From Flavobacteriales bacterium (GTDB lineage Bacteria > Bacteroidota > Bacteroidia > Flavobacteriales > Flavobacteriaceae): a stretch of DNA of 63,184 bases. Under the pieces are notes generated by a model, which saw nothing but the letters and a program-made list of their open reading frames with translations, was not told where the DNA came from and ran no database searches. Numbering within the stretch: position 1 is the first letter of the stretch; each line of letters opens with the position of its first letter. Below, one piece after another: positions 1 through 63,184 of the stretch. Where the stretch lies: assembly GCA_011525015.1 (NCBI GenBank), contig WTJC01000013.1, positions 1 through 63,184 on the forward strand, in the 5' to 3' direction. The translations under genes and the position numbers were made by a program.

Positions 1-55
1 CCGGCGACCTCTGGAACCACAATCCAGCGCTCTAACCAACTGAGCTACAACCACC
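1..55 (-). tRNA. tRNA-His (GUG), 5' part only
   Basis: Read on the minus strand, the first 55 bases form the 5' two thirds of a tRNA: the acceptor 5' strand preceded by the extra G(-1) typical of tRNA-His, a D arm, and an anticodon arm with GTG in the loop. The T arm and 3' acceptor strand lie beyond the left edge of the window. Anticodon GTG decodes histidine codons. Confidence 0.9.
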
Positions 56-229
56 GTTTAATTTGCGATTGCAAATGTACTTCTTTTAAAGAATTCAACA
101 AAGAATTATGCATTTTGATAAAGAATGTATTTCATCGAAAAATTGAAAATCTAACCATCTTGATATACGAATTATCCGAGGTTCTTCGTTTTAGTATAAG
201 CCCCAACTAACAAGACCTTGGTGAACATA

Positions 230-1561
230 ATGTATTACATCAAAATAGTCACACTATTTCTAGCCTTTCAAAGTCTGGATGCAGATCAAACTGAGCCACA
301 AAGCTTAGGTGATCAAGCCTTTGAAAATGAGAGGTATGAATGGGCCTTACATTACTACGACAAAGAGCGCAACGATAGTCTTAATCCCGTTCTTAACTTT
401 AAACTTGCTCAAACTTTTTACCATTTAAACGACTTAGACTCTACCAAACACTTCGCTGCATTAGCTTTTCAACAAATTCCTCAAAGTACAGATGTAGAGC
501 CTTATATATTATCAAATCAAATTCTTGAGTTTTTAAAAGAGATCAAGGCCTATGAACTCGCATGGTCTTTAAGTGACAATTCAGACTTAATTGACTCTAA
601 CTACAGACAACACCTCATTGAAGATCAAAATGCTGATCTGGCTTCAACCTATGAGATAGCTCGCCTTAAATCATTGATTACCTTTTTAATCATTTTATTT
701 CTCACCGCTATTGGTTGTATCATTTATGGGGTTGTATTTCTTCAAAATAAAAAAGGAAAATTTGTACGTAAGATTCGTCAAGGAAATCAAGAAATTTTAA
801 GACTTCAACAACTAAATGCAAGCCTCGATGAAGAGAATACTACCAAAGACCGCCTATTTTCTGTTATTGGTCACGATTTAAGAGGACCCATGGGTTCTTT
901 AAAAGGCATTCTAGAGCTCACCCAAACTAAAGAATTAAAGGGTAAAGAATTAATGGATTTTATACCCAATCTTATCGCAGATGTAGAACGGGTTCAATTT
1001 ACTTTGAATAACCTCTTAAACTGGGGTCAGGCTCAAATGAATAAAACGCAAGTGCGACAAGGCACAGTAACCCTTCGAAAGGTAGTTGATTCTAATATTC
1101 AACTCTTGCAGAAATCCGCCTCTGATAAGAGTATTAAAGTCATTCAAAACATTAATGAAAAAGTCAAACTTTGGGCCGACAAACACCATGTCGACATCAT
1201 TATTCGAAATCTATTGAGTAATGCTATAAAGTTTACTCCTGAAAATGGATTGATTACCCTGGAAGTATTTGATGCCAAGGATGGATTTTGGGAACTTCAC
1301 ATTAAAGATACCGGTATTGGTTTAGAAGCCTCTGTAATTGATTCCATATTGAATACAAAAAGAGTTCACTCTACCTATGGTACTCAAAACGAAAAAGGAA
1401 CAGGAATAGGCCTTTCACTCTGTCTTGACATGGTTACAAGAAACGGTGGTGAAATGACTGTAGCAAGTGAACCTGGTAAGGGTTCTACCTTTATGATTAA
1501 ACTACCCGCTAAATTAGGTAGAACAGTAAGTAAGCCTATTTCAAATCAAATAGTGAATTAA
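230..1561 (+). CDS. Membrane sensor histidine kinase with TPR-like sensor region
   Basis: Two-component sensor kinase of about 443 residues. It starts with a hydrophobic signal-like stretch, then a helical TPR-like region (about residues 25-110), one membrane segment (about 148-170), a short coiled linker, a DHp domain with the phospho-accepting His near residue 215 (motif SVIGHDLRGPMGSL), and an HATPase domain with N box (NLLSNAIKFTP), G1 (DTGIGL) and G2 (GTGIGLSL). The ATG at 230 is preferred over an upstream in-frame TTG at 218. No response regulator gene is adjacent, so it is an orphan kinase; the signal it senses cannot be read from sequence. Its 3' end overlaps the convergent bshB1 gene by 26 nt. 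Confidence 0.88.
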   Translation: MYYIKIVTLFLAFQSLDADQTEPQSLGDQAFENERYEWALHYYDKERNDSLNPVLNFKLAQTFYHLNDLDSTKHFAALAFQQIPQSTDVEPYILSNQILEFLKEIKAYELAWSLSDNSDLIDSNYRQHLIEDQNADLASTYEIARLKSLITFLIILFLTAIGCIIYGVVFLQNKKGKFVRKIRQGNQEILRLQQLNASLDEENTTKDRLFSVIGHDLRGPMGSLKGILELTQTKELKGKELMDFIPNLIADVERVQFTLNNLLNWGQAQMNKTQVRQGTVTLRKVVDSNIQLLQKSASDKSIKVIQNINEKVKLWADKHHVDIIIRNLLSNAIKFTPENGLITLEVFDAKDGFWELHIKDTGIGLEASVIDSILNTKRVHSTYGTQNEKGTGIGLSLCLDMVTRNGGEMTVASEPGKGSTFMIKLPAKLGRTVSKPISNQIVN

Positions 1562-2258
1562 CGCCCATATAGCGTTCAACTGTAAATCCTTCTGCATACT
1601 TTACACCGATCATCCGGCCTAAATCTGAAGCTCGAAAACTAATACTATCTAAAAATGCTTTACTGCTAATAGGAGTTGTTGGCTCTTTGCTGTTCGGGTC
1701 GTAAAACTGACTTTTATAGGCTTTGACAGATTCTATTTTAGCCTCAATAAAATCTCCGATATCCACCAAGACATCCGGACGAATATCCTTCCATTGAATG
1801 TAGTGATAGACCGTCTTGGGTCTCCAAGGAGCTTGCTGGTTTCCATCGCTATCTGAGGTCTCTATCTTTTTCAATCCACTGAGAAAACAACTATCACTCA
1901 AGAGTTGACTCGCTCTTCCGTGGTCGATATGCCGGTCTTCTACAGCATTACAAACCACGATTTCGGGTTGGTATTTTCGAATAACTTCAATAACCTTTAA
2001 TTGAGTCTCTTTATCATTTTTAAAAAAACCATCTGCCAAACACATGTTTTCTCTAAAATCAGCTCCGAGAATTTTTAAGGCGTTATTTGCCTCTTCACGT
2101 CTTAGGGATGCACTACCTCTAGTACCTAGTTCTCCCTGGGTAAGATCTACAAGACCAACACGTTTGCCTAGGCTCACTTCTTTTGCGACCATCCCTCCTG
2201 CTCCGAGTTCAATATCATCTGGATGTGCACCGAAAACTAATAAATCTACTTTTTTCAT
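1536..2258 (-). CDS. bshB1: Bacillithiol biosynthesis deacetylase BshB1
   Basis: PIG-L/LmbE-type zinc deacetylase of 240 residues, the usual length for BshB1. It removes the acetyl group from N-acetylglucosaminyl-L-malate, the second step of bacillithiol synthesis in the cytoplasm. The zinc motif AHPDDIE lies at residues 11-17 (H12, D14/D15) and the second metal pair is RHIDH at 109-113. The start overlaps the stop of the upstream trans-sulfuration gene by 4 nt, so the two are probably translationally coupled. The first pathway enzyme, BshA, is encoded near the right end of the window; bshC (cysteine addition) is not seen. The distinction from other LmbE proteins rests on length and overall similarity as I recall the family. 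Confidence 0.88.
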   Translation of the reverse strand: MKKVDLLVFGAHPDDIELGAGGMVAKEVSLGKRVGLVDLTQGELGTRGSASLRREEANNALKILGADFRENMCLADGFFKNDKETQLKVIEVIRKYQPEIVVCNAVEDRHIDHGRASQLLSDSCFLSGLKKIETSDSDGNQQAPWRPKTVYHYIQWKDIRPDVLVDIGDFIEAKIESVKAYKSQFYDPNSKEPTTPISSKAFLDSISFRASDLGRMIGVKYAEGFTVERYMGVNSLFDLK

Positions 2259-3400
2259 AATTGAAGAAGGGCTTGGTCAATATCTGCGGTTAAATCATTG
2301 AAATCTTCTATCCCAACAGAAAATCTCAATAATCCGTCTGTAATTCCTTGTGCTAAACGCTCTTCTCTCGGCATTAAAGCGTGAGAAGCCACCGAAGGCA
2401 GTAGAATTGTGCTTTCTATGCCCGCTAGTGAGAGCGAAGGTTTGATCAACTTTAAATTTCGAATAAAATCTAATGCTTTTTCTTCTTGTCGAATTTCAAA
2501 AGAAAGCATCCCTCCAAAGTCACTCATCTGTGAGAGTGCTAAATTGTGATCAGGATGTGAACCCAAGCCAGGATAATGAACCGCTGTAATTTCAGAATGC
2601 TTTTTAAGATGTAAAGCTAGTCGCATGGCATTGTAGCTTTGCTCTTTTACTCGAAGTCCCATTGTTTTGATACTGCGTTCTAATAACCATACAGTATGGT
2701 CACTTAAATTTCCACCGTAACAAATCGCGGCATCCCAGATTTGTTTGATATGAGCAGTGCTTCCGGCAACAGCTCCTGCGGAGATATCTGAATGCCCACC
2801 CATGTACTTTGTAGCAGAATGTATAACCAAATCAATGCCTAAGCTTATCGGATTTTGATTGACCGGACTTGCAAAAGTGTTGTCTATCATACTGAGCACT
2901 TGATTAGATTTACACAAATCTGCAATGGCCTTGATGTCTGTTAATCGCATCAAAGGATTTGACGGCGATTCGATGTAAATGAATTTGGTGTTATTCTGAA
3001 TTTTTGCTTGAAAGTCTTCAATATTATTGCCCTCCACAAAATCGTACGAAATGCCGTATCGATTTAACTGAGTCGTGATAAAGTGATAGGTTCCTCCGTA
3101 TATTTCTCTTTGAAATATCGCATGGTCTCCTTTGGCTAAAAACGCCATCAATACTGTAGAGATAGCAGCCATTCCACTGGTGAAAATCAAAGCGTCTTCG
3201 GCCATCTCTAAGGAGGCTATTTTTTTATTTAAGGCTTCCTGATTAGGGGTGTTAAAATATCTTGGATAACGCTTTATATCCACCTGATCCCAGGCATAGG
3301 AAGTAGACGGATACAAGGGAGAAACAGCAGACTTAAAAGTGTGGTCTTTTAATTCTCCTGCGTGAACTGCCTTTGTGTTGATATGTGAACTGTCACTCAT
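2255..3400 (-). CDS. Cys/Met metabolism PLP-dependent enzyme (cystathionine gamma-synthase/lyase or methionine gamma-lyase type)
   Basis: Fold-type I PLP enzyme of the trans-sulfuration family, 381 residues. The Schiff-base lysine is K198 in HSATKYMGGHSD, the Asp-containing DNTFASP motif is at about 173-179, and TSGMAAI (74-80) is the phosphate-binding region. Members make or break C-S bonds in cystathionine, homocysteine or methionine; sequence inspection does not settle which reaction this one performs. It lies 18 nt downstream of ccsBA and overlaps bshB1 by 4 nt, so it sits in a minus-strand operon linking sulfur amino acids, bacillithiol and cytochrome c assembly, all of which use thiols. 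Confidence 0.88.
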   Translation of the reverse strand: MSDSSHINTKAVHAGELKDHTFKSAVSPLYPSTSYAWDQVDIKRYPRYFNTPNQEALNKKIASLEMAEDALIFTSGMAAISTVLMAFLAKGDHAIFQREIYGGTYHFITTQLNRYGISYDFVEGNNIEDFQAKIQNNTKFIYIESPSNPLMRLTDIKAIADLCKSNQVLSMIDNTFASPVNQNPISLGIDLVIHSATKYMGGHSDISAGAVAGSTAHIKQIWDAAICYGGNLSDHTVWLLERSIKTMGLRVKEQSYNAMRLALHLKKHSEITAVHYPGLGSHPDHNLALSQMSDFGGMLSFEIRQEEKALDFIRNLKLIKPSLSLAGIESTILLPSVASHALMPREERLAQGITDGLLRFSVGIEDFNDLTADIDQALLQL

Positions 3401-3418
3401 TGACTTGAAATTTATGCT

Positions 3419-6400
3419 TTAGTAATACTTTTTATATTTCAGATAACTGAAATATCCCAGCACTAAAACTCCAGCAACGGTATACCACACAAAACTAGGT
3501 GTGATGACCTGATCTCCACTGGCGTAAGAATGCAGTCCTACAAGATAAAAATTAACTCCAAAATAGGTCATCATTATACTGGCAAATGCAATAATACTTG
3601 CCAGATTGAACGCCCAAACCCCTTTTAGAGCAGGAATAAGACGCATATGCAACACAAATGCATAAACCATAATTGAAATTAATGCCCATGTTTCTTTCGG
3701 ATCCCAACCCCAATATCGACCCCAACTTTCATTGGCCCATTGTCCACCCAAGAAATTACCTATAGTAAGCATAAGCAAACCTATGGTTAATGACAATTCA
3801 TTGATAATGGTTAACTCTTTTACACTTGATTTCATGCGATCAAGCGTACTTGGTTTTAGTAGAAGCAATAGTATTAAATTGACAACTCCTAAAATCATTC
3901 CCACAGTTAATGGTCCATAACTACCAACGATAACGGCAACGTGTATCATCAACCAATAAGAATCTAAAACGGGCTGTAGATTCGCAATAGCAGGGTCAAC
4001 CCAACTCTGATGAGCAATCCAAAGCAGCATTGAACTCACGAATGTAGTTGATGCAATGGTAAAGTTACTTTTTCGGCCCAAGGCAATACCTATAGCCATT
4101 GTAGCCCATGATACATACAAGATACTCTCGTAAGCATCACTCCAAGGAGCATGCCCTGAGATATAAGAACGAGCAATAAGACCAAAGGTGTGTAAAAGCA
4201 CTAGGGCATAAATAAATACTTTAAAGGCCGTTATGGTATAGGTTAGCGCTTTTCTGTTTTTGTAAATCTGTACTACTAAAACGAAAAACAACAACAATCC
4301 AAACATGGCGTAATACCTGTAAAGCTTATTGAATATATCCCATTTGTTGTAACTGATTTCAGCTCGAATTTTACGCTCACTCGGCATAACCTCCTCTCCT
4401 AATTTTCTTTGACTTTTTTTAAGACTACTCAAAATTTTATCGGCTTCGGTATAGTCTTGTGTGGTTTGAGCCTGATTGAGTAATTGCAAGTAATAGGGCA
4501 ATGAATTGGCCACAAAACTTCCATATAAAGTGTCAGAAACAGTGTAAACACCAGTTCTGTACTCAATTGAAGAAATCCACTTATTGTTTTCGTCTTGAGG
4601 TAATGGAAAAACCTTTAAAATCTCTCCACTTAGGGCCCTATTCAGCAATGCGAGTTTTTGACCCGCTTGCTTAAAATCTTGTTGAAATTTATTAGGAGTG
4701 TTTGTCTTGTAGGCCTCTTCGAGAAAAGGGTCTAGTTTATTTACACCTCTTTGATCAAAAAAGTCGGTGACCTTAACAAACTTCTGCCCTTCTTCAACTC
4801 CTATTATTTTTCGAATACTGTCGTTTTCAGCTTTTTTATCCAGGGCAATAATTGGAGCGTTGTACCACAAGCCAGGATAAAGCATCATAGAAAGCATTAC
4901 TTGTTCCGCGGATAAATCTTGATAACTATCCTTGTAACTCAATTTTCTTAGTAATTCACTCGCGAAGGTGTGAATTGGTTTCATTCGCCCTCCATCGTCT
5001 TGAATTACTAGCTCTGCAAAATTTTTAGCGTGATCAGCATCAATAGCTGTAATCCGAATCATAGAATCAATTTCTTGAACTGAGGGCAACTGAGTGTTCT
5101 GATTCTGACCGTATGCTGTGGACAAGGCAAAGAATAAAACAACTACACCAACGGTTTTTTGGCTTTGTATTCTTTTGAGTGCTTTGGCCAAATCCTTAAA
5201 GCGTGTTTTTCCAAAAAACATGATTCCCATAAAACCGATATACAATAAGAAGTAACCGATGTAGGTGATCCATGTACCCCAGAAATCGTGATTTACAGAA
5301 AGTATACTTCCTTTTTCATCTGGAAAGAAACTCGCTTGAAAAAATCGAAACCCCTTGTGATCTAAGACGTGATTCATGTAAATATCGTAGTCAAAGGGAC
5401 GCTCATCTTCGATGGTTACCTTACTCATGAATGAGGCGTAGTTGCGTTCAGTTCCGGGATATTTTTCAGCTATAAAGTCGTTTAGTTTAATGGAGAAAGG
5501 CAGGTTTAACTGTTTTGATCCATACCTGAAATAATAGGTCAGACCATTAAATTCAATAGGCTCGCTAAAAGATGTAGAACCCTGTCCTCCGTATACCACA
5601 ATCTCTTGCGCTTTGTTATCTGAAGAGAGACGTAAAATCAACGCATCCAGAGTTTCATCTGTTCGTTCAGACTCTGGCACTTTGACCATTCCGTAATTTC
5701 CTCTCTTTGGAAACTCTGGAAATACAAATTGCATCTCACCTATGGAGTACAATGACCTGAGTTGTAATTCTGAGGAAATATCAGCTTCAAGGCTTCCTTG
5801 GAACTGATCAGCCATGCGCATAAAACTCCCATCAAAAGGGCTTTCAATAGATAGATTCCCTTGCTCATCTTCAGAAATATTGATGGCACCTTGTGTTGGA
5901 CTGTTGTAACTAAAAAGTACATTGTGTATGTTGACAATCTCACCTTTTTTCAAGTAGTGATCATGACGATTTCCATCTCCTGACTCTACAATCTTTAAAT
6001 AATAGTCACCTTGCTCGTCTTCAATGAGATCTTGTTTGGCTCCTTCAATAAAATCGACAAGGTCAATCTTAAATTTCGAAGCTTCAAAAGAAGATTTCCA
6101 CGGCAAAGAGTTGCGACTACCTTGTTCAGTAATTAAAATTCGATCTTCTAATATTTTGCGTTGTAACTGACCCTCAACCTCACCGTCTACAAGAACCGTT
6201 AAATAGGTGCGCTCAGATAGAAACACCGAAGAAGTCTCACCTTCTTGAATAGGCATACTTCCTTCATATCCAATATATCGGGTTACTCCGGCTCCTATAA
6301 TGATTAAAATCCAACTCAAATGCAACATGAGTAAAGGCCATTTGTTGAGCTGCCATAGATTATACCTCTTGATATTACCGATAAAAGTGACCACCATGAG

Positions 6401-6568
6401 TAACATGATAATTTCAAACCATTTCGCCTCATAGATGTAAATCTTTGCTGTTTCTGTGCTGTAGTTGCTTTCAACAAAGGTTCCTATACCCATCGCCAAA
6501 GAGAAGAGTATAAAAAGTACAGCCATCATTTTGGTCGATACTAGAGCGTTTGCAATTCGATTTATCAT
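3419..6568 (-). CDS. ccsBA: Fused cytochrome c biogenesis protein CcsBA (ResB-ResC)
   Basis: System II cytochrome c synthetase as a single chain of about 1049 residues. The N-terminal half is ResB/CcsB-like: four membrane helices split by a large periplasmic domain. The C-terminal third is CcsA/ResC-like with many helices and the heme-handling WWD-type motif (WGRYWGWDPKETWALI). The protein carries heme across the membrane and attaches it to apocytochrome CXXCH motifs in the periplasm. A region around residue 480, just after a membrane helix, resembles an internal signal sequence followed by a long periplasmic segment, as is usual for Bacteroidota fusions. The ATG at 6568 is chosen because the longer TTG start at 6589 falls inside a promoter -7 box (6587-6594). 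Confidence 0.93.
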   Translation of the reverse strand: MINRIANALVSTKMMAVLFILFSLAMGIGTFVESNYSTETAKIYIYEAKWFEIIMLLMVVTFIGNIKRYNLWQLNKWPLLMLHLSWILIIIGAGVTRYIGYEGSMPIQEGETSSVFLSERTYLTVLVDGEVEGQLQRKILEDRILITEQGSRNSLPWKSSFEASKFKIDLVDFIEGAKQDLIEDEQGDYYLKIVESGDGNRHDHYLKKGEIVNIHNVLFSYNSPTQGAINISEDEQGNLSIESPFDGSFMRMADQFQGSLEADISSELQLRSLYSIGEMQFVFPEFPKRGNYGMVKVPESERTDETLDALILRLSSDNKAQEIVVYGGQGSTSFSEPIEFNGLTYYFRYGSKQLNLPFSIKLNDFIAEKYPGTERNYASFMSKVTIEDERPFDYDIYMNHVLDHKGFRFFQASFFPDEKGSILSVNHDFWGTWITYIGYFLLYIGFMGIMFFGKTRFKDLAKALKRIQSQKTVGVVVLFFALSTAYGQNQNTQLPSVQEIDSMIRITAIDADHAKNFAELVIQDDGGRMKPIHTFASELLRKLSYKDSYQDLSAEQVMLSMMLYPGLWYNAPIIALDKKAENDSIRKIIGVEEGQKFVKVTDFFDQRGVNKLDPFLEEAYKTNTPNKFQQDFKQAGQKLALLNRALSGEILKVFPLPQDENNKWISSIEYRTGVYTVSDTLYGSFVANSLPYYLQLLNQAQTTQDYTEADKILSSLKKSQRKLGEEVMPSERKIRAEISYNKWDIFNKLYRYYAMFGLLLFFVLVVQIYKNRKALTYTITAFKVFIYALVLLHTFGLIARSYISGHAPWSDAYESILYVSWATMAIGIALGRKSNFTIASTTFVSSMLLWIAHQSWVDPAIANLQPVLDSYWLMIHVAVIVGSYGPLTVGMILGVVNLILLLLLKPSTLDRMKSSVKELTIINELSLTIGLLMLTIGNFLGGQWANESWGRYWGWDPKETWALISIMVYAFVLHMRLIPALKGVWAFNLASIIAFASIMMTYFGVNFYLVGLHSYASGDQVITPSFVWYTVAGVLVLGYFSYLKYKKYY

Positions 6569-6586
6569 TGATTCGTAGATTTTGCG

Positions 6587-6594
6587 CAAAATTA
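6587..6594 (-). promoter_or_regulatory. Bacteroidota -7 box for ccsBA
   Basis: On the minus strand this reads TAATTTTG, a perfect match to the Bacteroidota sigma-A consensus TAnnTTTG. Transcription would begin about 5-7 nt later, leaving a leader of roughly 12 nt before the ATG at 6568. No convincing -33 TTG was seen. Confidence 0.55.
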
Positions 6595-6615
6595 AGGTGT
6601 TTTGAGCGATATCTT

Positions 6616-6623
6616 TACTTTTG
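6616..6623 (+). promoter_or_regulatory. Bacteroidota -7 box for the DUF2520-kdsC-maf operon
   Basis: TACTTTTG matches TAnnTTTG and lies 27 nt before the TTG start at 6651. It is back to back with the ccsBA promoter, so the roughly 80-bp gap is a divergent promoter region. Confidence 0.5.
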
Positions 6624-6650
6624 TCTAAACCGAATTAACAGAAGGAAGCA

Positions 6651-7439
6651 TTGAAAATCAACTCAAAAGAGACCAAAAATTATAAGGTTTGCGTGATCGG
6701 TTCAGGCAGAGCAGCACATTTTTTTGCCCACCGCCTGAAAGACACCTCTGCGAGCTTCGAGCTTATAGGTATTGTATCAAGGGATATTGACAAGGTTTCA
6801 AAAAGCCTGTTTCCTTTTTCCATTTATGATTACACAACTATTCCCAGGGCAGACGTCTATATTTTAGCTGTGCCCGATGATCTCATAAGAAACATCGCTC
6901 AACAAATTCCGTATTCGGAAGCCTTATTTTTGCATTGTAGTGGCGCCCAAGAACTCATTACCAATACTGAGCACCAATACCATGGGGTCCTATATCCTTT
7001 ATTGAGTTTAAATTTCCAAAAGGAATTTTCGAACAATGTTCCACTTTTTACAGAAACGAATTCGTCAAAACACGAATCCCTACTGAACAATTTGGCAAAG
7101 CAATTAAGTACAAATACACAGAAACTCTCGAGCGAAAAAAGACTTCTAATTCACCTTTGCGCAGTTATTTCTCAGAATTTCACGAACCATTTATGGCATA
7201 TTACTCAAGATATTTGTAAAACAAGTGAATTAGATTTCAATTGGTTCAAACCACTTTTAGAGCAAGGTCTCGAAAGAGCTTTAACTCAAAATGCCAAAGA
7301 AATTCAAACTGGCCCTGCTGTTCGTAAGGACCTAAAAACCATAGACAAGCACCTTCATCTACTTTCAAATTCAAAGTGGAAGAAAATGTATCAACATCTA
7401 AATCAATCTATAATTGACACTTATGAAGAAAAACTTTAA
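6651..7439 (+). CDS. Rossmann-like/DUF2520 domain protein
   Basis: 262-residue protein with an N-terminal NAD(P)-type Rossmann motif (VIGSGRAAHFF, residues 15-25) and a C-terminal helical region of the DUF2520 type. The family resembles ketopantoate reductase or 6-phosphogluconate dehydrogenase folds, but its substrate is unknown to me. The best start is a TTG at 6651, preceded by a purine-rich GAAGGAAG; no ATG is available before the Rossmann motif. It heads a tight plus-strand run with the KdsC-like phosphatase and Maf; the next gene starts inside its 3' end. Confidence 0.82.
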   Translation: MKINSKETKNYKVCVIGSGRAAHFFAHRLKDTSASFELIGIVSRDIDKVSKSLFPFSIYDYTTIPRADVYILAVPDDLIRNIAQQIPYSEALFLHCSGAQELITNTEHQYHGVLYPLLSLNFQKEFSNNVPLFTETNSSKHESLLNNLAKQLSTNTQKLSSEKRLLIHLCAVISQNFTNHLWHITQDICKTSELDFNWFKPLLEQGLERALTQNAKEIQTGPAVRKDLKTIDKHLHLLSNSKWKKMYQHLNQSIIDTYEEKL

Positions 7440-7956
7440 GGCTTTAATTAAGCAGATCAACACTTTTGTATTCGATGTTGACGGTGTTTTTACCGATGGA
7501 ACATTATTGATTTCTGAAAATGGCGAACTGCTGAGAAAGATGAATGTCAAAGATGGTCTAGCCGTTAAAATGGCACTGGACAAAAACTACCGCGTGTGTA
7601 TCATTACGGGCGGCACGAATCAAGACGTTAAAAAACGTTTTAAAGATTTAGGAATCACAGATGTTTACTTAGGATCTCACTATAAAAAGGATGATTTATT
7701 AGAGTATTTCGACAGCTATGAAATAAATCCAGAAGAGGTTTTATACATGGGGGATGATTTACCCGACATTGAAGCTATGAGCTTATGTGGATTGTCCTCT
7801 TGTCCTCAAGATGCCGTTTCTGAAGTAAAAGCCCAAGCCGATTATATTTCTCATATTAACGGAGGAGCTGGCTGCGTCAGAGATGTAATTCGTCAAGTTA
7901 TGGCCGTTCGAGGTGACTGGCCATCGACCTCAGAATCAACCAAAGCTAATGGATAA
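7423..7956 (+). CDS. kdsC: KdsC-like HAD phosphatase (3-deoxy-manno-octulosonate-8-phosphate phosphatase family)
   Basis: Small HAD hydrolase of 177 residues without a cap domain, the typical KdsC layout. The catalytic motif FDVDGVFTDG holds the nucleophile D18 and acid/base D20; motif III/IV is MGDDLPDIEAM near residue 110. KdsC removes the phosphate from KDO-8-P to give KDO for lipopolysaccharide. The ATG at 7423 overlaps the end of the preceding gene by 17 nt, and a TTG three codons upstream is less likely. KdsA and KdsB are not in the window, so another sugar-phosphate substrate cannot be excluded. Confidence 0.85.
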   Translation: MKKNFKALIKQINTFVFDVDGVFTDGTLLISENGELLRKMNVKDGLAVKMALDKNYRVCIITGGTNQDVKKRFKDLGITDVYLGSHYKKDDLLEYFDSYEINPEEVLYMGDDLPDIEAMSLCGLSSCPQDAVSEVKAQADYISHINGGAGCVRDVIRQVMAVRGDWPSTSESTKANG

Positions 7957-8542
7957 ACTCCTTGGTAATTTTAAACTGGTATTAGGGTCAAATTCACCCC
8001 GAAGAGTAGCGTTTTTAAAACAAATGGGGCTTGAATTTACCCAACGTGTAATCTCGATAGATGAATCCTATCCAGAGGAACTCAAAGGCCATGAAATTGC
8101 TGAATATTTAGCGAAGCGCAAGGCAGAGGCGCATGAACATCTCTTAGCTCCAGACGAAATATTACTCACCTCCGATACAGTGGTGTGGTGTAACGGGGAA
8201 TCTTTAGAAAAAGCTGCCGATAGAAAAGAGGCCATTGAAATGCTCATTAAATTATCAGATAAATCTCACGAGGTAATTACGAGCATTTGTTTGACAGCTT
8301 TTCACGATCAATTAGTTACACATCAAACAACTCGCGTACACTTCGAAAAGCTCAGTTTAGACCAAATTGAGTATTACATCGATACTTTTAAACCTTTTGA
8401 CAAGGCTGGGGCCTATGGTATACAAGATTGGATTGGTTTGATCGGCATTTCAAAAATTGAAGGCTCATACAGTTCTGTTGTTGGACTACCTACTTCTTTA
8501 CTTTATAATTCACTAAAAATTATGACTTCTAAGATGCCCTAA
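7949..8542 (+). CDS. maf: Maf-like nucleotide pyrophosphatase
   Basis: Maf/YhdE family protein of 197 residues. It shows the N-terminal LGSNSPRR motif (12-19), the LTSDTVV motif and the AGAYGIQ motif near residue 150, all Maf signatures. Maf proteins hydrolyse canonical or modified nucleoside triphosphates (dTTP, UTP, m5UTP) to the monophosphate and pyrophosphate, and were first named as septum inhibitors. The ATG at 7949 lies 8 nt inside the 3' end of kdsC, arguing for coupled translation; the longer GTG start at 7913 adds only a low-complexity extension and is rejected. Confidence 0.9.
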   Translation: MDKLLGNFKLVLGSNSPRRVAFLKQMGLEFTQRVISIDESYPEELKGHEIAEYLAKRKAEAHEHLLAPDEILLTSDTVVWCNGESLEKAADRKEAIEMLIKLSDKSHEVITSICLTAFHDQLVTHQTTRVHFEKLSLDQIEYYIDTFKPFDKAGAYGIQDWIGLIGISKIEGSYSSVVGLPTSLLYNSLKIMTSKMP

Positions 8543-8555
8543 TTAAATTAAGGGT

Positions 8556-8693
8556 ATGAATAGAGTAACCGATTTTTTTAAAGCAATTTATACTGCCCTA
8601 CGTGCTCCTGCGAGTGAAGGGATAGCTTTTCAAATGGTATGGGTTTTCTTCTCCTTAATAGTTATATTTATATCCATATTACTATTTATATAA
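8556..8693 (+). CDS. Small single-pass membrane protein, 45 aa
   Basis: An ATG-started frame of 45 codons sits in the 163-nt gap between maf and the PIG-L gene. It has a charged N-terminal half (MNRVTDFFKAIYTALRAP) and a strongly hydrophobic C-terminal half ending in ISILLFI, a clear membrane helix. It begins 14 nt after the maf stop and ends 12 nt before the next ATG, filling the gap exactly as a real gene would. I do not recognise a family. Likely topology is cytoplasmic N-terminus and C-terminal anchor. Confidence 0.55.
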   Translation: MNRVTDFFKAIYTALRAPASEGIAFQMVWVFFSLIVIFISILLFI

Positions 8694-8705
8694 ACCAATC
8701 CCAAC

Positions 8706-11213
8706 ATGCTCATTTTTCGAGGTCTTCTCAAAACATCTAGCCTGTGCTTATGTTTTTTCACTTCAATAGTATTCGCCCAACAGACAAAATCATCCCTAGA
8801 TATTTTCGATGACATTCAGCGGTTAAACTTTTTAGGAAATGCGATGTATATCGCTGCTCATCCTGATGATGAAAACCAAAAAATTATAAGCTACTTGAGC
8901 AATAAAATGCATGCTAAGGTGACTTATTTGTCACTCACTCGAGGCGATGGTGGTCAAAATTTAATTGGTTCTGAACTTAAAGAATCTCTGGGTTTAATTC
9001 GAAGCAACGAACTTATTGAGGCTCGAAAAATTGATGGTGGGCAACAACGATTTACCACTGCTGTAGATTTTGGGTATTCCAAACATCCCGATGAAGCTTT
9101 TGCGTTTTGGAACAAAGATTATATGCTGAAACAGGTAGTTGGGCAGATTCGAAAACTCAGACCTGACATCATTATCAATCGATTTGATCATAGAAGTCCC
9201 GGAACTACTCATGGGCATCACACGGCCTCTGCAATATTAAGTCACCAGGCATTTGATCTGGCTTCAGATGATAGTTACCAAGACCAATTTGGAGAAAAAC
9301 CTTGGCGTCCCAATCGACTTTATTTCAATACCAATTGGTGGTTTTATGGTTCACGAGCTGCCTTTGATAAGGTTGACAAGTCAAATTTAGTAGAAGTAGA
9401 AGTTGGAGAATTTGACCCTACACGAGGTCAGTCGTATAATGAAATCGCCTCCATGGCCAGAAGCCAACACAAATCTCAAGGATTTGGAACATCCCTTCAA
9501 AAAAATCAAGAAACAGAATACCTAGAGGTTTTGAAAGGAACTCAAGGAACTACAGGTGATCTTTTTGGCGGTATTGATACCAGTTGGAATCGAATCAAAG
9601 AAGGCGAGGCCATCGGTAATATTTTAAATGCAGTAGAAGAATCCTTTGACTTTAAGAATCCCTCAAACCATTTAGCTGAGCTCGTAAAGGCACAGCAATT
9701 GATTAAGCAAATTGAGGATTCATTCTGGAGAGACTTGAAACTAGAGGCTATTAATGCAATTATTTTAGACCTTGCGCGTATAGATTTAGAAGCACATGTG
9801 GCTCAAAAATCTGTACAACCAGGAGAAAAAATTGAAATTCAATTGGATGTTGTAAATCGTGGCTTGGCTTCTATTGAACTCGAATCTATTTCCATTTCGA
9901 ATTCAGATATGTATTCGACTGATCTAGATACCATTATACCATCAAATACGGTTAAGAGTTTAAAATTTTTTCCTGAAGTTTTACGCAATAGTCCTTATTC
10001 AAGTCCTTATTGGTTGTTACAACAACACAATAGAAAACAATATACCGTAGTCTCTAATGACGATATTGGTAAACCTGCTTCAGATACCGCCATGTCAGTT
10101 TTACTTGCACTTAGTCTTGAGGATACAACAGTAGAGGTAGATTTGCCTGTGCGCTACAAAGAGATTAAGCCTGAGTTTGGTCCGTATTACGAACAGTTTC
10201 ACATTCTTCCATCTGCAGCGCTGCAAATTGACAAATCCATTGAAATTTTTGACAGCAAGCAACCTAAAAATGTACGTGTTGAAGTGGTTTTGAACAAAGA
10301 AGAATACGATGGTATTTTAAGCATTAGTGCGCCAAAAGGCTGGACGGTGACACCAACACAACTAAACATTAAATGGACAAAATCTCAAGGCACCTATCCT
10401 GTAACTATATCGGTAACACCTCCTGCAAATCAGCAATCCAAAGGTCATTTAAGCTTTGAACTGACGTCTTCTTTTGAATCTCATAAACTTCAGCAACAGC
10501 AGATTAGCTATGATCATATCGAAAAACAAACAGTTCTTTCTCCGGCAGAGATTGAATTGAGTCGAATCATAATGCAAAAATCAAATGCTAAGGTGGGCTA
10601 CATCATGGGCGCTGGAGACAAAGTTTTTGATAACCTTTTGGCCGTTGGATATGATATTGAATTAATCCCTACATCTGCCCTTAATGCTCAAAACTTAAAA
10701 CGTTTTAAAACGATTATCACAGGTATACGTGCCTATAATGTATTAGATGATTTAAAGGCCAATCAAGAGTTACTTTTTGATTTTGTGCGACAGGGTGGCA
10801 ATTTAATTCTGCAGTACAATACCGCTAATAGATGGGGTGCTCAATTTGAAAAATTGGCCCCCTACCCTATGAAACTTTCTTACAATAGAGTTACCGACGA
10901 ATACGCTCCAGTTAAGCTATTGAATCCAAGACATAAGGCCATGAATTATCCAAATAAAATTAGCGCTCAAGATTTTGAGGGTTGGGTGCAAGAAAGAGGT
11001 TTGTATTTTCCTGAAACTTGGAGCAGTAATTTCACCCCTCTCTTCGAATTTCAAGACAAAGGCGAATCACCATTGCAGGGCAGTTTACTCATTGCCCCAC
11101 TCGGAAAAGGAAACTATGTTTACACTTCTTTGAGTTTGTTTAGGCAACTTCCAGAGGGTGTTCCAGGAGCTTACAGATTACTTGCTAATTTAATTTCATT
11201 AAACTCCAATTAA
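8706..11213 (+). CDS. Secreted PIG-L family deacetylase with long C-terminal extension
   Basis: 835-residue exported protein. A Sec signal peptide covers residues 1-25 (cleavage near VFAQ). The PIG-L/LmbE zinc deacetylase domain follows (about 38-230) with AAHPDDEN and the second metal motif GTTHGHHTA. Residues about 350-620 look beta-rich with immunoglobulin-like segments, and about 630-830 look like a class I glutamine-amidotransferase-type alpha/beta domain that starts at KVGYIMGAGDKVFDN. Such enzymes remove N-acetyl groups from amino sugars; the substrate here is unknown. The following symporter gene starts on the stop codon (TAATG), so the two are coupled, suggesting that the released product is what the symporter imports. 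Confidence 0.85.
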   Translation: MLIFRGLLKTSSLCLCFFTSIVFAQQTKSSLDIFDDIQRLNFLGNAMYIAAHPDDENQKIISYLSNKMHAKVTYLSLTRGDGGQNLIGSELKESLGLIRSNELIEARKIDGGQQRFTTAVDFGYSKHPDEAFAFWNKDYMLKQVVGQIRKLRPDIIINRFDHRSPGTTHGHHTASAILSHQAFDLASDDSYQDQFGEKPWRPNRLYFNTNWWFYGSRAAFDKVDKSNLVEVEVGEFDPTRGQSYNEIASMARSQHKSQGFGTSLQKNQETEYLEVLKGTQGTTGDLFGGIDTSWNRIKEGEAIGNILNAVEESFDFKNPSNHLAELVKAQQLIKQIEDSFWRDLKLEAINAIILDLARIDLEAHVAQKSVQPGEKIEIQLDVVNRGLASIELESISISNSDMYSTDLDTIIPSNTVKSLKFFPEVLRNSPYSSPYWLLQQHNRKQYTVVSNDDIGKPASDTAMSVLLALSLEDTTVEVDLPVRYKEIKPEFGPYYEQFHILPSAALQIDKSIEIFDSKQPKNVRVEVVLNKEEYDGILSISAPKGWTVTPTQLNIKWTKSQGTYPVTISVTPPANQQSKGHLSFELTSSFESHKLQQQQISYDHIEKQTVLSPAEIELSRIIMQKSNAKVGYIMGAGDKVFDNLLAVGYDIELIPTSALNAQNLKRFKTIITGIRAYNVLDDLKANQELLFDFVRQGGNLILQYNTANRWGAQFEKLAPYPMKLSYNRVTDEYAPVKLLNPRHKAMNYPNKISAQDFEGWVQERGLYFPETWSSNFTPLFEFQDKGESPLQGSLLIAPLGKGNYVYTSLSLFRQLPEGVPGAYRLLANLISLNSN

Positions 11214-12871
11214 TGAGCAATATTGATTGGGTCGTTCTTTGTTCAACACTTGCTTTCATAGTCATCTATGGAATTTATAAAAGTACCTCAAAAGCGAGTG
11301 CAGAAAACTATTTACGCGGAAAAGACGGTAGTAAATGGTGGACCATAGGACTTTCAGTAATGGCCACTCAGGCTAGTGCTATTACTTTTTTGTCAACGCC
11401 GGGTCAAGCTTTTCACGACGGTTTGGGATTTGTTCAGTTTTATTTTGGACTTCCCATTGCCATGATTGTCATATCAAAATTCTTTGTACCCTATTACTAC
11501 AAACAAAATGTATTTACGGCCTATGAACTTTTGGAAAATAGGTTTAATAAACCCACACGAACGCTAACGGCCATCTTGTTTTTAATTCAACGGGGAATGG
11601 CCGCCGGAATTACCATTTTTGCTCCCTCTATTATTCTTTCAGCGGTTTTGGGATGGGATTTGAGACTGCTCAATATTATTATAGGTTCAATTGTGGTTTT
11701 ATATACTGTTGTCGGGGGAACGGCCGCTGTAAATATTACTCAAAAGCAACAGATGACTGTAATTTTTACAGGTCTACTTTTCGTTTTTTTCTACTTGTTT
11801 CAACTGATGCCAGATTACGTCTCTAGCAATCGCGTTTTTGAAATTGCCAAAATAAATTCAAAGCTCAATACTTTGGATTTTAGCATAGACCCAAAAAACA
11901 GATATACTTTTTGGAGTGGTATCACTGGTGGTTTCTTTTTAGCTCTTGCTTATTTCGGAACAGATCAAAGTCAAGTGCAACGATATCTCTCGGGGAATTC
12001 CATAAAAGAAAGTCAGTGGGGTTTATTTTTTAATGGAATCTTTAAAATACCACTTCAACTTTTTATACTTTTTATCGGGGTATTGGTATTTGTTTTCTAT
12101 CAATTTAATTCGAGTCCTCTTCATTTCAATCCTTCGGTTGAGAAAATGATTCAAAACTCCACCTATGCTTCAGACTATGAAGTGCTTCAAAACGAATACG
12201 AGCAAATCGAATTTAAAAGGCATGAGATTTATGCTTCTTCATCAGCGATTGAAGAACAGAAAGAAGAATTACTGGCCTTGAATACCGCTGAAAAAGAGTT
12301 GAGAGCACAGGCCAAAACACTAGCCACAAAAATAGATCAGGACGTAGTAGTCAACGACAAAGACTACGTTTTTATACATTTCATTTTAACCCAGTTACCT
12401 ATTGGTCTTATAGGCTTATTGTTGGCCGTTATTTTATCTGCTGCGATGTCTTCTACAGCCTCTGAATTAAATGCCTTAGGGGTCACAACAGCAATAGATA
12501 TTTACGGGCGACATTCAGGTAAAGAAATGACCAAAGAAGGCTTAGCAAAGCACACCAAAGTTTTTACTTTTTTATGGGGTATTGTAGCCATTTTCATTGC
12601 GAGCATAGCCAACTTATTTGACAATCTCATTCAATTGGTAAATATCATCGGCTCTTTATTTTATGGAAATGTCCTGGGGATTTTTCTTGTGGCCTTCTTT
12701 TTAAAACACATCAGTGCCAAAGCAGTGTTTTACGCCGCAATTCTAACTCAAATCGCAGTATTTGTCATTTACTTTATGGATGTAGTTGGTTACCTATGGC
12801 TCAATGCGATAGGGTGCCTTTTATTGGTGTTAATCGCTTCGAGCTTCCAATTAATTTCTAAAAAAAGCTAG
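11213..12871 (+). CDS. Sodium:solute symporter (SSS family)
   Basis: 552-residue inner-membrane transporter with about 13 hydrophobic helices and SSS-type features such as the GGxxA stretch and SxxSSTASEL near residue 415. It couples sodium entry to uptake of a small solute such as a sugar. Between helices, around residues 310-385, there is an unusual charged insertion rich in Glu, Lys, Gln and Ala with coiled-coil character. The start overlaps the PIG-L deacetylase stop by one base (TAATG). Context suggests a deacetylated amino sugar or a related sugar as substrate, which is inference. The gene is convergent with the DUF2911 gene 11 nt away. Confidence 0.9.
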   Translation: MSNIDWVVLCSTLAFIVIYGIYKSTSKASAENYLRGKDGSKWWTIGLSVMATQASAITFLSTPGQAFHDGLGFVQFYFGLPIAMIVISKFFVPYYYKQNVFTAYELLENRFNKPTRTLTAILFLIQRGMAAGITIFAPSIILSAVLGWDLRLLNIIIGSIVVLYTVVGGTAAVNITQKQQMTVIFTGLLFVFFYLFQLMPDYVSSNRVFEIAKINSKLNTLDFSIDPKNRYTFWSGITGGFFLALAYFGTDQSQVQRYLSGNSIKESQWGLFFNGIFKIPLQLFILFIGVLVFVFYQFNSSPLHFNPSVEKMIQNSTYASDYEVLQNEYEQIEFKRHEIYASSSAIEEQKEELLALNTAEKELRAQAKTLATKIDQDVVVNDKDYVFIHFILTQLPIGLIGLLLAVILSAAMSSTASELNALGVTTAIDIYGRHSGKEMTKEGLAKHTKVFTFLWGIVAIFIASIANLFDNLIQLVNIIGSLFYGNVLGIFLVAFFLKHISAKAVFYAAILTQIAVFVIYFMDVVGYLWLNAIGCLLLVLIASSFQLISKKS

Positions 12872-12881
12872 GATAAGGGGT

Positions 12882-13724
12882 TTACTGATTTGCAGCTATA
12901 AAGGCATTGTTCATACGAACATAATCCATATTACCCGCACCCTGAGCAATCTCCAATGAGGTTTCTGCAGCTTTTAGTGCTGAGGGAATATCTCCTAAAT
13001 CTTTATAAATCAATGATTTTAAGCGATACATCCAATAAGCATTGGTATTGCCTTCAGTTGCGGTATCAATCCAAAACTTAGCAAGAGAAAGGTCAAGTTT
13101 TTCTTCATGGTAGTATTGAGCGGCCCTATAGTAGTCAGATGCTGTTGGACTCGTATTCAAGACGCTCACTATAGATTCAATAGCAATTTCTTTAGTCATT
13201 AATTGGATTGGAATTTGCACCAAGGTGGTGTCCCAATGCAGATTTAAACTGCAGGAATTGTTGGTAATGTCACCGATATAAATGGATAAACTCTCTTCGG
13301 AATGATTGATTTCTTTGGCCGTTGCTTGAATTCTCAATGCCACCAATTCTTCTTTGAATTCAGCAGGAAGACCCCAATTGTCTGTGGTGGTGTAAAAGAG
13401 CACCTCCCATTTATCTTCACTAGGTATAGTGTATAAGCTGTAGGTACCTTTTTGCAGTTTGTCTTCGCCAAACAAAATATCCTCGCTTAAGCTTATTAAT
13501 GTGTTCTCATTAGCTCCCGTTCTCCAGAGTTCACCATAAGGCACTAGACTACCGAATATAGCTCTACCTCTCTTTGCTGGTCTAGCGTATTCTATAGTGA
13601 TTTCAGTAAGACCTGCTTGTTGAGTGATTTTTGTTTTAGGACTTGGTGCAGGAGTGCGCAATTGACTGTAACTAAAAGTTAAAACGCATGTACTCAAGAC
13701 CAAAGAGAAAAGTGTCTTTTTCAT
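12882..13724 (-). CDS. DUF2911 domain protein, exported
   Basis: About 280 residues from the ATG at 13724; a longer start at 13757 only adds a leader-like hydrophobic run. A signal peptide (KKTLFSLVLSTCVLTFSYSQ) is followed by the DUF2911 domain with its RTGANENT and YSLYTIPSEDKWEV motifs (about residues 25-170), then a C-terminal helical region with TPR-like spacing (about 185-275). DUF2911 proteins are common in Bacteroidota and have no established role. Localisation is periplasmic. The gene is convergent with the symporter and divergent from the SRPBCC operon. Confidence 0.85.
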   Translation of the reverse strand: MKKTLFSLVLSTCVLTFSYSQLRTPAPSPKTKITQQAGLTEITIEYARPAKRGRAIFGSLVPYGELWRTGANENTLISLSEDILFGEDKLQKGTYSLYTIPSEDKWEVLFYTTTDNWGLPAEFKEELVALRIQATAKEINHSEESLSIYIGDITNNSCSLNLHWDTTLVQIPIQLMTKEIAIESIVSVLNTSPTASDYYRAAQYYHEEKLDLSLAKFWIDTATEGNTNAYWMYRLKSLIYKDLGDIPSALKAAETSLEIAQGAGNMDYVRMNNAFIAANQ

Positions 13725-13780
13725 ATTTATAAGTATTAACAAGTGTAAAATTAGCACATTTTAATTTTCATTTTGTTTAA

Positions 13781-13799
13781 TATTTTTGCAATATCTTTG
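13781..13799 (+). promoter_or_regulatory. Two overlapping -7 boxes for the SRPBCC-SDR-photolyase operon
   Basis: TATTTTTG at 13781-13788 and TATCTTTG at 13792-13799 both match TAnnTTTG. The first would give a leader of about 12 nt, the second an almost leaderless transcript starting at or next to the ATG at 13806. The presence of these boxes shows that the ATG at 13806, not an upstream TTG at 13773, is the real start. Confidence 0.5.
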
Positions 13800-13805
13800 A
13801 ACAAT

Positions 13806-14312
13806 ATGCCATACGAATTACACGTTAAACAGCTCATAAATACCTCTCCTACTAAGGCCTGGGATTTTCTTTGTGATGTTCACAATTTAGCGGTTTTAAC
13901 TCCAAAATTTCTGCATTTTAAAACGCAGTATAAATCCCACGAAAAGGTCAAACAAGGGGTGGTTTTTGTACATAAGATCAAGCCTTTTTCAATCATTGGT
14001 CTAACCTGGACCTCATACATTACAGAATTTGAACAAGGGCGCTCCTTCAGTGACATACAATTAGATGGTCCCTATAAAACTTGGGTTCACCAGCACAATA
14101 TTGAAGAATATACAGAGGATGCTTGTTTTATGGTAGACAAGGTGCTCTTTAGTCTCAAGTTTGGCCCCTTAAATCCGCTTGTTTATACCCTTATCGTAAA
14201 GCCTAGTATTCTAAAAGCTTTTGAATTTAGACGACAAAAAATAGAATCGCTTTTCAATTCAGCATCTGACTTTCAGAAAAACTATACACTACACTTAAAA
14301 AAAATTAAATGA
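13806..14312 (+). CDS. SRPBCC family protein (cell-division-inhibitor-like)
   Basis: 168-residue helix-grip fold protein with the ELHVKQLINTSPTKAWDFL opening and a C-terminal helix, resembling the coenzyme Q-binding or cell division inhibitor branch of SRPBCC. These small domains bind hydrophobic ligands. It has no signal peptide. It overlaps the downstream SDR gene by 4 nt (ATGA), and the SDR gene is followed with 1-nt overlap by a photolyase, so the three are made together. This trio recurs, as I recall, near photolyases in marine flavobacteria, which suggests a shared role in light or UV response; the exact role is unknown. Confidence 0.8.
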   Translation: MPYELHVKQLINTSPTKAWDFLCDVHNLAVLTPKFLHFKTQYKSHEKVKQGVVFVHKIKPFSIIGLTWTSYITEFEQGRSFSDIQLDGPYKTWVHQHNIEEYTEDACFMVDKVLFSLKFGPLNPLVYTLIVKPSILKAFEFRRQKIESLFNSASDFQKNYTLHLKKIK

Positions 14313-14998
14313 AAACATTTGTAATTATTGGTTCAACCACCGGAATAGGATTGAGTATGGCTGAGCAATTAGCGCAGAACAATCGTGTTTTTGGAGTATC
14401 TCGCAGAGAACATTCAGAAATAAATCATGCCAATTACACCCATTTCTCCTTTGACGTTTTAGCAGACTCATGGGATACCATTCCTTTTCCAGAACAAATT
14501 GATGGTTTGGTCTACTGCCCAGGAAGTATTCAATTAAAGCCCCTAAAAATGCTTACGGATAAGGTCATTCGTGAAGACATGGAAATCAATTTCTTTGGAG
14601 CCATTAATTGCATTAAAGCGGTGAGTGATTGTCTACAACAAAACTCAAGTATTCTTCTTTTTTCAACTGTTGCCGTACAACAGGGTATGCCATTTCACGC
14701 AAGTATTGCTGCAGCCAAAGGAGCCATTGAAGGTCTTACTAGATCTCTTGCGGCAGAGTTTGCCCCCAAGGTTAGAGTAAATGCCATTGCCCCTTCAATT
14801 GTAGATACACCTCTGGCCAAAAGATTATTAAACAACGACCGCAAACGAGAACTTATATCAGACAAACATCCTTTAAAACGCGTGGGTGAAGTAAAAGATA
14901 TTTCTGAATTGGGATGTTTTTTACTCAGCCCTTCTGCCTCTTGGATTACAGGGCAAATAATTGGAGTTGACGGAGGTAAATCAAGTATCAGCTTGTAA
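14309..14998 (+). CDS. Short-chain dehydrogenase/reductase (SDR)
   Basis: 229-residue classical-type SDR. The N-terminal nucleotide motif is GSTTGIG (residues 8-14) and the C-terminal part contains the substrate-loop region ending in TGQIIGVDGG. The active-site region reads LLFSTVAVQ...HASIAAAKGA: Ser and the YxxxK lysine are present, but the tyrosine position looks like S/I rather than Y, so catalysis may be altered. It sits between the SRPBCC gene (4-nt overlap) and photolyase (1-nt overlap). Substrate unknown. Confidence 0.82.
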   Translation: MKTFVIIGSTTGIGLSMAEQLAQNNRVFGVSRREHSEINHANYTHFSFDVLADSWDTIPFPEQIDGLVYCPGSIQLKPLKMLTDKVIREDMEINFFGAINCIKAVSDCLQQNSSILLFSTVAVQQGMPFHASIAAAKGAIEGLTRSLAAEFAPKVRVNAIAPSIVDTPLAKRLLNNDRKRELISDKHPLKRVGEVKDISELGCFLLSPSASWITGQIIGVDGGKSSISL

Positions 14999-16305
14999 TG
15001 ACAAAAACAACTATCGTTTGGTTGCGCAGAGATTTGCGCTTAGAAGACAACACAGCACTGCGTAATGCATTGGCTGAAGAAAAGAATGTTCAGCTCCTTT
15101 TTATTTTTGATCCTGCGATTTTAGATCGATTAGAGAAAGATGATGCGCGCGTAAGTTTTATTTTCGAACAACTTCGTGCTATTGATGAAAAAGTCCAAGA
15201 AAAAGGCTCCTCTGTGCTTATTCGCTTTGGTGCTCCCAATGATGTTTTTAGTGAACTCCAACAAGAAATAGGTTTACACTCAATATACATCAATCACGAC
15301 TACGAACCCTACGCCATTGAAAGGGATCGTCAAATAGAAGAATGGGCAGCTCAACATGAAATTCAATTTAACAGCTATAAAGACCAAGTTATTTTTGAAA
15401 AAAATGATGTGCTCAAAGACGATGGTAAACCTTATGTGGTCTTCACTCCATACAAACGCAAATGGATTCAGCACTTTGAGTCTTTGCCGAAATACAACCA
15501 AAATCAAGAATGCAATTGGTCTAATTTAAGACCCCTAAATGTAGCTGAGCATAAAATCAGCAGTCTTAAAGACATCGGTTTTGAGCCCACGAAAATAGCA
15601 CTACAGGAATTTGACTTGAGTTCAGCCTTAATTGAAAATTACGAGGCCAAACGCAACTTTCCAGGTCAAAACGGAACTTCACGAATTGGGGTTCACCTAA
15701 GATTTGGAACAATTTCAATTCGAAAATTAGTTCAAAAGGCATATGCTGCAAACAATCATACGTTCTTGAGCGAACTGATCTGGAGGGAGTTTTTTATGCA
15801 GATTCTGTGGCATTTTCCGCACACCATTAATCAGTCGTTTAAACCAAAATACGACCGCATTCAATGGAACAATAATTCAGAAGATTTTGAACGCTGGAAA
15901 TCAGGTACTACAGGCTACCCCTTAGTAGATGCAGGAATGAGAGAACTCAATACCTCAGGCTATATGCACAATAGGGTACGAATGCTTTGTGCGAGCTTTT
16001 TGTGTAAACATTTGCTAATTGATTGGCGTTGGGGAGAGGCTTATTTCGCCTCCAAATTATTGGATTTCGAACTTGCCAGTAATGTCGGTAATTGGCAGTG
16101 GGCTGCGGGAAGTGGAGTTGACGCTGCACCTTATTTTAGAATATTCAATCCCGAATCTCAGATTAAAAAATTTGACCAACGCTTGGCGTATATTTCAAAA
16201 TGGGTGCCTGATTTTCAAGAACTCACCTACCCCCAACCTATGGTCGAACACAAGTGGGCTAGAGAGCGTTGTTTAAAGGTCTATAAAGAATCTTTGGAGT
16301 CCTAG
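14998..16305 (+). CDS. phrB: Cryptochrome/deoxyribodipyrimidine photolyase
   Basis: 435-residue flavoprotein. The N-terminal DNA photolyase domain opens with TTIVWLRRDLRLEDNTAL; the FAD-binding domain carries SELIWREFFMQILW, TGYPLVDAGMREL and NWQWAAGSGVDAAPYFRIFNP, all class I CPD photolyase/cryptochrome signatures. It uses blue light and reduced FAD to split cyclobutane pyrimidine dimers. Length is slightly below the 450-480 of many bacterial photolyases but all core motifs are intact. It is the third gene of an operon with the SRPBCC and SDR genes, and a BLUF light sensor lies 2.6 kb downstream. Confidence 0.93.
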   Translation: MTKTTIVWLRRDLRLEDNTALRNALAEEKNVQLLFIFDPAILDRLEKDDARVSFIFEQLRAIDEKVQEKGSSVLIRFGAPNDVFSELQQEIGLHSIYINHDYEPYAIERDRQIEEWAAQHEIQFNSYKDQVIFEKNDVLKDDGKPYVVFTPYKRKWIQHFESLPKYNQNQECNWSNLRPLNVAEHKISSLKDIGFEPTKIALQEFDLSSALIENYEAKRNFPGQNGTSRIGVHLRFGTISIRKLVQKAYAANNHTFLSELIWREFFMQILWHFPHTINQSFKPKYDRIQWNNNSEDFERWKSGTTGYPLVDAGMRELNTSGYMHNRVRMLCASFLCKHLLIDWRWGEAYFASKLLDFELASNVGNWQWAAGSGVDAAPYFRIFNPESQIKKFDQRLAYISKWVPDFQELTYPQPMVEHKWARERCLKVYKESLES

Positions 16306-16313
16306 TATTTTTG
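16306..16313 (+). promoter_or_regulatory. Bacteroidota -7 box for the M20 amidohydrolase gene
   Basis: TATTTTTG directly follows the photolyase TAG stop and matches TAnnTTTG. It would start transcription near 16318-16320, about 20 nt before the ATG at 16341. Confidence 0.45.
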
Positions 16314-16340
16314 TAATTTCAGTTCCTATAACTAAATATC

Positions 16341-17771
16341 ATGAAAAACGTATACATCATTCTTGCCGCCTTATTCGTTTTGCCCTTGTCGGTACAAGCT
16401 CAAAAATTGAGTAAGCACAAAAAAGAAATTATCAATTCTATCGAAAAGCATTCGGACCAATTAATCGCTATTAGTGATTCTATTTGGGCTTACGCAGAAA
16501 CTGCCTTTGACGAAACCAACTCTTCAAAACTATTATCTGATTATGCCGAAAGTCAAGGCTTCACAGTAGAAAAAGGAGTAGCTGGTATGCCCACGGCATT
16601 TGTGGCGACCTATGGTAGCGGATCTCCTGTAATTAGTGTGCTAGGTGAATTTGATGCACTTCCTGGCATTTCGCAAAAAGCAAGTCCGGTTAAAGAGGCG
16701 CTTAATGAAGGAGCGGCTGGACACGGATGTGGTCACAATCTTTTCGGAACCGCTTCACTTGGGGCTGCAATTGCAGTTAAAGAACTCATTGAAGCTGGAA
16801 AAATTCAGGGTACAGTTAAATTTATGGGAACACCTGCAGAAGAAAAGTTTTTCGGAAAAATCTGGATGGTTAACGAAGGAGTATGGTCTGATGTAGATGT
16901 CAATGTAAGTTGGCATCCTTCGGCTAAAATTGAAGCTGATGTGCAGTCTACCCTTGCTTTAGTTGACTTCAAAGTTGAATTTTTTGGTCAAACAGCTCAC
17001 GCTTCGGCTGATCCTTGGAATGGACGTTCAGCTTCTGATGCACTTGAATTATACACCAATGGAATCAATTACTACAGAGAACACATCAAACCAAGTGTTC
17101 GAATTCATTACCACATTCAAGACGGTGGACAGGTAGTTAACGTAGTTCCAGATTATTCAAAATTATGGGTTCGCGTTAGAGATTCTAAAAGGGATGGAAT
17201 GATTCCGGTGTACGAACGCGTGAAAGAAATGGCTGAAGGTGCAGCTATACTCGCTGATGTTGATTATAAAATATCATTGATTTCGGGAATCTATGAAACC
17301 CTTGTCAACCGAAGAGGTGGAGAAATCATGCAAAATAATTTGGAGTTACTCGGCCCAATATCATACACAGACCAGGAGATTGAATTCGGTAAAAAAATTC
17401 AAATGGCTACAGAAAAGCCACAAATAGGAATAGATGGTGGAATTCACCCCTTACTTGAAACTCGAGAAAATCCAGGAGGAGGTTCTACAGATGTAGGTGA
17501 TGTAAGCTGGAATGTGGCCAATATCAACTTGGGAGTTACCACAGCACCGATTGACACACCCTGGCACTCCTGGGCCGTAGTTTCGTGTGCAGGAATGAGT
17601 ATAGGTCACAAGGGAATGCTCTACGCCGCCAAAGCGATGAGTATGACTATGCTTGATTTATTCAAGAATCCAAAATACGTAGAAGAGGTAAAAGCGGAAT
17701 ACGTTGAGCGCAAAGGAGATGCGCAATACGAGGCGATTATTCCTCCAGGGCCTCCACCAATTGGACAATAA
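16341..17771 (+). CDS. Secreted M20 family amidohydrolase
   Basis: 476-residue metallo-amidohydrolase of the M20 peptidase group, close to the AbgB/aminobenzoyl-glutamate hydrolase branch. A Sec signal peptide ends near VQAQ (residue 21). Metal-site motifs are visible: GHGCGHNLFG (about 127-136), the Glu pair in GTPAEE and SWHPSAK; a dimerisation insert with QTAHASADPW follows. It would hydrolyse N-acyl or peptide-like amides in the periplasm; the substrate is not predictable. Alone between two promoters/terminators, it ends with a strong terminator at 17781-17810. The C-terminus is Pro-rich (IIPPGPPPIGQ). Confidence 0.88.
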   Translation: MKNVYIILAALFVLPLSVQAQKLSKHKKEIINSIEKHSDQLIAISDSIWAYAETAFDETNSSKLLSDYAESQGFTVEKGVAGMPTAFVATYGSGSPVISVLGEFDALPGISQKASPVKEALNEGAAGHGCGHNLFGTASLGAAIAVKELIEAGKIQGTVKFMGTPAEEKFFGKIWMVNEGVWSDVDVNVSWHPSAKIEADVQSTLALVDFKVEFFGQTAHASADPWNGRSASDALELYTNGINYYREHIKPSVRIHYHIQDGGQVVNVVPDYSKLWVRVRDSKRDGMIPVYERVKEMAEGAAILADVDYKISLISGIYETLVNRRGGEIMQNNLELLGPISYTDQEIEFGKKIQMATEKPQIGIDGGIHPLLETRENPGGGSTDVGDVSWNVANINLGVTTAPIDTPWHSWAVVSCAGMSIGHKGMLYAAKAMSMTMLDLFKNPKYVEEVKAEYVERKGDAQYEAIIPPGPPPIGQ

Positions 17772-17780
17772 TAATATCAA

Positions 17781-17810
17781 GAGCACAGCAAAATGCTGTG
17801 CTCATTTTTT
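17781..17810 (+). terminator. Rho-independent terminator after the M20 gene
   Basis: A 9-bp perfect stem (GAGCACAGC / GCTGTGCTC) with loop AAAAT, followed by ATTTTTT. Confidence 0.88.
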
Positions 17811-17822
17811 ATATAAATCGCT

Positions 17823-18809
17823 ATGAAATTAATACCGCTACAAAATGGAGTGCCTTGGCCTACGCAAGATCCTTTTCTATTTTGTGTTCATCATTTAGAT
17901 CATTATCCTGTGGGAAATGAGCAATTGGGAATTGACAAAGAGCTTCTTACGGGCAGAAGTATAGGTAGTGATTTTGACCCAAATCAACAATGGCGAATGT
18001 ACCATGGCTCAACTGTTCCCGGTTTTCCAGCGCATCCACATTGTGGATTTGAGACCATAACTTTTGTTAGACAGGGTTACATTGATCATAGTGATTCTCT
18101 TGGCGCCGCAGCGCGCTTTGGTGAAGGAGATGTGCAATGGATGACTGCTGGTTCTGGCGTACAGCACTCCGAAATGTTTCCACTACTGAATAGAAAAGAG
18201 GTAAATACACTGGAGCTCTTTCAAATCTGGCTAAACCTGCCAAAAAAAGCAAAATCAGTGCCCCCCTATTTTCAGATGCTTTGGGAACACCAAATTCCAA
18301 AAGTCAATTCAAATGGTGTTGAAATTGAACTCATATACGGTTCTCTTAATGCACTTAATCAAGAAGAATGCCCGCCAGACTCTTGGGCGGCTGAAGCTGA
18401 AAATGAATTATGTGTAGCTCATTTTAATATGGATACTGAAAGCGAACTGCATTTAGAATCCAATCAGAACGAAGTTTTAAAGTCCTTATATCTCTATGAA
18501 GGAAATCTTGAAGTTAATGGTCAACTCATAAATGAACCGCATCAAATAATACTGGATTTTTCTAACACATATACAATTCGCGCTACTCAAAAAAGTAAAC
18601 TATTACTGTTACAATCAAAACCTATTAATGAGACTGTCGCCAAATACGGTCCTTTCGTAATGAATGAACAAAACGAAATAAATCAAAAAATTAATGAATT
18701 TCGTTTAACGTTCTTCGGAGGTTGGCCCTGGTCTAAAAATGATCACGTACACTCTTCTGAACTTGATCGTTTCGCCAAATATCCGGATGGAAAAACTCAA
18801 AAACCATAA
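17823..18809 (+). CDS. Pirin family protein
   Basis: 328-residue bicupin of the pirin family. The N-terminal cupin has the metal-ligand motif FPAHPHCGFETITFV and a second His-containing motif GSGVQHSEMFP; the C-terminal cupin is weaker, as usual. Bacterial pirins bind Fe or other metals and some have quercetinase activity; others modulate central metabolism. The role here is unknown. It has no signal peptide and is cytoplasmic. It lies 12 nt after the preceding terminator, so its own promoter must overlap that region. Confidence 0.86.
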   Translation: MKLIPLQNGVPWPTQDPFLFCVHHLDHYPVGNEQLGIDKELLTGRSIGSDFDPNQQWRMYHGSTVPGFPAHPHCGFETITFVRQGYIDHSDSLGAAARFGEGDVQWMTAGSGVQHSEMFPLLNRKEVNTLELFQIWLNLPKKAKSVPPYFQMLWEHQIPKVNSNGVEIELIYGSLNALNQEECPPDSWAAEAENELCVAHFNMDTESELHLESNQNEVLKSLYLYEGNLEVNGQLINEPHQIILDFSNTYTIRATQKSKLLLLQSKPINETVAKYGPFVMNEQNEINQKINEFRLTFFGGWPWSKNDHVHSSELDRFAKYPDGKTQKP

Positions 18810-18872
18810 TTGTTTTTTTCAATAAATATTATATTTTAGTAGCGTTTAATTGACCTAACAACCAATATACGC

Positions 18873-19292
18873 ATGTATTCCATTATCTATCGCTCTATAG
18901 CTAATGATTCGTTTTCACTATCTGACATCTATGATATGCTCAGTAAAGCCCGTGAACGAAACTTTAAACAAAATATTACAGGTTGTTTATTGTATCACGA
19001 AAATGGATTTCTTCAACTCCTAGAAGGTGAACGTAAAGATGTGCTCTCGCTATACGATAAAATAAGCGAAGACAATCGACATCATTCTGTAGAATTAATA
19101 CTAGAGGAAAAACAAGAGTATCGATTATTCAAGGATTGGAGTATGGCCTTTTTTGAATTTGAAGCGTTTGAATCTAAAGCAGAGATGAAATTGATGCAAA
19201 TCGATCAAATCTTTAAACAATCAAAATCACATTTGGTAAATACGAGTCTTACCAAAACCTTCTTTGACCAAGCTCGAAGCATGCTTTTGTAA
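18873..19292 (+). CDS. BLUF domain blue-light sensor
   Basis: 139-residue single-domain BLUF photoreceptor. The flavin-binding pocket residues are visible: the N-terminal Tyr in YSIIYRS (Y6), Asn in QNITGCLLY, Gln in FLQLLEGE, and the C-terminal DWSMAFF with Trp and Met. BLUF domains bind FAD and respond to blue light by rearranging the Tyr-Gln hydrogen bonds. There is no effector domain, so it must act through a partner protein. Its neighbours are pirin upstream and convergent murA downstream; a photolyase operon is 2.6 kb away. Confidence 0.92.
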   Translation: MYSIIYRSIANDSFSLSDIYDMLSKARERNFKQNITGCLLYHENGFLQLLEGERKDVLSLYDKISEDNRHHSVELILEEKQEYRLFKDWSMAFFEFEAFESKAEMKLMQIDQIFKQSKSHLVNTSLTKTFFDQARSMLL

Positions 19293-19307
19293 ATGACTTA
19301 ATGTGAA

Positions 19308-20615
19308 TTAAGATCGCTCTATTTGCGCTCCTATGGCTTTAAGTCGTGAATCAATATATTGATAACCCCTATCGATTTGTTCAATATTGTGGATTGTAGA
19401 AGTTCCTTCTGCACTTAATGCTGCAATAAGCAAAGAAACACCGGCTCGAATATCGGGAGAAGTCATAGTGGTAGCCTTCAACTTAGCATTGAAGTTGTGC
19501 CCAATAACGGTAGCTCTGTGCGGATCACACAGGATAATTTTCGCTCCCATGTCTATTAATTTATCCACAAAAAACAATCGACTCTCAAACATTTTTTGAT
19601 GAATCAAGCAAGATCCTTCTGCTTGAATAGCAACTACCAATAAAACACTAAGCAAATCTGGTGTCAGACCAGGCCAAGGTGCATCTGATATGGTCAAAAT
19701 AGACCCGTCGATATAATTTTGAATTTGATAACCCTCTACATGTGCAGGTATGTGTATATCGTCATTTACGCGATTAAGAGTGATACCCAAGCGCTCAAAA
19801 ACTCTGGGGATTTGTCCCAGATGTTCCCATCCAACGTTTTTGATGGTGAGTTCAGATTGCGTCATTGCGGCTAAACCAATCCAACTTCCGATTTCAATCA
19901 TATCTGAAAGCATGGTATGAGTTGTTCCATTTAATGATGAAACCCCTTGTATTTTCAACAAGTTTGAACCAATACCTTCAATTTTAGCTCCCATTCGAAC
20001 CAACATATTACACAATTGCTGCAAGTAAGGCTCACAAGCAGAATTGTAAATACTAGTTTCTCCTTCAGCTAAAACCGCTGCCATGACAATATTGGCTGTT
20101 CCAGTAACAGAAGCCTCATCTAACAGCATGTAGGTGCCTTTCAACTTTTGAGCTTCTACACCGTAAAATGATTCTTTTTCATTGTATCTGAAGTCAGCTC
20201 CTAATTTGATGAATCCCTCAAAATGCGTGTCTAGACGCCGGCGACCTATCTTATCTCCTCCAGGTTTTGGAATATATCCCTTGCCAAAACGAGCAAGCAT
20301 TGGACCTACAAGCATAATTGATCCCCTAAGGCCACTACCCTCTTTTTTGTATTGCTCTGATTCAAGGTATGATATATCTACTTGGTCTGCACAAAAAGAA
20401 TAGGAACTCGCTGAAAGCTTTTGAACTTTCACCCCTAGGTTTTGTAATAAGGCAATGAGTTTATTTACATCTATGATGTCGGGCACATTGTTGATAACGA
20501 CCTCTTGATCAGTTAACAGTACTGCACATAAAATTTGTAAAGCTTCATTTTTTGCCCCCTGAGGAGTGATTTCACCTTTTAGTTTGGCTCCACCTTCAAT
20601 GGTAAATGTTCCCAT
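19308..20615 (-). CDS. murA: UDP-N-acetylglucosamine 1-carboxyvinyltransferase MurA
   Basis: First committed enzyme of peptidoglycan synthesis: transfers enolpyruvate from PEP to UDP-GlcNAc in the cytoplasm. 435 residues. The active-site lysine is K22 in PQGAKNEAL. The position that is Cys115 in E. coli MurA (motif PGGC) reads Asp here: KPGGDKIGRRRLDTHF, D121. This is the last gene of a minus-strand run with DUF493 and DUF4290 genes, an arrangement I recall as common in flavobacteria. The Cys-to-Asp change predicts that fosfomycin cannot alkylate the enzyme. Confidence 0.95.
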   Translation of the reverse strand: MGTFTIEGGAKLKGEITPQGAKNEALQILCAVLLTDQEVVINNVPDIIDVNKLIALLQNLGVKVQKLSASSYSFCADQVDISYLESEQYKKEGSGLRGSIMLVGPMLARFGKGYIPKPGGDKIGRRRLDTHFEGFIKLGADFRYNEKESFYGVEAQKLKGTYMLLDEASVTGTANIVMAAVLAEGETSIYNSACEPYLQQLCNMLVRMGAKIEGIGSNLLKIQGVSSLNGTTHTMLSDMIEIGSWIGLAAMTQSELTIKNVGWEHLGQIPRVFERLGITLNRVNDDIHIPAHVEGYQIQNYIDGSILTISDAPWPGLTPDLLSVLLVVAIQAEGSCLIHQKMFESRLFFVDKLIDMGAKIILCDPHRATVIGHNFNAKLKATTMTSPDIRAGVSLLIAALSAEGTSTIHNIEQIDRGYQYIDSRLKAIGAQIERS

Positions 20616-20623
20616 TTAGAATA

Positions 20624-21286
20624 TTATTTATTATTCTTCTTGTTACGGTTGTTACGGTTATTCTTTTTAGATCCGAATGAAGACCTGTTTGATCTCATGT
20701 TTTTGTTTTTGATCAACTGCTCTGTTGAGGTGAGTTGCTCTTCAGAACCCACTAAATTGATACTTCCTTCACTTAATTCATTTAGGTGAATGAAAATGAC
20801 TTCATCGTCAACCGTTTCTTTATTCCAATTGATGTATGATTTTTTCATGTGATTGGCGATGGCCAATTCTAATCCCGATCTCATTTCACCCTTTTCCCAT
20901 TTTACAGCAACATCAATCATACGTTTAATATTGTTTCCGTAGTATCTGTACTTTGGAAAATTTTGAGGATACGGTAAGGGTTCTGGTCTTTGATTCAATA
21001 ACTCTTTGGAAGGTATTTCAAAAGGAGAATCCACATCGAGTTCAAAATCTGACATAATGAATAGTTGGTCCCATAATTTGTGCTGAAAATCGGCTACATC
21101 TCTCAAATGTGGCTGCAGATTTCCCATAGTACAGATGATAGAATTAGCTATTTTATTTCTTTTCTCACGGTCGTCTATACTGAGCGCATAGTCAACCATT
21201 TTTTGAAAATGTCTACCGTATTCAGGAATTATTAGTCTTTCGCGTTCGGTATTATACTCTAAATTAAAGGAGTTGAATTGTTCCAT
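20624..21286 (-). CDS. DUF4290 domain protein
   Basis: 220 residues from the ATG at 21286; a longer start at 21304 is less likely. The body opens with FNLEYNTERERLIIPEYGRH, a DUF4290 signature, and contains IKRMIDVAVKWEKGEMR. The last 25 residues are a Lys/Arg/Asn-rich tail (SNRSSFGSKKNNRNNRNKKN) likely to bind nucleic acid or be disordered. No signal or membrane segment. Function unknown; it sits 8 nt upstream of murA and downstream of DUF493, consistent with an operon. Confidence 0.85.
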   Translation of the reverse strand: MEQFNSFNLEYNTERERLIIPEYGRHFQKMVDYALSIDDREKRNKIANSIICTMGNLQPHLRDVADFQHKLWDQLFIMSDFELDVDSPFEIPSKELLNQRPEPLPYPQNFPKYRYYGNNIKRMIDVAVKWEKGEMRSGLELAIANHMKKSYINWNKETVDDEVIFIHLNELSEGSINLVGSEEQLTSTEQLIKNKNMRSNRSSFGSKKNNRNNRNKKNNK

Positions 21287-21318
21287 AGTGTTGCAAATTA
21301 ACAAATAAAGACTGAGAC

Positions 21319-21606
21319 TTAGAGTGAAATGATTCCATCTATTTTGGTCACTTCCTTGTATTTGTCAATGATGGCATCAGCGTTAGGCATTTCTACCAGT
21401 ATGGTAAAGCTGAAGTATTTTTTAGTTTTTGATGTTTTTACGGCTATTTTTGCGTCTAAGTCATGAAAGCAATTTTTGAGTTGTTCATGCTTTTCTGCAT
21501 CATTAGGCAGAATAAATTTAAAGGGATAAACGGAAGGCCAAACGGTCAGCTCGTCTAATTGTTTCTTTAACTTATCGTAAAACTCATCTGCTGTATTCTT
21601 GCTCAT
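21319..21606 (-). CDS. DUF493 family protein
   Basis: 95-residue small alpha/beta protein of the DUF493 (YbeD-like) family; the ferredoxin-like fold resembles regulatory ACT-type domains. Motifs visible include WPSVYPFKFILPN and FSFTILVEMPNAD. Function is not established. It is the first gene of the minus-strand DUF493-DUF4290-murA run and is divergent from the ATPase gene with only 19 nt between starts. Confidence 0.85.
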   Translation of the reverse strand: MSKNTADEFYDKLKKQLDELTVWPSVYPFKFILPNDAEKHEQLKNCFHDLDAKIAVKTSKTKKYFSFTILVEMPNADAIIDKYKEVTKIDGIISL

Positions 21607-21625
21607 GGCGTAATTTTAGACAAAT

Positions 21626-22189
21626 ATGAGTGTATCTGTTCGAAAGACCAAAAAAATACTTTTAACGGGCCCTCCAGGCACGGGGAAAACTGCGGTTATA
21701 GATGAATTAAAAGAACTTAATTATGCCGTAAAAGAAGAAGTCATTCGAGAAATGACCGCCGCTTTAGAAGATCTGAATGAATCTGACGGAATTAATCCAC
21801 TTGTCATAGCCGATGACCCTTTGGAATTTAATAAGCGATTATTTGAAAAGCGAAAGGAGCATTTCAAACAAAGTGCAACTAATGAAGTTTGCTTTTTTGA
21901 TCGTGGTCTGATTGATGTTGTAGGCTATATGGAGCATTTTAAGCAGGTCTACCCCCCATATTTCACGGCTGAAATAAAAAACAACAGATATGACATGGTG
22001 TTTTACTTCGAACCTTGGGAAGCCATATTTACCAAAGATGAAGAGCGTTTAGAAACGTTTAAAGATGTTTTATCTATTGATGATACCCTTAAAAAATGTT
22101 ATCATCGCCTTGATTATGATTTTGTTGTTGTACCTCAAAAAAGTATCGCCGAGCGGACGCGATTTATACTCAATATGATAAATGTCTAA
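21626..22189 (+). CDS. P-loop ATPase (NadR/AAA_28-like)
   Basis: 187-residue single-domain NTPase with Walker A motif LLTGPPGTGKTAV (about residues 12-24) and a Walker-B-like FFDRGLIDVVGYM. The pattern resembles the nucleotide/nucleoside kinase-like ATPases grouped as NadR-like or AAA_28. The substrate is unknown. It lies 6 nt upstream of recQ on the same strand. Confidence 0.82.
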   Translation: MSVSVRKTKKILLTGPPGTGKTAVIDELKELNYAVKEEVIREMTAALEDLNESDGINPLVIADDPLEFNKRLFEKRKEHFKQSATNEVCFFDRGLIDVVGYMEHFKQVYPPYFTAEIKNNRYDMVFYFEPWEAIFTKDEERLETFKDVLSIDDTLKKCYHRLDYDFVVVPQKSIAERTRFILNMINV

Positions 22190-22195
22190 GTATTG

Positions 22196-24064
22196 ATGCA
22201 CAAAGAACTAAATTCAATTTTAAAGCATCACTGGGGCTTCGATACGCTTCGTCCACTGCAAGGTGACATTATTAATACCGTACTCGAAAAAAAGAATTGT
22301 CTGGCAGTTATGAGCACCGGTGCAGGAAAATCGCTCTGCTATCAATTGCCAGCCTTGATTTTGGAAGGATTTTGTCTTGTGATCTCGCCTCTTATAGCAC
22401 TGATGAAAGATCAGATTCATCAATTAGATCAAAGAGGTATAAAAGCTTTAGGTCTATTTGGCGCGATAAAAGATGAGGAGCTTATTTTGCTTCTTGACCG
22501 CGTGGTCTATAACGATATCAAAATTGTTTATACCTCTCCAGAAAAACTACAGAACAAAATCATTCAATCGCGTTTAAGCCAATTGCCTATTTCATTCGTG
22601 GCCATCGATGAAGCGCATTGTATTTCTGAATGGGGACACGATTTTAGGCCTTCTTATCGCATGCTTAAAGATTTTCTGCCAGAGGTTCCGAAATTAGCCC
22701 TTACCGCAACGGCAACCGATCAAGTAAAATCAGATATTGTCAGCAATTTGAACATGAAAAAGGCAGAGACCATTTTCGGCAGTAGTTCAAGGACAAATTT
22801 GTTTTTATCTGCTTTGCTCGTTCAATCTAAGTCAAGATTTATTTGCAATCTTTTAAAGGCTGAGCAGGTCAGCGCGATCGTTTATTGTGCTACTCGAAGA
22901 ACTACCGAAGAATTGGGTCGTTATCTAAAATCAAAACAACTCAATGCGCATATATATCACGGAGGGCTTTCCATTGATCAAAAAAATCATGCTTACAATC
23001 AGTGGCAAAAAGGTTCTTCTGTCATGGTCGCTACAAGCGCTTTCGGAATGGGTATTGACAAGGCCGATGTTCGTTTAATTATTCATTACGATGCCCCACA
23101 TAGTCTAGAACAATACTATCAAGAAGCAGGTCGAGCAGGTCGAGATGGTGAACCCGCCCAGGCTTTTTTGATTTATGCCCCACAGGATTATGAAAAAATC
23201 AAATCTAGATTGCAGTACAGTCTTCCAAAGGCGGATCTTTTAATTGATGTATACAGACAATTAAATAGGCAACTACAAATTGCACATGGTGAAGGTGATG
23301 CTGAAATTTTTAATTTGAATTTGACTCCTATTGCTAAAGCCCTTGAACTTGAACATTATCAACTCCAGCGAAATTTACAATTATTAGAACGCTATGAAAT
23401 CATAAGAATTCAAGAAGAAACCGGACATTTCATCTCAATACAAGTGAATCGAAGAAGTATAAGCAAAGAAGATGTCGCTGAGCTCAACGAAAAAACAAAA
23501 AATGGACTGCACTACTTAATTCGAAACTTTGCGGGAATTAATTCTGCTTTTATCAAAATTCCATTGCACAAATTGACCGCAGCCTTTAAAATGAGTAAAG
23601 TAGGACTGAATAAACAATTGCATTTTTTGGAACAACACGGGTTTCTGAAGTTTCACCATTCAGAACAAACGATTCCGATTGAATTTCTACATCCCAGAGA
23701 AGATCAATTCGTTCAAAATTTAATCCGAAAAAAAGCCAAACAAGATAAGGCGCGAAAAATTCAAAAATACGAGGGAATTGTATCCTACCTTCAACAAAGA
23801 GATTTATGCCGAACCCAATTCATCAACGCCCATTTTGATGAGTCCTCTTCTCAATGCAACAACTGCGATATTTGTAACGCAAATATGGATGAAAACAAAA
23901 CCTTAAATTTCATCATAAAATGCTGTGAGCGGCCAAAAACTTTTGAATCTTTGCTCAAAGAGCTCGAAATAGACAATTATCAATTGGGATATTTATTAGA
24001 AGTTTTGTTGCTCGATCAAAAAATTACCTATTCAAATGACCTCTATGAAAGTGCAAAATCCTAA
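22196..24064 (+). CDS. recQ: ATP-dependent DNA helicase RecQ
   Basis: 622-residue RecQ helicase that unwinds 3'-overhang and branched DNA during recombination and repair. Motif [16 protein letters not shown], the DEAH box [19 protein letters not shown], motif [14 protein letters not shown] and a zinc-binding cluster near the C-terminus (CRTQF...CNNCDIC) are visible. There is no obvious HRDC domain; the chain is of the shorter type. The ATG at 22196 is chosen over a TTG three nucleotides upstream. It overlaps fmt by 29 nt at the 3' end. Confidence 0.95.
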
Positions 24065-25007
24065 AAAGGTAAATATCGTTTTTTTCGGTACGCCAGAATT
24101 TGCTGCGCATCAATTAGATGTTCTTATCAGCGAACACTACAATGTAGTCGCTGTGGTAACTGCTCCTGATCGGGGCGCTGGAAGAGGTCAAAAAACAAGA
24201 CCTTCTGCCGTAAAGGAATTGGCGCTTGCGCATGGCATATCAATCTTTCAACCAACAAACCTAAAAGATGAAGCCTTTATCGATGCGCTTGAACAAACTA
24301 AGGCACAACTTTTTGTAGTAGTTGCTTTTAGAATGTTACCTCAACGTGTTTGGAGCATACCCAAATACGGCACCTTTAATTTACACGCATCTCTTTTACC
24401 TAATTATAGAGGAGCAGCACCTATCAATTGGGCGCTCATTAATGGTGAGAAAAATACAGGTGTAAGCACCTTTTTAATAGATGACAAAATTGATACTGGT
24501 GATGTTCTTCTGCAAGAAGAAATTGAAATTCAAAAAGAAGATGACCTAAAAAGCCTACACGATAAGCTTATGCACTTAGGTGCTCCTTTAATTGCTCAAA
24601 CCATAGACGGTTTGGTTGAGGGGACAGTAGTAGCCAAAAAACAGAATCAAGATTTTAATTCAAAATCTGCACCGAAATTAAATAATGAAAATACACGTAT
24701 TGATTGGACACAAAAGGGTTCACATATTGAAAATTTGATCAAAGGCCTCTCGCCTTATCCTGCTGCATGGACACATTTTGTTGAGGATGATCAGACCTTT
24801 AGGTTGAAAATTTACAAAACCTTTTTTCTAGACGAAAAACATCAATTACGAGCAGGTCAATTCAAAATTGAAGACCAAAAGATTAAGATTGCAGTACATG
24901 ATGGCTATGTAGTAGTTGAGGAATTACAATTTCCGAACAAAAAAAGAATGAAGGTAAAAGACCTTCTAAATGGGCGTAAACTAAAAGAAGACGCCATTTT
25001 TGAGTAA
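24036..25007 (+). CDS. fmt: Methionyl-tRNA formyltransferase
   Basis: 323 residues. It formylates initiator Met-tRNA using 10-formyl-tetrahydrofolate. Visible motifs are the N-terminal [15 protein letters not shown], the catalytic [18 protein letters not shown] with Asn/His, and the Asp in [10 protein letters not shown]; the C-terminal beta-barrel domain follows. The gene starts inside the recQ 3' end (ATG at 24036, or three codons later at 24045), so the two are probably co-transcribed. Confidence 0.94.
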
Positions 25008-25085
25008 AAATTCGCTCGATTTACTTCAACAATTAACAAAATCGATGAAGTTATTAACAAAACACCCTTGAGACTGCGTTATTTC

Positions 25086-25115
25086 TTGCGTGATAGGGTT
25101 TAAACTCTATATTTG
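25086..25115 (+). promoter_or_regulatory. Strong Bacteroidota promoter for HU
   Basis: A TTG at 25086-25088, a 19-nt spacer and TATATTTG at 25108-25115 give the full Bacteroidota -33/-7 consensus. The HU ATG is at 25149, giving a leader of about 27-30 nt. Confidence 0.7.
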
Positions 25116-25148
25116 TTTTAATCATTTGTAACACCTAAATATATTATT

Positions 25149-25421
25149 ATGAATAAAACGGAATTAATCGATGCAATGGCAGCTGATGCTGGAATTACTA
25201 AAGCAGCCGCAAAAAAAGCATTAGAGTCTTTTTTAGGAAATGTTGAATCTTCATTAAAAGGAGGAAATAGAGTTTCTCTTGTTGGATTTGGTTCTTGGTC
25301 AGTATCTGAGCGTAGCGCTAGAGAAGGAAGAAACCCACAAACAGGAGCAACTATAAAAATAGCTGCTAAAAAAGTTGTTAAGTTCAAGGCTGGTAATGAC
25401 TTGGCAAGTGCAGTAAATTAA
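25149..25421 (+). CDS. hup: HU family DNA-binding protein
   Basis: 90-residue HU/IHF histone-like protein that bends and compacts DNA. It opens with MNKTELIDAMAADAGI and carries the conserved GFGSW(S)V and the DNA-arm region (ERSAREGRNPQTG). It has its own strong promoter and a strong terminator, so it is a monocistronic, likely abundant transcript. Confidence 0.95.
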   Translation: MNKTELIDAMAADAGITKAAAKKALESFLGNVESSLKGGNRVSLVGFGSWSVSERSAREGRNPQTGATIKIAAKKVVKFKAGNDLASAVN

Positions 25422-25442
25422 TTTACTAGTAGTCAATATGTT

Positions 25443-25473
25443 AAAAGCACCTCATTGAGGTGCTTTTTTTTTT
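25443..25473 (+). terminator. Rho-independent terminator after HU
   Basis: An 11-bp stem (AAAAGCACCTC / GAGGTGCTTTT) with loop ATT followed by a T run. Confidence 0.92.
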
Positions 25474-25487
25474 GCTTATCTTATAGT

Positions 25488-26039
25488 GTGGAAAGTTTAA
25501 AAGGCAAATTATTAATTGCAGATCCATCACTTATAGGTGACGACTCTTTTAGTCGTTCTATTATCTTGATGGCTGAGCATAACGACGAAGGAGCTCTAGG
25601 ATTTGTACTCAACAAACCTACGCCTTATAGTCTTGACCAGATTATAGATGGGGTCAGCAATAGCAATATGATTTACAAAGGAGGGCCTGTTGATACAGAT
25701 AACTTATTCTACATTCACAGTAGCCCCGAATTAATCGCTAATAGTGTTCAAATCAATGAAGAATTGTATTGGGGTGGTGATTTTGATCAACTCAGTGAAC
25801 TTTTAAACGATAAAGTTTTAGACCCAGATGACGTGCGATTTTTTGTAGGTTATTCTGGATGGTCGGCCAATCAATTGGAATTTGAGATGGAACAAAATTC
25901 TTGGATTGCACTCGAAGACGATATTTCAGCACAAATACTCTCAAAAAGTGCTGAAAGCCTTTGGAAAGAAAAGCTAAAAAATCTTGGTGGCACTTATGTT
26001 TTATGGGTAAATACCCCTGAAGATCCCAATTTAAATTAG
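25488..26039 (+). CDS. YqgE/AlgH family protein
   Basis: 183 residues from GTG at 25488. The N-terminus (LKGKLLIADPSLIGDDSFSRS) and the AEHNDEGALGFVLNKP motif are the signature of YqgE/AlgH. The family has a known structure but no settled function. A longer TTG start at 25455 would lie inside the HU terminator and is rejected. The 3' end overlaps the convergent aminotransferase-like gene by 9 nt. Confidence 0.87.
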   Translation: MESLKGKLLIADPSLIGDDSFSRSIILMAEHNDEGALGFVLNKPTPYSLDQIIDGVSNSNMIYKGGPVDTDNLFYIHSSPELIANSVQINEELYWGGDFDQLSELLNDKVLDPDDVRFFVGYSGWSANQLEFEMEQNSWIALEDDISAQILSKSAESLWKEKLKNLGGTYVLWVNTPEDPNLN

Positions 26040-26834
26040 ACCCTGCAGCATTCGGGCGAAAGAATCGTCAAAAGTGGATTTTTTATACTTTTTGACACTT
26101 TTTATTCCACCAAACACATCATAGATAATAAATTCATCTGCCCTTTGAATATCAAATGGACTCAACTCTGTCTCTGAGGGCGTATAATCCGAAAGACGCT
26201 TTAATTTATCGATGACATGCAATCTAAAGGTACTGCCTACGACTCCACAAGTTTGGGAAGGTAGTTTAAGTTCATCCTTAAAACGAAGTATAATATCTCC
26301 TTTGGTGGCTCGAAGTAATTCTTTTTTTTCATTGAGCAACAAACAATCTCCGTAAGGATGGTCACTAAGAAATCCTTTAGCCAATTCTATGAGCTGATTC
26401 GTGTGAAGCTCTGACATGGCATAGGCTTTAGAGGAGGCTAAAAAATCTGTATACAAGGCCACCTCGTCAATATAATCCAGCTCTTTATGGTATTGGCCTA
26501 CATCTTCTGCAGTAATTATAAACTCGATTGTAGAGGAAGCGTTTTGAAAAACTTCAAATGAAATAAAATAAAACGGTTGTTTTGGTAAAATGTCTAACAG
26601 CTTTTGCACTTCAGCTTGAAAAAATTCATACGTAAAACTCATGGGAATTTCATAGCGAAACACGCGCATGGCAGACATTAAGGCAAAATAGTGAGACTCT
26701 ATAATAGCGTCTTGAACAGAGCTTAATTTCATCCGTTCAATCAGCCTATTTGAAGTTGATTTTAAAAAGTGTTCACCAGAAAATAAGGGTACATTACGAT
26801 CTAGAATTTGACCGTTATAATTGATTTGTTGCAT
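26031..26834 (-). CDS. Degenerate class IV aminotransferase homologue
   Basis: 267-residue protein with the overall length and tail of class IV PLP aminotransferases (D-amino acid, branched-chain or aminodeoxychorismate lyase group), ending SPFDIQRADEFIIYDVFGGI. The usual hallmarks are missing: the GDGxFE motif near residue 25 reads SGEHFLKSTSNRLIERMK, the catalytic-lysine region (usually KTxN) reads SELHTNQL, and the later E-x-N motif reads RATKGDI. It is probably a non-PLP derivative with another role. It overlaps the START-like gene by 1 nt and is likely co-transcribed with it. Confidence 0.7.
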   Translation of the reverse strand: MQQINYNGQILDRNVPLFSGEHFLKSTSNRLIERMKLSSVQDAIIESHYFALMSAMRVFRYEIPMSFTYEFFQAEVQKLLDILPKQPFYFISFEVFQNASSTIEFIITAEDVGQYHKELDYIDEVALYTDFLASSKAYAMSELHTNQLIELAKGFLSDHPYGDCLLLNEKKELLRATKGDIILRFKDELKLPSQTCGVVGSTFRLHVIDKLKRLSDYTPSETELSPFDIQRADEFIIYDVFGGIKSVKKYKKSTFDDSFARMLQGLI

Positions 26835-27211
26835 TAAACCGAACCTAAGATCTGTTTTAAATCACCAATTTGGTTTTCCCATAACATTTTAGCCTCTTCG
26901 ACTTCATCTTCTTCAGCAAAGTCTGTGACAAATAGAGAAAGGTCTTTAGTTATTTCATCAACCTCTATCTTAAATTCGAAGTAAACATCGTCATTTTCAG
27001 ATTCTTCCCATCTGAAGCGAATATAATCTTCATTTTTTTTCTTCAGCATATGAGCTCGTTCTTCTGCTCCATCCCAAATAAAAATGAATACCTCTCCTCT
27101 TGAATTCACATTATCGGCATACCACTCAGAAAGACCTGACGGTGTGGCGATGTAATTGAACAACAATTTAGGAGAAGCTTGAATCACAAACTCCATCACA
27201 AACTTTTCCAT
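26834..27211 (-). CDS. START-like domain (SRPBCC) protein
   Basis: 125 residues with the helix-grip pattern of small SRPBCC/AHSA1-like proteins (MEFVIQASPKLLFNYIATPSG, YFEFKIEVDEIT, a C-terminal amphipathic helix). It is cytoplasmic and acidic. Ligand unknown. It overlaps the aminotransferase-like gene by one base (TAATG), and I recall the same pairing in other flavobacteria, which suggests the two proteins work together. Confidence 0.8.
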   Translation of the reverse strand: MEKFVMEFVIQASPKLLFNYIATPSGLSEWYADNVNSRGEVFIFIWDGAEERAHMLKKKNEDYIRFRWEESENDDVYFEFKIEVDEITKDLSLFVTDFAEEDEVEEAKMLWENQIGDLKQILGSV

Positions 27212-27277
27212 AATACATTTAAATCGTGCGTGGAGGGCAAAATAATCAATTTGTTCCGATAAAAAAAAATTTAAGTT

Positions 27278-27285
27278 TATATTTG
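27278..27285 (+). promoter_or_regulatory. Bacteroidota -7 box for tRNA-Met
   Basis: TATATTTG matches TAnnTTTG and lies 24 nt before the tRNA 5' end. A TTG at 27251-27253 may be the -33 element, with a rather long 24-nt spacer. Confidence 0.55.
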
Positions 27286-27309
27286 CAGCCTTAAAACCAC
27301 TACGGATAT

Positions 27310-27383
27310 GGCGAGGTAGCTCAGGTGGTTAGAGCGCAGGATTCATAACCCTGAGGTCGGGAGTTCAAGTCTCCCTCTCGCTA
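27310..27383 (+). tRNA. tRNA-Met (CAU)
   Basis: A 74-nt cloverleaf: acceptor GGCGAGG pairs with TCTCGCT (two G-U pairs), D arm GCTC/GAGC, anticodon arm CAGGA-TTCATAA-CCCTG with CAT at 27344-27346, T arm GGGAG/CTCCC with TTCAAGT loop, discriminator A. The 3' CCA is not encoded. It lacks the GGG/CCC anticodon stem of initiator tRNA, so elongator Met is the best call; an Ile (lysidine) tRNA is unlikely. Confidence 0.92.
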
Positions 27384-27388
27384 CAGAA

Positions 27389-27420
27389 AAAAACCAACTG
27401 AAAATCAGTTGGTTTTTTGT
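27389..27420 (+). terminator. Rho-independent terminator after tRNA-Met
   Basis: A long stem (AAACCAACTG / CAGTTGGTTT) with loop AAAAT and a T run, 6 nt after the tRNA. Confidence 0.88.
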
Positions 27421-27440
27421 TTTTAGCATACTATGTTATA

Positions 27441-27515
27441 CAAAAAAAGGCGCCACAAGGGCGCCTTACAACTAACTAAATCATCAAACAATATAAGTTT
27501 GAAGTTGCAAAAATA
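27441..27515 (-). ncRNA. Candidate small RNA on the minus strand
   Basis: On the minus strand a -7 box TATTTTTG (27515-27508) is followed about 40 nt later by a strong GC hairpin (AAGGCGCC / GGCGCCTT, 27467-27447) and a T run ending near 27441. This is the layout of a short transcript of about 60 nt beginning near 27503 with its own promoter and terminator. No minus-strand gene lies upstream that the terminator could serve. It contains no meaningful open frame. The remainder of the gap (27516-27616) shows nothing recognisable beyond the probable promoter region of the next gene. Confidence 0.4.
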
Positions 27516-27616
27516 CTATGCATGCATAAGTTATTCTCATAATTTATGTTAAGAAAATATTATCTCGTTCAATTATTCCCTCATTGTGTTGAACGATATT
27601 TAATTAAATTGCGGTT

Positions 27617-28477
27617 ATGCATAACAAAATTTTAGCCTTTCTATTAATAGTCAGTCTCTCGTTTAGTTCTATTGGACAAGACCTTTCTCCCTATTCTATT
27701 TTTAACTCAGATGGCAAAAAAGTTAAGGCGAAAAAGATGCTAAAATCTTTATTAAAATCTGACGTGGTGTTTTATGGGGAGCTACATAACAATAGTATTG
27801 CCCATTGGCTCGAGCTCAAATTACTTCAAGAATTAGACCAGCAAACCGATGTCAGTATTGGCGCAGAAATGTTTGAATCAGACAATCAAAAAGCCTTAAA
27901 TGCATATCTGTCTGATAAGATTAACCAGTCCCAACTCGACTCTATGGCAAGACTGTGGCCAAATTACAATACCGATTACAAACCCTTAGTAGATTATGCC
28001 AAATTGAATAATTTACCTTTTATAGCGACGAACATTCCTCGGAAATACGCCTCTAAGGTTTATAGAGAAGGTGGTTTTGAAGCCCTAAATAATTTAGACA
28101 CTCTTGAAAAAAACTGGATAGCTCCTTCACCCATTGCATTTGATATCGAACTCTCTCAATATAAAAACATGTTGACTATGATGGGAGACCACGGCTCGGT
28201 AGATATGGTTAAAGCTCAAGCAATTAAAGATGCTACTATGGCACACTTTATACATCTAAACCTAAAAGAAAATCAATTATTCTATCATCTAAATGGAAGC
28301 TATCACAGTGATTTTCATCAAGGTATACTGTGGTATTTAAAGCGTCTAAACCCTAACTTAATTATAAAAACCATTACTACTGTTGAACAAGATCAGCTCA
28401 AATCAATGCATAAGGATCATTTAAACAAGGCAGATTTTATCATTGTTGTAGACAGTGAAATGACTAAAACCTATTAA
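27617..28477 (+). CDS. ChaN family heme/iron-associated protein, exported
   Basis: 286 residues. A Sec signal peptide ends near SSIGQ (residue 21). The domain matches ChaN (haem-binding, uptake-like) proteins: VVFYGELHNNSIAHWLELKLL near the start, GAEMFESDNQ, and near the end the YHLNGSYHSDFHQGILWYL motif. ChaN of Campylobacter binds heme between protomers. There is no lipobox, so this one is likely free in the periplasm. Followed 11 nt later by another exported protein gene, probably the same transcript. Confidence 0.83.
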   Translation: MHNKILAFLLIVSLSFSSIGQDLSPYSIFNSDGKKVKAKKMLKSLLKSDVVFYGELHNNSIAHWLELKLLQELDQQTDVSIGAEMFESDNQKALNAYLSDKINQSQLDSMARLWPNYNTDYKPLVDYAKLNNLPFIATNIPRKYASKVYREGGFEALNNLDTLEKNWIAPSPIAFDIELSQYKNMLTMMGDHGSVDMVKAQAIKDATMAHFIHLNLKENQLFYHLNGSYHSDFHQGILWYLKRLNPNLIIKTITTVEQDQLKSMHKDHLNKADFIIVVDSEMTKTY

Positions 28478-28488
28478 CTAAATTCATC

Positions 28489-29181
28489 ATGAAGCAAATC
28501 GTATTTACTTTTTTATTTTCAGTTCAATTTTTGATGAGTCAAGCACAAATTGATGGAGCTTGGGAATATCAAAACGAATCAGACCAAACAGAAACACTCG
28601 TATTTGTCAACGGATACTTTTCTCATGCCACATTTACCACGGCTAAAGGTGAATTTGTCGCCACACACGGTGGACGCGTATCTAACACGAAAAAACAGCT
28701 CTCATTTACGGTGGAATTTGACACTGAACACAAGGAGAATGTGGGTAAAACCATCAATATGGATTACCGAATCAAGTCCAAAAGAAAATTATACATCGGA
28801 GATAAGATCTATGTGCGTACAGATTACGGAACTGAAGGTGATCTCAATGGCGCCTGGCTTATGTCTGGTCGAAAAAGAGATGGAAAAATTCAAACAAGAT
28901 CTACAGACGGTCCTCGTAAAACCATGAAAATACTCTCAGGAAAGCGCTTTCAGTGGATTGCTTATAATACAGCAACAGGAGATTTCTTTGGAACAGGTGG
29001 CGGTTCGTATACTACTGTTAATGGTAAATACACCGAAAATATAGAATTCTTCTCCAGAGACAATAGTCGCGTTGGAGCAGCCTTAGGTTTTGATTATGAA
29101 CTCATCGACGAGAATTGGCACCACTCTGGCTTTAGTAGTAAAGGAGCTCCACTTTATGAAATTTGGAGTCAGCGAGATTAA
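28489..29181 (+). CDS. Exported protein with two lipocalin-like repeats
   Basis: 230 residues with a signal peptide (residues 1-19, ending MSQAQ). The mature part seems to be built of two similar beta-rich halves: IDGAWEYQNESDQTETLVFV (about 21) and LNGAWLMSGRKRDGKI (about 118). Each half begins with GAW and carries a later phrase of the YFSHATFTTAKGEF / RFQWIAYNTATGDF type, so it looks like a tandem calycin-type protein. I do not recognise a characterised family member. It lies just after the ChaN-like gene. Confidence 0.75.
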   Translation: MKQIVFTFLFSVQFLMSQAQIDGAWEYQNESDQTETLVFVNGYFSHATFTTAKGEFVATHGGRVSNTKKQLSFTVEFDTEHKENVGKTINMDYRIKSKRKLYIGDKIYVRTDYGTEGDLNGAWLMSGRKRDGKIQTRSTDGPRKTMKILSGKRFQWIAYNTATGDFFGTGGGSYTTVNGKYTENIEFFSRDNSRVGAALGFDYELIDENWHHSGFSSKGAPLYEIWSQRD

Positions 29182-30135
29182 CTAAGACTGAATTAGATAG
29201 TTTTCAACATTTTTCTGAATGCGTTCAGACAGGTCTTCAACGGATGACTTGACAAAGGTTTTACCTGTTATCGCCTCGAATAGTTCGATGTAACGCTGAG
29301 ATATGCTCGATATATAATCATCTGACATTTCAGGTAATTGCTGTCCTGGCTTACCCTGGAATCCGTTTTCAATTAACCATCGTCTCACAAACTCCTTTGA
29401 GAGTTGCTTTTGAGGCATTCGCTTTTCTTGTAATTCTTTATAAGTGTCGGCATAGAAGTATCTTGAAGAATCAGGAGTATGAACCTCGTCAATCAAAACA
29501 ATTTCACCATCTTTTGTTTTCCCAAATTCGTATTTGGTGTCTACAAGTAATAACCCTTGTTTTGCAGCAATCTCTGTGCCTCTCTCAAATAAAGCGTGGG
29601 TGTACTTTTCTAATATGGCGTAGTCTGAGGCAGAAACAATTCCTTTGCTGAGAATTTCTTCTTTTGAAATGTCCTCGTCGTGATCGCCTTTTTCAGCCTT
29701 AGTGGCAGGGGTAATTATAGGATGGTCAAACTTCTCATTTTCAATCATACCTTCTTTCAAAGGAACTCCGCACAACTCTCTTTTCCCGGAATGGTACTCG
29801 CGGGCGGCATGACCAACCAAATAGGCTCTGATGACCATTTCTACCTTGAAAGGCGTACAGGCCTTACCTATAGAAACATTTGGGTCTGGAGAAGCTATAA
29901 ACCAATTGGGAACAATATCACTTGTTTCCTTAAGCATTTGAGTCGCAATTTGATTTAAAATTTGCCCTTTATATGGAATACCCTTTGGCATTACAACATC
30001 AAAAGCAGATAAGCGATCTGTAGCGACCATTACCATGATGTCGTTTTCTAGGGTATAAACCTCTCTAACCTTTCCTCTATAAACTGATTTTTGTCCAGGG
30101 AACTGAAAATCAGTGGACATGACTGTATTAGACAT
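29182..30135 (-). CDS. purC: Phosphoribosylaminoimidazole-succinocarboxamide synthase
   Basis: 317-residue SAICAR synthase, the longer form typical of Bacteroidota. It ligates aspartate to CAIR in de novo purine synthesis using ATP. Motifs include [12 protein letters not shown] near the N-terminus, [13 protein letters not shown], and [15 protein letters not shown] containing the metal-binding residues. It lies 4 nt downstream of phoH on the same strand and is convergent with the exported-protein gene, with no gap. Confidence 0.95.
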
Positions 30136-30139
30136 AAAT

Positions 30140-31096
30140 TTAATTTTGATGTTCTAGACCCTTGTAGGCTTCAATTACTTTTTTGACGAGTTTGTGACGA
30201 ATGACATCTTTATCATCCAAGTATATCACTCCAATTCCTTCGACCTTATTCAATACCAAAAGTGCTTCTTTAAGGCCCGATATAACCCTTCTCGGCAAAT
30301 CTATTTGTCCTGGATCACCTGTGATAAGGAATTTAGCATTCTTACCCATGCGCGTAAGAAACATTTTCATTTGAGCGTGAGTGGTATTTTGAGCCTCGTC
30401 TAAAATGACAAAAGCGTTGTCTAGTGTTCTTCCTCTCATAAACGCCATGGGTGCAATCTGTATGACTCCATTCTCGATGTGACTCGCCAATTTCTCAGCT
30501 GGTATCATATCTCGCAATGCATCGTACAAAGGCTGCATATAGGGATCGAGCTTTTCTTTTAAATCACCGGGAAGAAAACCCAAATTCTCGCCGGCCTCCA
30601 CAGCTGGTCTGGTTAATATAATTCGCTTGACTTCTTTTTCTTTGAGCGCTTTGACTGCCAAGGCAACACCTGTGTAGGTTTTACCAGTACCCGCAGGACC
30701 TATGGCAAATACCATGTCATTTTTTAGACAACTGTCTACAAGGCGTTTTTGATTTAAAGTTCTGGCTTTAATTGGTTTACCATTTACTCCGTGAACCAGT
30801 GTTTCTGATTCTATAGCATTTAAACTTTCAGCTTCTTTATTGGAGGCAGAGCTTAAAATACGCTCTATACTATTTTCATCTAGCTTATTGAATTTGGCGA
30901 AATGAGCGGTTAACATGTCGAATCTCAAATCAAATTCTTCTAAAACCTCTTCATCTCCAAAGGCCTTTAATTTATTTCCTCTTACGACAATTTTAAGTTT
31001 GGGAAAATATCTTTTTAACAGTTCAGTAGTCTCGTTCTGCAATCCGAAAAAATCTCTCGCATTGATATCGGTGAGTTCAATTATGAGTTCGTTCAA
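30140..31096 (-). CDS. phoH: PhoH family protein
   Basis: 318-residue PhoH-like ATPase (YbeZ group). An N-terminal KH-like region of about 100 residues precedes the ATPase core with Walker [16 protein letters not shown] and Walker B VILDEAQN; the ARG-finger-type GDPGQIDLP motif follows. Members work in RNA metabolism together with the endoribonuclease YbeY. The start is a TTG at 31096 (MNELIIELT), which matches where I recall the family N-terminus to be. It heads a two-gene operon with purC. Confidence 0.92.
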
Positions 31097-31121
31097 AATT
31101 TCTTTTACTAATTTTACATCA

Positions 31122-31129
31122 CAAACTTA
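31122..31129 (-). promoter_or_regulatory. Bacteroidota -7 box for phoH-purC
   Basis: On the minus strand this reads TAAGTTTG, matching TAnnTTTG. It would start transcription about 20 nt upstream of the TTG at 31096. Confidence 0.5.
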
Positions 31130-31174
31130 GTTTTTTTTCCATTTTTACCGTGAAAAAACTATTAACAACCCCAT

Positions 31175-31999
31175 ATGTCCTTGATAACGCTTACTACAGA
31201 TTATGGCAGCAAAGATCATTTTGTAGCGAGTCTAAAAGGCGTTCTTCTAAAACACAATCCCAAGACAGCGATTATAGATATTTCTCATCAGATTAATCCA
31301 TACGATACACTGATGGCTTCATATATTGTCAAAAGCTGTTACCAAGACTTTCCAGAAGGTTCAGTGCACATTGTGGCTGTCGATGCCAGTACCACTAGTG
31401 ATGAACCTCATATAGCAGTTTATGCTGACCGACACTTTTTTATCTGTCCTAACAAAGGATTCATATCTCAAGTCTTCAGAGCAGATCAAATTCAGTCTGC
31501 AGTATACATCAACGCTGCATCTGATGATTATCAATCCTTTCAGGCAAAAACGATTCTTTCAAAGGCTGCCATTCACTTATCAAGTGGTGGACCAATAGAA
31601 CTCTTAGGAAATAAAGCGGATAGTATCTTTGAAATCAAAACGCAAAGTGTCTATTTTGACCAGGTCAACAACAAGTTGATTGGTCATTTCATTTATATCG
31701 ATCACTACGGCAATTTGGTGACCAATATTAAGCGTATTGATTTTGACGCGCGCAGAAAAAATAGAAATTTCAATATTGTATTCGGACAGATACGAATTTC
31801 TGCGATTTACGACTCCTATGCGGAGTTTAATAGGCTATACAAAAGAACAAATGACGCAAGCGGTGAGGTTTTTGCGCTATTTAATTCTTCTGGTTATCTC
31901 GAAATTGGCCTGTACAAATCAAACCCGGGCACAAGAGGAAGTGCCTCTACTCTATTTGCTATAAAAGTCTTTGATTTAATTTCTGTTGAGTTTCATTAA
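31175..31999 (+). CDS. SAM hydroxide adenosyltransferase (DUF62)
   Basis: 274-residue member of the chlorinase/fluorinase (DUF62) superfamily. The N-terminus carries the TTDYGSKDHFVASLKG motif with the conserved Asp, and the C-terminal domain has the DHYGNLVTNI motif. Non-halogenating members hydrolyse S-adenosylmethionine to adenosine and methionine. Its stop overlaps the GldF-GldG start by one base (TAATG), so the two are coupled. I recall this gene upstream of gldF/gldG in other flavobacteria; why a SAM hydrolase travels with a motility ABC gene is not known. Confidence 0.88.
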   Translation: MSLITLTTDYGSKDHFVASLKGVLLKHNPKTAIIDISHQINPYDTLMASYIVKSCYQDFPEGSVHIVAVDASTTSDEPHIAVYADRHFFICPNKGFISQVFRADQIQSAVYINAASDDYQSFQAKTILSKAAIHLSSGGPIELLGNKADSIFEIKTQSVYFDQVNNKLIGHFIYIDHYGNLVTNIKRIDFDARRKNRNFNIVFGQIRISAIYDSYAEFNRLYKRTNDASGEVFALFNSSGYLEIGLYKSNPGTRGSASTLFAIKVFDLISVEFH

Positions 32000-34383
32000 T
32001 GAGTCGAATGGTTTACTTGTATTTACATGAATTGAAGAAGATGCTTTTGCGAGTGTCTGTACTAGCGAGTATACTTGCCTTTTGGCTGATAAGCAGTTTG
32101 TTTTTGTGGATATTCAATTCTTCAATGAATTTAACCAATCAGCTGGAGGCGGATATCAAACCTTATTTTTTATTGGGTTCAATTCTACTTACAGTATTGT
32201 CAAGCTTGCTGGCCAACCAGAGTTTAGTTGAAGAAAAGCGATTTCACACGAATCTCTTGCAAGCATTTAGTCCTTTTTCATCGACTCAATATCTATCCGT
32301 CAAATTTGCTGTGCTCAAAACCCTGCTCTTTGTAGCTATAATTCCAAGTTTTCTGCATTTCTATTTTTTGGGATTAGTCTCAAGTGATGAGATGGAATTG
32401 GGTGTTTTTCTCAACCAGCTAATTGCGCTATGGCTTTATATATTGGTCATTGCTGCAATGGCCTTATATGTTAGTACCTCTAATAAAAGTCTTGTTACAG
32501 GACTACTTTTAAGCCTACTTTCAGGATTTGGTATTTTCTATGGTTTTGAGTTTATAGCTAATCAGATCTCCAACAACAATTTTTCGAATTTCATCGCTTC
32601 TTTAGGTGGATATTACATCCTACAAAAAGCAAGTTTAGGCATAGCCAACCTAGCGCATTTGACCTACCTTTTAGGATTAGTTTTAATTTTTTTAGGCCTG
32701 TATTACAGACGTCAAACTCCATTTTCAAAACTTAAACCATGGCTTATTACTGGGCCTGCTTTGATTGTTTTAGCCCTTCTCTTTTCAAACCAACTTCGCT
32801 TTGATCTCACTGAAAACAAGAGATACACAGTAACCAAGCTCGAATTGAATGAAAATTTGCTCAAAGAAGAAATCGAAATTTTAGTGTATCTAGATGGAAA
32901 TTTACCTTTGGTTTTTCAAGACTTACGAGAAGAAACATCGATTTTATTAGGTCAATTTCAAAGACAGTTTGAGCAGTTAACTATTCGCTATGTCGATTTT
33001 GAAAAACTCGATGAAAACAGCGGTGAATTTGAATTGATTAGTGATTTAGGTCTGAATCCTTATCAATATATAGAATCTGAGCGCGGTCAGCAAAAAAGAA
33101 TGCTTGTGTTTCCTTGGGCAGTTGCTGTGCATAAAAACAAAAAAGTCAAAATTCCACTCTTAAAAAATGAAGTGGGTTTAGAACTGGATGGTAGAATTCA
33201 AAAAGGAATTATTGAGTTGGAATTCGAAATTGCAAATGCCATCGACTTGCTTTTAAATCCGGTTCAGAAAAAAATCGCCCTTATTAGAGATCACGGCGAA
33301 TCTGAGGATGCATTACTCTTTGACCTATTCGAATCAAATGCACTGCGTTATGAAGCGCTGACCTTTCCTATGAATCAAAGCGAGATGAATGATCAAGAAA
33401 TGATTGAGCTGTTAAACACCTTTGACTTGGTCTTTGTATCTAATCCAACCAAACCCTTTTCAGAAAGAGATAAGTATATTCTCGACCAATACCTTATGAA
33501 TGGTAAACCCATGATATGGCTGATTCAATCTCAGCTCATGGCTATGGACAGCCTTTACAATAACTCGGGAGAAAATCTGGTCACCAGCGTCGATTTAAAT
33601 TTGGACGATTTATTCTTCAAATATGGAATTCGAATGAATAAAGACCTTGTTTTTGACAAGTACAATACCCCTGTGGTATTTGCCAATGGTCAGGGTGAAC
33701 AGACTCAGTACAATCCTCTGCCCTGGCCTTATCATCCCATGGTATTTCCGTATAAGAATCATCCTATTACAGCAGGGGTAAAACCTTTGAGACTTCAATT
33801 TGCCAATAGTTTAGATACGCTTCCAAACGCTGTTGCTAAAACGGTGCTGTTGCGATCTTCACCGCTCTCGCTTCGCTTAAACACGCCTCTGCAATTAAAC
33901 ATCAATGAAGTGCTAAATGAGGCGCAAACAAAAGAAATATCCCCAAGTCTCAACAGAGCAATTTTAGGAGTCTTATTAGAAGGGCGCTTTGAATCTGCAT
34001 TTAAAAATAGAATCCTTCCCTTAAAAAATGTTTCGTTTGAGTCGGAATCAAGTCCAACTCAATTACTAGTTGTTTCAGATGGGGAATTGGGTGAAAATCA
34101 ATTCGATCAAGGAAAGATTGTTCCCTTGGGCTACGACAAATGGACAAATACCAATTATGGCAACAAGGCCTTTTTAACTGCCGCAATGGATTATTTGTTG
34201 GGTAAAGCCTACCTCTTGCAACTCAAATCAAAAATCAAAAGACTCGTTGTGATTCAACAAGAAAATCTCGAAGAGCGCTCCCATCGCTTTTTTTATTGGA
34301 GTTTTTTGCTTCCAAGTGTTTTGTTCAGTTTGAGTATTGCACTATTGCATTGGAGAAGACAAAAGAGATACGCAAGCTTGTGA
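31999..34383 (+). CDS. gldG: GldF-GldG fusion, gliding motility/secretion ABC transporter component
   Basis: 794-residue inner-membrane protein that joins two parts usually encoded separately. Residues 1-240 are GldF-like: an ABC permease with about six membrane helices (near 18-40, 55-75, 103-125, 139-160, 166-188 and 218-235). Residues 245-794 are GldG-like: a membrane segment, the RFDLTENKRYTVTKL motif (267-281), a long periplasmic domain, and a final membrane helix near 765-785. GldF and GldG, with ATPase GldA, form a transporter needed for gliding in Flavobacterium johnsoniae. GldA is not in the window. The gene overlaps the SAM hydrolase stop by 1 nt and is followed by dnaN. Confidence 0.86.
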   Translation: MSRMVYLYLHELKKMLLRVSVLASILAFWLISSLFLWIFNSSMNLTNQLEADIKPYFLLGSILLTVLSSLLANQSLVEEKRFHTNLLQAFSPFSSTQYLSVKFAVLKTLLFVAIIPSFLHFYFLGLVSSDEMELGVFLNQLIALWLYILVIAAMALYVSTSNKSLVTGLLLSLLSGFGIFYGFEFIANQISNNNFSNFIASLGGYYILQKASLGIANLAHLTYLLGLVLIFLGLYYRRQTPFSKLKPWLITGPALIVLALLFSNQLRFDLTENKRYTVTKLELNENLLKEEIEILVYLDGNLPLVFQDLREETSILLGQFQRQFEQLTIRYVDFEKLDENSGEFELISDLGLNPYQYIESERGQQKRMLVFPWAVAVHKNKKVKIPLLKNEVGLELDGRIQKGIIELEFEIANAIDLLLNPVQKKIALIRDHGESEDALLFDLFESNALRYEALTFPMNQSEMNDQEMIELLNTFDLVFVSNPTKPFSERDKYILDQYLMNGKPMIWLIQSQLMAMDSLYNNSGENLVTSVDLNLDDLFFKYGIRMNKDLVFDKYNTPVVFANGQGEQTQYNPLPWPYHPMVFPYKNHPITAGVKPLRLQFANSLDTLPNAVAKTVLLRSSPLSLRLNTPLQLNINEVLNEAQTKEISPSLNRAILGVLLEGRFESAFKNRILPLKNVSFESESSPTQLLVVSDGELGENQFDQGKIVPLGYDKWTNTNYGNKAFLTAAMDYLLGKAYLLQLKSKIKRLVVIQQENLEERSHRFFYWSFLLPSVLFSLSIALLHWRRQKRYASL

Positions 34384-34425
34384 TAAGTGTTGATAAGTAA
34401 TTTTTTAAAAACTATCGTATTCAAA

Positions 34426-34433
34426 TATCTTTG
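34426..34433 (+). promoter_or_regulatory. Bacteroidota -7 box for dnaN
   Basis: TATCTTTG matches TAnnTTTG. It lies only 4 nt before the first possible dnaN ATG (34438) and 7 nt before the second (34441), so the transcript would be leaderless or nearly so. Confidence 0.5.
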
Positions 34434-34440
34434 TTAGATG

Positions 34441-35559
34441 ATGAAATTTATTATATCAAGCTCGTACCTCTTGAAGCATTTGCAAATGCTTGGAGGTGTT
34501 ATTAATTCGAACAACACCCTTCCTATTCTCGATAACTTTTTATTCGATTTAGACGAGGGAAGTCTTAAGGTTACAGCAAGTGACTTAGAGACCACTATCT
34601 CAGCAGAATTAACAGTTGATTCAACAGACAAAGGCGTTATTGCGATTCCGGCTAAGTTATTACTCGATATCCTCAAAACCTTTGCTGATCAACCCCTAAC
34701 TTTTGTGGTTGAAGAAAACAGCACCGTTGAAATCAATGCTTCAAATGGTAAATACGCATTGGCATACGCTAACGGAGATGATTTTCCTAAGGCAATCAGT
34801 CTTTCTGATGCCGCCAAAACTTCTATGCTGGGTGATGTATTGGCAACGGCCATTTCGAAAACAATATTTGCGGCAGGCAATGATGATTTAAGACCTGTAA
34901 TGAGCGGAGTATTTTTTCAATTATCTCCTGCGAATTTCACGTTTGTGGCCACTGATGCGCACAAACTCGTGAAATACGAGCGTTCTGACTTGAGCTCTGA
35001 CAGCGAGGCAGAATTTATTATGCCTAAAAAACCATTGAATCTTCTCAAGGGAATGCTGACAGGATCAGAATCAGAAGTTCATCTTTCGTATACTGAAAAC
35101 AACGCTAAATTTGAATTTGACAATATAGAGCTCATCAGCCGCTTAATCGACGGGAAGTATCCAAACTACGAGGCGGTAATTCCCAAAGAAAATCCTAATG
35201 TTTTATCTGTTTCAAGAAATCAGTTCTTAGGTTCTGTACGACGCGTTTCTATATTCTCTAATAAAACCACACATCAAATTCGTCTTAAAATGGCCGGAGC
35301 TGAGATACAGATATCTGCTGAAGACGTAGATTTTAGCAATAAAGCTGACGAACGTCTGTCTTGTGCTTATCAAGGTGATGACCTTCAAATCGGATTCAAC
35401 TCTCGTTTCTTAACTGAGATGTTAAATAACCTAGGTTCTGAAGAGGTTTCACTTGCGATGAGTTTACCTAACAGGGCAGGAATCCTAACGCCTTCAGACG
35501 GATTAGATGAAGGCGAAAACATTCTAATGTTGGTGATGCCGGTGATGTTAAACGGTTAA
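34441..35559 (+). CDS. dnaN: DNA polymerase III beta subunit (sliding clamp)
   Basis: About 372 residues; three clamp domains. The N-terminus MKFIISSSYLLKHLQMLGGVI and the motif NTLPILDNFLFDL match flavobacterial DnaN, and the C-terminus ends VMPVMLNG. It dimerises into a ring that holds the polymerase on DNA. Two ATGs in a row (34438 and 34441) are possible; the second is usual for the family. The next gene, mnmE, starts 7 nt after the stop. Confidence 0.96.
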   Translation: MKFIISSSYLLKHLQMLGGVINSNNTLPILDNFLFDLDEGSLKVTASDLETTISAELTVDSTDKGVIAIPAKLLLDILKTFADQPLTFVVEENSTVEINASNGKYALAYANGDDFPKAISLSDAAKTSMLGDVLATAISKTIFAAGNDDLRPVMSGVFFQLSPANFTFVATDAHKLVKYERSDLSSDSEAEFIMPKKPLNLLKGMLTGSESEVHLSYTENNAKFEFDNIELISRLIDGKYPNYEAVIPKENPNVLSVSRNQFLGSVRRVSIFSNKTTHQIRLKMAGAEIQISAEDVDFSNKADERLSCAYQGDDLQIGFNSRFLTEMLNNLGSEEVSLAMSLPNRAGILTPSDGLDEGENILMLVMPVMLNG

Positions 35560-35566
35560 ATTTTTC

Positions 35567-36952
35567 ATGTTATCTCAGGGTATAATTATTGCGAGGGCTA
35601 CTGCTGCAGGAACTGGTGCCATCGCCCTTATACGCCTATCTGGACCCGGCAGTATTTCATTAGTCAGTCGCTTTTTTTCTCCGCTTAGCAAGAAAAATAT
35701 TATCGATTGTGATTCACACACGCTGCATTTAGGTCATATCTATAAAGACCATAGTCAACAACCCTTAGACGAAGTGTTGGTGAGCTTATTTAAAGCGCCA
35801 AGATCATATACTGGAGAAGAGGTGGTTGAAATTTCTTGCCACGGTTCCAATTACATTCAGCAAGAGATTCTCCAACTGTTTGTAAGCACAAATGAATGTA
35901 GAATGGCAGAAGCCGGCGAATTTACACTGCGTGCTTTTTTAAACGGCAAGATGGGTTTAGATCAAGCCGAAGCTGTAGCCGACCTCATTGCAAGTGAAAA
36001 TGAAGCTTCTCATCGCATTGCCATGAGTCAAATGCGAGGTGGATTTCACCATCAAATCAATGATCTGAGAAAAGAGCTCATTGAGTTTGCCTCACTGATT
36101 GAACTTGAATTGGATTTTTCAACAGAAGATGTAGCCTTTGCTGATCGCACACAACTACAGCAGCTACTGGAAAAACTAAAAACAACCATTCGTAGTTTAT
36201 TGGATTCTTTTGCCCTGGGAAATGTCCTCAAAAATGGAGTTCCTATAGCTATAGTTGGAGCCCCTAATGTTGGTAAATCTACACTTCTGAATGCTTTACT
36301 CAACGAAGAAAGGGCTATTGTAAGTTCCATAGCAGGAACGACCAGGGATACCATAGAAGATGAAATCAGCATTGATGGAATTCGATTTCGCTTTATTGAT
36401 ACTGCAGGAATTCGTCAAACTTCAGATGAAATTGAGCAAATTGGAATTCACAAAACATTTGAAAAAATGCAGCAGGCAGCATTGGTATTATATCTGCTTG
36501 AAGCAAAAGACTATACCGAAGCCAAAAAAGAAGAAATTCATGAGTTTTGCAAAACACAGCAAATTGATCCTGAAAATATGCTTGTTGTCTTGAACAAAAT
36601 CGATATTCAAAAACCTGAGCTAACTAAAACAAATAGTCAGTCTGTTCTTTTCATCTCAGCTCAAAATGGTGATGGAATTGATGAGCTGCGAAACAAGCTC
36701 AGTTCGCTCGTTCAATTAGGAAACTTAAAGGCCACGGATATCGTAGTTTCTAACAGTCGTCATTTCAATGCGCTAAATGCCTCATTAACTTCGGTTATGA
36801 ATGTTCAGGAAGGTTTAACGAATGAACTCAGTGGTGATTTAATGGCTATTGATCTCAGAGAGGCGATTCACCACCTGGGTGAAATAACAGGTAGCGTTAC
36901 CACAGATGATTTGCTTGGTAGCATTTTTTCTAATTTCTGTATTGGAAAGTAA
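35567..36952 (+). CDS. mnmE: tRNA modification GTPase MnmE
   Basis: 461 residues. With MnmG it makes the 5-carboxymethylaminomethyl group on wobble uridine-34 of tRNAs. An N-terminal formyl-THF-binding domain is followed by a helical domain and an embedded G domain (GAPNVGKSTLLNAL, DTAG with switch II, NKID), and the protein ends with the required CIGK motif (last four residues). It follows dnaN by 7 nt. Confidence 0.95.
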   Translation: MLSQGIIIARATAAGTGAIALIRLSGPGSISLVSRFFSPLSKKNIIDCDSHTLHLGHIYKDHSQQPLDEVLVSLFKAPRSYTGEEVVEISCHGSNYIQQEILQLFVSTNECRMAEAGEFTLRAFLNGKMGLDQAEAVADLIASENEASHRIAMSQMRGGFHHQINDLRKELIEFASLIELELDFSTEDVAFADRTQLQQLLEKLKTTIRSLLDSFALGNVLKNGVPIAIVGAPNVGKSTLLNALLNEERAIVSSIAGTTRDTIEDEISIDGIRFRFIDTAGIRQTSDEIEQIGIHKTFEKMQQAALVLYLLEAKDYTEAKKEEIHEFCKTQQIDPENMLVVLNKIDIQKPELTKTNSQSVLFISAQNGDGIDELRNKLSSLVQLGNLKATDIVVSNSRHFNALNASLTSVMNVQEGLTNELSGDLMAIDLREAIHHLGEITGSVTTDDLLGSIFSNFCIGK

Positions 36953-36982
36953 AGTAAGTTTGTGATTCAAAAATCCACCAAA

Positions 36983-37669
36983 TCACTCAGCCAATTCTTT
37001 ATCGATTTCTTTTATGATGAGTGAATCTTGTCGAATGGCACGTCGCATAAGGTTGGCATAAAATGAGTGCGCCAAGCCTGATTGAGAAACTTTATTGATT
37101 TCTAAGTCATTTAGATACCTCATATCTGGCTTATAAGAAGTCCAGTATCCGATAATATTTTTGTGCTGTCTTCTATTATTTGAACTAAAAAATTTATCGA
37201 AAGTGTTGTCTCTCAAATACATCTCCAATAGTAAATGATTGTTTTTTTCATACCACGTTTGATCAGAGTATTTTTCTTGAAGTAGACTAACGAGTTCTCT
37301 ATTTTCGATCAATTCAATTAAACCCGAATTCACAAGGGCACTGTACTCTTCCTCATTATGAACAAAAACAGTTCCTGCGTCTTTTAAAAATGAAAGATAA
37401 AATCCAAGAGAATCCTTATCATCTTTATATAAGGATCTGCCTCTTTCATAAATGATATTCGAAAATTCACTTGCTCTACTATGCACGCCTACGTCAAAAT
37501 GAAGTCCGTCTAATTCTTTTAAAAGATTATCCTTCATCTTCTTGAGAGACTCAATTTTGAGTTCTTCCTTGTAAGCGACAGCATTCTTTTTTTCAACATA
37601 AAAGGATATGGATATACCCAATACGATGACTAAAAACTCCAACAAATAACGAATGAGATATTTTTTCAT
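36983..37669 (-). CDS. Membrane-anchored DUF6090-like protein
   Basis: 228 residues. An N-terminal membrane helix (YLLEFLVIVLGISISFYVE) is followed by a long helical region with charged coiled-coil character (LKIESLKKMKDNLLKELDGL). This pattern is that of the DUF6090 group found in Bacteroidota, whose function is unknown. A related protein with the same layout is encoded at 49963-50688. The C-terminus is acidic and contains another helix. It stands alone on the minus strand downstream of a cyclase gene, 53 nt away. Confidence 0.72.
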   Translation of the reverse strand: MKKYLIRYLLEFLVIVLGISISFYVEKKNAVAYKEELKIESLKKMKDNLLKELDGLHFDVGVHSRASEFSNIIYERGRSLYKDDKDSLGFYLSFLKDAGTVFVHNEEEYSALVNSGLIELIENRELVSLLQEKYSDQTWYEKNNHLLLEMYLRDNTFDKFFSSNNRRQHKNIIGYWTSYKPDMRYLNDLEINKVSQSGLAHSFYANLMRRAIRQDSLIIKEIDKELAE

Positions 37670-37721
37670 GTCCTTAAAATAGAAAAATCAGGAGAATTCA
37701 ACGAGAATTATTATAAAGCCC

Positions 37722-38531
37722 TTAGACTTTGACTTTTGCGATGACCCGAACAGGTGCCCCACTACCCTCTTCGATTTTCATGGGCAATGCAGTTATTGAA
37801 AACCCGTCTTCAGGAAGTTTGTTCAATTGCGTCAAATTTTCAAAGGCAGGAATGTTTTGTCCTAATAGTATAACGTGACTTTCGAATAGACTTGACTGAC
37901 CATAATCAATACTTGGTGTATCAATACCAACAGAGGCAATGTTTCTATTTTCGACTAACCACTGCGCTGCTTCTTTAGACAGACCTGGAAAATGTAATTC
38001 TTTAACAGCATCTTCTCCTCTTTGGTCAGTACCCATATAAGCGATTGCATCTGGATAGAATTTGGAGTACCCTGTTTCGAAAAGTACAATGCTCTGATCT
38101 GGAATCATTTTTTGATGGGTGTTTTCCCAATTTTTAATATCCTCTATACTGATGAGATAATCTTGATCTTCTAAGGCATTTGCACTAACATCTATTTTAA
38201 TTGCAGCTCCAACCAAGCGATAAAGCGGAATTTCATCTACGGATTGCCCTTGTTCATTAAAATGAATAGGAGCATCAATATGAGTTCCTCCATGTTCGGC
38301 CGTTCTAAAATCATTCGCACAATAGAAATATCCTTTATCGGTGAACCCTTTAAAAACAGTATCTAACTGAAAGGGAGTTGCGGTAACCCAATACAAGGTC
38401 TCACCTGAGTACGAATGTGATAAATCGATCATTTCATAAGCGTAGTCATCAACCTTATTTTGACAACTAGATAATAGCACTATTAAAAGAACCTCTGCGA
38501 TAAGTGTGGATTTAAATAAATACGTTTTCAT
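37722..38531 (-). CDS. Cyclase family lipoprotein (kynurenine formamidase-like)
   Basis: 269 residues. A lipoprotein signal peptide ends at LLSSC (C23). The mature domain is of the cyclase/KynB family with the metal-binding EHGGTHIDAPIHF motif and a later IDTPSIDYG region. Related enzymes hydrolyse formamides, isatin or amides with a Mn or Zn centre. The substrate here is unknown; it acts at the membrane surface facing the periplasm. Its promoter region contains a near-consensus TACCTTTA on the minus strand. Confidence 0.84.
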   Translation of the reverse strand: MKTYLFKSTLIAEVLLIVLLSSCQNKVDDYAYEMIDLSHSYSGETLYWVTATPFQLDTVFKGFTDKGYFYCANDFRTAEHGGTHIDAPIHFNEQGQSVDEIPLYRLVGAAIKIDVSANALEDQDYLISIEDIKNWENTHQKMIPDQSIVLFETGYSKFYPDAIAYMGTDQRGEDAVKELHFPGLSKEAAQWLVENRNIASVGIDTPSIDYGQSSLFESHVILLGQNIPAFENLTQLNKLPEDGFSITALPMKIEEGSGAPVRVIAKVKV

Positions 38532-38658
38532 GATTTATTGAAAAAGTTAGATAGAATATAAAGGTATAATGTTAGTTGTTAATATGGGATTTTTGGATAA
38601 TAACGTGTATTGTAAGAAAGCTCCTACTGTTTTTTTAAGTTTTAACACAAGTCTTTTT

Positions 38659-38730
38659 CGATAAAACACAATATTTTCGATGAAATGCATATTTTATCGA
38701 TGAAATGCAAAAAAACATCTATGAAGTGCT
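38659..38730 (+). repeat. Four phased direct repeats upstream of an unknown operon
   Basis: Four copies of a 12-bp unit resembling CGATGAAATGCA lie at 38659-38670 (CGATAAAACACA), 38678-38689 (perfect), 38698-38709 (perfect) and 38719-38730 (CTATGAAGTGCT). Centres are 19, 20 and 21 bp apart, close to two turns of B-DNA, so all copies face one side. The last copy ends 2 bp before a -7 box. The rest of the 38532-38779 gap shows nothing else recognisable. Confidence 0.75.
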
Positions 38731-38731
38731 A

Positions 38732-38739
38732 TATGTTTG
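38732..38739 (+). promoter_or_regulatory. Bacteroidota -7 box downstream of the phased repeats
   Basis: TATGTTTG matches TAnnTTTG. It lies 40 nt before the ATG at 38780, with the fourth repeat in the -33/-7 spacer region, so a protein bound to the repeats would sit on or next to the polymerase. Confidence 0.5.
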
Positions 38740-38779
38740 TACCATCAAAACGAAGTAATAACCAAATCTAGTTTTAATT

Positions 38780-39400
38780 ATGTCCCATCTTACCATTTCA
38801 AATCCTATCGACTATAGCGTAGATGATTTCGTTCTAGAATTTGCAAACATGAATGCAAAAGAATTAGCTCTAGCCTTTAATGAATTAGACGATAATTTAG
38901 TTGATAGGGCTGAAATGGCTGTGGTGGAATTGTTTCATCAGCAAAACAAAAAATGCGCACCCTCTGAAATTTTTGAATTGTTTTTAAACACCGTTTACGT
39001 CGTGGTTGAAAACAAAGAACATTACTCAGCATGTCTCACTATCGCATACATTGAATCTGGAAACTTAAATCACTTCGTTGAAGAGGTGAAAGATGCATTC
39101 GAAGACGAACGATTTATTCAGAATTATTTCTACAACGATATTGACAGGAGCTTTTACAATGCATTACCTAAAGTAGTTGAGATCAATAGAATGATTACAA
39201 ATGAAGAATATGAAAATGAATCTTTTGGAGTGAATTGGAACATTTTTCAAGAGCGTACAGAAGCAATGAGCCCTAAACAGTTCATTTCAAGTACACAAGA
39301 CGATTACGCTCAAATCCCAGTGATATTGTCTGTATTTAAGAAAAACATCAGAACTATAATTACTAAAAACAACAAACAAGAAGTCATATACCTACACTAA
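38780..39400 (+). CDS. Unrecognised cytoplasmic protein, 206 aa
   Basis: I do not recognise this protein. It is 206 residues, mostly helical by composition, acidic in the first two thirds and basic at the end (KKNIRTIITKNNKQEV). It has no signal peptide or membrane helix. It opens with MSHLTISNPIDYSVDDFVLE and contains NAKELALAFNELDDNLVDRA. It is the first gene after four phased repeats and a promoter box, and is followed 21 nt later by a membrane protein gene on the same strand, so the two likely form an operon. Confidence 0.65.
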   Translation: MSHLTISNPIDYSVDDFVLEFANMNAKELALAFNELDDNLVDRAEMAVVELFHQQNKKCAPSEIFELFLNTVYVVVENKEHYSACLTIAYIESGNLNHFVEEVKDAFEDERFIQNYFYNDIDRSFYNALPKVVEINRMITNEEYENESFGVNWNIFQERTEAMSPKQFISSTQDDYAQIPVILSVFKKNIRTIITKNNKQEVIYLH

Positions 39401-39421
39401 ACTAATCCCCAAATCTATATC

Positions 39422-40237
39422 ATGAAACCAGTTGTAAAACTATTCACCTACGTCAGTCTTACCATTATTACGATGGTGATGTTCTGGTCAATTTTTGACG
39501 AGCTCTTTGGCGATACCGTCGGCCTTCTCTTTGCCTTTACCTTAACACCAATAACGGCATATTTGGTTTACTTAATTGCCAATAAAATATCATTGCAACC
39601 CAAACCAAATTATATGGTGTTCAGTCTTATTGTAACTCTTGTGATTTGCTTAATTGCAACAATTATCCCAAAGTCTCAGGGCTTACCTTATGCTGAAATG
39701 GCAATAAAGCACATCAAAAACAGTCCTGAAGAAATGAACGAATACTACGACTACATCAACAGATATAATGATAGAGTTGAAGATCTAAAAAAAGCCATAC
39801 GCTTTGAAATAGTTGAAAAATTCGAAAGCGAGGCTCAAATGGAATACATTCCTAAAATCGCTTATACCGTTCAAAAAATCAATTTAAATCACATCAGTTC
39901 AGAGGATTTTATAACTAAAATCATAAATCCTGAAAATGAACACAGCAATGCCATTATTGGAACCAAATTAACCTTTGTGGGTCAAGTAAAAGCAAGTAGA
40001 TATGGCGCTCCTCTAGACTCTAAATTCTATGTTATTGAGGCAGATTTAAGAAATAACTCTTATTCGTTTTGGTACGAGTCTTACGATGAGAATCCTAGCG
40101 AAACCATAATAAAAATGCAAAATGCAGATAAAGAAATCGAAAAGGTAACTAAGTACAGATTAGATCAAATTATGCAAAAAGTACGCTTGTTATTTTTTCA
40201 AGAGACAACGCACTCAACACACTACCAATTAAGTTAA
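39422..40237 (+). CDS. Unrecognised membrane protein, 271 aa
   Basis: I do not recognise this protein. The first 85 residues form about three membrane helices (8-24, 32-52, 64-84), followed by a soluble region of about 185 residues of mixed helix and strand with many Lys and Glu. The soluble part includes YAEMAIKHIKNSPEEMNEYY and a C-terminal stretch rich in polar residues. It is the second gene of the unknown operon and ends with a hairpin terminator at 40400-40435. Confidence 0.65.
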   Translation: MKPVVKLFTYVSLTIITMVMFWSIFDELFGDTVGLLFAFTLTPITAYLVYLIANKISLQPKPNYMVFSLIVTLVICLIATIIPKSQGLPYAEMAIKHIKNSPEEMNEYYDYINRYNDRVEDLKKAIRFEIVEKFESEAQMEYIPKIAYTVQKINLNHISSEDFITKIINPENEHSNAIIGTKLTFVGQVKASRYGAPLDSKFYVIEADLRNNSYSFWYESYDENPSETIIKMQNADKEIEKVTKYRLDQIMQKVRLLFFQETTHSTHYQLS

Positions 40238-40399
40238 ACTAAATAAACAATACCAACGAGATCAAAAAACGAACCCTTTAAGTTAATATGTAAATCAATC
40301 AATGTTTCACTGAATTCTTCATCGCATTCAGCAAAAACAAAAACCAACCAAAGTTTCAATCTCAAATAAGAATTTTCATTTTTTGTGTTTTTTAGTTAG

Positions 40400-40435
40400 A
40401 AGGAGTCTTGCCCCAAGTGGCAAGGCTTCTTATTT
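40400..40435 (+). terminator. Hairpin terminator after the unknown operon
   Basis: A 13-bp stem (AAGGAGTCTTGCC / GGCAAGGCTTCTT, two G-U pairs) with a 6-nt loop, followed by TATTTTAT. The T run is short. The rest of the 40238-40456 gap shows no gene; the stem may also serve the convergent Gfo/Idh/MocA gene. Confidence 0.7.
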
Positions 40436-40456
40436 TATACCAACATTTAAAAAACA

Positions 40457-41791
40457 CTAAAGTTTAGGCTCCCACCCGTTTTCATAACTGCGCTTCCACG
40501 ACTCCATGGCTTTGTCGTTATTTAAAACACGAGCCGTATTCGGATCAATCACAAGGGTTTCACCTGCATCTTGTGCCATATTACCCAAATGACATATCAT
40601 TGTCGAAATAGCCGCGTCTTGAATATCAGCGCGTAATGACTTATCATAGCGTATGCCATCAAAGAAGTTGCGCACATGATCAACATCCAAACCACTCATT
40701 CCCATGGTATCTGTTGATGATGCTGCACCCTTGTAGCGCTCAAATTCAAATTTCAAAGGATTACCTTCTAAATCGAAAAGTTTATAAAACCCACGATCAA
40801 GCTGAATGGTCCCTTTGGTTCCATAAATGGTTGCCCCGCGACCTGGACGCTCTGGTTTCATAATTATTCGACTATGTCCCGTCCATGTGATAAACTTCTC
40901 GCCGGGATAGGTAAAGGTTACCTGTTGGTTGTCTACAAATTCCCAGTCGTCATCAAAAGTGTATTTGCCCCCGAAAGAGGTTACCCGCTCTGGAATATCC
41001 ACGCCAAGAGCCCATCGACAAATATCTATTTCATGGGTTCCATTATTGTGGATTTCACCTGTCCCCCAGGTTCTAAACCAATGCCAGTTGTAAGGGTGTA
41101 CATTGTCTCTATAATCTTCCCTTGGCGCAGGACCCTGCCATAAATCCCAATCCAGGGTCTTTGGCACATCCACTATTTTTCCTTTGCCGATAGAGGTTCT
41201 CTTGTTAGAGTAATAGGCTTCTCCTTTATACACCTCGCCAATGATTCCATTTCTAATATCTTCTATAGCCATGATTGAAGTTCTTGCTGAGCGCTGCTGA
41301 TTCCCCATCTGTACTTTTTTACCGTACTTTTTTTGAGCAGCCATCAATAGGTCATTCTCATGCGGATTGTGACTACAGGGCTTTTCGATATAAACATGTT
41401 TTCCGGCTTGCATGGCCATAATAGCCATAGGTGCGTGCCAATGCTCAGGAGTAGCAATGAATACAGCGTCGACATCCTTATCTTCTAAAACTTTTCTAAA
41501 ATCTTTTTCGACTTTTGGAATATATCCAATGTTTTCTTCACACCATTTATTATGCTCTTCAATAATCGTATCATCCACATCACAGTTGTAGAGCACTTTG
41601 GTATTTTCTATAGCGTTGATGGCAATGATATGTGCCTTGGCTCTGCTTCGCACACCAATTACCGCGCAATTGATGTGATCATTAGCGCCCAAAACGTTTG
41701 GATGAAAGATGTTTGAAAAAGCTGGAGTTGATATTCCGAGTCCAACACTTCCGGCTACAGTATTTTTTATAAAATTTCGTCTTGTTCCCAT
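40457..41791 (-). CDS. Tat-exported Gfo/Idh/MocA family oxidoreductase
   Basis: 444 residues. A twin-arginine-type signal (RRNFIKNTVAGSVGLG) suggests export in folded form with bound cofactor. The Rossmann domain opens with INCAVIGVRSRA, and the EKPCSHNPHE motif carries the conserved Lys; a C-terminal alpha/beta domain follows. Exported members of this family oxidise or epimerise sugars or glycosides, often at C3, with NAD(H). It is 9 nt downstream of a double DUF1080 lipoprotein gene and divergent from glucuronate-catabolism genes, so it may act on glucuronate-containing glycosides. Substrate is inferred only. Confidence 0.88.
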   Translation of the reverse strand: MGTRRNFIKNTVAGSVGLGISTPAFSNIFHPNVLGANDHINCAVIGVRSRAKAHIIAINAIENTKVLYNCDVDDTIIEEHNKWCEENIGYIPKVEKDFRKVLEDKDVDAVFIATPEHWHAPMAIMAMQAGKHVYIEKPCSHNPHENDLLMAAQKKYGKKVQMGNQQRSARTSIMAIEDIRNGIIGEVYKGEAYYSNKRTSIGKGKIVDVPKTLDWDLWQGPAPREDYRDNVHPYNWHWFRTWGTGEIHNNGTHEIDICRWALGVDIPERVTSFGGKYTFDDDWEFVDNQQVTFTYPGEKFITWTGHSRIIMKPERPGRGATIYGTKGTIQLDRGFYKLFDLEGNPLKFEFERYKGAASSTDTMGMSGLDVDHVRNFFDGIRYDKSLRADIQDAAISTMICHLGNMAQDAGETLVIDPNTARVLNNDKAMESWKRSYENGWEPKL

Positions 41792-41800
41792 TTGACAATT

Positions 41801-43183
41801 TTAGTTAGTTAGTTCTTTTATCTTGATGTTCTTGAAATGAACAAGATCGCCGTGATCTTGAAGAAGAATTTGACCTTCTTTCAATTCTCCGAAATTGGGC
41901 CAAACCACGTATTTACTTTCAGAAACAAGAGTTCTAAATTCTGGGGTCATTCTCTCGTATTCTAAGACCTTTGCACCGTTTAAATAGTGCGTTACCTGAT
42001 TGTTTTTTGAGACTATATGAGCACGGTTCCATTCTCCAATTGGTTTTGTAGGCTTTTCAACATCCGCTTGAATCAAATCGTAAAGAGAAGCTAAGGTTCT
42101 ACTTCCTTCATGATTGCCCAATTTAGCATCCGGATGCAATTCGTCATCGAGAATTTGATACTCTAATCCTATTGAAGAACCAGCCCCTTTATTGATATTG
42201 GTATCTACATAATACTTTATTCCACTATTGGCTCCAGGAGTTAACTTGAAATCAACCATAAGCTCGAAGTCACTGTAATTTTTAAGTGTAACGATATCAC
42301 CTCCTGCTTCAGACTCTCCACCACCACTTGCTAAAACGATGAGTTCGCGATTTTTAATTTCCCAACCCTGCTCAGGAAAAGCTTCTAATTTCGCTCCTCT
42401 CCAACCTTTGGTCGTTTCACCGTCCCATAGCATTTCCCAGCCAGAATCAAGCTCATTTTTTGTGAGTTTGTTGATTTTATCAATCAGAGGTAAAGATGTC
42501 TTTCTGCTGTATGCGTCCACATTTTCGGTGAGAATATTGATATTTCTCCATCTGATCTCAGTTCCTTCTTCTTGATTTTCTCCTATAGAATGTACTTGAA
42601 GACCAATGAAGCCTTCTGCGGTTTGGTCATCCATTAAATGTGACGCTTCGGCTCCATTAATCCAAGTTTTAATGGTATCGCCAATAGCTTCAATTCGATA
42701 ATGATTCCACTGATTTTGCTTGAAAGCACCTTTGGCTGTTGTGTTTTTATCGTCTAAGGGATGAAGCCATCCTCGTCTTGCTTCGTCGTATACACCTGCG
42801 CTCCATGCTCTATCCGAAGGATCTATTTCGATTTGATAGCCGTGAACGCGACCGTTTTGGTAATGAGGTAAACTTTCACTTCGAATTTGAATACCTGAAT
42901 TCATAGAAGAGTCAACTAAAAACTCTAGTTCAAGAATAAAATCACCGTAAATTGAATCGGTTACTAAAAATGAATTAGGGGTGTCGTGTACGGTAGTTCC
43001 AACAATTTCACCATCACGAACGGTATAAATTGCTTTTCCCCCTTTTTGAGACCATCCTGTCAATGAAGTTCCATCAAAAAGCGTAATCCAAGGGGTTTGG
43101 TCTTTTTGCATATCACATCCGACAAATAATACAACGCATAGAATGCAAGACAAACGAAAAAAACTGTTTTTAAAATTGTTCAT
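41801..43183 (-). CDS. Lipoprotein with two DUF1080 (3-keto-disaccharide hydrolase) domains
   Basis: 460 residues. A lipobox at VGC (C23) marks it as a lipoprotein. Two DUF1080 domains follow: domain 1 (about 30-215) opens with LFDGTSLTGW, domain 2 (about 245-458) opens with LWDGETTKGW. DUF1080 is a concanavalin-like fold, and characterised members hydrolyse or cleave 3-keto-glycosides. It is upstream of the Gfo/Idh/MocA oxidoreductase, 9 nt away, so the pair could oxidise a sugar at C3 and then cut the linkage. Transcribed divergently from uxuA. Confidence 0.87.
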   Translation of the reverse strand: MNNFKNSFFRLSCILCVVLFVGCDMQKDQTPWITLFDGTSLTGWSQKGGKAIYTVRDGEIVGTTVHDTPNSFLVTDSIYGDFILELEFLVDSSMNSGIQIRSESLPHYQNGRVHGYQIEIDPSDRAWSAGVYDEARRGWLHPLDDKNTTAKGAFKQNQWNHYRIEAIGDTIKTWINGAEASHLMDDQTAEGFIGLQVHSIGENQEEGTEIRWRNINILTENVDAYSRKTSLPLIDKINKLTKNELDSGWEMLWDGETTKGWRGAKLEAFPEQGWEIKNRELIVLASGGGESEAGGDIVTLKNYSDFELMVDFKLTPGANSGIKYYVDTNINKGAGSSIGLEYQILDDELHPDAKLGNHEGSRTLASLYDLIQADVEKPTKPIGEWNRAHIVSKNNQVTHYLNGAKVLEYERMTPEFRTLVSESKYVVWPNFGELKEGQILLQDHGDLVHFKNIKIKELTN

Positions 43184-43218
43184 TGTTGATATAGTTAGTG
43201 CATAAAAAGTACAAAATA

Positions 43219-43232
43219 TTTAAACGCTTAAA
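43219..43232. promoter_or_regulatory. Candidate LacI-type operator between the DUF1080 and uxuA operons
   Basis: The 14-bp sequence TTTAAACGCTTAAA is a near-palindrome around a central CpG (12 of 14 positions symmetric), the shape of LacI-family sites. It lies 36 bp before the DUF1080 start and about 120 bp before uxuA. The other clear element in this 166-bp gap is listed separately. Confidence 0.4.
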
Positions 43233-43277
43233 AACATTTATTCTAAATCCTAAATGAAATTGTACGCACGAGCTGAA

Positions 43278-43314
43278 TTGCACTCGATTGAGCAACTAAA
43301 AAAGTGTCGAGCAA
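43278..43314. promoter_or_regulatory. Second candidate operator region upstream of uxuA
   Basis: An imperfect inverted repeat TTGCACTCGATTGAGCAA (43278-43295, outer arms TTGC/GCAA) is followed by TCGAGCAA (43307-43314), which repeats the right arm TTGAGCAA (43288-43295) with 7 of 8 identities at 19-bp spacing. It lies 36-72 bp before the uxuA ATG, where a repressor or activator would be expected. Confidence 0.35.
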
Positions 43315-43349
43315 ATTAATTACCTTAACCAAACAATTAGTTGAATTCA

Positions 43350-44555
43350 ATGATTTTTGAAGAAAGTTGGCGTTGGTATGGTCCTCACGACCCTATAAGT
43401 CTCAGTCAGATCAGACAGGCAGGAGCGAGCGGCATCGTCAATGCCTTGCACCAAATTCCCGTTGGAGCGCTTTGGTCTGTAGAAGAAATACAAAGGCGCA
43501 TCGATCTTATTGAAAAAGAAAATTCAACATCTACACCTCTTAAATGGATTGTTGTTGAAAGCCTTCCTGTGCATGAAGACATCAAGCAGGGTAGAGAAAA
43601 CAGAGACGAACTCATTGAAATTTATTGCCAAAGTATTCGAAATTTGGCCCGCTGTGGGGTTCGTGTCATTTGCTACAATTTTATGCCTGTTTTAGATTGG
43701 CTCAGAACAAATGTTCGCAAAGAATTACCAAATGGCAGCACAGCTCTCTACTTTCATCCTTTGGATTTGATCATTTTTGATTTGTACATTTTAAAAAGAC
43801 CTGAGGCCACAAAATCCTATGATGCAGTGGATATTAAAAAGGCTCAAGAGCGCTATTCGAATTTTACAGATCAAGATATAAGTTTACTAAAGGAAAGTAT
43901 TCTAATGGCACTGCCTGGGGATGTAAAAGGATTTACTTTAGAAAAACTCAAGCTCGGTTTAGAGGCTTATGCCGATATAGACGAAAACCAACTAAGAGCA
44001 AATTTGATTTATTTCTTAGAACGCGTCATTCCTGTCGCCGCACAAGAGGGTGTCTGTATGGCTATTCACCCTGATGACCCTCCTTGGTCTGTTTTCGGTT
44101 TGCCCAGAGTTGTAGGCTCTCAATCTGATCTAGAGTATATTTTCTCAGCCGTACCTGATGTTCACAACGGATTAACCTATTGCACCGGAAGTCTTGGAGC
44201 TCATCAATCAAACGATTTAAAAGCACTCTTACTCAATTTTGAGGAGCGCATACACTTTGTGCATTTGAGATCAACACAGCGGAACAAAGACGGCTCCTTT
44301 TTTGAAGCCAACCATCTTGAAGGTGATGCTGGTCTGGTAGAGCTGATCACAATTTTTTATGAAATTTCAAATCGCAGACAAAAGCAAGGAAAAACAGCAT
44401 TACCTATGCGACCAGATCACGGCCATCAAATGCTTGACGATCTTGACAAACAATACTATCCTGGCTATTCAGCTATAGGCAGATTAAAGGGCCTCGCTGA
44501 ACTCAGAGGTGTGGCTTCAGCTATTACGCATTTAAAACAACAGTACAATTCATGA
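43350..44555 (+). CDS. uxuA: Mannonate dehydratase UxuA
   Basis: 401 residues from ATG at 43350 (a TTG at 43341 adds three residues). It dehydrates D-mannonate to 2-keto-3-deoxygluconate. The N-terminus ESWRWYGPHDPISLSQIRQAGASG and the metal-site HPDDPPWSVFGLPRVV (about 245-260) are diagnostic. It is the first gene of a coupled set with an SDR and uxaC, and overlaps the SDR gene by 4 nt (ATGA). Confidence 0.95.
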   Translation: MIFEESWRWYGPHDPISLSQIRQAGASGIVNALHQIPVGALWSVEEIQRRIDLIEKENSTSTPLKWIVVESLPVHEDIKQGRENRDELIEIYCQSIRNLARCGVRVICYNFMPVLDWLRTNVRKELPNGSTALYFHPLDLIIFDLYILKRPEATKSYDAVDIKKAQERYSNFTDQDISLLKESILMALPGDVKGFTLEKLKLGLEAYADIDENQLRANLIYFLERVIPVAAQEGVCMAIHPDDPPWSVFGLPRVVGSQSDLEYIFSAVPDVHNGLTYCTGSLGAHQSNDLKALLLNFEERIHFVHLRSTQRNKDGSFFEANHLEGDAGLVELITIFYEISNRRQKQGKTALPMRPDHGHQMLDDLDKQYYPGYSAIGRLKGLAELRGVASAITHLKQQYNS

Positions 44556-45367
44556 AAGATCTTTTTGACTTAAACCATAAAGTTGCGATTATTACAGGAG
44601 CTGGCGGTGTTCTCGGAGGAGAAGCTGCTCGATATCTGGCTGCCCAAAATGTGCGTGTTGTTCTATTGGGAAGAACACTTCAAAGCCTCGAAAAAAACGC
44701 TGCTTCAATCATTGATAAAGGAGGGAGTGCTTTGGCGCTAAGTTGTGATGTGCTCAATCGCAGTGAACTAGAAGCTGTAAGAGATAAAGTGCTGAATAAC
44801 TATGGTGCAATTGATATCTTAATCAATGCTGCAGGCGGTAATAAAGCCGGTGCAGTAGTGACTCCAGAACAAACGTTTTTTGAAATGTCGATGGACGATT
44901 TAACCGAAGTGGTTGATCTAAATTTATACGGCTCTGTTTTACCGAGTATGGTTTTTGGTGAAACCATGGTCGCACAAAAAAGTGGTGTTATCATCAATTA
45001 TTCATCCATGTCAGTCGCTGAGGTCATCACGCGCGTTGCTGGTTATTCGGCATCCAAGGCGGCTATTGAAAACTTCACCAGATGGTTGGCCGTTGAATTC
45101 GCCCAAAAACACGGTGAAGGCGTGCGAGTCAACGCAATTGTTCCTGGTTTTTTTATTGGCGATCAAAACAGAAAATTACTTCTTAACGAGGATGGTTCAT
45201 TAACCTCCAGAGGAGAATCTATAATTCAAAACACCCCATACAAGCGTTTCGGAGAAGCTCATGAGCTCAATGGTACCCTGCATTATTTGTGCGCTGAGGC
45301 CTCGAGTTTTGTTACAGGCGCTGCACTTGCTGTGGATGGAGGTTTTCAAATTTATTCAGGAGTCTAA
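44552..45367 (+). CDS. SDR oxidoreductase, probable D-mannonate/fructuronate dehydrogenase
   Basis: 271-residue SDR. The NAD-binding motif is TGAGGVLGGEAARYLA, NAAGG is in the middle, and the catalytic triad with YSASKAAIENFT is intact; the C-terminus ends TGAALAVDGGF. Its place between uxuA (4-nt overlap) and uxaC predicts that it reduces D-fructuronate to D-mannonate with NAD(P)H. The enteric enzyme UxuB belongs to another family (polyol dehydrogenase), so this is a non-homologous replacement. The role rests on context. Confidence 0.85.
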   Translation: MKDLFDLNHKVAIITGAGGVLGGEAARYLAAQNVRVVLLGRTLQSLEKNAASIIDKGGSALALSCDVLNRSELEAVRDKVLNNYGAIDILINAAGGNKAGAVVTPEQTFFEMSMDDLTEVVDLNLYGSVLPSMVFGETMVAQKSGVIINYSSMSVAEVITRVAGYSASKAAIENFTRWLAVEFAQKHGEGVRVNAIVPGFFIGDQNRKLLLNEDGSLTSRGESIIQNTPYKRFGEAHELNGTLHYLCAEASSFVTGAALAVDGGFQIYSGV

Positions 45368-45379
45368 ACCTTATTACTT

Positions 45380-46774
45380 ATGTTTCTTTCTTCTTCTTTT
45401 TTATTGGAATCTGAAATTGCCGAAAGACTCTATTTCGAATTTGCTGAACCTTTACCTATTATAGATTATCACAATCACCTTTCTGCCCAGCAGGTCGCTG
45501 AGAATCACAAGTTTGAAAATCTCACCCAAATATGGCTCGATGGAGACCACTATAAATGGCGTGCTATGCGCCTTTTTGGAATAGAAGAGCGATACATTAC
45601 GGGTGAAGCTGACGATTATCAAAAATTTACAGCATGGGCAAAAACGGTTCCCCACACCTTGAGAAATCCACTCTATCATTGGACGCACATGGAACTCAGA
45701 AAACCCTTTGGTATTGACGAGCTCCTCAGTGAAAAGACAGCAGAAGCTATTTATCAAAAGGCGACCACAATGTTGCAAGACGACGACTTTAGCACGAGAT
45801 CGTTACTTGAAAAAGCTAATGTCGAGGTGATTTGTACCACTGATGACCCCTTGGATGATTTGATATCACATCAGAAAGTTTCCAAGGATACTTTATCATT
45901 TGAAATGCGCCCGACATGGCGCCCTGATAACGCTTTAAAAGTGGATGACCCTGCTCATTTTGCTGCCTATACAAAACAATTAGAAAAACTGACCTCAACG
46001 GTCATTAATGATTTAGACGATTATTTAGTTGCTCTTGAAAAAAGACATGACTTTTTTGAGCAATCTGGATGTAAAATTGCCGATTGCGGACTCTCTCACC
46101 TCAACTTTGTTCCTTATAACGCCACACAAGTAGAAGCTGCATTTAACGAGCTTATTCAAGGCAAAGAAGTCAATAAGGAGTCACAAGAACACCTCTTGAG
46201 CTTTTTATTACTTGAACTCGCTAGAATGAATCACAAAAAAGATTGGGTTCAGCAATTTCACCTTGGAGCACTTAGAAATAATAACGAGCGTATGTTCAAA
46301 CTACTCGGAGCAGATGCAGGTTTTGATTCTATAGGAGATGAGCTACAAGCGGCTGGAATGTCTCAGTTTTTTAATGCCCTCGACCGAACCGACCAATTGG
46401 CCAAAACCATTGTATACAACTTAAATCCCGCACAAAATGAAGTATTTGCTACTATGATGGGTAATTTCAATACCGGTGGAATTCGCGGAAAAATGCAACT
46501 CGGAGCCAGTTGGTGGTTTTTAGATCAATTAGACGGAATGGAAAAGCAAATCAACACCGTGTCTAATATGGGACTCTTGAGCTGTTTTGTGGGTATGCTT
46601 ACTGATTCAAGGAGTTTTCTATCCTTTTCAAGGCATGAATACTTTAGGCGATTACTTTGCAATATGTTGGCTAAAGATATTTTACAAGGAAAAATTCCTG
46701 AAGATTACGACTTGGTTGGCTCCATGATTCAAAACATTTGTTATTACAACGCTAAAAGCCATTTTAAGTTTTAA
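45380..46774 (+). CDS. uxaC: Glucuronate isomerase UxaC
   Basis: 464 residues, the usual UxaC length. It interconverts D-glucuronate and D-fructuronate (and galacturonate/tagaturonate). The N-terminal metal motif PIIDYHNHLSAQQVAENH and the later RMFKLLGADAGFDSIGD and NPAQNEVFATM motifs are typical. It lies 12 nt after the SDR gene and overlaps the TRAP receptor gene by one base. With uxuA and the SDR it completes the route glucuronate to 2-keto-3-deoxygluconate. Confidence 0.96.
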   Translation: MFLSSSFLLESEIAERLYFEFAEPLPIIDYHNHLSAQQVAENHKFENLTQIWLDGDHYKWRAMRLFGIEERYITGEADDYQKFTAWAKTVPHTLRNPLYHWTHMELRKPFGIDELLSEKTAEAIYQKATTMLQDDDFSTRSLLEKANVEVICTTDDPLDDLISHQKVSKDTLSFEMRPTWRPDNALKVDDPAHFAAYTKQLEKLTSTVINDLDDYLVALEKRHDFFEQSGCKIADCGLSHLNFVPYNATQVEAAFNELIQGKEVNKESQEHLLSFLLLELARMNHKKDWVQQFHLGALRNNNERMFKLLGADAGFDSIGDELQAAGMSQFFNALDRTDQLAKTIVYNLNPAQNEVFATMMGNFNTGGIRGKMQLGASWWFLDQLDGMEKQINTVSNMGLLSCFVGMLTDSRSFLSFSRHEYFRRLLCNMLAKDILQGKIPEDYDLVGSMIQNICYYNAKSHFKF

Positions 46775-47745
46775 TGAAAAAACAAATAGTCTTTATTGCC
46801 ATTTCACTGCTGCTTTTAAGCGGATGTCAACTCAGCAAGGTCAAAACCATAAAACTTGCTCACGGTTTAGATGTTACACATTCAGTGCACCTGGCTCTTG
46901 AGTTCTTTGGTGAAGAAATCCATCGAATTTCTAACGGGCAATTAAAGGTTGAAATTTATCCGAATTCTCAGTTGGGCTCAGAGCGTGAAATTCTTGAGCT
47001 CATTCAAATTGGCAGTCTACACATGACCAAGGTCTCTGCGGCAACGCTAGAAAACTTTGCGCCTAAATCTAAAGTCTTAGGGCTTCCCTATTTGTTTAAA
47101 AATAGGGCGCATGCCTTTCGTGTATTAGACGGCGAGATAGGTCAAAATCTTCTTGAAGACAGTCAGAGGTATCGCCTAAAAGGTCTTGGATATTACGACG
47201 CCGGTTACCGCAGTTTTTATACGAAAGAAAGGCCGGTTGATCATCCAGATGAGTTAAAAGGTCTAAAAATTAGGGTCATGGAGAGTGTTACCGCCATGAA
47301 CATGGTCAGAAGTTTTGGAGGTGCCCCCACCCCTATTTCATGGGGAGAATTGTACACTTCATTACAGCAAGGTGTGGTTGATGGTGCAGAAAATAATCCA
47401 CCAAGTTTTTACCTCTCCAAACATTATGAAATTTGCAAGTATTATTCACTTAATGAACACACCTATTCTCCTGACGTGATCATTATCGGAAATTCTTTTT
47501 GGAATGAATTAAATGAGGAGCAACAACTTTGGATGTCTAAAGCCGTAAATGCTTCTATCCATTTTCAGCGTAAACTATGGGCCGAACACGAGGCAAATGC
47601 GCTTAAAGAAGTGGTCAAGGCAGGTGTAGAAATTGTATATCCTGAAAAGGATGTTTTTATGGAATTGGCACAAAAAGTGCACGAGCAGTACCTTCAAGAC
47701 GAGGAGCTCAAATCAATCATAACCCAAATTAAGGCATTAGAATGA
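46774..47745 (+). CDS. dctP: TRAP transporter substrate-binding protein DctP-type
   Basis: 323 residues. A lipoprotein signal ends at LLLSGC (C18), so the binding protein is membrane-anchored. The fold is that of DctP: AHGLDVTHSVHLALEFFGEEI, the substrate-carboxylate Arg in ELKGLKIRVMES, and QQGVVDGAENNP. Family members bind acidic substrates such as uronates. It overlaps uxaC by 1 nt (TAATG) and dctQ by 4 nt. Context predicts D-glucuronate or an unsaturated uronate as ligand. Confidence 0.93.
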   Translation: MKKQIVFIAISLLLLSGCQLSKVKTIKLAHGLDVTHSVHLALEFFGEEIHRISNGQLKVEIYPNSQLGSEREILELIQIGSLHMTKVSAATLENFAPKSKVLGLPYLFKNRAHAFRVLDGEIGQNLLEDSQRYRLKGLGYYDAGYRSFYTKERPVDHPDELKGLKIRVMESVTAMNMVRSFGGAPTPISWGELYTSLQQGVVDGAENNPPSFYLSKHYEICKYYSLNEHTYSPDVIIIGNSFWNELNEEQQLWMSKAVNASIHFQRKLWAEHEANALKEVVKAGVEIVYPEKDVFMELAQKVHEQYLQDEELKSIITQIKALE

Positions 47746-48209
47746 GTTTAAAATCAAGACTTGACCGAATACTAAGTTCATCTCTAATACTCATTTTGGC
47801 CCTAATGGTACTCAACGTTTTATGGCAAGTATTCAGCCGTTATATACTTCAGACACCTTCTTCTTTTACTGATGAGTTATCGCGTTATCTGATGATTTGG
47901 ATAGGAATTTTAGGTGCAGCATATGTTTCGGGTATGAATGCACATGTAAGAATTGATGTTTTTGTATCACGCCTTTCGATGAAAATGCAGAAAAAGATTC
48001 AACTTATGGTTCGCATCGCAATTGCTTTTTTTGCCCTTGTAGTGCTTATTATTGGCGGAAGCCGATTGGTGTATATCAGCTTTATATTAGGCCAAAAAAG
48101 CCCTGCCCTTCAAATTCCTTTGGCTTATGTCTATCTGGTATTGCCTTTAAGCGGATGTATTATCATAATTTATAAGTTGTTAGAACACCTTAACCAAAAA
48201 TCGAACTGA
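47742..48209 (+). CDS. dctQ: TRAP transporter small permease DctQ-type
   Basis: 155 residues with four membrane helices, the small subunit of the TRAP permease. It includes SRYILQTPSSFTDELSRYLM near residue 25-45, a family hallmark. It overlaps dctP by 4 nt and lies 2 nt before dctM, so the three subunits are co-translated. Confidence 0.92.
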   Translation: MSLKSRLDRILSSSLILILALMVLNVLWQVFSRYILQTPSSFTDELSRYLMIWIGILGAAYVSGMNAHVRIDVFVSRLSMKMQKKIQLMVRIAIAFFALVVLIIGGSRLVYISFILGQKSPALQIPLAYVYLVLPLSGCIIIIYKLLEHLNQKSN

Positions 48210-48211
48210 GT

Positions 48212-49507
48212 ATGGAATACATTCCCGTAATGGTGCTTTTAATCAGCTTTATCTTTTTTCTCAGTTCGGGAACTCCTGTGGCATGGAGTATAGCATTATC
48301 TTCCTTTTTGACCATTTTGGTGAGCATTCCCTTTTTACCTGGCGTAACAACAATCGCACAGCGAATGGCAACTGGCCTAGACAGTTTTGCTTTACTGGCT
48401 ATTCCGTTTTTTATATTGTCTGGTCAATTGATGAAACACGGAGGAATAGCGAATCGCCTCATTGCATTTGCCAAAACCATTGTTGGAGCCTTACCTGGTG
48501 GTCTGGCACATATTAATATCATTGCGGCCATGCTTATGGGGGCTATTGCTGGATCGGCAATGGCTTCCGCCTCGGCAATGGGAAGCATTCTTGGCCCAGA
48601 AATGGAAAAAGAAGGCTATTCAAAAGAATTTGGAGCTGCGGTTAATATTACCTCCAGTACCATGGGACTTATTATTCCTCCAAGTAATATTTTAATCGTT
48701 TACGCCTTGGCCGGAGGTGGGCTTTCTATTGCATCGCTTTTTCTTGCCGGTTACATCCCTGGAATAATTACTGGGCTTTTTTTGATGATTGTTGCGGCCT
48801 TTTGGGCAAAAAAGAAAAAAATCCCCTTGGGAAAGCGAAGCACAATTTCCCAAGTGCTGCGTACTTTTTTAAACGCCTTACCCAGTTTGTTTCTTTTGTT
48901 TATTGTCATTGGTGGTATTGTAAGCGGTGTATTTACAGCTACAGAAGCCTCTGCTATTGCCGTTCTTTATTGTTTAGTACTCGGCTTAATTTATAGAGAA
49001 ATTAAGTGGAACAATTTGCCTCAAATTTTATTGGAATCTTCGGTAACATCAGCCGTTGTAATGCTTCTTATTGCGAGCTCTATGAGTATGTCATGGGTAA
49101 TGTCTTTTCAAAATATCCCCCAAGAACTAAGCATGGCCTTATTGACCTTAAGTGATAATCCTATAATCATTCTACTGGTGATTAATTTGCTGTTGCTATT
49201 TGTTGGGGTCTTTATGGATATGACCCCCGCGGTTCTCATCTTTACCCCTATTTTTCTGCCCGTTGTTACTTCCTTAGGGATGGATCCCATTCACTTTGGG
49301 GTGGTAATGGTACTTAATTTATGTATTGGTCTGTGCACCCCTCCTGTAGGCTCCGTTTTATTTGTGGGAGTCGGGGTAGCAAACACCTCAATTGAAAAGG
49401 TAATAAAACCCCTGATTCCCCTTTTTATCGCAATGGTGATTTCATTGTTTTTAGTAACCTACATTCCTTCTTTGAGTTTGTGGCTTCCTGAGCAGTGGGG
49501 TTACTAA
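48212..49507 (+). CDS. dctM: TRAP transporter large permease DctM-type
   Basis: 431 residues, with about 12 membrane helices. It is the transport subunit of the TRAP permease; uptake is driven by sodium. Hallmarks are ITSSTMGLIIPPSNILIVY, LGLIYREIKW and the FMDMTPAVLIFTPIFLPV motif. It closes the uxu-uxa-dct operon; no terminator hairpin is evident before the convergent DUF2200 gene, 16 nt away. Confidence 0.94.
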   Translation: MEYIPVMVLLISFIFFLSSGTPVAWSIALSSFLTILVSIPFLPGVTTIAQRMATGLDSFALLAIPFFILSGQLMKHGGIANRLIAFAKTIVGALPGGLAHINIIAAMLMGAIAGSAMASASAMGSILGPEMEKEGYSKEFGAAVNITSSTMGLIIPPSNILIVYALAGGGLSIASLFLAGYIPGIITGLFLMIVAAFWAKKKKIPLGKRSTISQVLRTFLNALPSLFLLFIVIGGIVSGVFTATEASAIAVLYCLVLGLIYREIKWNNLPQILLESSVTSAVVMLLIASSMSMSWVMSFQNIPQELSMALLTLSDNPIIILLVINLLLLFVGVFMDMTPAVLIFTPIFLPVVTSLGMDPIHFGVVMVLNLCIGLCTPPVGSVLFVGVGVANTSIEKVIKPLIPLFIAMVISLFLVTYIPSLSLWLPEQWGY

Positions 49508-49523
49508 AGGAAGAAGTATAAAC

Positions 49524-49886
49524 TCAAAGCCTCTTGATTTTATCGAGGGTTCTACCCTTGGCCAATTCATCTACTATTTTATCTAAATAGCGTGCCTTCT
49601 TAGTAAGCGGTGTTTGAATATTTTCAATACGATACCCACATACAACGCCTCGAATCGATTCAGCCTTTGGGTTCAGTTCTGCACGATCAAAAAAAGTTTT
49701 ATAAGTTACTTTTTCAGCCCTAAGGTTTTCAAGGCTTTGTTTGTCAAATCCGGTGAGCCACTCTATAACCTCTATCAACTCTTCTTCTGTTCTACCCTTT
49801 CGCACAATTTTATTGAGGTATAAAGGATAAATCTCTGCAAAAATCATTTCTGCAATCCGTTTGTCGTGTTTAGGAGTTGTTTCCAT
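49524..49886 (-). CDS. DUF2200 domain protein
   Basis: 120 residues, cytoplasmic. It matches DUF2200: KRIAEMIFAEIYPLYLNKIV near the start, TYKTFFDRAELNP in the middle and a C-terminal YLDKIVDELAKGRTLDKI. Function unknown. It is convergent with the TRAP operon and divergent from the second DUF6090-like gene. A near-consensus -7 box TATCTTTT lies on the minus strand upstream. Confidence 0.85.
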   Translation of the reverse strand: METTPKHDKRIAEMIFAEIYPLYLNKIVRKGRTEEELIEVIEWLTGFDKQSLENLRAEKVTYKTFFDRAELNPKAESIRGVVCGYRIENIQTPLTKKARYLDKIVDELAKGRTLDKIKRL

Positions 49887-49962
49887 TCTGTGCGCTTTGA
49901 GTTTAATTAAATTTAGTTAAGTTTAAAAAATAGATTAAAAAGATATACTGAAATCCAACAAG

Positions 49963-50688
49963 ATGGAACAACCTACTAGCTTTTTTAAAGAGAATCTTAA
50001 GTACTTCATAGAGGGCATTGTCATTTTTGCCAGTGTATTGTTTTCTTTTTACATCGGGAATTTAAATGAAACCAAATCGAACATTACAACAAAAAACATG
50101 TTCGTCTCTGATCTGATTGTCTCATTAAATGATGATGTAGAACAAATCGATAATCTACTGGAAATATTAAATGAATCTGAACAACTCATCAACCTGCTAC
50201 AAAATGATATTGAAAGTGGGCACAAACTCATGTCAGATCAAACAGTCATCGATAACCTAATTAAGGTAGAGGTTGGTTTTTCATTTTTCCCTAAAGACGG
50301 TGTGTACAATCAAATGATTTCCACAGGAGCTTTTGAACTGATTAATAGCAGTGAACTCAAAAACATATTATTAGAGATGTACGGACATCAAAATGCAAGA
50401 AACTTTGCTACTTCTAATGAAATTGATTTATTCAATTTAGATTTTAGAAAGATTCCCTACGAGATGTTCCGAATTCGATTTGACTATGACATGCTAAATG
50501 GGGAGTTCTATGGCTCGAGAAGACTGACAAATTTCACCTTTGACCGAAACTTTTATACGTCTGATAAATTCTATGGTCTTTTGTCACAAGCCAAATTGTA
50601 CTCTAATATGTACAAAAGATTACTTCGAGACATTCAAGAATCTTATAAAATGGCGATATCTCTGGCTAAACAAGAACTTGTGATGTAG
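49963..50688 (+). CDS. Second membrane-anchored DUF6090-like protein
   Basis: 241 residues: N-terminal membrane helix (YFIEGIVIFASVLFSFYIG) followed by a helical region with coiled-coil character, then an amphipathic tail. It resembles the protein at 36983-37669 in layout and in the N-terminal helix/FY motif. Function unknown. The racemase family gene starts 11 nt after its stop, so the two may be co-transcribed. Confidence 0.7.
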   Translation: MEQPTSFFKENLKYFIEGIVIFASVLFSFYIGNLNETKSNITTKNMFVSDLIVSLNDDVEQIDNLLEILNESEQLINLLQNDIESGHKLMSDQTVIDNLIKVEVGFSFFPKDGVYNQMISTGAFELINSSELKNILLEMYGHQNARNFATSNEIDLFNLDFRKIPYEMFRIRFDYDMLNGEFYGSRRLTNFTFDRNFYTSDKFYGLLSQAKLYSNMYKRLLRDIQESYKMAISLAKQELVM

Positions 50689-50699
50689 AAATAATGATC

Positions 50700-51395
50700 A
50701 TGAAGAAAATAGGAATTTTAGGAGGTATGAGTTCAGCCTCAACTTCAGAATACTATAAAATCATCAATAAAGAGGTTCAAGAAAAGCTTGGCGGGCACCA
50801 CACACCAGAACTGCTTATTTACAGCGTTAATTTTGAAGTCATTTCAGAATGCATCACAAATGATCATTGGAACGATGCAGGTCTTTATTTAGCGAAAAGA
50901 GCCAAATCCTTAGAACTTGCAGGCGCAGATGCCATAGCACTCGCCACAAATACCATGCACAAAGTTCGCCATCAAATTTTAAGCGAAATCAATATTCCAC
51001 TGATTGATATTATCGATAGCATTTCATCTAAAATTCAAAGTGATAACAAAAATAAAATTGCCATCTTAGGCACCTATCCAACCATGACAGACCCTTTTTA
51101 TAAAGAGGCTTATGGTCAAAATGACATTGAACTTTTAGCCCCTAAAGAGCATGCTAAAATTGAAATTAACCGCATTATTTTCGAAGAACTTACCTTTAAT
51201 ACCATTAAAGATGATTCTAAGACTTTTTTTATTCAGGTCTTAGAAGATTTATTTCAAAACGGCGCCGAAGGAGTCATTTTAGGATGTACGGAGCTCAAAT
51301 TAATACTTCAACAAACTGATTTCGAAAAACTATCCTTTTATGATTCCTTACATTTACACTGTGAAAAAATTGTCGAAGTGGCCTGCTCCACTTAG
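50700..51395 (+). CDS. Aspartate/glutamate racemase family protein
   Basis: 231 residues from ATG at 50700 (an in-frame ATG two codons upstream is possible). The ILGGMSSASTSEYYKIINKE opening and the second motif VILGCTELKLIL place it in the Asp/Glu/hydantoin racemase family. The first catalytic position, often Cys in CNT, reads Thr in ATNTMH; the second (GCTE) keeps Cys. A Thr/Cys pair is known for some members such as the E. coli YgeA type, so activity as a racemase is still plausible. Substrate not fixed. Confidence 0.83.
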   Translation: MKKIGILGGMSSASTSEYYKIINKEVQEKLGGHHTPELLIYSVNFEVISECITNDHWNDAGLYLAKRAKSLELAGADAIALATNTMHKVRHQILSEINIPLIDIIDSISSKIQSDNKNKIAILGTYPTMTDPFYKEAYGQNDIELLAPKEHAKIEINRIIFEELTFNTIKDDSKTFFIQVLEDLFQNGAEGVILGCTELKLILQQTDFEKLSFYDSLHLHCEKIVEVACST

Positions 51396-51411
51396 GTAAC
51401 AAAATTCAGTT

Positions 51412-51594
51412 ATGAAAGTTTTCAAATGGATATTAGCTATAAGTTTTTTGCTTTTAGCGATTGCTTGTTTTGTCGTGGTGAATATTATGTACGGCCTGCA
51501 AAGCTTTATCGACACCCCCTATCTCATTGGTGGGCTCTTTTTTTTGCTACTCGGTGTTTTACTGCTGATCCATATAAAAAGGAGTTCCATCTAA
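51412..51594 (+). CDS. Small two-helix membrane protein, 60 aa
   Basis: 60 residues with two hydrophobic segments (about 6-28 and 36-55) separated by a short loop containing YGLQSFIDTP, and a basic end (HIKRSSI). It starts 16 nt after the racemase stop and is probably co-transcribed with it. It is convergent with a 40-residue membrane protein. No family recognised. Confidence 0.6.
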   Translation: MKVFKWILAISFLLLAIACFVVVNIMYGLQSFIDTPYLIGGLFFLLLGVLLLIHIKRSSI

Positions 51595-51601
51595 ATACCC
51601 T

Positions 51602-51724
51602 TTAGATTAAACGCTTTTTAAAATAACCTATGAGCATGGCTGCTGAAAAAAAGAGTACGCCAAAGAAAAATGCGATTCCTAAAACAAGCGTACCTATTAT
51701 GTATATTATTGTTGAACTTTTCAT
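51602..51724 (-). CDS. Small single-pass membrane protein, 40 aa
   Basis: A minus-strand ATG frame of 40 codons. The sequence MKSSTIIYIIGTLVLGIAFF begins with a short polar stretch and runs into a strongly hydrophobic helix, ending in GYFKKRLI with a positive cluster. It has the charge pattern of an inner-membrane micro-protein. It is convergent with the 60-residue gene (7 nt apart). No family recognised. Confidence 0.45.
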   Translation of the reverse strand: MKSSTIIYIIGTLVLGIAFFFGVLFFSAAMLIGYFKKRLI

Positions 51725-51794
51725 ATTTAAAGTTAAACAATAATTTTAAAGTTCATAATCTTTTTTATTTTTACTTTTTAACTACAACAAAACA

Positions 51795-52481
51795 ATGAAA
51801 ATGAAAAAATGTATTTATGCCTTAACATTAGGGCTGTTATTTATTGCTTGCGATAAAGAAGACGAATATGATGGAATTGCATGGAATGAAGCCATTGATG
51901 GAGAATTGTCTGGGGTGATGTCATCACCTACCCCCATTACATTAAGAAATGGAGACAATAGAATTATTGGTGGTTCAACACCAGCTTCTGGTGGAGAATG
52001 TACAACTTTTCAAGGGGGACCACCTGCTCCAGTAATACCCTACTTTCCAAATCACGAATCTTACACTGATTTGGTAACATTCACCTTATCGGCTAACCAA
52101 AGATTAGTGGGAATTAAAATTGAGGCGCTTGAGGTAAGCCCTGTTTACAGTTCAGATGAATATCCGTGTATCGGTCAGCTTGAATTGCAGGCTGGTGCGT
52201 TTACAGCGATCAACAATTCTAATCAAATTGATTGGAATTCTGATAATGTCATCAACTTTATTTCTTTACCGGTTCAACATCCTTTAAAGGGAATGGGATT
52301 TGCTAAGTCCGTGGGAGATGATTTACTCGCGAAATATAGACAAGACTTTCCTCTTCCTGGTTATGAAGGAATTAACACTCCCAGTTTAGATGTAACCAAT
52401 GGAACGTACACCTTCTGGTGGAAAGAAGGTCAAAATCAGACAAGCTATACCCTCAACTTTATGGTTGACGAAATTGATTAA
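51795..52481 (+). CDS. Lipoprotein of unknown function, 228 aa
   Basis: 228 residues. A lipobox at FIAC (C19) marks a lipoprotein; the following DKEDEYDG is acidic, a type of export signal seen in Bacteroidota surface lipoproteins. The mature part is beta-rich with a Pro/Gly-rich stretch (FQGGPPAPVIPYFPN) and two cysteines. I do not recognise the fold. It ends with a strong bidirectional terminator (52502-52526) and is convergent with a small lipoprotein gene. Confidence 0.72.
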   Translation: MKMKKCIYALTLGLLFIACDKEDEYDGIAWNEAIDGELSGVMSSPTPITLRNGDNRIIGGSTPASGGECTTFQGGPPAPVIPYFPNHESYTDLVTFTLSANQRLVGIKIEALEVSPVYSSDEYPCIGQLELQAGAFTAINNSNQIDWNSDNVINFISLPVQHPLKGMGFAKSVGDDLLAKYRQDFPLPGYEGINTPSLDVTNGTYTFWWKEGQNQTSYTLNFMVDEID

Positions 52482-52501
52482 TTCACTTTACCTATACTAT
52501 T

Positions 52502-52526
52502 AAGCCCTCTTTAAGAGGGCTTTTTT
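52502..52526. terminator. Bidirectional hairpin terminator
   Basis: A 9-bp stem (AAGCCCTCT / AGAGGGCTT), loop TTA, with TTTT on the plus side. It ends the lipoprotein transcript on the plus strand and could end the rmuC-lipoprotein transcript on the minus strand, whose stop codon overlaps its T run. Confidence 0.85.
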
Positions 52527-52656
52527 ATTCGTTGCAAGGAAAGCATCCTTCAATCTCACTGAAGCAACTGCAAGAGTTTGGTTTTTCCTTTTCACAAGAT
52601 TGAAGCAGAAATCCGACAGCTAATAGAAGGATTATTAAAAACTTACGCTCATTCAT
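52525..52656 (-). CDS. Cysteine-rich small lipoprotein, 43 aa
   Basis: A minus-strand frame of 43 codons. The sequence starts MNERKFLIILLLAVGFLLQS and reaches the lipobox LLQSC (C21); a positively charged n-region, a hydrophobic core and the cysteine are all in place. The mature part is only about 22 residues and holds four further cysteines (SCSCFSEIEGCFPCNE), spaced C-x-C and C-x2-C. The ATG at 52656 overlaps the rmuC stop by 8 nt, so it is likely translated after rmuC on the same transcript. No family recognised. Confidence 0.6.
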   Translation of the reverse strand: MNERKFLIILLLAVGFLLQSCEKEKPNSCSCFSEIEGCFPCNE

Positions 52657-53977
52657 TATCATTGAGGTCTTCTAATAAATCCACTTCATCCTGAAGTGTA
52701 GCAGAAGGCAATTCTTCAACTTTTCTCAACTTAGACATCATCATACGCGTTCTTGTACCCACTAAGGTATCCAGCTCTTTGTTGGCTTCTGTGATCTTCT
52801 TTTGGGCTTTTTCAAGTACTCCACCAAATTTGCTGAATTCGGTTTTTACCGCCCCTAAAATATCCCACACCTCACTGCTTCGCTTTTGAATAGCCAAGGT
52901 TTTGAATCCCATTTGAAGACTGTTGAGCATAGCTGCTAATGTTGTGGGGCCCGTAATAATGATTTTATAGTCTCTTTGTAAGATGGCGACCAATTCAGGT
53001 TGTCTTACGAGCTCTGCAAAAAGTCCCTCAATAGGTAAAAACAAGATGCCGAAATCTGTAGTATAAGGCGGGTCGATATATTTATCGCGTATACTTTTGG
53101 CGAAATTTTTAATACTGCGCACCAGGGATTTTTTGGCTTGTTCTATTGCTGCCAAATCAGCCGAATCATAGGCCTCTTGTAATCTGATGTAATCTTCCTG
53201 CGGAAACTTGGCATCAATTGGAAGGTAGACCTCTTTACCTTGATGGTCCTTACCCGGTAATTTAATGGCAAATTCCACGTGATCATTTGAACCTCTTTTT
53301 GTGCGAACATCTTTGTCGTACTGTTCTGGACTCATGATTTGTTCGAGGATATTGCCCAATTGAATTTCTCCCAGTACTCCCCTAGTCTTGACATTGCTTA
53401 AAACTTTCTTGAGATCACCAACACCATGGGCCAAATTTTGCATTTCACCTAAACCTTTTTGAACGGCCTCAAGACGCTCGCTCACCAATTTAAACGACTC
53501 GCCAAGTCTTTTTTCGAGCGTAGTTTGAAGCTTCTCATCGACAGTTTCTCTCATCTTTTCAAGCCTCACCTCAGTGGTCTTTACCAGTTCTTGTTGCTTG
53601 ACATTCATTTGATCAAATTTCTCTTTCTGAACTTGATTAAAATCTTTGATGCTTTTATTTAACACTTCTGAAAAATTGTGCAAGGAGGTTTTGGTTTCAA
53701 TTCGAAGGTTATGCGCACTTTTTTCTTGTGTCTGAGCATTTTGATACATCTTCTCTTCCATATTTTTTGAGAGCTTATCAAGTGCCTCAGAAAATTCTTT
53801 TCGATTTTCTTTCAATGCATTTTGGAGTTCAAGTCTGTTCTCGGTGAATTGCGACAAAAGCGCATCGGTAATCACTCCTTTAAATTGATTTGCATTTGCA
53901 CCTTTAGATCGCATGAAAATCACTGCTAAAAGGATAGAATTTAAGATGAGTAAAAAGAAAATAAGATACGATTGCAT
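52649..53977 (-). CDS. rmuC: DNA recombination protein RmuC
   Basis: 442 residues. An N-terminal membrane helix is followed by a long coiled coil (about 30-170) and the RmuC nuclease-like domain (about 195-400), with GVLGEIQLGNILEQI and LPIDAKFPQEDYIRL. RmuC limits inversions between short repeats and has been linked to phage defence. It has its own promoter at 53998-54005. The acidic C-terminus ends EDLNDNE. Confidence 0.93.
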   Translation of the reverse strand: MQSYLIFFLLILNSILLAVIFMRSKGANANQFKGVITDALLSQFTENRLELQNALKENRKEFSEALDKLSKNMEEKMYQNAQTQEKSAHNLRIETKTSLHNFSEVLNKSIKDFNQVQKEKFDQMNVKQQELVKTTEVRLEKMRETVDEKLQTTLEKRLGESFKLVSERLEAVQKGLGEMQNLAHGVGDLKKVLSNVKTRGVLGEIQLGNILEQIMSPEQYDKDVRTKRGSNDHVEFAIKLPGKDHQGKEVYLPIDAKFPQEDYIRLQEAYDSADLAAIEQAKKSLVRSIKNFAKSIRDKYIDPPYTTDFGILFLPIEGLFAELVRQPELVAILQRDYKIIITGPTTLAAMLNSLQMGFKTLAIQKRSSEVWDILGAVKTEFSKFGGVLEKAQKKITEANKELDTLVGTRTRMMMSKLRKVEELPSATLQDEVDLLEDLNDNE

Positions 53978-53997
53978 GCTATTGAGGTTTTATCCCT

Positions 53998-54005
53998 CAA
54001 AGGTA
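53998..54005 (-). promoter_or_regulatory. Bacteroidota -7 box for rmuC
   Basis: On the minus strand this reads TACCTTTG, matching TAnnTTTG, 20 nt upstream of the rmuC ATG. A possible -33 TTG lies at 54021-54023 (15-nt spacer) or 54030-54032 (24-nt spacer), neither ideal. Confidence 0.5.
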
Positions 54006-54220
54006 TTAATGTTCTCTTTTCAATTCACTCAAGTCAAAGGGAACTTATCAAGAATTCCAACCTTCATTTTGAAGATTTTTTAAGCCCTTAATTTTAAACC
54101 AAAAATCACATTTGCACTCAATGAAGTTCGTTTATTGTATCGAAATGAGAAAATAATCGATGGTTTTAATACTTTTAGGTCTCTTTGTAAGTATTGGTTT
54201 TAAACCTTTGATTAATTTTA

Positions 54221-54239
54221 TAGTCTTTTCCAAAGACTA
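54221..54239 (+). promoter_or_regulatory. Hairpin in the leader of the DUF5916 gene
   Basis: TAGTCTTT-TCC-AAAGACTA forms an 8-bp perfect stem ending 10 nt before the ATG at 54249. It is preceded by a palindrome GGTTTTAAACC (54195-54205). It may be a leader structure or a protein site; there is no T run, so it is not a terminator. The gap 54006-54248 holds nothing else recognisable. Confidence 0.35.
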
Positions 54240-54248
54240 ATTGCTAAC

Positions 54249-56459
54249 ATGAAATTGAATAAAACTTTAAATCTCCTTGCCTTTTTTGTCCTTATTTCTG
54301 GTATAACAAGTGCGCAACAAACCGTTGATAAAGAATTTACTGCTAAAAAAATTGATACTCCACCAACAATTGATGGGGTTTTGGATGAAGCTATATGGAA
54401 AGACGCACAAGTGCTGACCAACTTCTCTCAATATTTTCCAAGTGATTCAGAAATTGCGGAACACCAAACTTATATTCAAGCGGCGTATACCGATACGCAT
54501 CTGTATATATCCATAAAGGCTGAAAACCCAGACAATAACTTCGTCGCCTCTACCCTAAAACGAGACTTTTTTGGAACACAAAATGACAACGTAAGTTTTT
54601 TAATTGACACTTTCAATGACGGAACAAATGGTTTTCAATTCAGTATTTCTCCTTTCGGAGTTCGCAGGGAAGCCCTAATTTTTAATGGAGGAAATCGCAG
54701 GGATAGTTTCAATCGTACTTGGGACACCAAATGGAAAGGCGAAAGCAAAATCTACGATACCTATTTCACGGCTGAAATGGAAATTCCTTTTAATTCAATC
54801 AAATTCAAAGAAAACAGCACATTTTGGCGTTTTAGAGCCTATCGATTCAATATCGCAACAAACGAACAGAGTGTTTCAAACCGTATTCCTCAGAATCTTA
54901 TTCAGGCTGATTTAGGCATCATGGGCAAACTTAATTTTGAAGAGCCTCTAGGTAAATCAAAAACTCCGATAAATCTGATCCCCTATATCAATGCCCTTAC
55001 AGAAAATGACTTCGTTGGTAAAGAAACAAACGGATCTTTCAAATTTGGAGGAGATGCAAAAATAGCCATTGGATCAGGGCTTAATTTAGATTTAACCCTT
55101 AATCCTGATTTTTCGAATGTAGAAGTAGATCGAGTATTTACCAACTTATCGAGATTTGAATTTAGACTTCCAGAGCGAAGACAATTTTTCATTGACAATG
55201 GTGACTTATTTAGCAACTTAGGTAGTAATAGAGATGAAACTCCATTTTTTTCCAGAAGAATAGGTCTCGCCTACGACAAAGACAACAATCTTATAGAAAA
55301 TAGAATTCTTGCCGGAGCTCGTTTGAGTGGTAAAATAAACGAAGATTGGCGTATAGGATTTTTGAATATTCAAACCGCAGAGGATCCTGAAAATGAGATT
55401 GCATCATTCAATAATACCATGTTGGTTTTGCAAAAAAAGGTCTTTGCCAGGTCTAATATCAACGTATTTGCGATCAACAGGCAAACCCTTAAGGATTATG
55501 ATTTTTTAGAACGAAGTCGTGAGTTTAACCGTGTTTTTGGAATGGATTATCAATTGGCTTCTGCCGATACTAAATGGGAAGGCTCATTTTATGTGCACAA
55601 GTCTATCCAACCCGATGACACAAAAGGTAATTTCTCTACTAGAGCTTCTCTCTCGTACAATACGCGGGAGTGGAGAATTTCAAACACATTTTCTTATATA
55701 GATGAAGAATACCGTTCTGATTTAGGTTTTGTGCCGAGAACAGGAATTAAAAAGGCTGGAAATTATATTACAAGAAGCTTCTACCCTAAGTCAGGTAAGA
55801 TTCAACGTTATCAGTTACAGACTTGGCACTCAATGTATTGGTTGACTGAATCAGATAATCTGTTTTCGGATCGCTTTTTAAGAAGTTCTTTTGAGACCAC
55901 CTTTAAATCAAACGCCAAAATTGAAATTGGTCATCAATATGACTATACCTTTTTGACCTCTCCTTTTGACCCAACGCGTACAAGTGGAGGAACACCATTA
56001 CCTGCTAATGTAGGATACCATTACAACAAGGCTCGAATTCAATATGAATCCAATCAAGGAAAAACCTTGTTTGGTCAATTTGAGGTCGAATCAGGAACAT
56101 TTTATACGGGGAACTCACACAGTGTTCAAGGAAGTATTGGATATCGATTCCAACCATGGGTAGAGTTTAATTTTGGTGTGAACTACGATGCTATTCGTCT
56201 TCCTGATCCCTATGAATCAGCGGATATCTGGTTACTAAGCCCAAGAGCTGATGTGACATTCACCAAATCCTTATTCTGGACAACGATTTTCCAGTACAGT
56301 AATCAGCGAGACAATCTCGGAATCAATTCAAGGCTTCAATGGCGTTTTGCACCTTTGTCTGATCTGTATTTGGTGTATAACGACAATTATTTCGTGAATG
56401 TCTTTTCGCCAAAATACCGTTCGATAAACCTAAAAGTTACCTATCGTTTCGGTTTATAA
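54249..56459 (+). CDS. DUF5916 protein with N-terminal CBM9-like domain
   Basis: 736 residues. A Sec signal (1-23, ending TSAQ) is followed by a CBM9-like beta-sandwich (about 27-210) with IDGVLDEAIWKDAQVLTNFS and YTDTHLYISIKAENPD, then the long DUF5916 region predicted as a membrane-beta-barrel-like domain, ending in aromatic KVTYRFGL as outer-membrane barrels do. Families of this type sit near polysaccharide or peptide uptake genes in Bacteroidota, but the function is unknown. It overlaps the convergent next gene by 6 nt. Confidence 0.86.
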   Translation: MKLNKTLNLLAFFVLISGITSAQQTVDKEFTAKKIDTPPTIDGVLDEAIWKDAQVLTNFSQYFPSDSEIAEHQTYIQAAYTDTHLYISIKAENPDNNFVASTLKRDFFGTQNDNVSFLIDTFNDGTNGFQFSISPFGVRREALIFNGGNRRDSFNRTWDTKWKGESKIYDTYFTAEMEIPFNSIKFKENSTFWRFRAYRFNIATNEQSVSNRIPQNLIQADLGIMGKLNFEEPLGKSKTPINLIPYINALTENDFVGKETNGSFKFGGDAKIAIGSGLNLDLTLNPDFSNVEVDRVFTNLSRFEFRLPERRQFFIDNGDLFSNLGSNRDETPFFSRRIGLAYDKDNNLIENRILAGARLSGKINEDWRIGFLNIQTAEDPENEIASFNNTMLVLQKKVFARSNINVFAINRQTLKDYDFLERSREFNRVFGMDYQLASADTKWEGSFYVHKSIQPDDTKGNFSTRASLSYNTREWRISNTFSYIDEEYRSDLGFVPRTGIKKAGNYITRSFYPKSGKIQRYQLQTWHSMYWLTESDNLFSDRFLRSSFETTFKSNAKIEIGHQYDYTFLTSPFDPTRTSGGTPLPANVGYHYNKARIQYESNQGKTLFGQFEVESGTFYTGNSHSVQGSIGYRFQPWVEFNFGVNYDAIRLPDPYESADIWLLSPRADVTFTKSLFWTTIFQYSNQRDNLGINSRLQWRFAPLSDLYLVYNDNYFVNVFSPKYRSINLKVTYRFGL

Positions 56460-57059
56460 GTTGAGCTTGACCATTTGACTTGCCTCTCCTATTCTTCCAC
56501 TGCGTTGAAGTCCAATCCAGAGGTCTTTTGAGAGCACATCAATTTGAATATTGAGTACTTCTGCGTCATACACAACGTATTCAATAGGATGTACATGAAT
56601 AATGGTCTTTTTATTTGGGCTTTCAAGAACAAGACCCAAGACATAGTCTTTGGACAACCATTTATACGGAGCATTCCAATAGAAACTTTGATACGCAATT
56701 TTGTAATCAAGCCCCTCGACAAAGTACGACTTGATTTGATCTAAATACTTCAAAATCACATCGTAACGCAATCCGTTTAGTTCAGAAAAACGCGGATACA
56801 TTCTAACACCTTCAAGCTTTACCATTGAGGTGTACACAAAATTTCTGGGATGTGCAGTGAAGACCACACCGTCTCCAAAACGAACAGATTCAAAATACTT
56901 TTGATTGCGTTGATAATGCGCCTCTGCATTTTTCTTATGCATTCCAATAGTCAATCCACGAAAAAGTTCAGGACTTTTGTTTTGCCCTATAATGGATGAA
57001 CAATTAAGAAGTAGGACCACCATTAGAATGGGACGCATCTTTTGCCACATAATGAACAA
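56454..57059 (-). CDS. Exported protein of unknown function, about 200 aa
   Basis: Up to 201 residues; starts at 57059, 57050 or 57038 are possible, all ATG. The N-terminus MRPILMVVLLLNCSSIIGQN is a signal peptide. The mature part holds the pattern LFRGLTIGMHKKNAEAHYQRN and ends with a beta-rich region. I do not recognise the family. It is convergent with the DUF5916 gene (6-nt overlap) and divergent from the CpsB-like gene. Confidence 0.7.
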   Translation of the reverse strand: MFIMWQKMRPILMVVLLLNCSSIIGQNKSPELFRGLTIGMHKKNAEAHYQRNQKYFESVRFGDGVVFTAHPRNFVYTSMVKLEGVRMYPRFSELNGLRYDVILKYLDQIKSYFVEGLDYKIAYQSFYWNAPYKWLSKDYVLGLVLESPNKKTIIHVHPIEYVVYDAEVLNIQIDVLSKDLWIGLQRSGRIGEASQMVKLNL

Positions 57060-57179
57060 ATTTTGATGGATATTACGCTTTTTAGTCTAAATTTTCTTCA
57101 AAACTCGTGCTTTGATTACTTTTTTAGATGTACCGCCTTAATATGCGGATGAAATGAGTGTTAAATGTCGTGTAAGAAC

Positions 57180-57187
57180 TATTTTTG
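57180..57187 (+). promoter_or_regulatory. Bacteroidota -7 box for the CpsB-Ugd-epimerase genes
   Basis: TATTTTTG matches TAnnTTTG and lies 5 nt before the ATG at 57193, so the transcript would be leaderless or nearly so. Confidence 0.5.
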
Positions 57188-57192
57188 CGTAG

Positions 57193-57945
57193 ATGTTTTC
57201 ATTTGGTAAAAAAATATTTCTCGTTGATTTACTTGAAGGATTTATAGATATCCACAACCATATTCTTCCCGGCATTGATGATGGGGCTAAAACGGTTGAA
57301 GATTCCTTTGAAATGATAGATGCCTTAAATAAGCTTGGGTTTGAGGGATTAATTCACACCCCACATATCATGCCCGGGGTTCATCCAAATACACCTGATA
57401 CCATTGCTAATGCTGAAAAAAACTTGAGTTTACATCTAAAGTCTCATCAGCTTTCAATCAAACGGAATATAGCTGCAGAGCACATGATTGATGAGCACTT
57501 CAATCAGCTTTTAGAACAGCAGCAATTCATGCCTTTAGCCAAGAACTATCTCTTGGTCGAAATGTCCTATTTGCAAGCCTCGGCAAATCTAGAAGACGCC
57601 CTTGAGCTCTCATTAAAAAAAGAATTGTATCCTATTTTAGCTCATCCCGAGCGTTATTTATATTACCACAAAAAGGCAGACTACTTTAAACGTTTAAAGA
57701 AAACGGAAGGGGTTTTTATGCAAATGAATTTGTTAGCTCTTGGCGGATACTACGGAGTACAAGTTCAAAAAATGGCCTATACTCTACTTGATATGAATGT
57801 ATATGATTTTGCGGCTACAGATACGCATCATATGCGTCACATCAATGCGCTCAAGAAGATTCAATTAAAAAAACGAGACCTCCCAAAAATTGAAAATCTA
57901 ATTGAAACTACTATTGGTAGTTTTTATAACCGTGCATTTAACTAA
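57193..57945 (+). CDS. CpsB/CapC-type tyrosine-protein phosphatase (PHP family)
   Basis: 250 residues with the PHP-type metal site [20 protein letters not shown] (His21 and His23, then Asp29/Asp30) and later GLIHTPH and [10 protein letters not shown]. These phosphatases remove phosphate from the tyrosine kinase that controls capsule polymerisation. The N-terminus [12 protein letters not shown] matches flavobacterial homologues as I recall them. It is followed 25 nt later by UDP-glucose dehydrogenase, so it fits a surface-polysaccharide locus; no kinase (Wzc-like) is in the window. Confidence 0.88.
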
Positions 57946-57970
57946 ATTTGCACTCATAAATGTCCTAAAC

Positions 57971-59365
57971 ATGAATGTAAAGTCTATTTGTTGTATTGGA
58001 GCCGGTTATGTAGGAGGCCCTACTATGACTGTAATCGCAAATAAATGCCCAGAAATCAAGGTTGAGGTGGTAGACATCAATCCAACGCGCATCGCTCAAT
58101 GGAATGATGAAGACCTTGATAATTTACCGGTATATGAGCCTGGTTTAGCTGAATTAATCGCTGAGACTAGAGGGCGTAATTTGTTTTTTAGTACCGATGT
58201 AGATCGTGCTATTCAAGAGGCAGATATGATTTTTATTTCTGTGAATACCCCGACCAAAACCTATGGTAAAGGTAAAGGACAAGCGGCCGATCTCAAATAC
58301 ATTGAACTCTGTGCGCGATCTATCGCCAAAGCAGCTACATCAGACAAAATTGTGGTTGAAAAATCAACCTTACCTGTTCGTACTGCGGCAGCCATCAAAA
58401 ACATTTTAGACAATACGAGTTCTGGGGTACAATTTGAAATCTTATCAAATCCAGAATTTTTAGCCGAGGGAACAGCGATTACCGATTTGGTAGAAGCAGA
58501 TCGCATACTCATCGGAGGAGATGAAACTCCTTCAGGAATAGCCGCTCGAAATGCACTTAGTGCAATTTATGAGCACTGGCTTCCCAAAGAAAAAATACTA
58601 CAGACCAATGTGTGGTCATCAGAATTGTCTAAACTTGTCGCCAATGCCTTTTTGGCTCAGCGGGTCTCTTCTATAAATGCCATTTCAGCACTTTGTGAAA
58701 AGACTGATGCGGATGTAGACGAAGTCGCTAAAGCTATTGGACTTGACTCGAGAATAGGACCCAAATTTTTAAAGGCTTCTGTTGGATTTGGGGGTTCTTG
58801 TTTTCAAAAAGACATTCTCAATTTAGTGTATATCGCGAAGTCTTATGGGCTTCAAGAAGTCGCTGATTATTGGGAACAGGTCATTCTTTTAAACGATTAT
58901 CAGAAAAAACGCTTCGCAGAACATATTATTTCAACACTCTACAATACCGTATCAGGTAAGAAAATTGCATTTTACGGTTGGGCCTTTAAAAAAGACACCA
59001 ATGATACGCGTGAGGCTGCTGCAATTTATGTTGCCGATGCACTTATCGAAGAACATGCGCATATCACTGTGTACGACCCTAAGGTTAAAAAAGAGCAAAT
59101 GCTCGCAGATCTGAATTACCTTGGAACGCGCTCAGCTGAGGAAAACGAAAAATACTTAAGCGTGGTCAATTCAGCTTATGAAGCTTCACAAGATGCTCAT
59201 GCAATTGCCGTTTTAACCGAGTGGGATGAATTTGTTGATTTAAATTGGTCTGATATTTACCAGGCCATGATGAAACCTGCTTTTGTATTTGACGGAAGAA
59301 GAATTCTAGATGATCAGCAGCTCAATAGCATTGGATTTAAGGTCTACAAAATTGGTCAATCATGA
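57971..59365 (+). CDS. ugd: UDP-glucose 6-dehydrogenase, animal-type
   Basis: 464 residues. It oxidises UDP-glucose to UDP-glucuronate with two NAD. Motifs: [17 protein letters not shown] near residue 7, the active-site FGGSCFQKD with Cys277, and an insertion [20 protein letters not shown] (about 90-110) seen in animal enzymes. Length and motifs are closer to human UGDH than to the short bacterial Ugd. The ATG at 57971 is preferred over an upstream in-frame ATG at 57902. It lies between the CpsB-like gene and the epimerase gene and overlaps the latter by 4 nt. Confidence 0.92.
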
Positions 59366-60375
59366 ATATTCTAGTTACTGGCGCAGCAGGTTTTATAGGA
59401 TATTTCACCAGTTTAAGACTACTAAAAGAAGGACATCGAGTTGTTGGAATTGACAACATCAATGACTACTACAGTACCGCGCTGAAATTCGACCGACTCA
59501 AAGAGTTGGGGATCGCACAAGTTGATGCCGAACAAAACAACATGAGGTGTCACAGTGAAATCTATCCTCAATTCAATTTTTATAAAATTGATATTTCAGA
59601 TGCTGATGTCTTGGAGCAGCTATTTGAGCGTGAAACCTTTGATGTCGTTTGTAATTTGGCGGCACAAGCGGGCGTTCGCTATTCCATAGAAAATCCAAAA
59701 GCCTATGTCGAAAGTAATATAGTTGGCTTTGTTAATATTTTGGAGTGTTGCAGACACCATAATATCGATCATTTGGTTTATGCGAGTTCATCCTCAGTAT
59801 ACGGGCAAAACGAAAAAATTCCATTTTCAACCGATGACAGGGTTGACCATCCTATAAGTCTTTACGCGGCTTCTAAAAAATCAAACGAGCTTATGGCTCA
59901 TACCTACAGTCATCTCTATAATTTTGCGACCACGGGACTACGTTTTTTCACGGTATACGGGCCTTGGGGACGACCCGACATGGCATACTTTCTGTTTTGC
60001 GAAGCCATTAGACAACAAAATCCAATTAAGGTTTTTAATAAGGGTAAATTAGAACGTGATTTCACCTATATCGATGATATTGTAGAAGGCATTGTTCGTA
60101 TCATTTTAAAAGATACAGCCCAAAGAGAACCCTATAAGCTCTACAACATCGGTAATAACAAATCGGTGAATCTACTGGATTTTATAGACACCATCGAAAA
60201 AGAAATGGGAAAAGAAACTGCTAAAGAATACGTAGAAATGCAAGCAGGTGATGTTTATAAAACTTGGGCTGATGTAGATGCGTTAATCAAAGACTACAAT
60301 TACCATCCGAATACAGACTTAGCCACCGGTATCAAATACTTTGTTGAGTGGTATAAAAACTATTACAATTTTTGA
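59362..60375 (+). CDS. UDP-glucuronate 4-epimerase
   Basis: 337-residue NAD-dependent epimerase. The Rossmann motif TGAAGFIG (6-13) and the catalytic YAASK lie where expected; [14 protein letters not shown] and [13 protein letters not shown] suit the UDP-glucuronate epimerase group, which makes UDP-galacturonate. Directly coupled (4-nt overlap) to the UDP-glucose dehydrogenase gene that supplies its substrate. Overlaps the convergent bshA by 13 nt. Confidence 0.88.
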
Positions 60376-61511
60376 TTGACCCTTGCTTGTCGGTAGGCCT
60401 TGTCGTAAATCGCCTCGTACAAAGGTAGAATCACTTTAATGTCAAATTTAAAGGAGTGCTCTTGTGCCCTGTCTTTAAATTCTTTTAATCGGTCTTCATC
60501 TTCAAGAATGTGAATGGCTGAGGCTGCCATACCCTCAATATCACCGATGTCATTCAAAAACCCCGTAGTACCATTTTGATTTACCTCGGGCAAGCCTCCT
60601 GCATTTGATGACACTACTGCACATTTATTGGCCATTGCTTCGAGAGCCGACAATCCAAAACTCTCTATTTCAGAGGGAAGTAAAAATAGATCTGTCCAGC
60701 ACAAAATGCGGTCAATTTCAGAACTGTTCCCTAAAAAATGAACTTTATCACTTAACCCTAACTTATCGACCAATTTTTTAGCCTTGAGTTTTTCTGGTCC
60801 ATCCCCTACCATTACAAGTTTTGAAGGTACCTCTTGTGATACCTTTTCAAAAATCCTAATGACATCAGGAATTCGTTTGACCTTTCTAAAATTAGAAACA
60901 TGAGTTAGAATTCGCTCTTCTGGAAGTGCCACTAAATGGCGCTTACAAGGCTTTGTTTTGTTCTTCTCGTACTTTGAGGCATCAATGAAATTTGGTATGA
61001 CCTCTATGGACCTTTGAATATCAAACATATCATAAGTCATATTTTTTAAACTATGACTCACTGCTGTCACGCAGTCTGAATGATTGATGCTAAAAGCGAC
61101 AGCGGGTTTGTAAAAGGGATGACTACCCACTAAACTCACGTCTGTTCCATGCAATGTAGTGATGATCGGAATGTGATATCCCTCATCTTTCAACATGGTT
61201 TTAGCCATATAAGCGGCATAAGCATTAGGAATCGCATAATGTACGTGAAGCACATCAATTTGATGTTTACGAATCACATTTACGAGCTTACTCGAAAGGG
61301 CTAAATCGTATGGTTGGTGATTAAACAAGGGATAATCAGGAACCTGAACCTCGTGAAAAAATACATTTTTATTAAGCTGAGCTAATCGAACGGGTTGCTG
61401 GTAGGTCACAAAATGTATTTCGTGACCCTTGTCTGCAAAAGCAAGACCGAGCTCTGTGGCTACTACACCACTTCCACCAAATGTGGGAAAACAAACGATA
61501 GCAATTTTCAA
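60363..61511 (-). CDS. bshA: N-acetyl-alpha-D-glucosaminyl L-malate synthase BshA
   Basis: 382-residue GT4 glycosyltransferase. It transfers GlcNAc from UDP-GlcNAc to L-malate, the first step of bacillithiol synthesis. FPTFGGSGVVATELGLAFA at the N-terminus, HGTDVSLVG and the C-terminal SEIESFGLSALEAMA (donor-binding) are typical. The deacetylase BshB1 is encoded at the other end of the window, and bshC is not seen. Its own promoter lies at 61525-61532. Confidence 0.92.
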   Translation of the reverse strand: MKIAIVCFPTFGGSGVVATELGLAFADKGHEIHFVTYQQPVRLAQLNKNVFFHEVQVPDYPLFNHQPYDLALSSKLVNVIRKHQIDVLHVHYAIPNAYAAYMAKTMLKDEGYHIPIITTLHGTDVSLVGSHPFYKPAVAFSINHSDCVTAVSHSLKNMTYDMFDIQRSIEVIPNFIDASKYEKNKTKPCKRHLVALPEERILTHVSNFRKVKRIPDVIRIFEKVSQEVPSKLVMVGDGPEKLKAKKLVDKLGLSDKVHFLGNSSEIDRILCWTDLFLLPSEIESFGLSALEAMANKCAVVSSNAGGLPEVNQNGTTGFLNDIGDIEGMAASAIHILEDEDRLKEFKDRAQEHSFKFDIKVILPLYEAIYDKAYRQARVNQKL

Positions 61512-61524
61512 AGGCGCTTTTTTA

Positions 61525-61532
61525 CAAAAATA
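61525..61532 (-). promoter_or_regulatory. Bacteroidota -7 box for bshA
   Basis: On the minus strand this reads TATTTTTG, a TAnnTTTG match, 13 nt before the ATG at 61511. It sits in the 27-nt gap after the upstream gene, so bshA need not depend on read-through. Confidence 0.5.
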
Positions 61533-61538
61533 AAGATA

Positions 61539-63184
61539 CTATTCGAGTATGGCATCATAGATGGCTTGTTGAATGCGAGTTCTGAGGTTTGAGCGCAGTA
61601 AAGACTCGTTTTTTCCTTCAGGATAAATAGCATTCGATAAAAAGACATAAACAAGCTCTTTTTCAGGGTCGGCCCAAACATAAGTTCCCGTAAAACCACT
61701 ATGGCCAAAACTCTCAGAAGACACACAACCACAAGTAGGGCCCGAATCTTCCAACTGTGGTTTATCAAATCCAACACCTCGCCTAACCCCTTGGTCACAA
61801 AAATAACAGGTGTTAAATTCATCTATTGTTTCTGCTTTGATGTATTCTTTTTCGGCATAAACACCTCCGTTTAAGTACATATGCATGAGCTTGTATAGCT
61901 CTAAACTGTTTGAAAACAATCCAGCATGAGCAGCAATACCACCTAAAATGGCGGCTCCTTTATCGTGAACATAGCCCTGAATTTTTTGTTTTCTAAACTT
62001 TTCTTCTAAGACCGTTGGAACGATTTTCTCTTTTGAGTACCATTTGTTCGGATTATAACCTATTCGCTTGAATCCAGCAGGTACGTATAAAAATTTAGTA
62101 ATCAATTGCTCCAAATTAGCCTGGTATTTATCTTCCAAATAATGCTGAATTAAATAGTAAGGCACATCACTATACGTATAAGCTTTAGGTACAGCTTTTG
62201 CTTCTGCGATTTGATCGAGAATAAGATTTCTGATTTCATCTTTTATGTACAAATCCTCTGCGACTTGAAGGGGGAATTTTTCACTTTGTTCAGAGGCGTA
62301 ATACGACTCGAGCGGATCAAATGTATCTTCGTCAATGGTTTGCTTGTAAAAAGGAATCCCTGCAGGAAATTGACCGTAATGAGATAAAGCAGTAGTAAGG
62401 GTTTGATTTGCAAACTCAGAATCCGACAAGCTCGGAATCAATGATGACAAAGCATCAGAGAGTTCCAATTTTTCATTTTGAACCTCGTTCATGAGCAAAG
62501 GCAGGGTGGCGGCAATTTTGGTTACTGACGCTAAATCATAAAGGTTGTCCCATTTAACTTTTGTTCGTTTTTCATAGGAATGGTAGCCAAAGGACTTGTG
62601 ATAAATAATTTTACCTTTTCTACCTATAACAATTTGAGCGCCTGGAAATAACAGTGAATCTAAACCGATTTGTACTAGTGAATCAACTTGCGTTAATTTT
62701 TTTGAAGAGAATCCTTCAGCCTCTGGAGTATTAGCTATTGATATCGTTTTTAAAGCCCTTGTTTCTAAGCCCATACCTTGCTTAAAATAGGCATTCACAT
62801 CCACCGGTAAACGGCCAGACCCCGCAAATGCTCCAAATAATAATTGAGCTGTTTTTGATTGTGCAATTTCACTGTTTTGATACGACAGGACAATTTGATT
62901 TAAGGCCGAAACATTTGGAATCTCATCGAGAGAATAGGGTTTTGAGAATAATACCAACGCCTTTTTTGCTGACCATTGTTCTAAAGCCTCAAGAACAGTT
63001 AAATCTTGCTTAGACCACTTATGTGACTTGTAAGGGTTGACATTAGATTTATGGAAACCAATGATGATTTGATCGGCTTGAGCTAATTTTTCTTTGGTCT
63101 GGGCGTCAATATCAGTATGTAGTTCTAGCTTTTCAATAGCTCCGTAATAGTTTAAGGTTTCAAAGAATGTTTGATGGTCACTAT
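61539..63184 (-). CDS. GH3 beta-N-acetylglucosaminidase/serine beta-lactamase fusion, C-terminal part
   Basis: The frame is open from the stop at 61539 to the right edge, so the N-terminus is missing; about 547 residues are seen. The visible part begins inside the C-terminal region of a GH3 glycosidase (IIIGFHKSNVNPYKS, LLFGAFAGSGRLPVDV) and continues into a class C beta-lactamase-like domain of about 370 residues. That domain has the SxxK motif DLASVTKIAATL, a YxN-type YSDVPYY, and a C-terminal HSGFTGTYVW. Fusions of this kind occur in Bacteroidota and are thought to act in cell-wall recycling in the periplasm. The upstream TTG at 62957 is not the start because coding continues past it. Confidence 0.87.
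   Translation of the reverse strand, partial: SDHQTFFETLNYYGAIEKLELHTDIDAQTKEKLAQADQIIIGFHKSNVNPYKSHKWSKQDLTVLEALEQWSAKKALVLFSKPYSLDEIPNVSALNQIVLSYQNSEIAQSKTAQLLFGAFAGSGRLPVDVNAYFKQGMGLETRALKTISIANTPEAEGFSSKKLTQVDSLVQIGLDSLLFPGAQIVIGRKGKIIYHKSFGYHSYEKRTKVKWDNLYDLASVTKIAATLPLLMNEVQNEKLELSDALSSLIPSLSDSEFANQTLTTALSHYGQFPAGIPFYKQTIDEDTFDPLESYYASEQSEKFPLQVAEDLYIKDEIRNLILDQIAEAKAVPKAYTYSDVPYYLIQHYLEDKYQANLEQLITKFLYVPAGFKRIGYNPNKWYSKEKIVPTVLEEKFRKQKIQGYVHDKGAAILGGIAAHAGLFSNSLELYKLMHMYLNGGVYAEKEYIKAETIDEFNTCYFCDQGVRRGVGFDKPQLEDSGPTCGCVSSESFGHSGFTGTYVWADPEKELVYVFLSNAIYPEGKNESLLRSNLRTRIQQAIYDAILE

Follow-up and report, generated by a model that had tools for sequence, protein, structure and literature searches.

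What is an exported Gfo/Idh/MocA oxidoreductase, paired with a DUF1080 protein, doing beside the genes for glucuronate uptake and catabolism? The locus lies in a stretch of 63,184 nt from a marine bacterium, the whole of which we call the window. Both enzymes belong to types known to cleave sugars oxidatively and not hydrolytically, and the pair is found beside glucuronate genes in related bacteria as well, which suggests a less usual way to free glucuronic acid from polysaccharides. The features are as follows; the gene coordinates agree exactly with open frames.

40457 to 41791, minus strand: Tat-exported Gfo/Idh/MocA oxidoreductase (Gfo), 444 aa, PF01408/PF22725
41801 to 43183, minus strand: two-domain DUF1080 lipoprotein (D2), 460 aa, PF06439 twice
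43184 to 43349, no strand: divergent intergenic region with a weak LacI-like palindrome, TTAAACGCTTAA, at 43220
43350 to 44555, plus strand: UxuA, mannonate dehydratase, Pfam and TIGR00695
44552 to 45367, plus strand: SDR, D-mannonate oxidoreductase, NF006132 above cut-off
45380 to 46774, plus strand: UxaC, glucuronate isomerase, Pfam and NF002794
46774 to 47745, plus strand: DctP, TRAP solute-binding protein with glucuronate as probable ligand, Pfam and TIGR00787
47742 to 48209, plus strand: DctQ, TRAP small permease, Pfam
48212 to 49507, plus strand: DctM, TRAP large permease, Pfam

The initial annotation placed Gfo and a two-domain DUF1080 lipoprotein, both exported, divergent from uxuA-SDR-uxaC-dctPQM. 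That description stands: open frames, Pfam and NCBIfam agree with it, and Gfo has a twin-arginine motif and D2 a lipobox-like LFVGC. Nine bases separate D2 from Gfo, and overlaps or gaps within uxuA-SDR-uxaC-dctPQM are at most 12 bases. The listed UxuA frame opens with TTG at 43341; the ATG at 43350 looks the likelier start. Is the palindrome an operator of LacI type that several loci have in common? Of those scanned, L130 alone carries it at the equivalent position and L078 has a similar form, and we regard it as a lead only. Nor is the locus a SusCD-based PUL, as no frame exceeds 464 aa from 36 to 54 kb, so that there is no susC at the locus, and none of the frames scanned in that interval matches SusD. 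In the relative locus L079, SusD genes adjoin D2-Gfo.

It seems clear that the plus-strand genes serve glucuronate. UxuA (TIGR00695), UxaC (NF002794) and DctP (TIGR00787) pass their NCBIfam cut-offs, and the SDR scores 356 bits against NF006132 (D-mannonate oxidoreductase; cut-off 281). The cluster thereby holds uxaC, a fructuronate/mannonate oxidoreductase and uxuA, the set that marks a glucuronate catabolic operon, and no altronate gene was found among its scanned genes, which bears out the glucuronate branch as first proposed. The TRAP system had also been assigned to glucuronate, and DctP appears to have the residue set of glucuronate-binding proteins: Arg146, Arg167 and Asn207 are spaced by 21 and 40 residues, versus 20 and 40 in STM3169, with equivalence judged from context and spacing, not structure. 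DctP is probably a glucuronate binder. KdgK/KdgA-like genes lie elsewhere in the window's genome (C18). A search of that genome, confined to GH67 and GH115 among the glucuronidase families, gave no match.

What do the two exported proteins do? Gfo begins MGTRRNFIK; all 36 Gfo proteins in the alignment have the motif R[RK]xF[IVL] and 33 of them the strict form RRxF[ILV], while EKP, His253 and Asp256 are invariant among them. Fold, EKP motif and twin-arginine signal together identify an exported Gfo/Idh/MocA oxidoreductase. Its top NCBIfam match is the BT_2158_fam glycoside 3-dehydrogenase (NF058561), at 155.3 bits over residues 3-296 only, far below the cut-off of 750, so that Gfo is not placed in that family. 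The nearest solved relatives are 8tdf/8tdh (glucoside-3-dehydrogenase AL3; Z 40.7). Is Gfo instead equivalent to P2B11, whose entry 8tdi, released in 2024, is titled 'P2B11 Glucuronide-3-dehydrogenase'? That entry ranks only 19th (Z 35.8, 16% identity), far behind 8tdh/8tdf, and is not among the best 60 of 65, nor the best 60 of 75, matches to Gfo; the equivalence is not supported. Gfo is thus best called a putative glycoside (glucuronide) 3-dehydrogenase, and it may re-reduce the cleavage product too. Many relatives carry a second Tat-type Gfo ('GfoC391'). The search for an orthologue in the window's genome returned as top match the window's own Gfo, at 31%, and no second Tat-type Gfo was found there.

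D2 matches PF06439 in two stretches (294.5 bits; curated cut-off 26.8) and resembles 4jqt (BT3469) closely (E 4e-153, Z 41.9, 56% identity). Its second domain resembles the 3-keto-glycoside eliminase/hydratase 9fbe/8rr2 and the hydratases 8tda/8v31, and the entry titles of solved DUF1080 relatives name 3-keto-glycoside eliminases/hydratases. His198 of domain 1 and His444 of domain 2, invariant in 40 of 40 aligned D2 proteins, align with each other by profile, and His444 meets the QDHG histidine of 8rr2 (residue 275 by entry numbering) in an alignment that is gapless to the end. A lyase variant, H275N, is reported to lack hydration activity (PMC13273386); from its number, this H275 would be the QDHG histidine of 8rr2. 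On this evidence D2 is a putative 3-keto-glycoside eliminase/hydratase. Among basic residues considered for binding a carboxylate, Arg101, Arg125, Arg136 and Lys323 are invariant, but the single-domain 3hbk also has the Lys, which is therefore not a marker of uronate use.

We judge it slightly better than an even bet that the locus serves to release D-glucuronate from the glucuronide ends of polysaccharide fragments and to consume it. In the route envisaged, Gfo with bound NAD(P) would oxidize a terminal glucuronosyl residue at C3, and the D2 domains, with a conserved histidine in both, could each run the whole reaction or divide it between them. The 3-keto-glucuronate from cleavage would need re-reduction before UxaC could use it, a step absent from the earlier scheme. 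The reduced Gfo, or the second Tat-type Gfo of many relatives, might supply this step, which would leave the cycle redox-neutral. As the annotation supports, DctPQM would import the glucuronate, UxaC, SDR and UxuA would convert it to 2-keto-3-deoxygluconate, and KdgK/KdgA would finish the pathway. The best reading we can offer, held with guarded preference, is that glucuronides are oxidized in the periplasm, undergo elimination and hydration there and are re-reduced, and that TRAP uptake follows. A bolder version, which we think rather unlikely as a whole, is a widespread, redox-neutral, GH-free uronosidase: one Gfo both oxidizes and re-reduces, D2 eliminates in one domain and hydrates in the other, alpha- and beta-glucuronides alike are cut in the periplasm, and intact glucuronate passes to the TRAP system of the same cluster, as a stand-in for GH67/GH115-like enzymes in small marine Bacteroidota genomes.

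Is the link between the two halves of the locus conserved? Linkage of DUF1080 and uxaC across Flavobacteriaceae had been set beforehand as a test, and it came out positive. In a family sample of 149 genomes, those with uxaC hold 45 D2 loci, window included, and at 14 of these uxaC is no more than 20 kb away; ten of the 14 are within 5 kb, and one is a half-length match. As controls, single-domain DUF1080 genes were near uxaC (20 kb) in 1 of 62 cases, and D2 was linked to xylA in 1 of 45, with a second xylA pair at about 21 kb. The former control was drawn from the 99 higher-scoring matches listed, long frames and D2 excluded, and is biased downwards, since the near-uxaC genes of L071, L072 and L074 fall outside the list; with them it becomes 4 of 65. 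Those three single-domain genes lie in clusters that also hold D2. The xylA control covers 41 of 63 rows, namely those of the D2-bearing genomes plus one. Matches were counted as D2 at E 1e-50; the 50 so gathered include four partial ones and two at 35-36% identity. Counted rows are species, uncorrected for kinship. A phylum sample added seven linked cases among 45 further genomes with both genes, from four families, the window's among them. The two halves of the locus are physically linked, and the link is conserved. Could they be chance neighbours? The link is absent at 31 of the 45 loci, uxaC not being within 20 kb there, but if genes were placed at random in genomes of roughly estimated size, one would expect about 0.6 linked loci in the family sample and about 0.4 in the phylum sample, against the 14 and 7 seen, and with the linkage controls this rules chance out.

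D2-Gfo is part of a same-strand uxu/TRAP cluster, inside it or at its end, in several genera, among them Muricauda, Flagellimonas and Robiginitalea. Same-strand clusters with D2 are seen at L067, L068, L073, L075, L131, L158, L160, L172, L181 and L193. On the D2 tree, with the half-length D2 of G020 left out and loci beyond 20 kb scored unlinked, linkage has switched at least nine times. Five of the unlinked loci (L084, L096, L102, L105 and L114) share a neighbour block in which no tie to sugar use was noticed. In G369 uxaC is about 36 kb off and D2-Gfo adjoins GH67 and GH115; the pair is therefore not a simple replacement for these. At E 1e-50 no D2 was matched in G064, a genome of the window's genus, yet a DUF1080 match there falls in a 478-residue frame. 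As for presence and absence, xylA occurs in 39 of 44 D2 genomes and uxaC likewise in 39 of 44; because xylA co-occurs as often, D2 presence partly reflects lifestyle, and we set the association aside as stand-alone proof. Among genomes that have xylA, D2 and uxaC are still associated (odds ratio 18.5, p 8e-5).

This last result bears on the strongest alternative, that the pair cleaves 3-keto-glycosides broadly, or those of glucoside, xyloside or galactoside type, trimming neutral sugars off polysaccharides that contain glucuronate (glucuronoxylan, ulvan-like, arabinogalactan). The pair would then lie beside glucuronate genes because one polymer supplies both. The closeness of Gfo to AL3 and the D2-xylA co-occurrence fit this view, as do certain neighbours: xylA and an FGGY carbohydrate kinase in L078, GH115/GH67/GH3/GH28 in L132, GH43 in L135 and a sulfatase-GH78 fusion in L109. 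One would then not expect compact uxu/TRAP clusters with no other gene class between, as in L067, L073, L158 and L160, nor linkage so much rarer for xylA than for uxaC. We consider this alternative possible, though somewhat unlikely.

Might the pair act instead on free or modified uronic acids, for example to epimerize or activate these by way of a 3-keto form, and not on glycosidic bonds? The linkage is to a monosaccharide pathway, not to one fixed polysaccharide locus, and L131 and L193 have D2 in a uxu/TRAP cluster without an adjoining Gfo. The entry titles of the DUF1080 relatives, and export signals on both proteins, the lipobox of the window's D2 included, are what glycoside processing would lead one to expect, and we think this view quite improbable. 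Less probable still is that D2 is an ordinary hydrolase functionally unrelated to Gfo. One DUF1080 protein, THTE_1561, is indeed reported to be an ordinary endo-xanthanase/lichenase (PMC10881899; PMC9007349), but the eliminase/hydratase histidine is invariant and a Gfo-type gene directly adjoins 55 of 58 full-length D2 genes, always on the same strand, and is no more than 600 bases away at 72 of the 80 named loci (the best 80 of 537, 24 of the 80 being under 20 kb).

If glucuronides are indeed the substrate, oxidative removal of glucuronic acid from plant and algal polysaccharides would be recurrent in Bacteroidota, hidden behind 'Gfo/Idh/MocA' and 'DUF1080' annotations, and glycoside-hydrolase counts would underpredict glucuronate release. 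The proposal also offers a testable substrate for two-domain DUF1080 proteins, among them the solved 4jqt.

How does the locus compare with known systems? Cleavage by oxidation, elimination, hydration and reduction is already known for glucosides. Such a pathway was reportedly described by Nasseri et al. in 2024 for Bacteroides thetaiotaomicron BT2156-BT2160 and Alistipes AL1-AL3. With 8tdi titled as it is, the initial claim of no described system was too strong. Our literature search for work linking a DUF1080-Gfo pair to glucuronate found no paper on 3-keto-glucuronides or on a 3-keto-disaccharide hydrolase, and the titles found for glucuronide-3-dehydrogenase/P2B11 concern other subjects. 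The window shares with BT2156-BT2160/AL1-AL3 a Gfo/Idh/MocA 3-dehydrogenase and a DUF1080 eliminase/hydratase, both putative here, and its Gfo and D2 count the structures titled AL3, AL2 and BT2 among their nearest solved relatives. It differs in its two-domain DUF1080 protein, single Gfo, lack of an adjoining TIM-barrel gene, glucuronate and TRAP neighbours, and a Gfo well short of BT_2158_fam. Deletions of BT2157 and BT2158 are reported not to impair growth on raffinose-family sugars (PMC11501099). P2B11 shares the Gfo/Idh/MocA fold, with glucuronide activity named in its entry title, but many other family members are no farther from Gfo. BT3469 shares the two-domain architecture of D2, under a title that says only 'putative glycosyl hydrolase'.

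In a Maribacter proteome, a Gfo-superfamily protein called GH109 was reportedly highest on arabinogalactan, with mannonate dehydratase expressed (PMC11036162). The levoglucosan pathway LgdA/B1/B2/C likewise oxidizes, eliminates, hydrates and reduces, with separate proteins, as reported (PMC7676230); its substrate is another, and the window's eliminase/hydratase candidate is a DUF1080 protein. For Caulobacter, periplasmic hydrolysis of 3'-ketolactose by LacABC and a DUF1080 protein has been proposed (PMC9007349), with the same order of periplasmic oxidation, DUF1080 cleavage and use of the freed sugar; there, however, membrane-bound LacABC oxidizes, and the sugars are neutral. Homologues of the STM3169-type glucuronate TRAP system are described with uxuAB/uxaC neighbours (PMC7660916). 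The window shares with them TRAP, UxuA and UxaC, with the carboxylate-binding Arg and Asn kept, and adds an exported Gfo and a DUF1080 protein, neither of which the available portion of that report mentions.

The gene arrangement reported in the initial annotation is confirmed, with all eight genes found where it had placed them. A palindrome lies within the divergent promoter region, and near the cluster is a gene for a putative cyclase, which no evidence here ties to the cluster.

37722-38531: putative cyclase (PF04199)
40457-41791, minus strand: Gfo, a Tat-exported Gfo/Idh/MocA oxidoreductase
41801-43183, minus strand: D2, a lipoprotein with two DUF1080 (PF06439) domains
43220-43231: palindrome, TTAAACGCTTAA
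43350-49507, plus strand: uxuA, SDR, uxaC and dctPQM

D2 and Gfo, the pair, are 9 bases apart, and the plus-strand genes have gaps of at most 12 bases, or overlap, throughout. UxuA, SDR, UxaC and DctP all score above their NCBIfam cut-offs. The model that SDR matches is that of a D-mannonate oxidoreductase, and the cluster is therefore the glucuronate branch. KdgK- and KdgA-like genes sit on contig C18 of the same genome, which is of 2.17 Mb and 92% complete. The window makes up positions 1 to 63,184 of a contig 145,922 bases long. At locus L130, TTAACCGGTTAA stands between uxuA and Gfo. The best match of DctP among solved structures is 4n8y, and further solved relatives include 4n15, 4mhf and 4n91. 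According to PMC7660916, 4n91 and 4mhf bind glucuronate, and 4n15 is the template used for STM3169, itself a glucuronate binder. The spacing of Arg146, Arg167 and Asn207 in DctP is near that of Arg150, Arg170 and Asn210 in STM3169.

Is D2 tied to glucuronate use in other genomes? In the family sample (149 genomes, match threshold E 1e-50, rows being species uncorrected for kinship), D2 is found in 44 genomes, UxaC in 55 and both in 39, an odds ratio of 43. This association reflects lifestyle in part, because D2 and xylose isomerase occur together equally often (39 genomes, odds ratio 29); restricting the comparison to xylA-bearing genomes leaves an odds ratio of 18.5 (p 8e-5) for D2 with UxaC. 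G064, the sole genus mate in the sample, shows no match at E 1e-50 to either protein.

Physical linkage is a stronger test. The comparison of DUF1080-uxaC neighbourhoods proposed in the initial annotation bears out its expectation: in UxaC-bearing family genomes, the window counted, 14 of 45 D2 loci have uxaC no more than 20 kb away (10 of them no more than 5 kb away), versus about 0.6 expected in the family sample by random placement, and the two genes share a strand at nine of the 14. As one control, xylA is within 20 kb of D2 at 1/45, with another (G132) about 21 kb off. As a second, single-domain DUF1080 genes, drawn from 99 matches among those listed, are within 20 kb of uxaC at 1/62 in UxaC-bearing genomes, a figure biased downwards by the absence from those matches of the genes beside D2 near uxaC at L071, L072 and L074, and which becomes 4/65 when these are added. 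The phylum sample of 296 genomes adds D2 in 51 further genomes, 45 of them with UxaC; seven of the 45 are linked, spread over four families, the window's among them. When linkage, the state of 20 rows, is mapped onto a tree built from 58 D2 proteins, 11 changes are needed, against about 17 for shuffled labels, and at least nine of the 11 fall on well-supported branches. The link has thus been gained or lost many times, which matches selection for a common job. Most D2 loci are not linked to uxaC, and five have a common neighbour block in which no tie to sugar use was seen.

The linked clusters in relatives take several shapes.

L067, L068, L073, one strand: SDR, uxuA, uxaC, dctPQM, D2, Gfo (kdgK and kdgA are inserted inside the L068 cluster)
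L158 (Muricauda sp. M10), L160 (Allomuricauda MAG), one strand: SDR, uxuA, dctPQM, D2, Gfo, second Gfo, uxaC
L172 (Flagellimonas hymeniacidonis), L181 (Robiginitalea sp. SC105), same strand: dctM, then D2-Gfo
L131, L193 (Membranihabitans marinus): dctM, D2, uxaC, with no adjoining Gfo

Among the best 80 of 537 named loci, 24 of which span under 20 kb, UxaC or UxuA is in the flanks of 18 (17 at 40% identity or more), and 15 have at least two uronate genes. A Gfo-type gene lies within 600 bases of D2 at 72 of the same 80, and adjoins it on the same strand at 55/58 full-length D2 loci from the sampled genomes and the window, being of the window's kind at 51 and of another kind at four. A second Tat-type Gfo of about 395 aa, GfoC391, often comes after D2-Gfo (e.g. 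L158:12732-13900, L073:4574-5755), and 23 of the best 80 of 537 named loci carry it with an identity of at least 50%; it is possibly a 3-keto-sugar reductase, and no orthologue was found in the window's genome. In a variant cluster (L071, L072, L074, L113, L220), the genes accompanying D2 encode DUF6807, a single-domain DUF1080 protein and a Tat-type Gfo of another kind, about 452 aa long, and in the first three the cluster is directly divergent from uxaC. Two MAGs carrying the labels Phycisphaerae and Sedimentisphaerales, outside Bacteroidota, hold D2 at 64% (L182) and 62% (L189) identity, through either transfer or binning error.

The predicted model of D2 (pLDDT 91.4) aligns with 4jqt (BT3469) over 428 residues at 56% identity and Z 41.9; the rmsd of 14.3 is probably due to the angle between the domains. 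Domain 2 resembles the 3-keto-glycoside eliminase/hydratases 9fbe and 8rr2 and the hydratases 8tda and 8v31 (Z about 29). From His444, which aligns with the QDHG histidine of 8rr2, the alignment is ungapped to its end; in the structure comparison model residue 459 falls at entry residue 290, so that the partner of His444 is residue 275. PMC13273386 uses an H275N variant of a lyase, which is devoid of hydration activity, and by its number H275 would be this histidine. In alignment, the counterpart of His444 in domain 1 is His198, and both are invariant (40/40), so neither domain looks dead. A strict-pattern lipobox is present in 19/40 D2 proteins; of the remaining 21, some have a looser form of it, and the others start like a signal peptide but lack the cysteine.

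The Gfo model (pLDDT 87.7) is closest to the Alistipes glucoside-3-dehydrogenase AL3 (8tdh, 8tdf; Z 40.7, 28-29% identity); 8tdi, titled P2B11 Glucuronide-3-dehydrogenase, matches at Z 35.8 and 16%, amid many family members. All 36 aligned Gfo proteins keep Gly46, Arg50, EKP, His253 and Asp256. Assignment of Gfo as a BT_2158_fam equivalog was rejected on NCBIfam comparison.

On what does the pair act? Cleavage through 3-keto forms is probable from the families concerned. The enzymes encoded nearby suggest polymers that carry glucuronate: GH115, GH67, GH3 and GH28 adjoin D2-Gfo in L132 (G369), with uxaC about 36 kb off; a sulfatase fused to a GH78 alpha-L-rhamnosidase domain is near the pair at L109:13226-16759; and xylA and an FGGY kinase (L078), SusD genes (L079) and KduI (L070) are found at other loci. 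ThuA (PF06283) is fused with a DUF1080 domain at L123:2459-4027. Since both GH67 and GH115 adjoin the pair in L132, it is not a simple substitute for them; neither has a match in the window's genome, from which, at 92% completeness, a part is absent. The enzymes encoded near the pair would also suit one that trims neutral sugars from glucuronate-containing polymers, the main rival to glucuronide cleavage. We put glucuronide specificity at a little better than even.

The oxidation-cleavage-uptake scheme of the initial annotation stands in its gene set and linkage, but is one step short, as 3-keto-glucuronate must be re-reduced. One Gfo with bound cofactor could perform both the oxidation and the re-reduction. 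Among the structural neighbours of Gfo, the glucose-fructose and aldose-aldose oxidoreductases carry out both redox steps in one enzyme.

How does this compare with known systems? The literature searched, with most subscription journals outside the search, yielded no paper that links a DUF1080-Gfo pair with both glucuronate catabolism and a TRAP transporter. Nasseri et al. in 2024 reportedly described a four-step oxidation, elimination, hydration and reduction route, and the structure titled glucuronide-3-dehydrogenase (8tdi) is a 2024 release. Besides the D2 locus, the window's genome has DUF1080 at two places.

L085 (contig C41), 4613-10562: two DUF1080, two TIM-barrel (AP_endonuc_2), Gfo, Nuc_H_symport-type transporter
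L086 (contig C9), 9004-11730: two DUF1080 genes and Gfo (267 bits against BT_2158_fam, under the cut-off of 750)

The same four steps (3-oxidation, elimination, hydration, reduction) are described for levoglucosan in PMC7676230 and for C- and O-glucosides in PMC10628242. The C41 cluster is like the known glucoside pathway.
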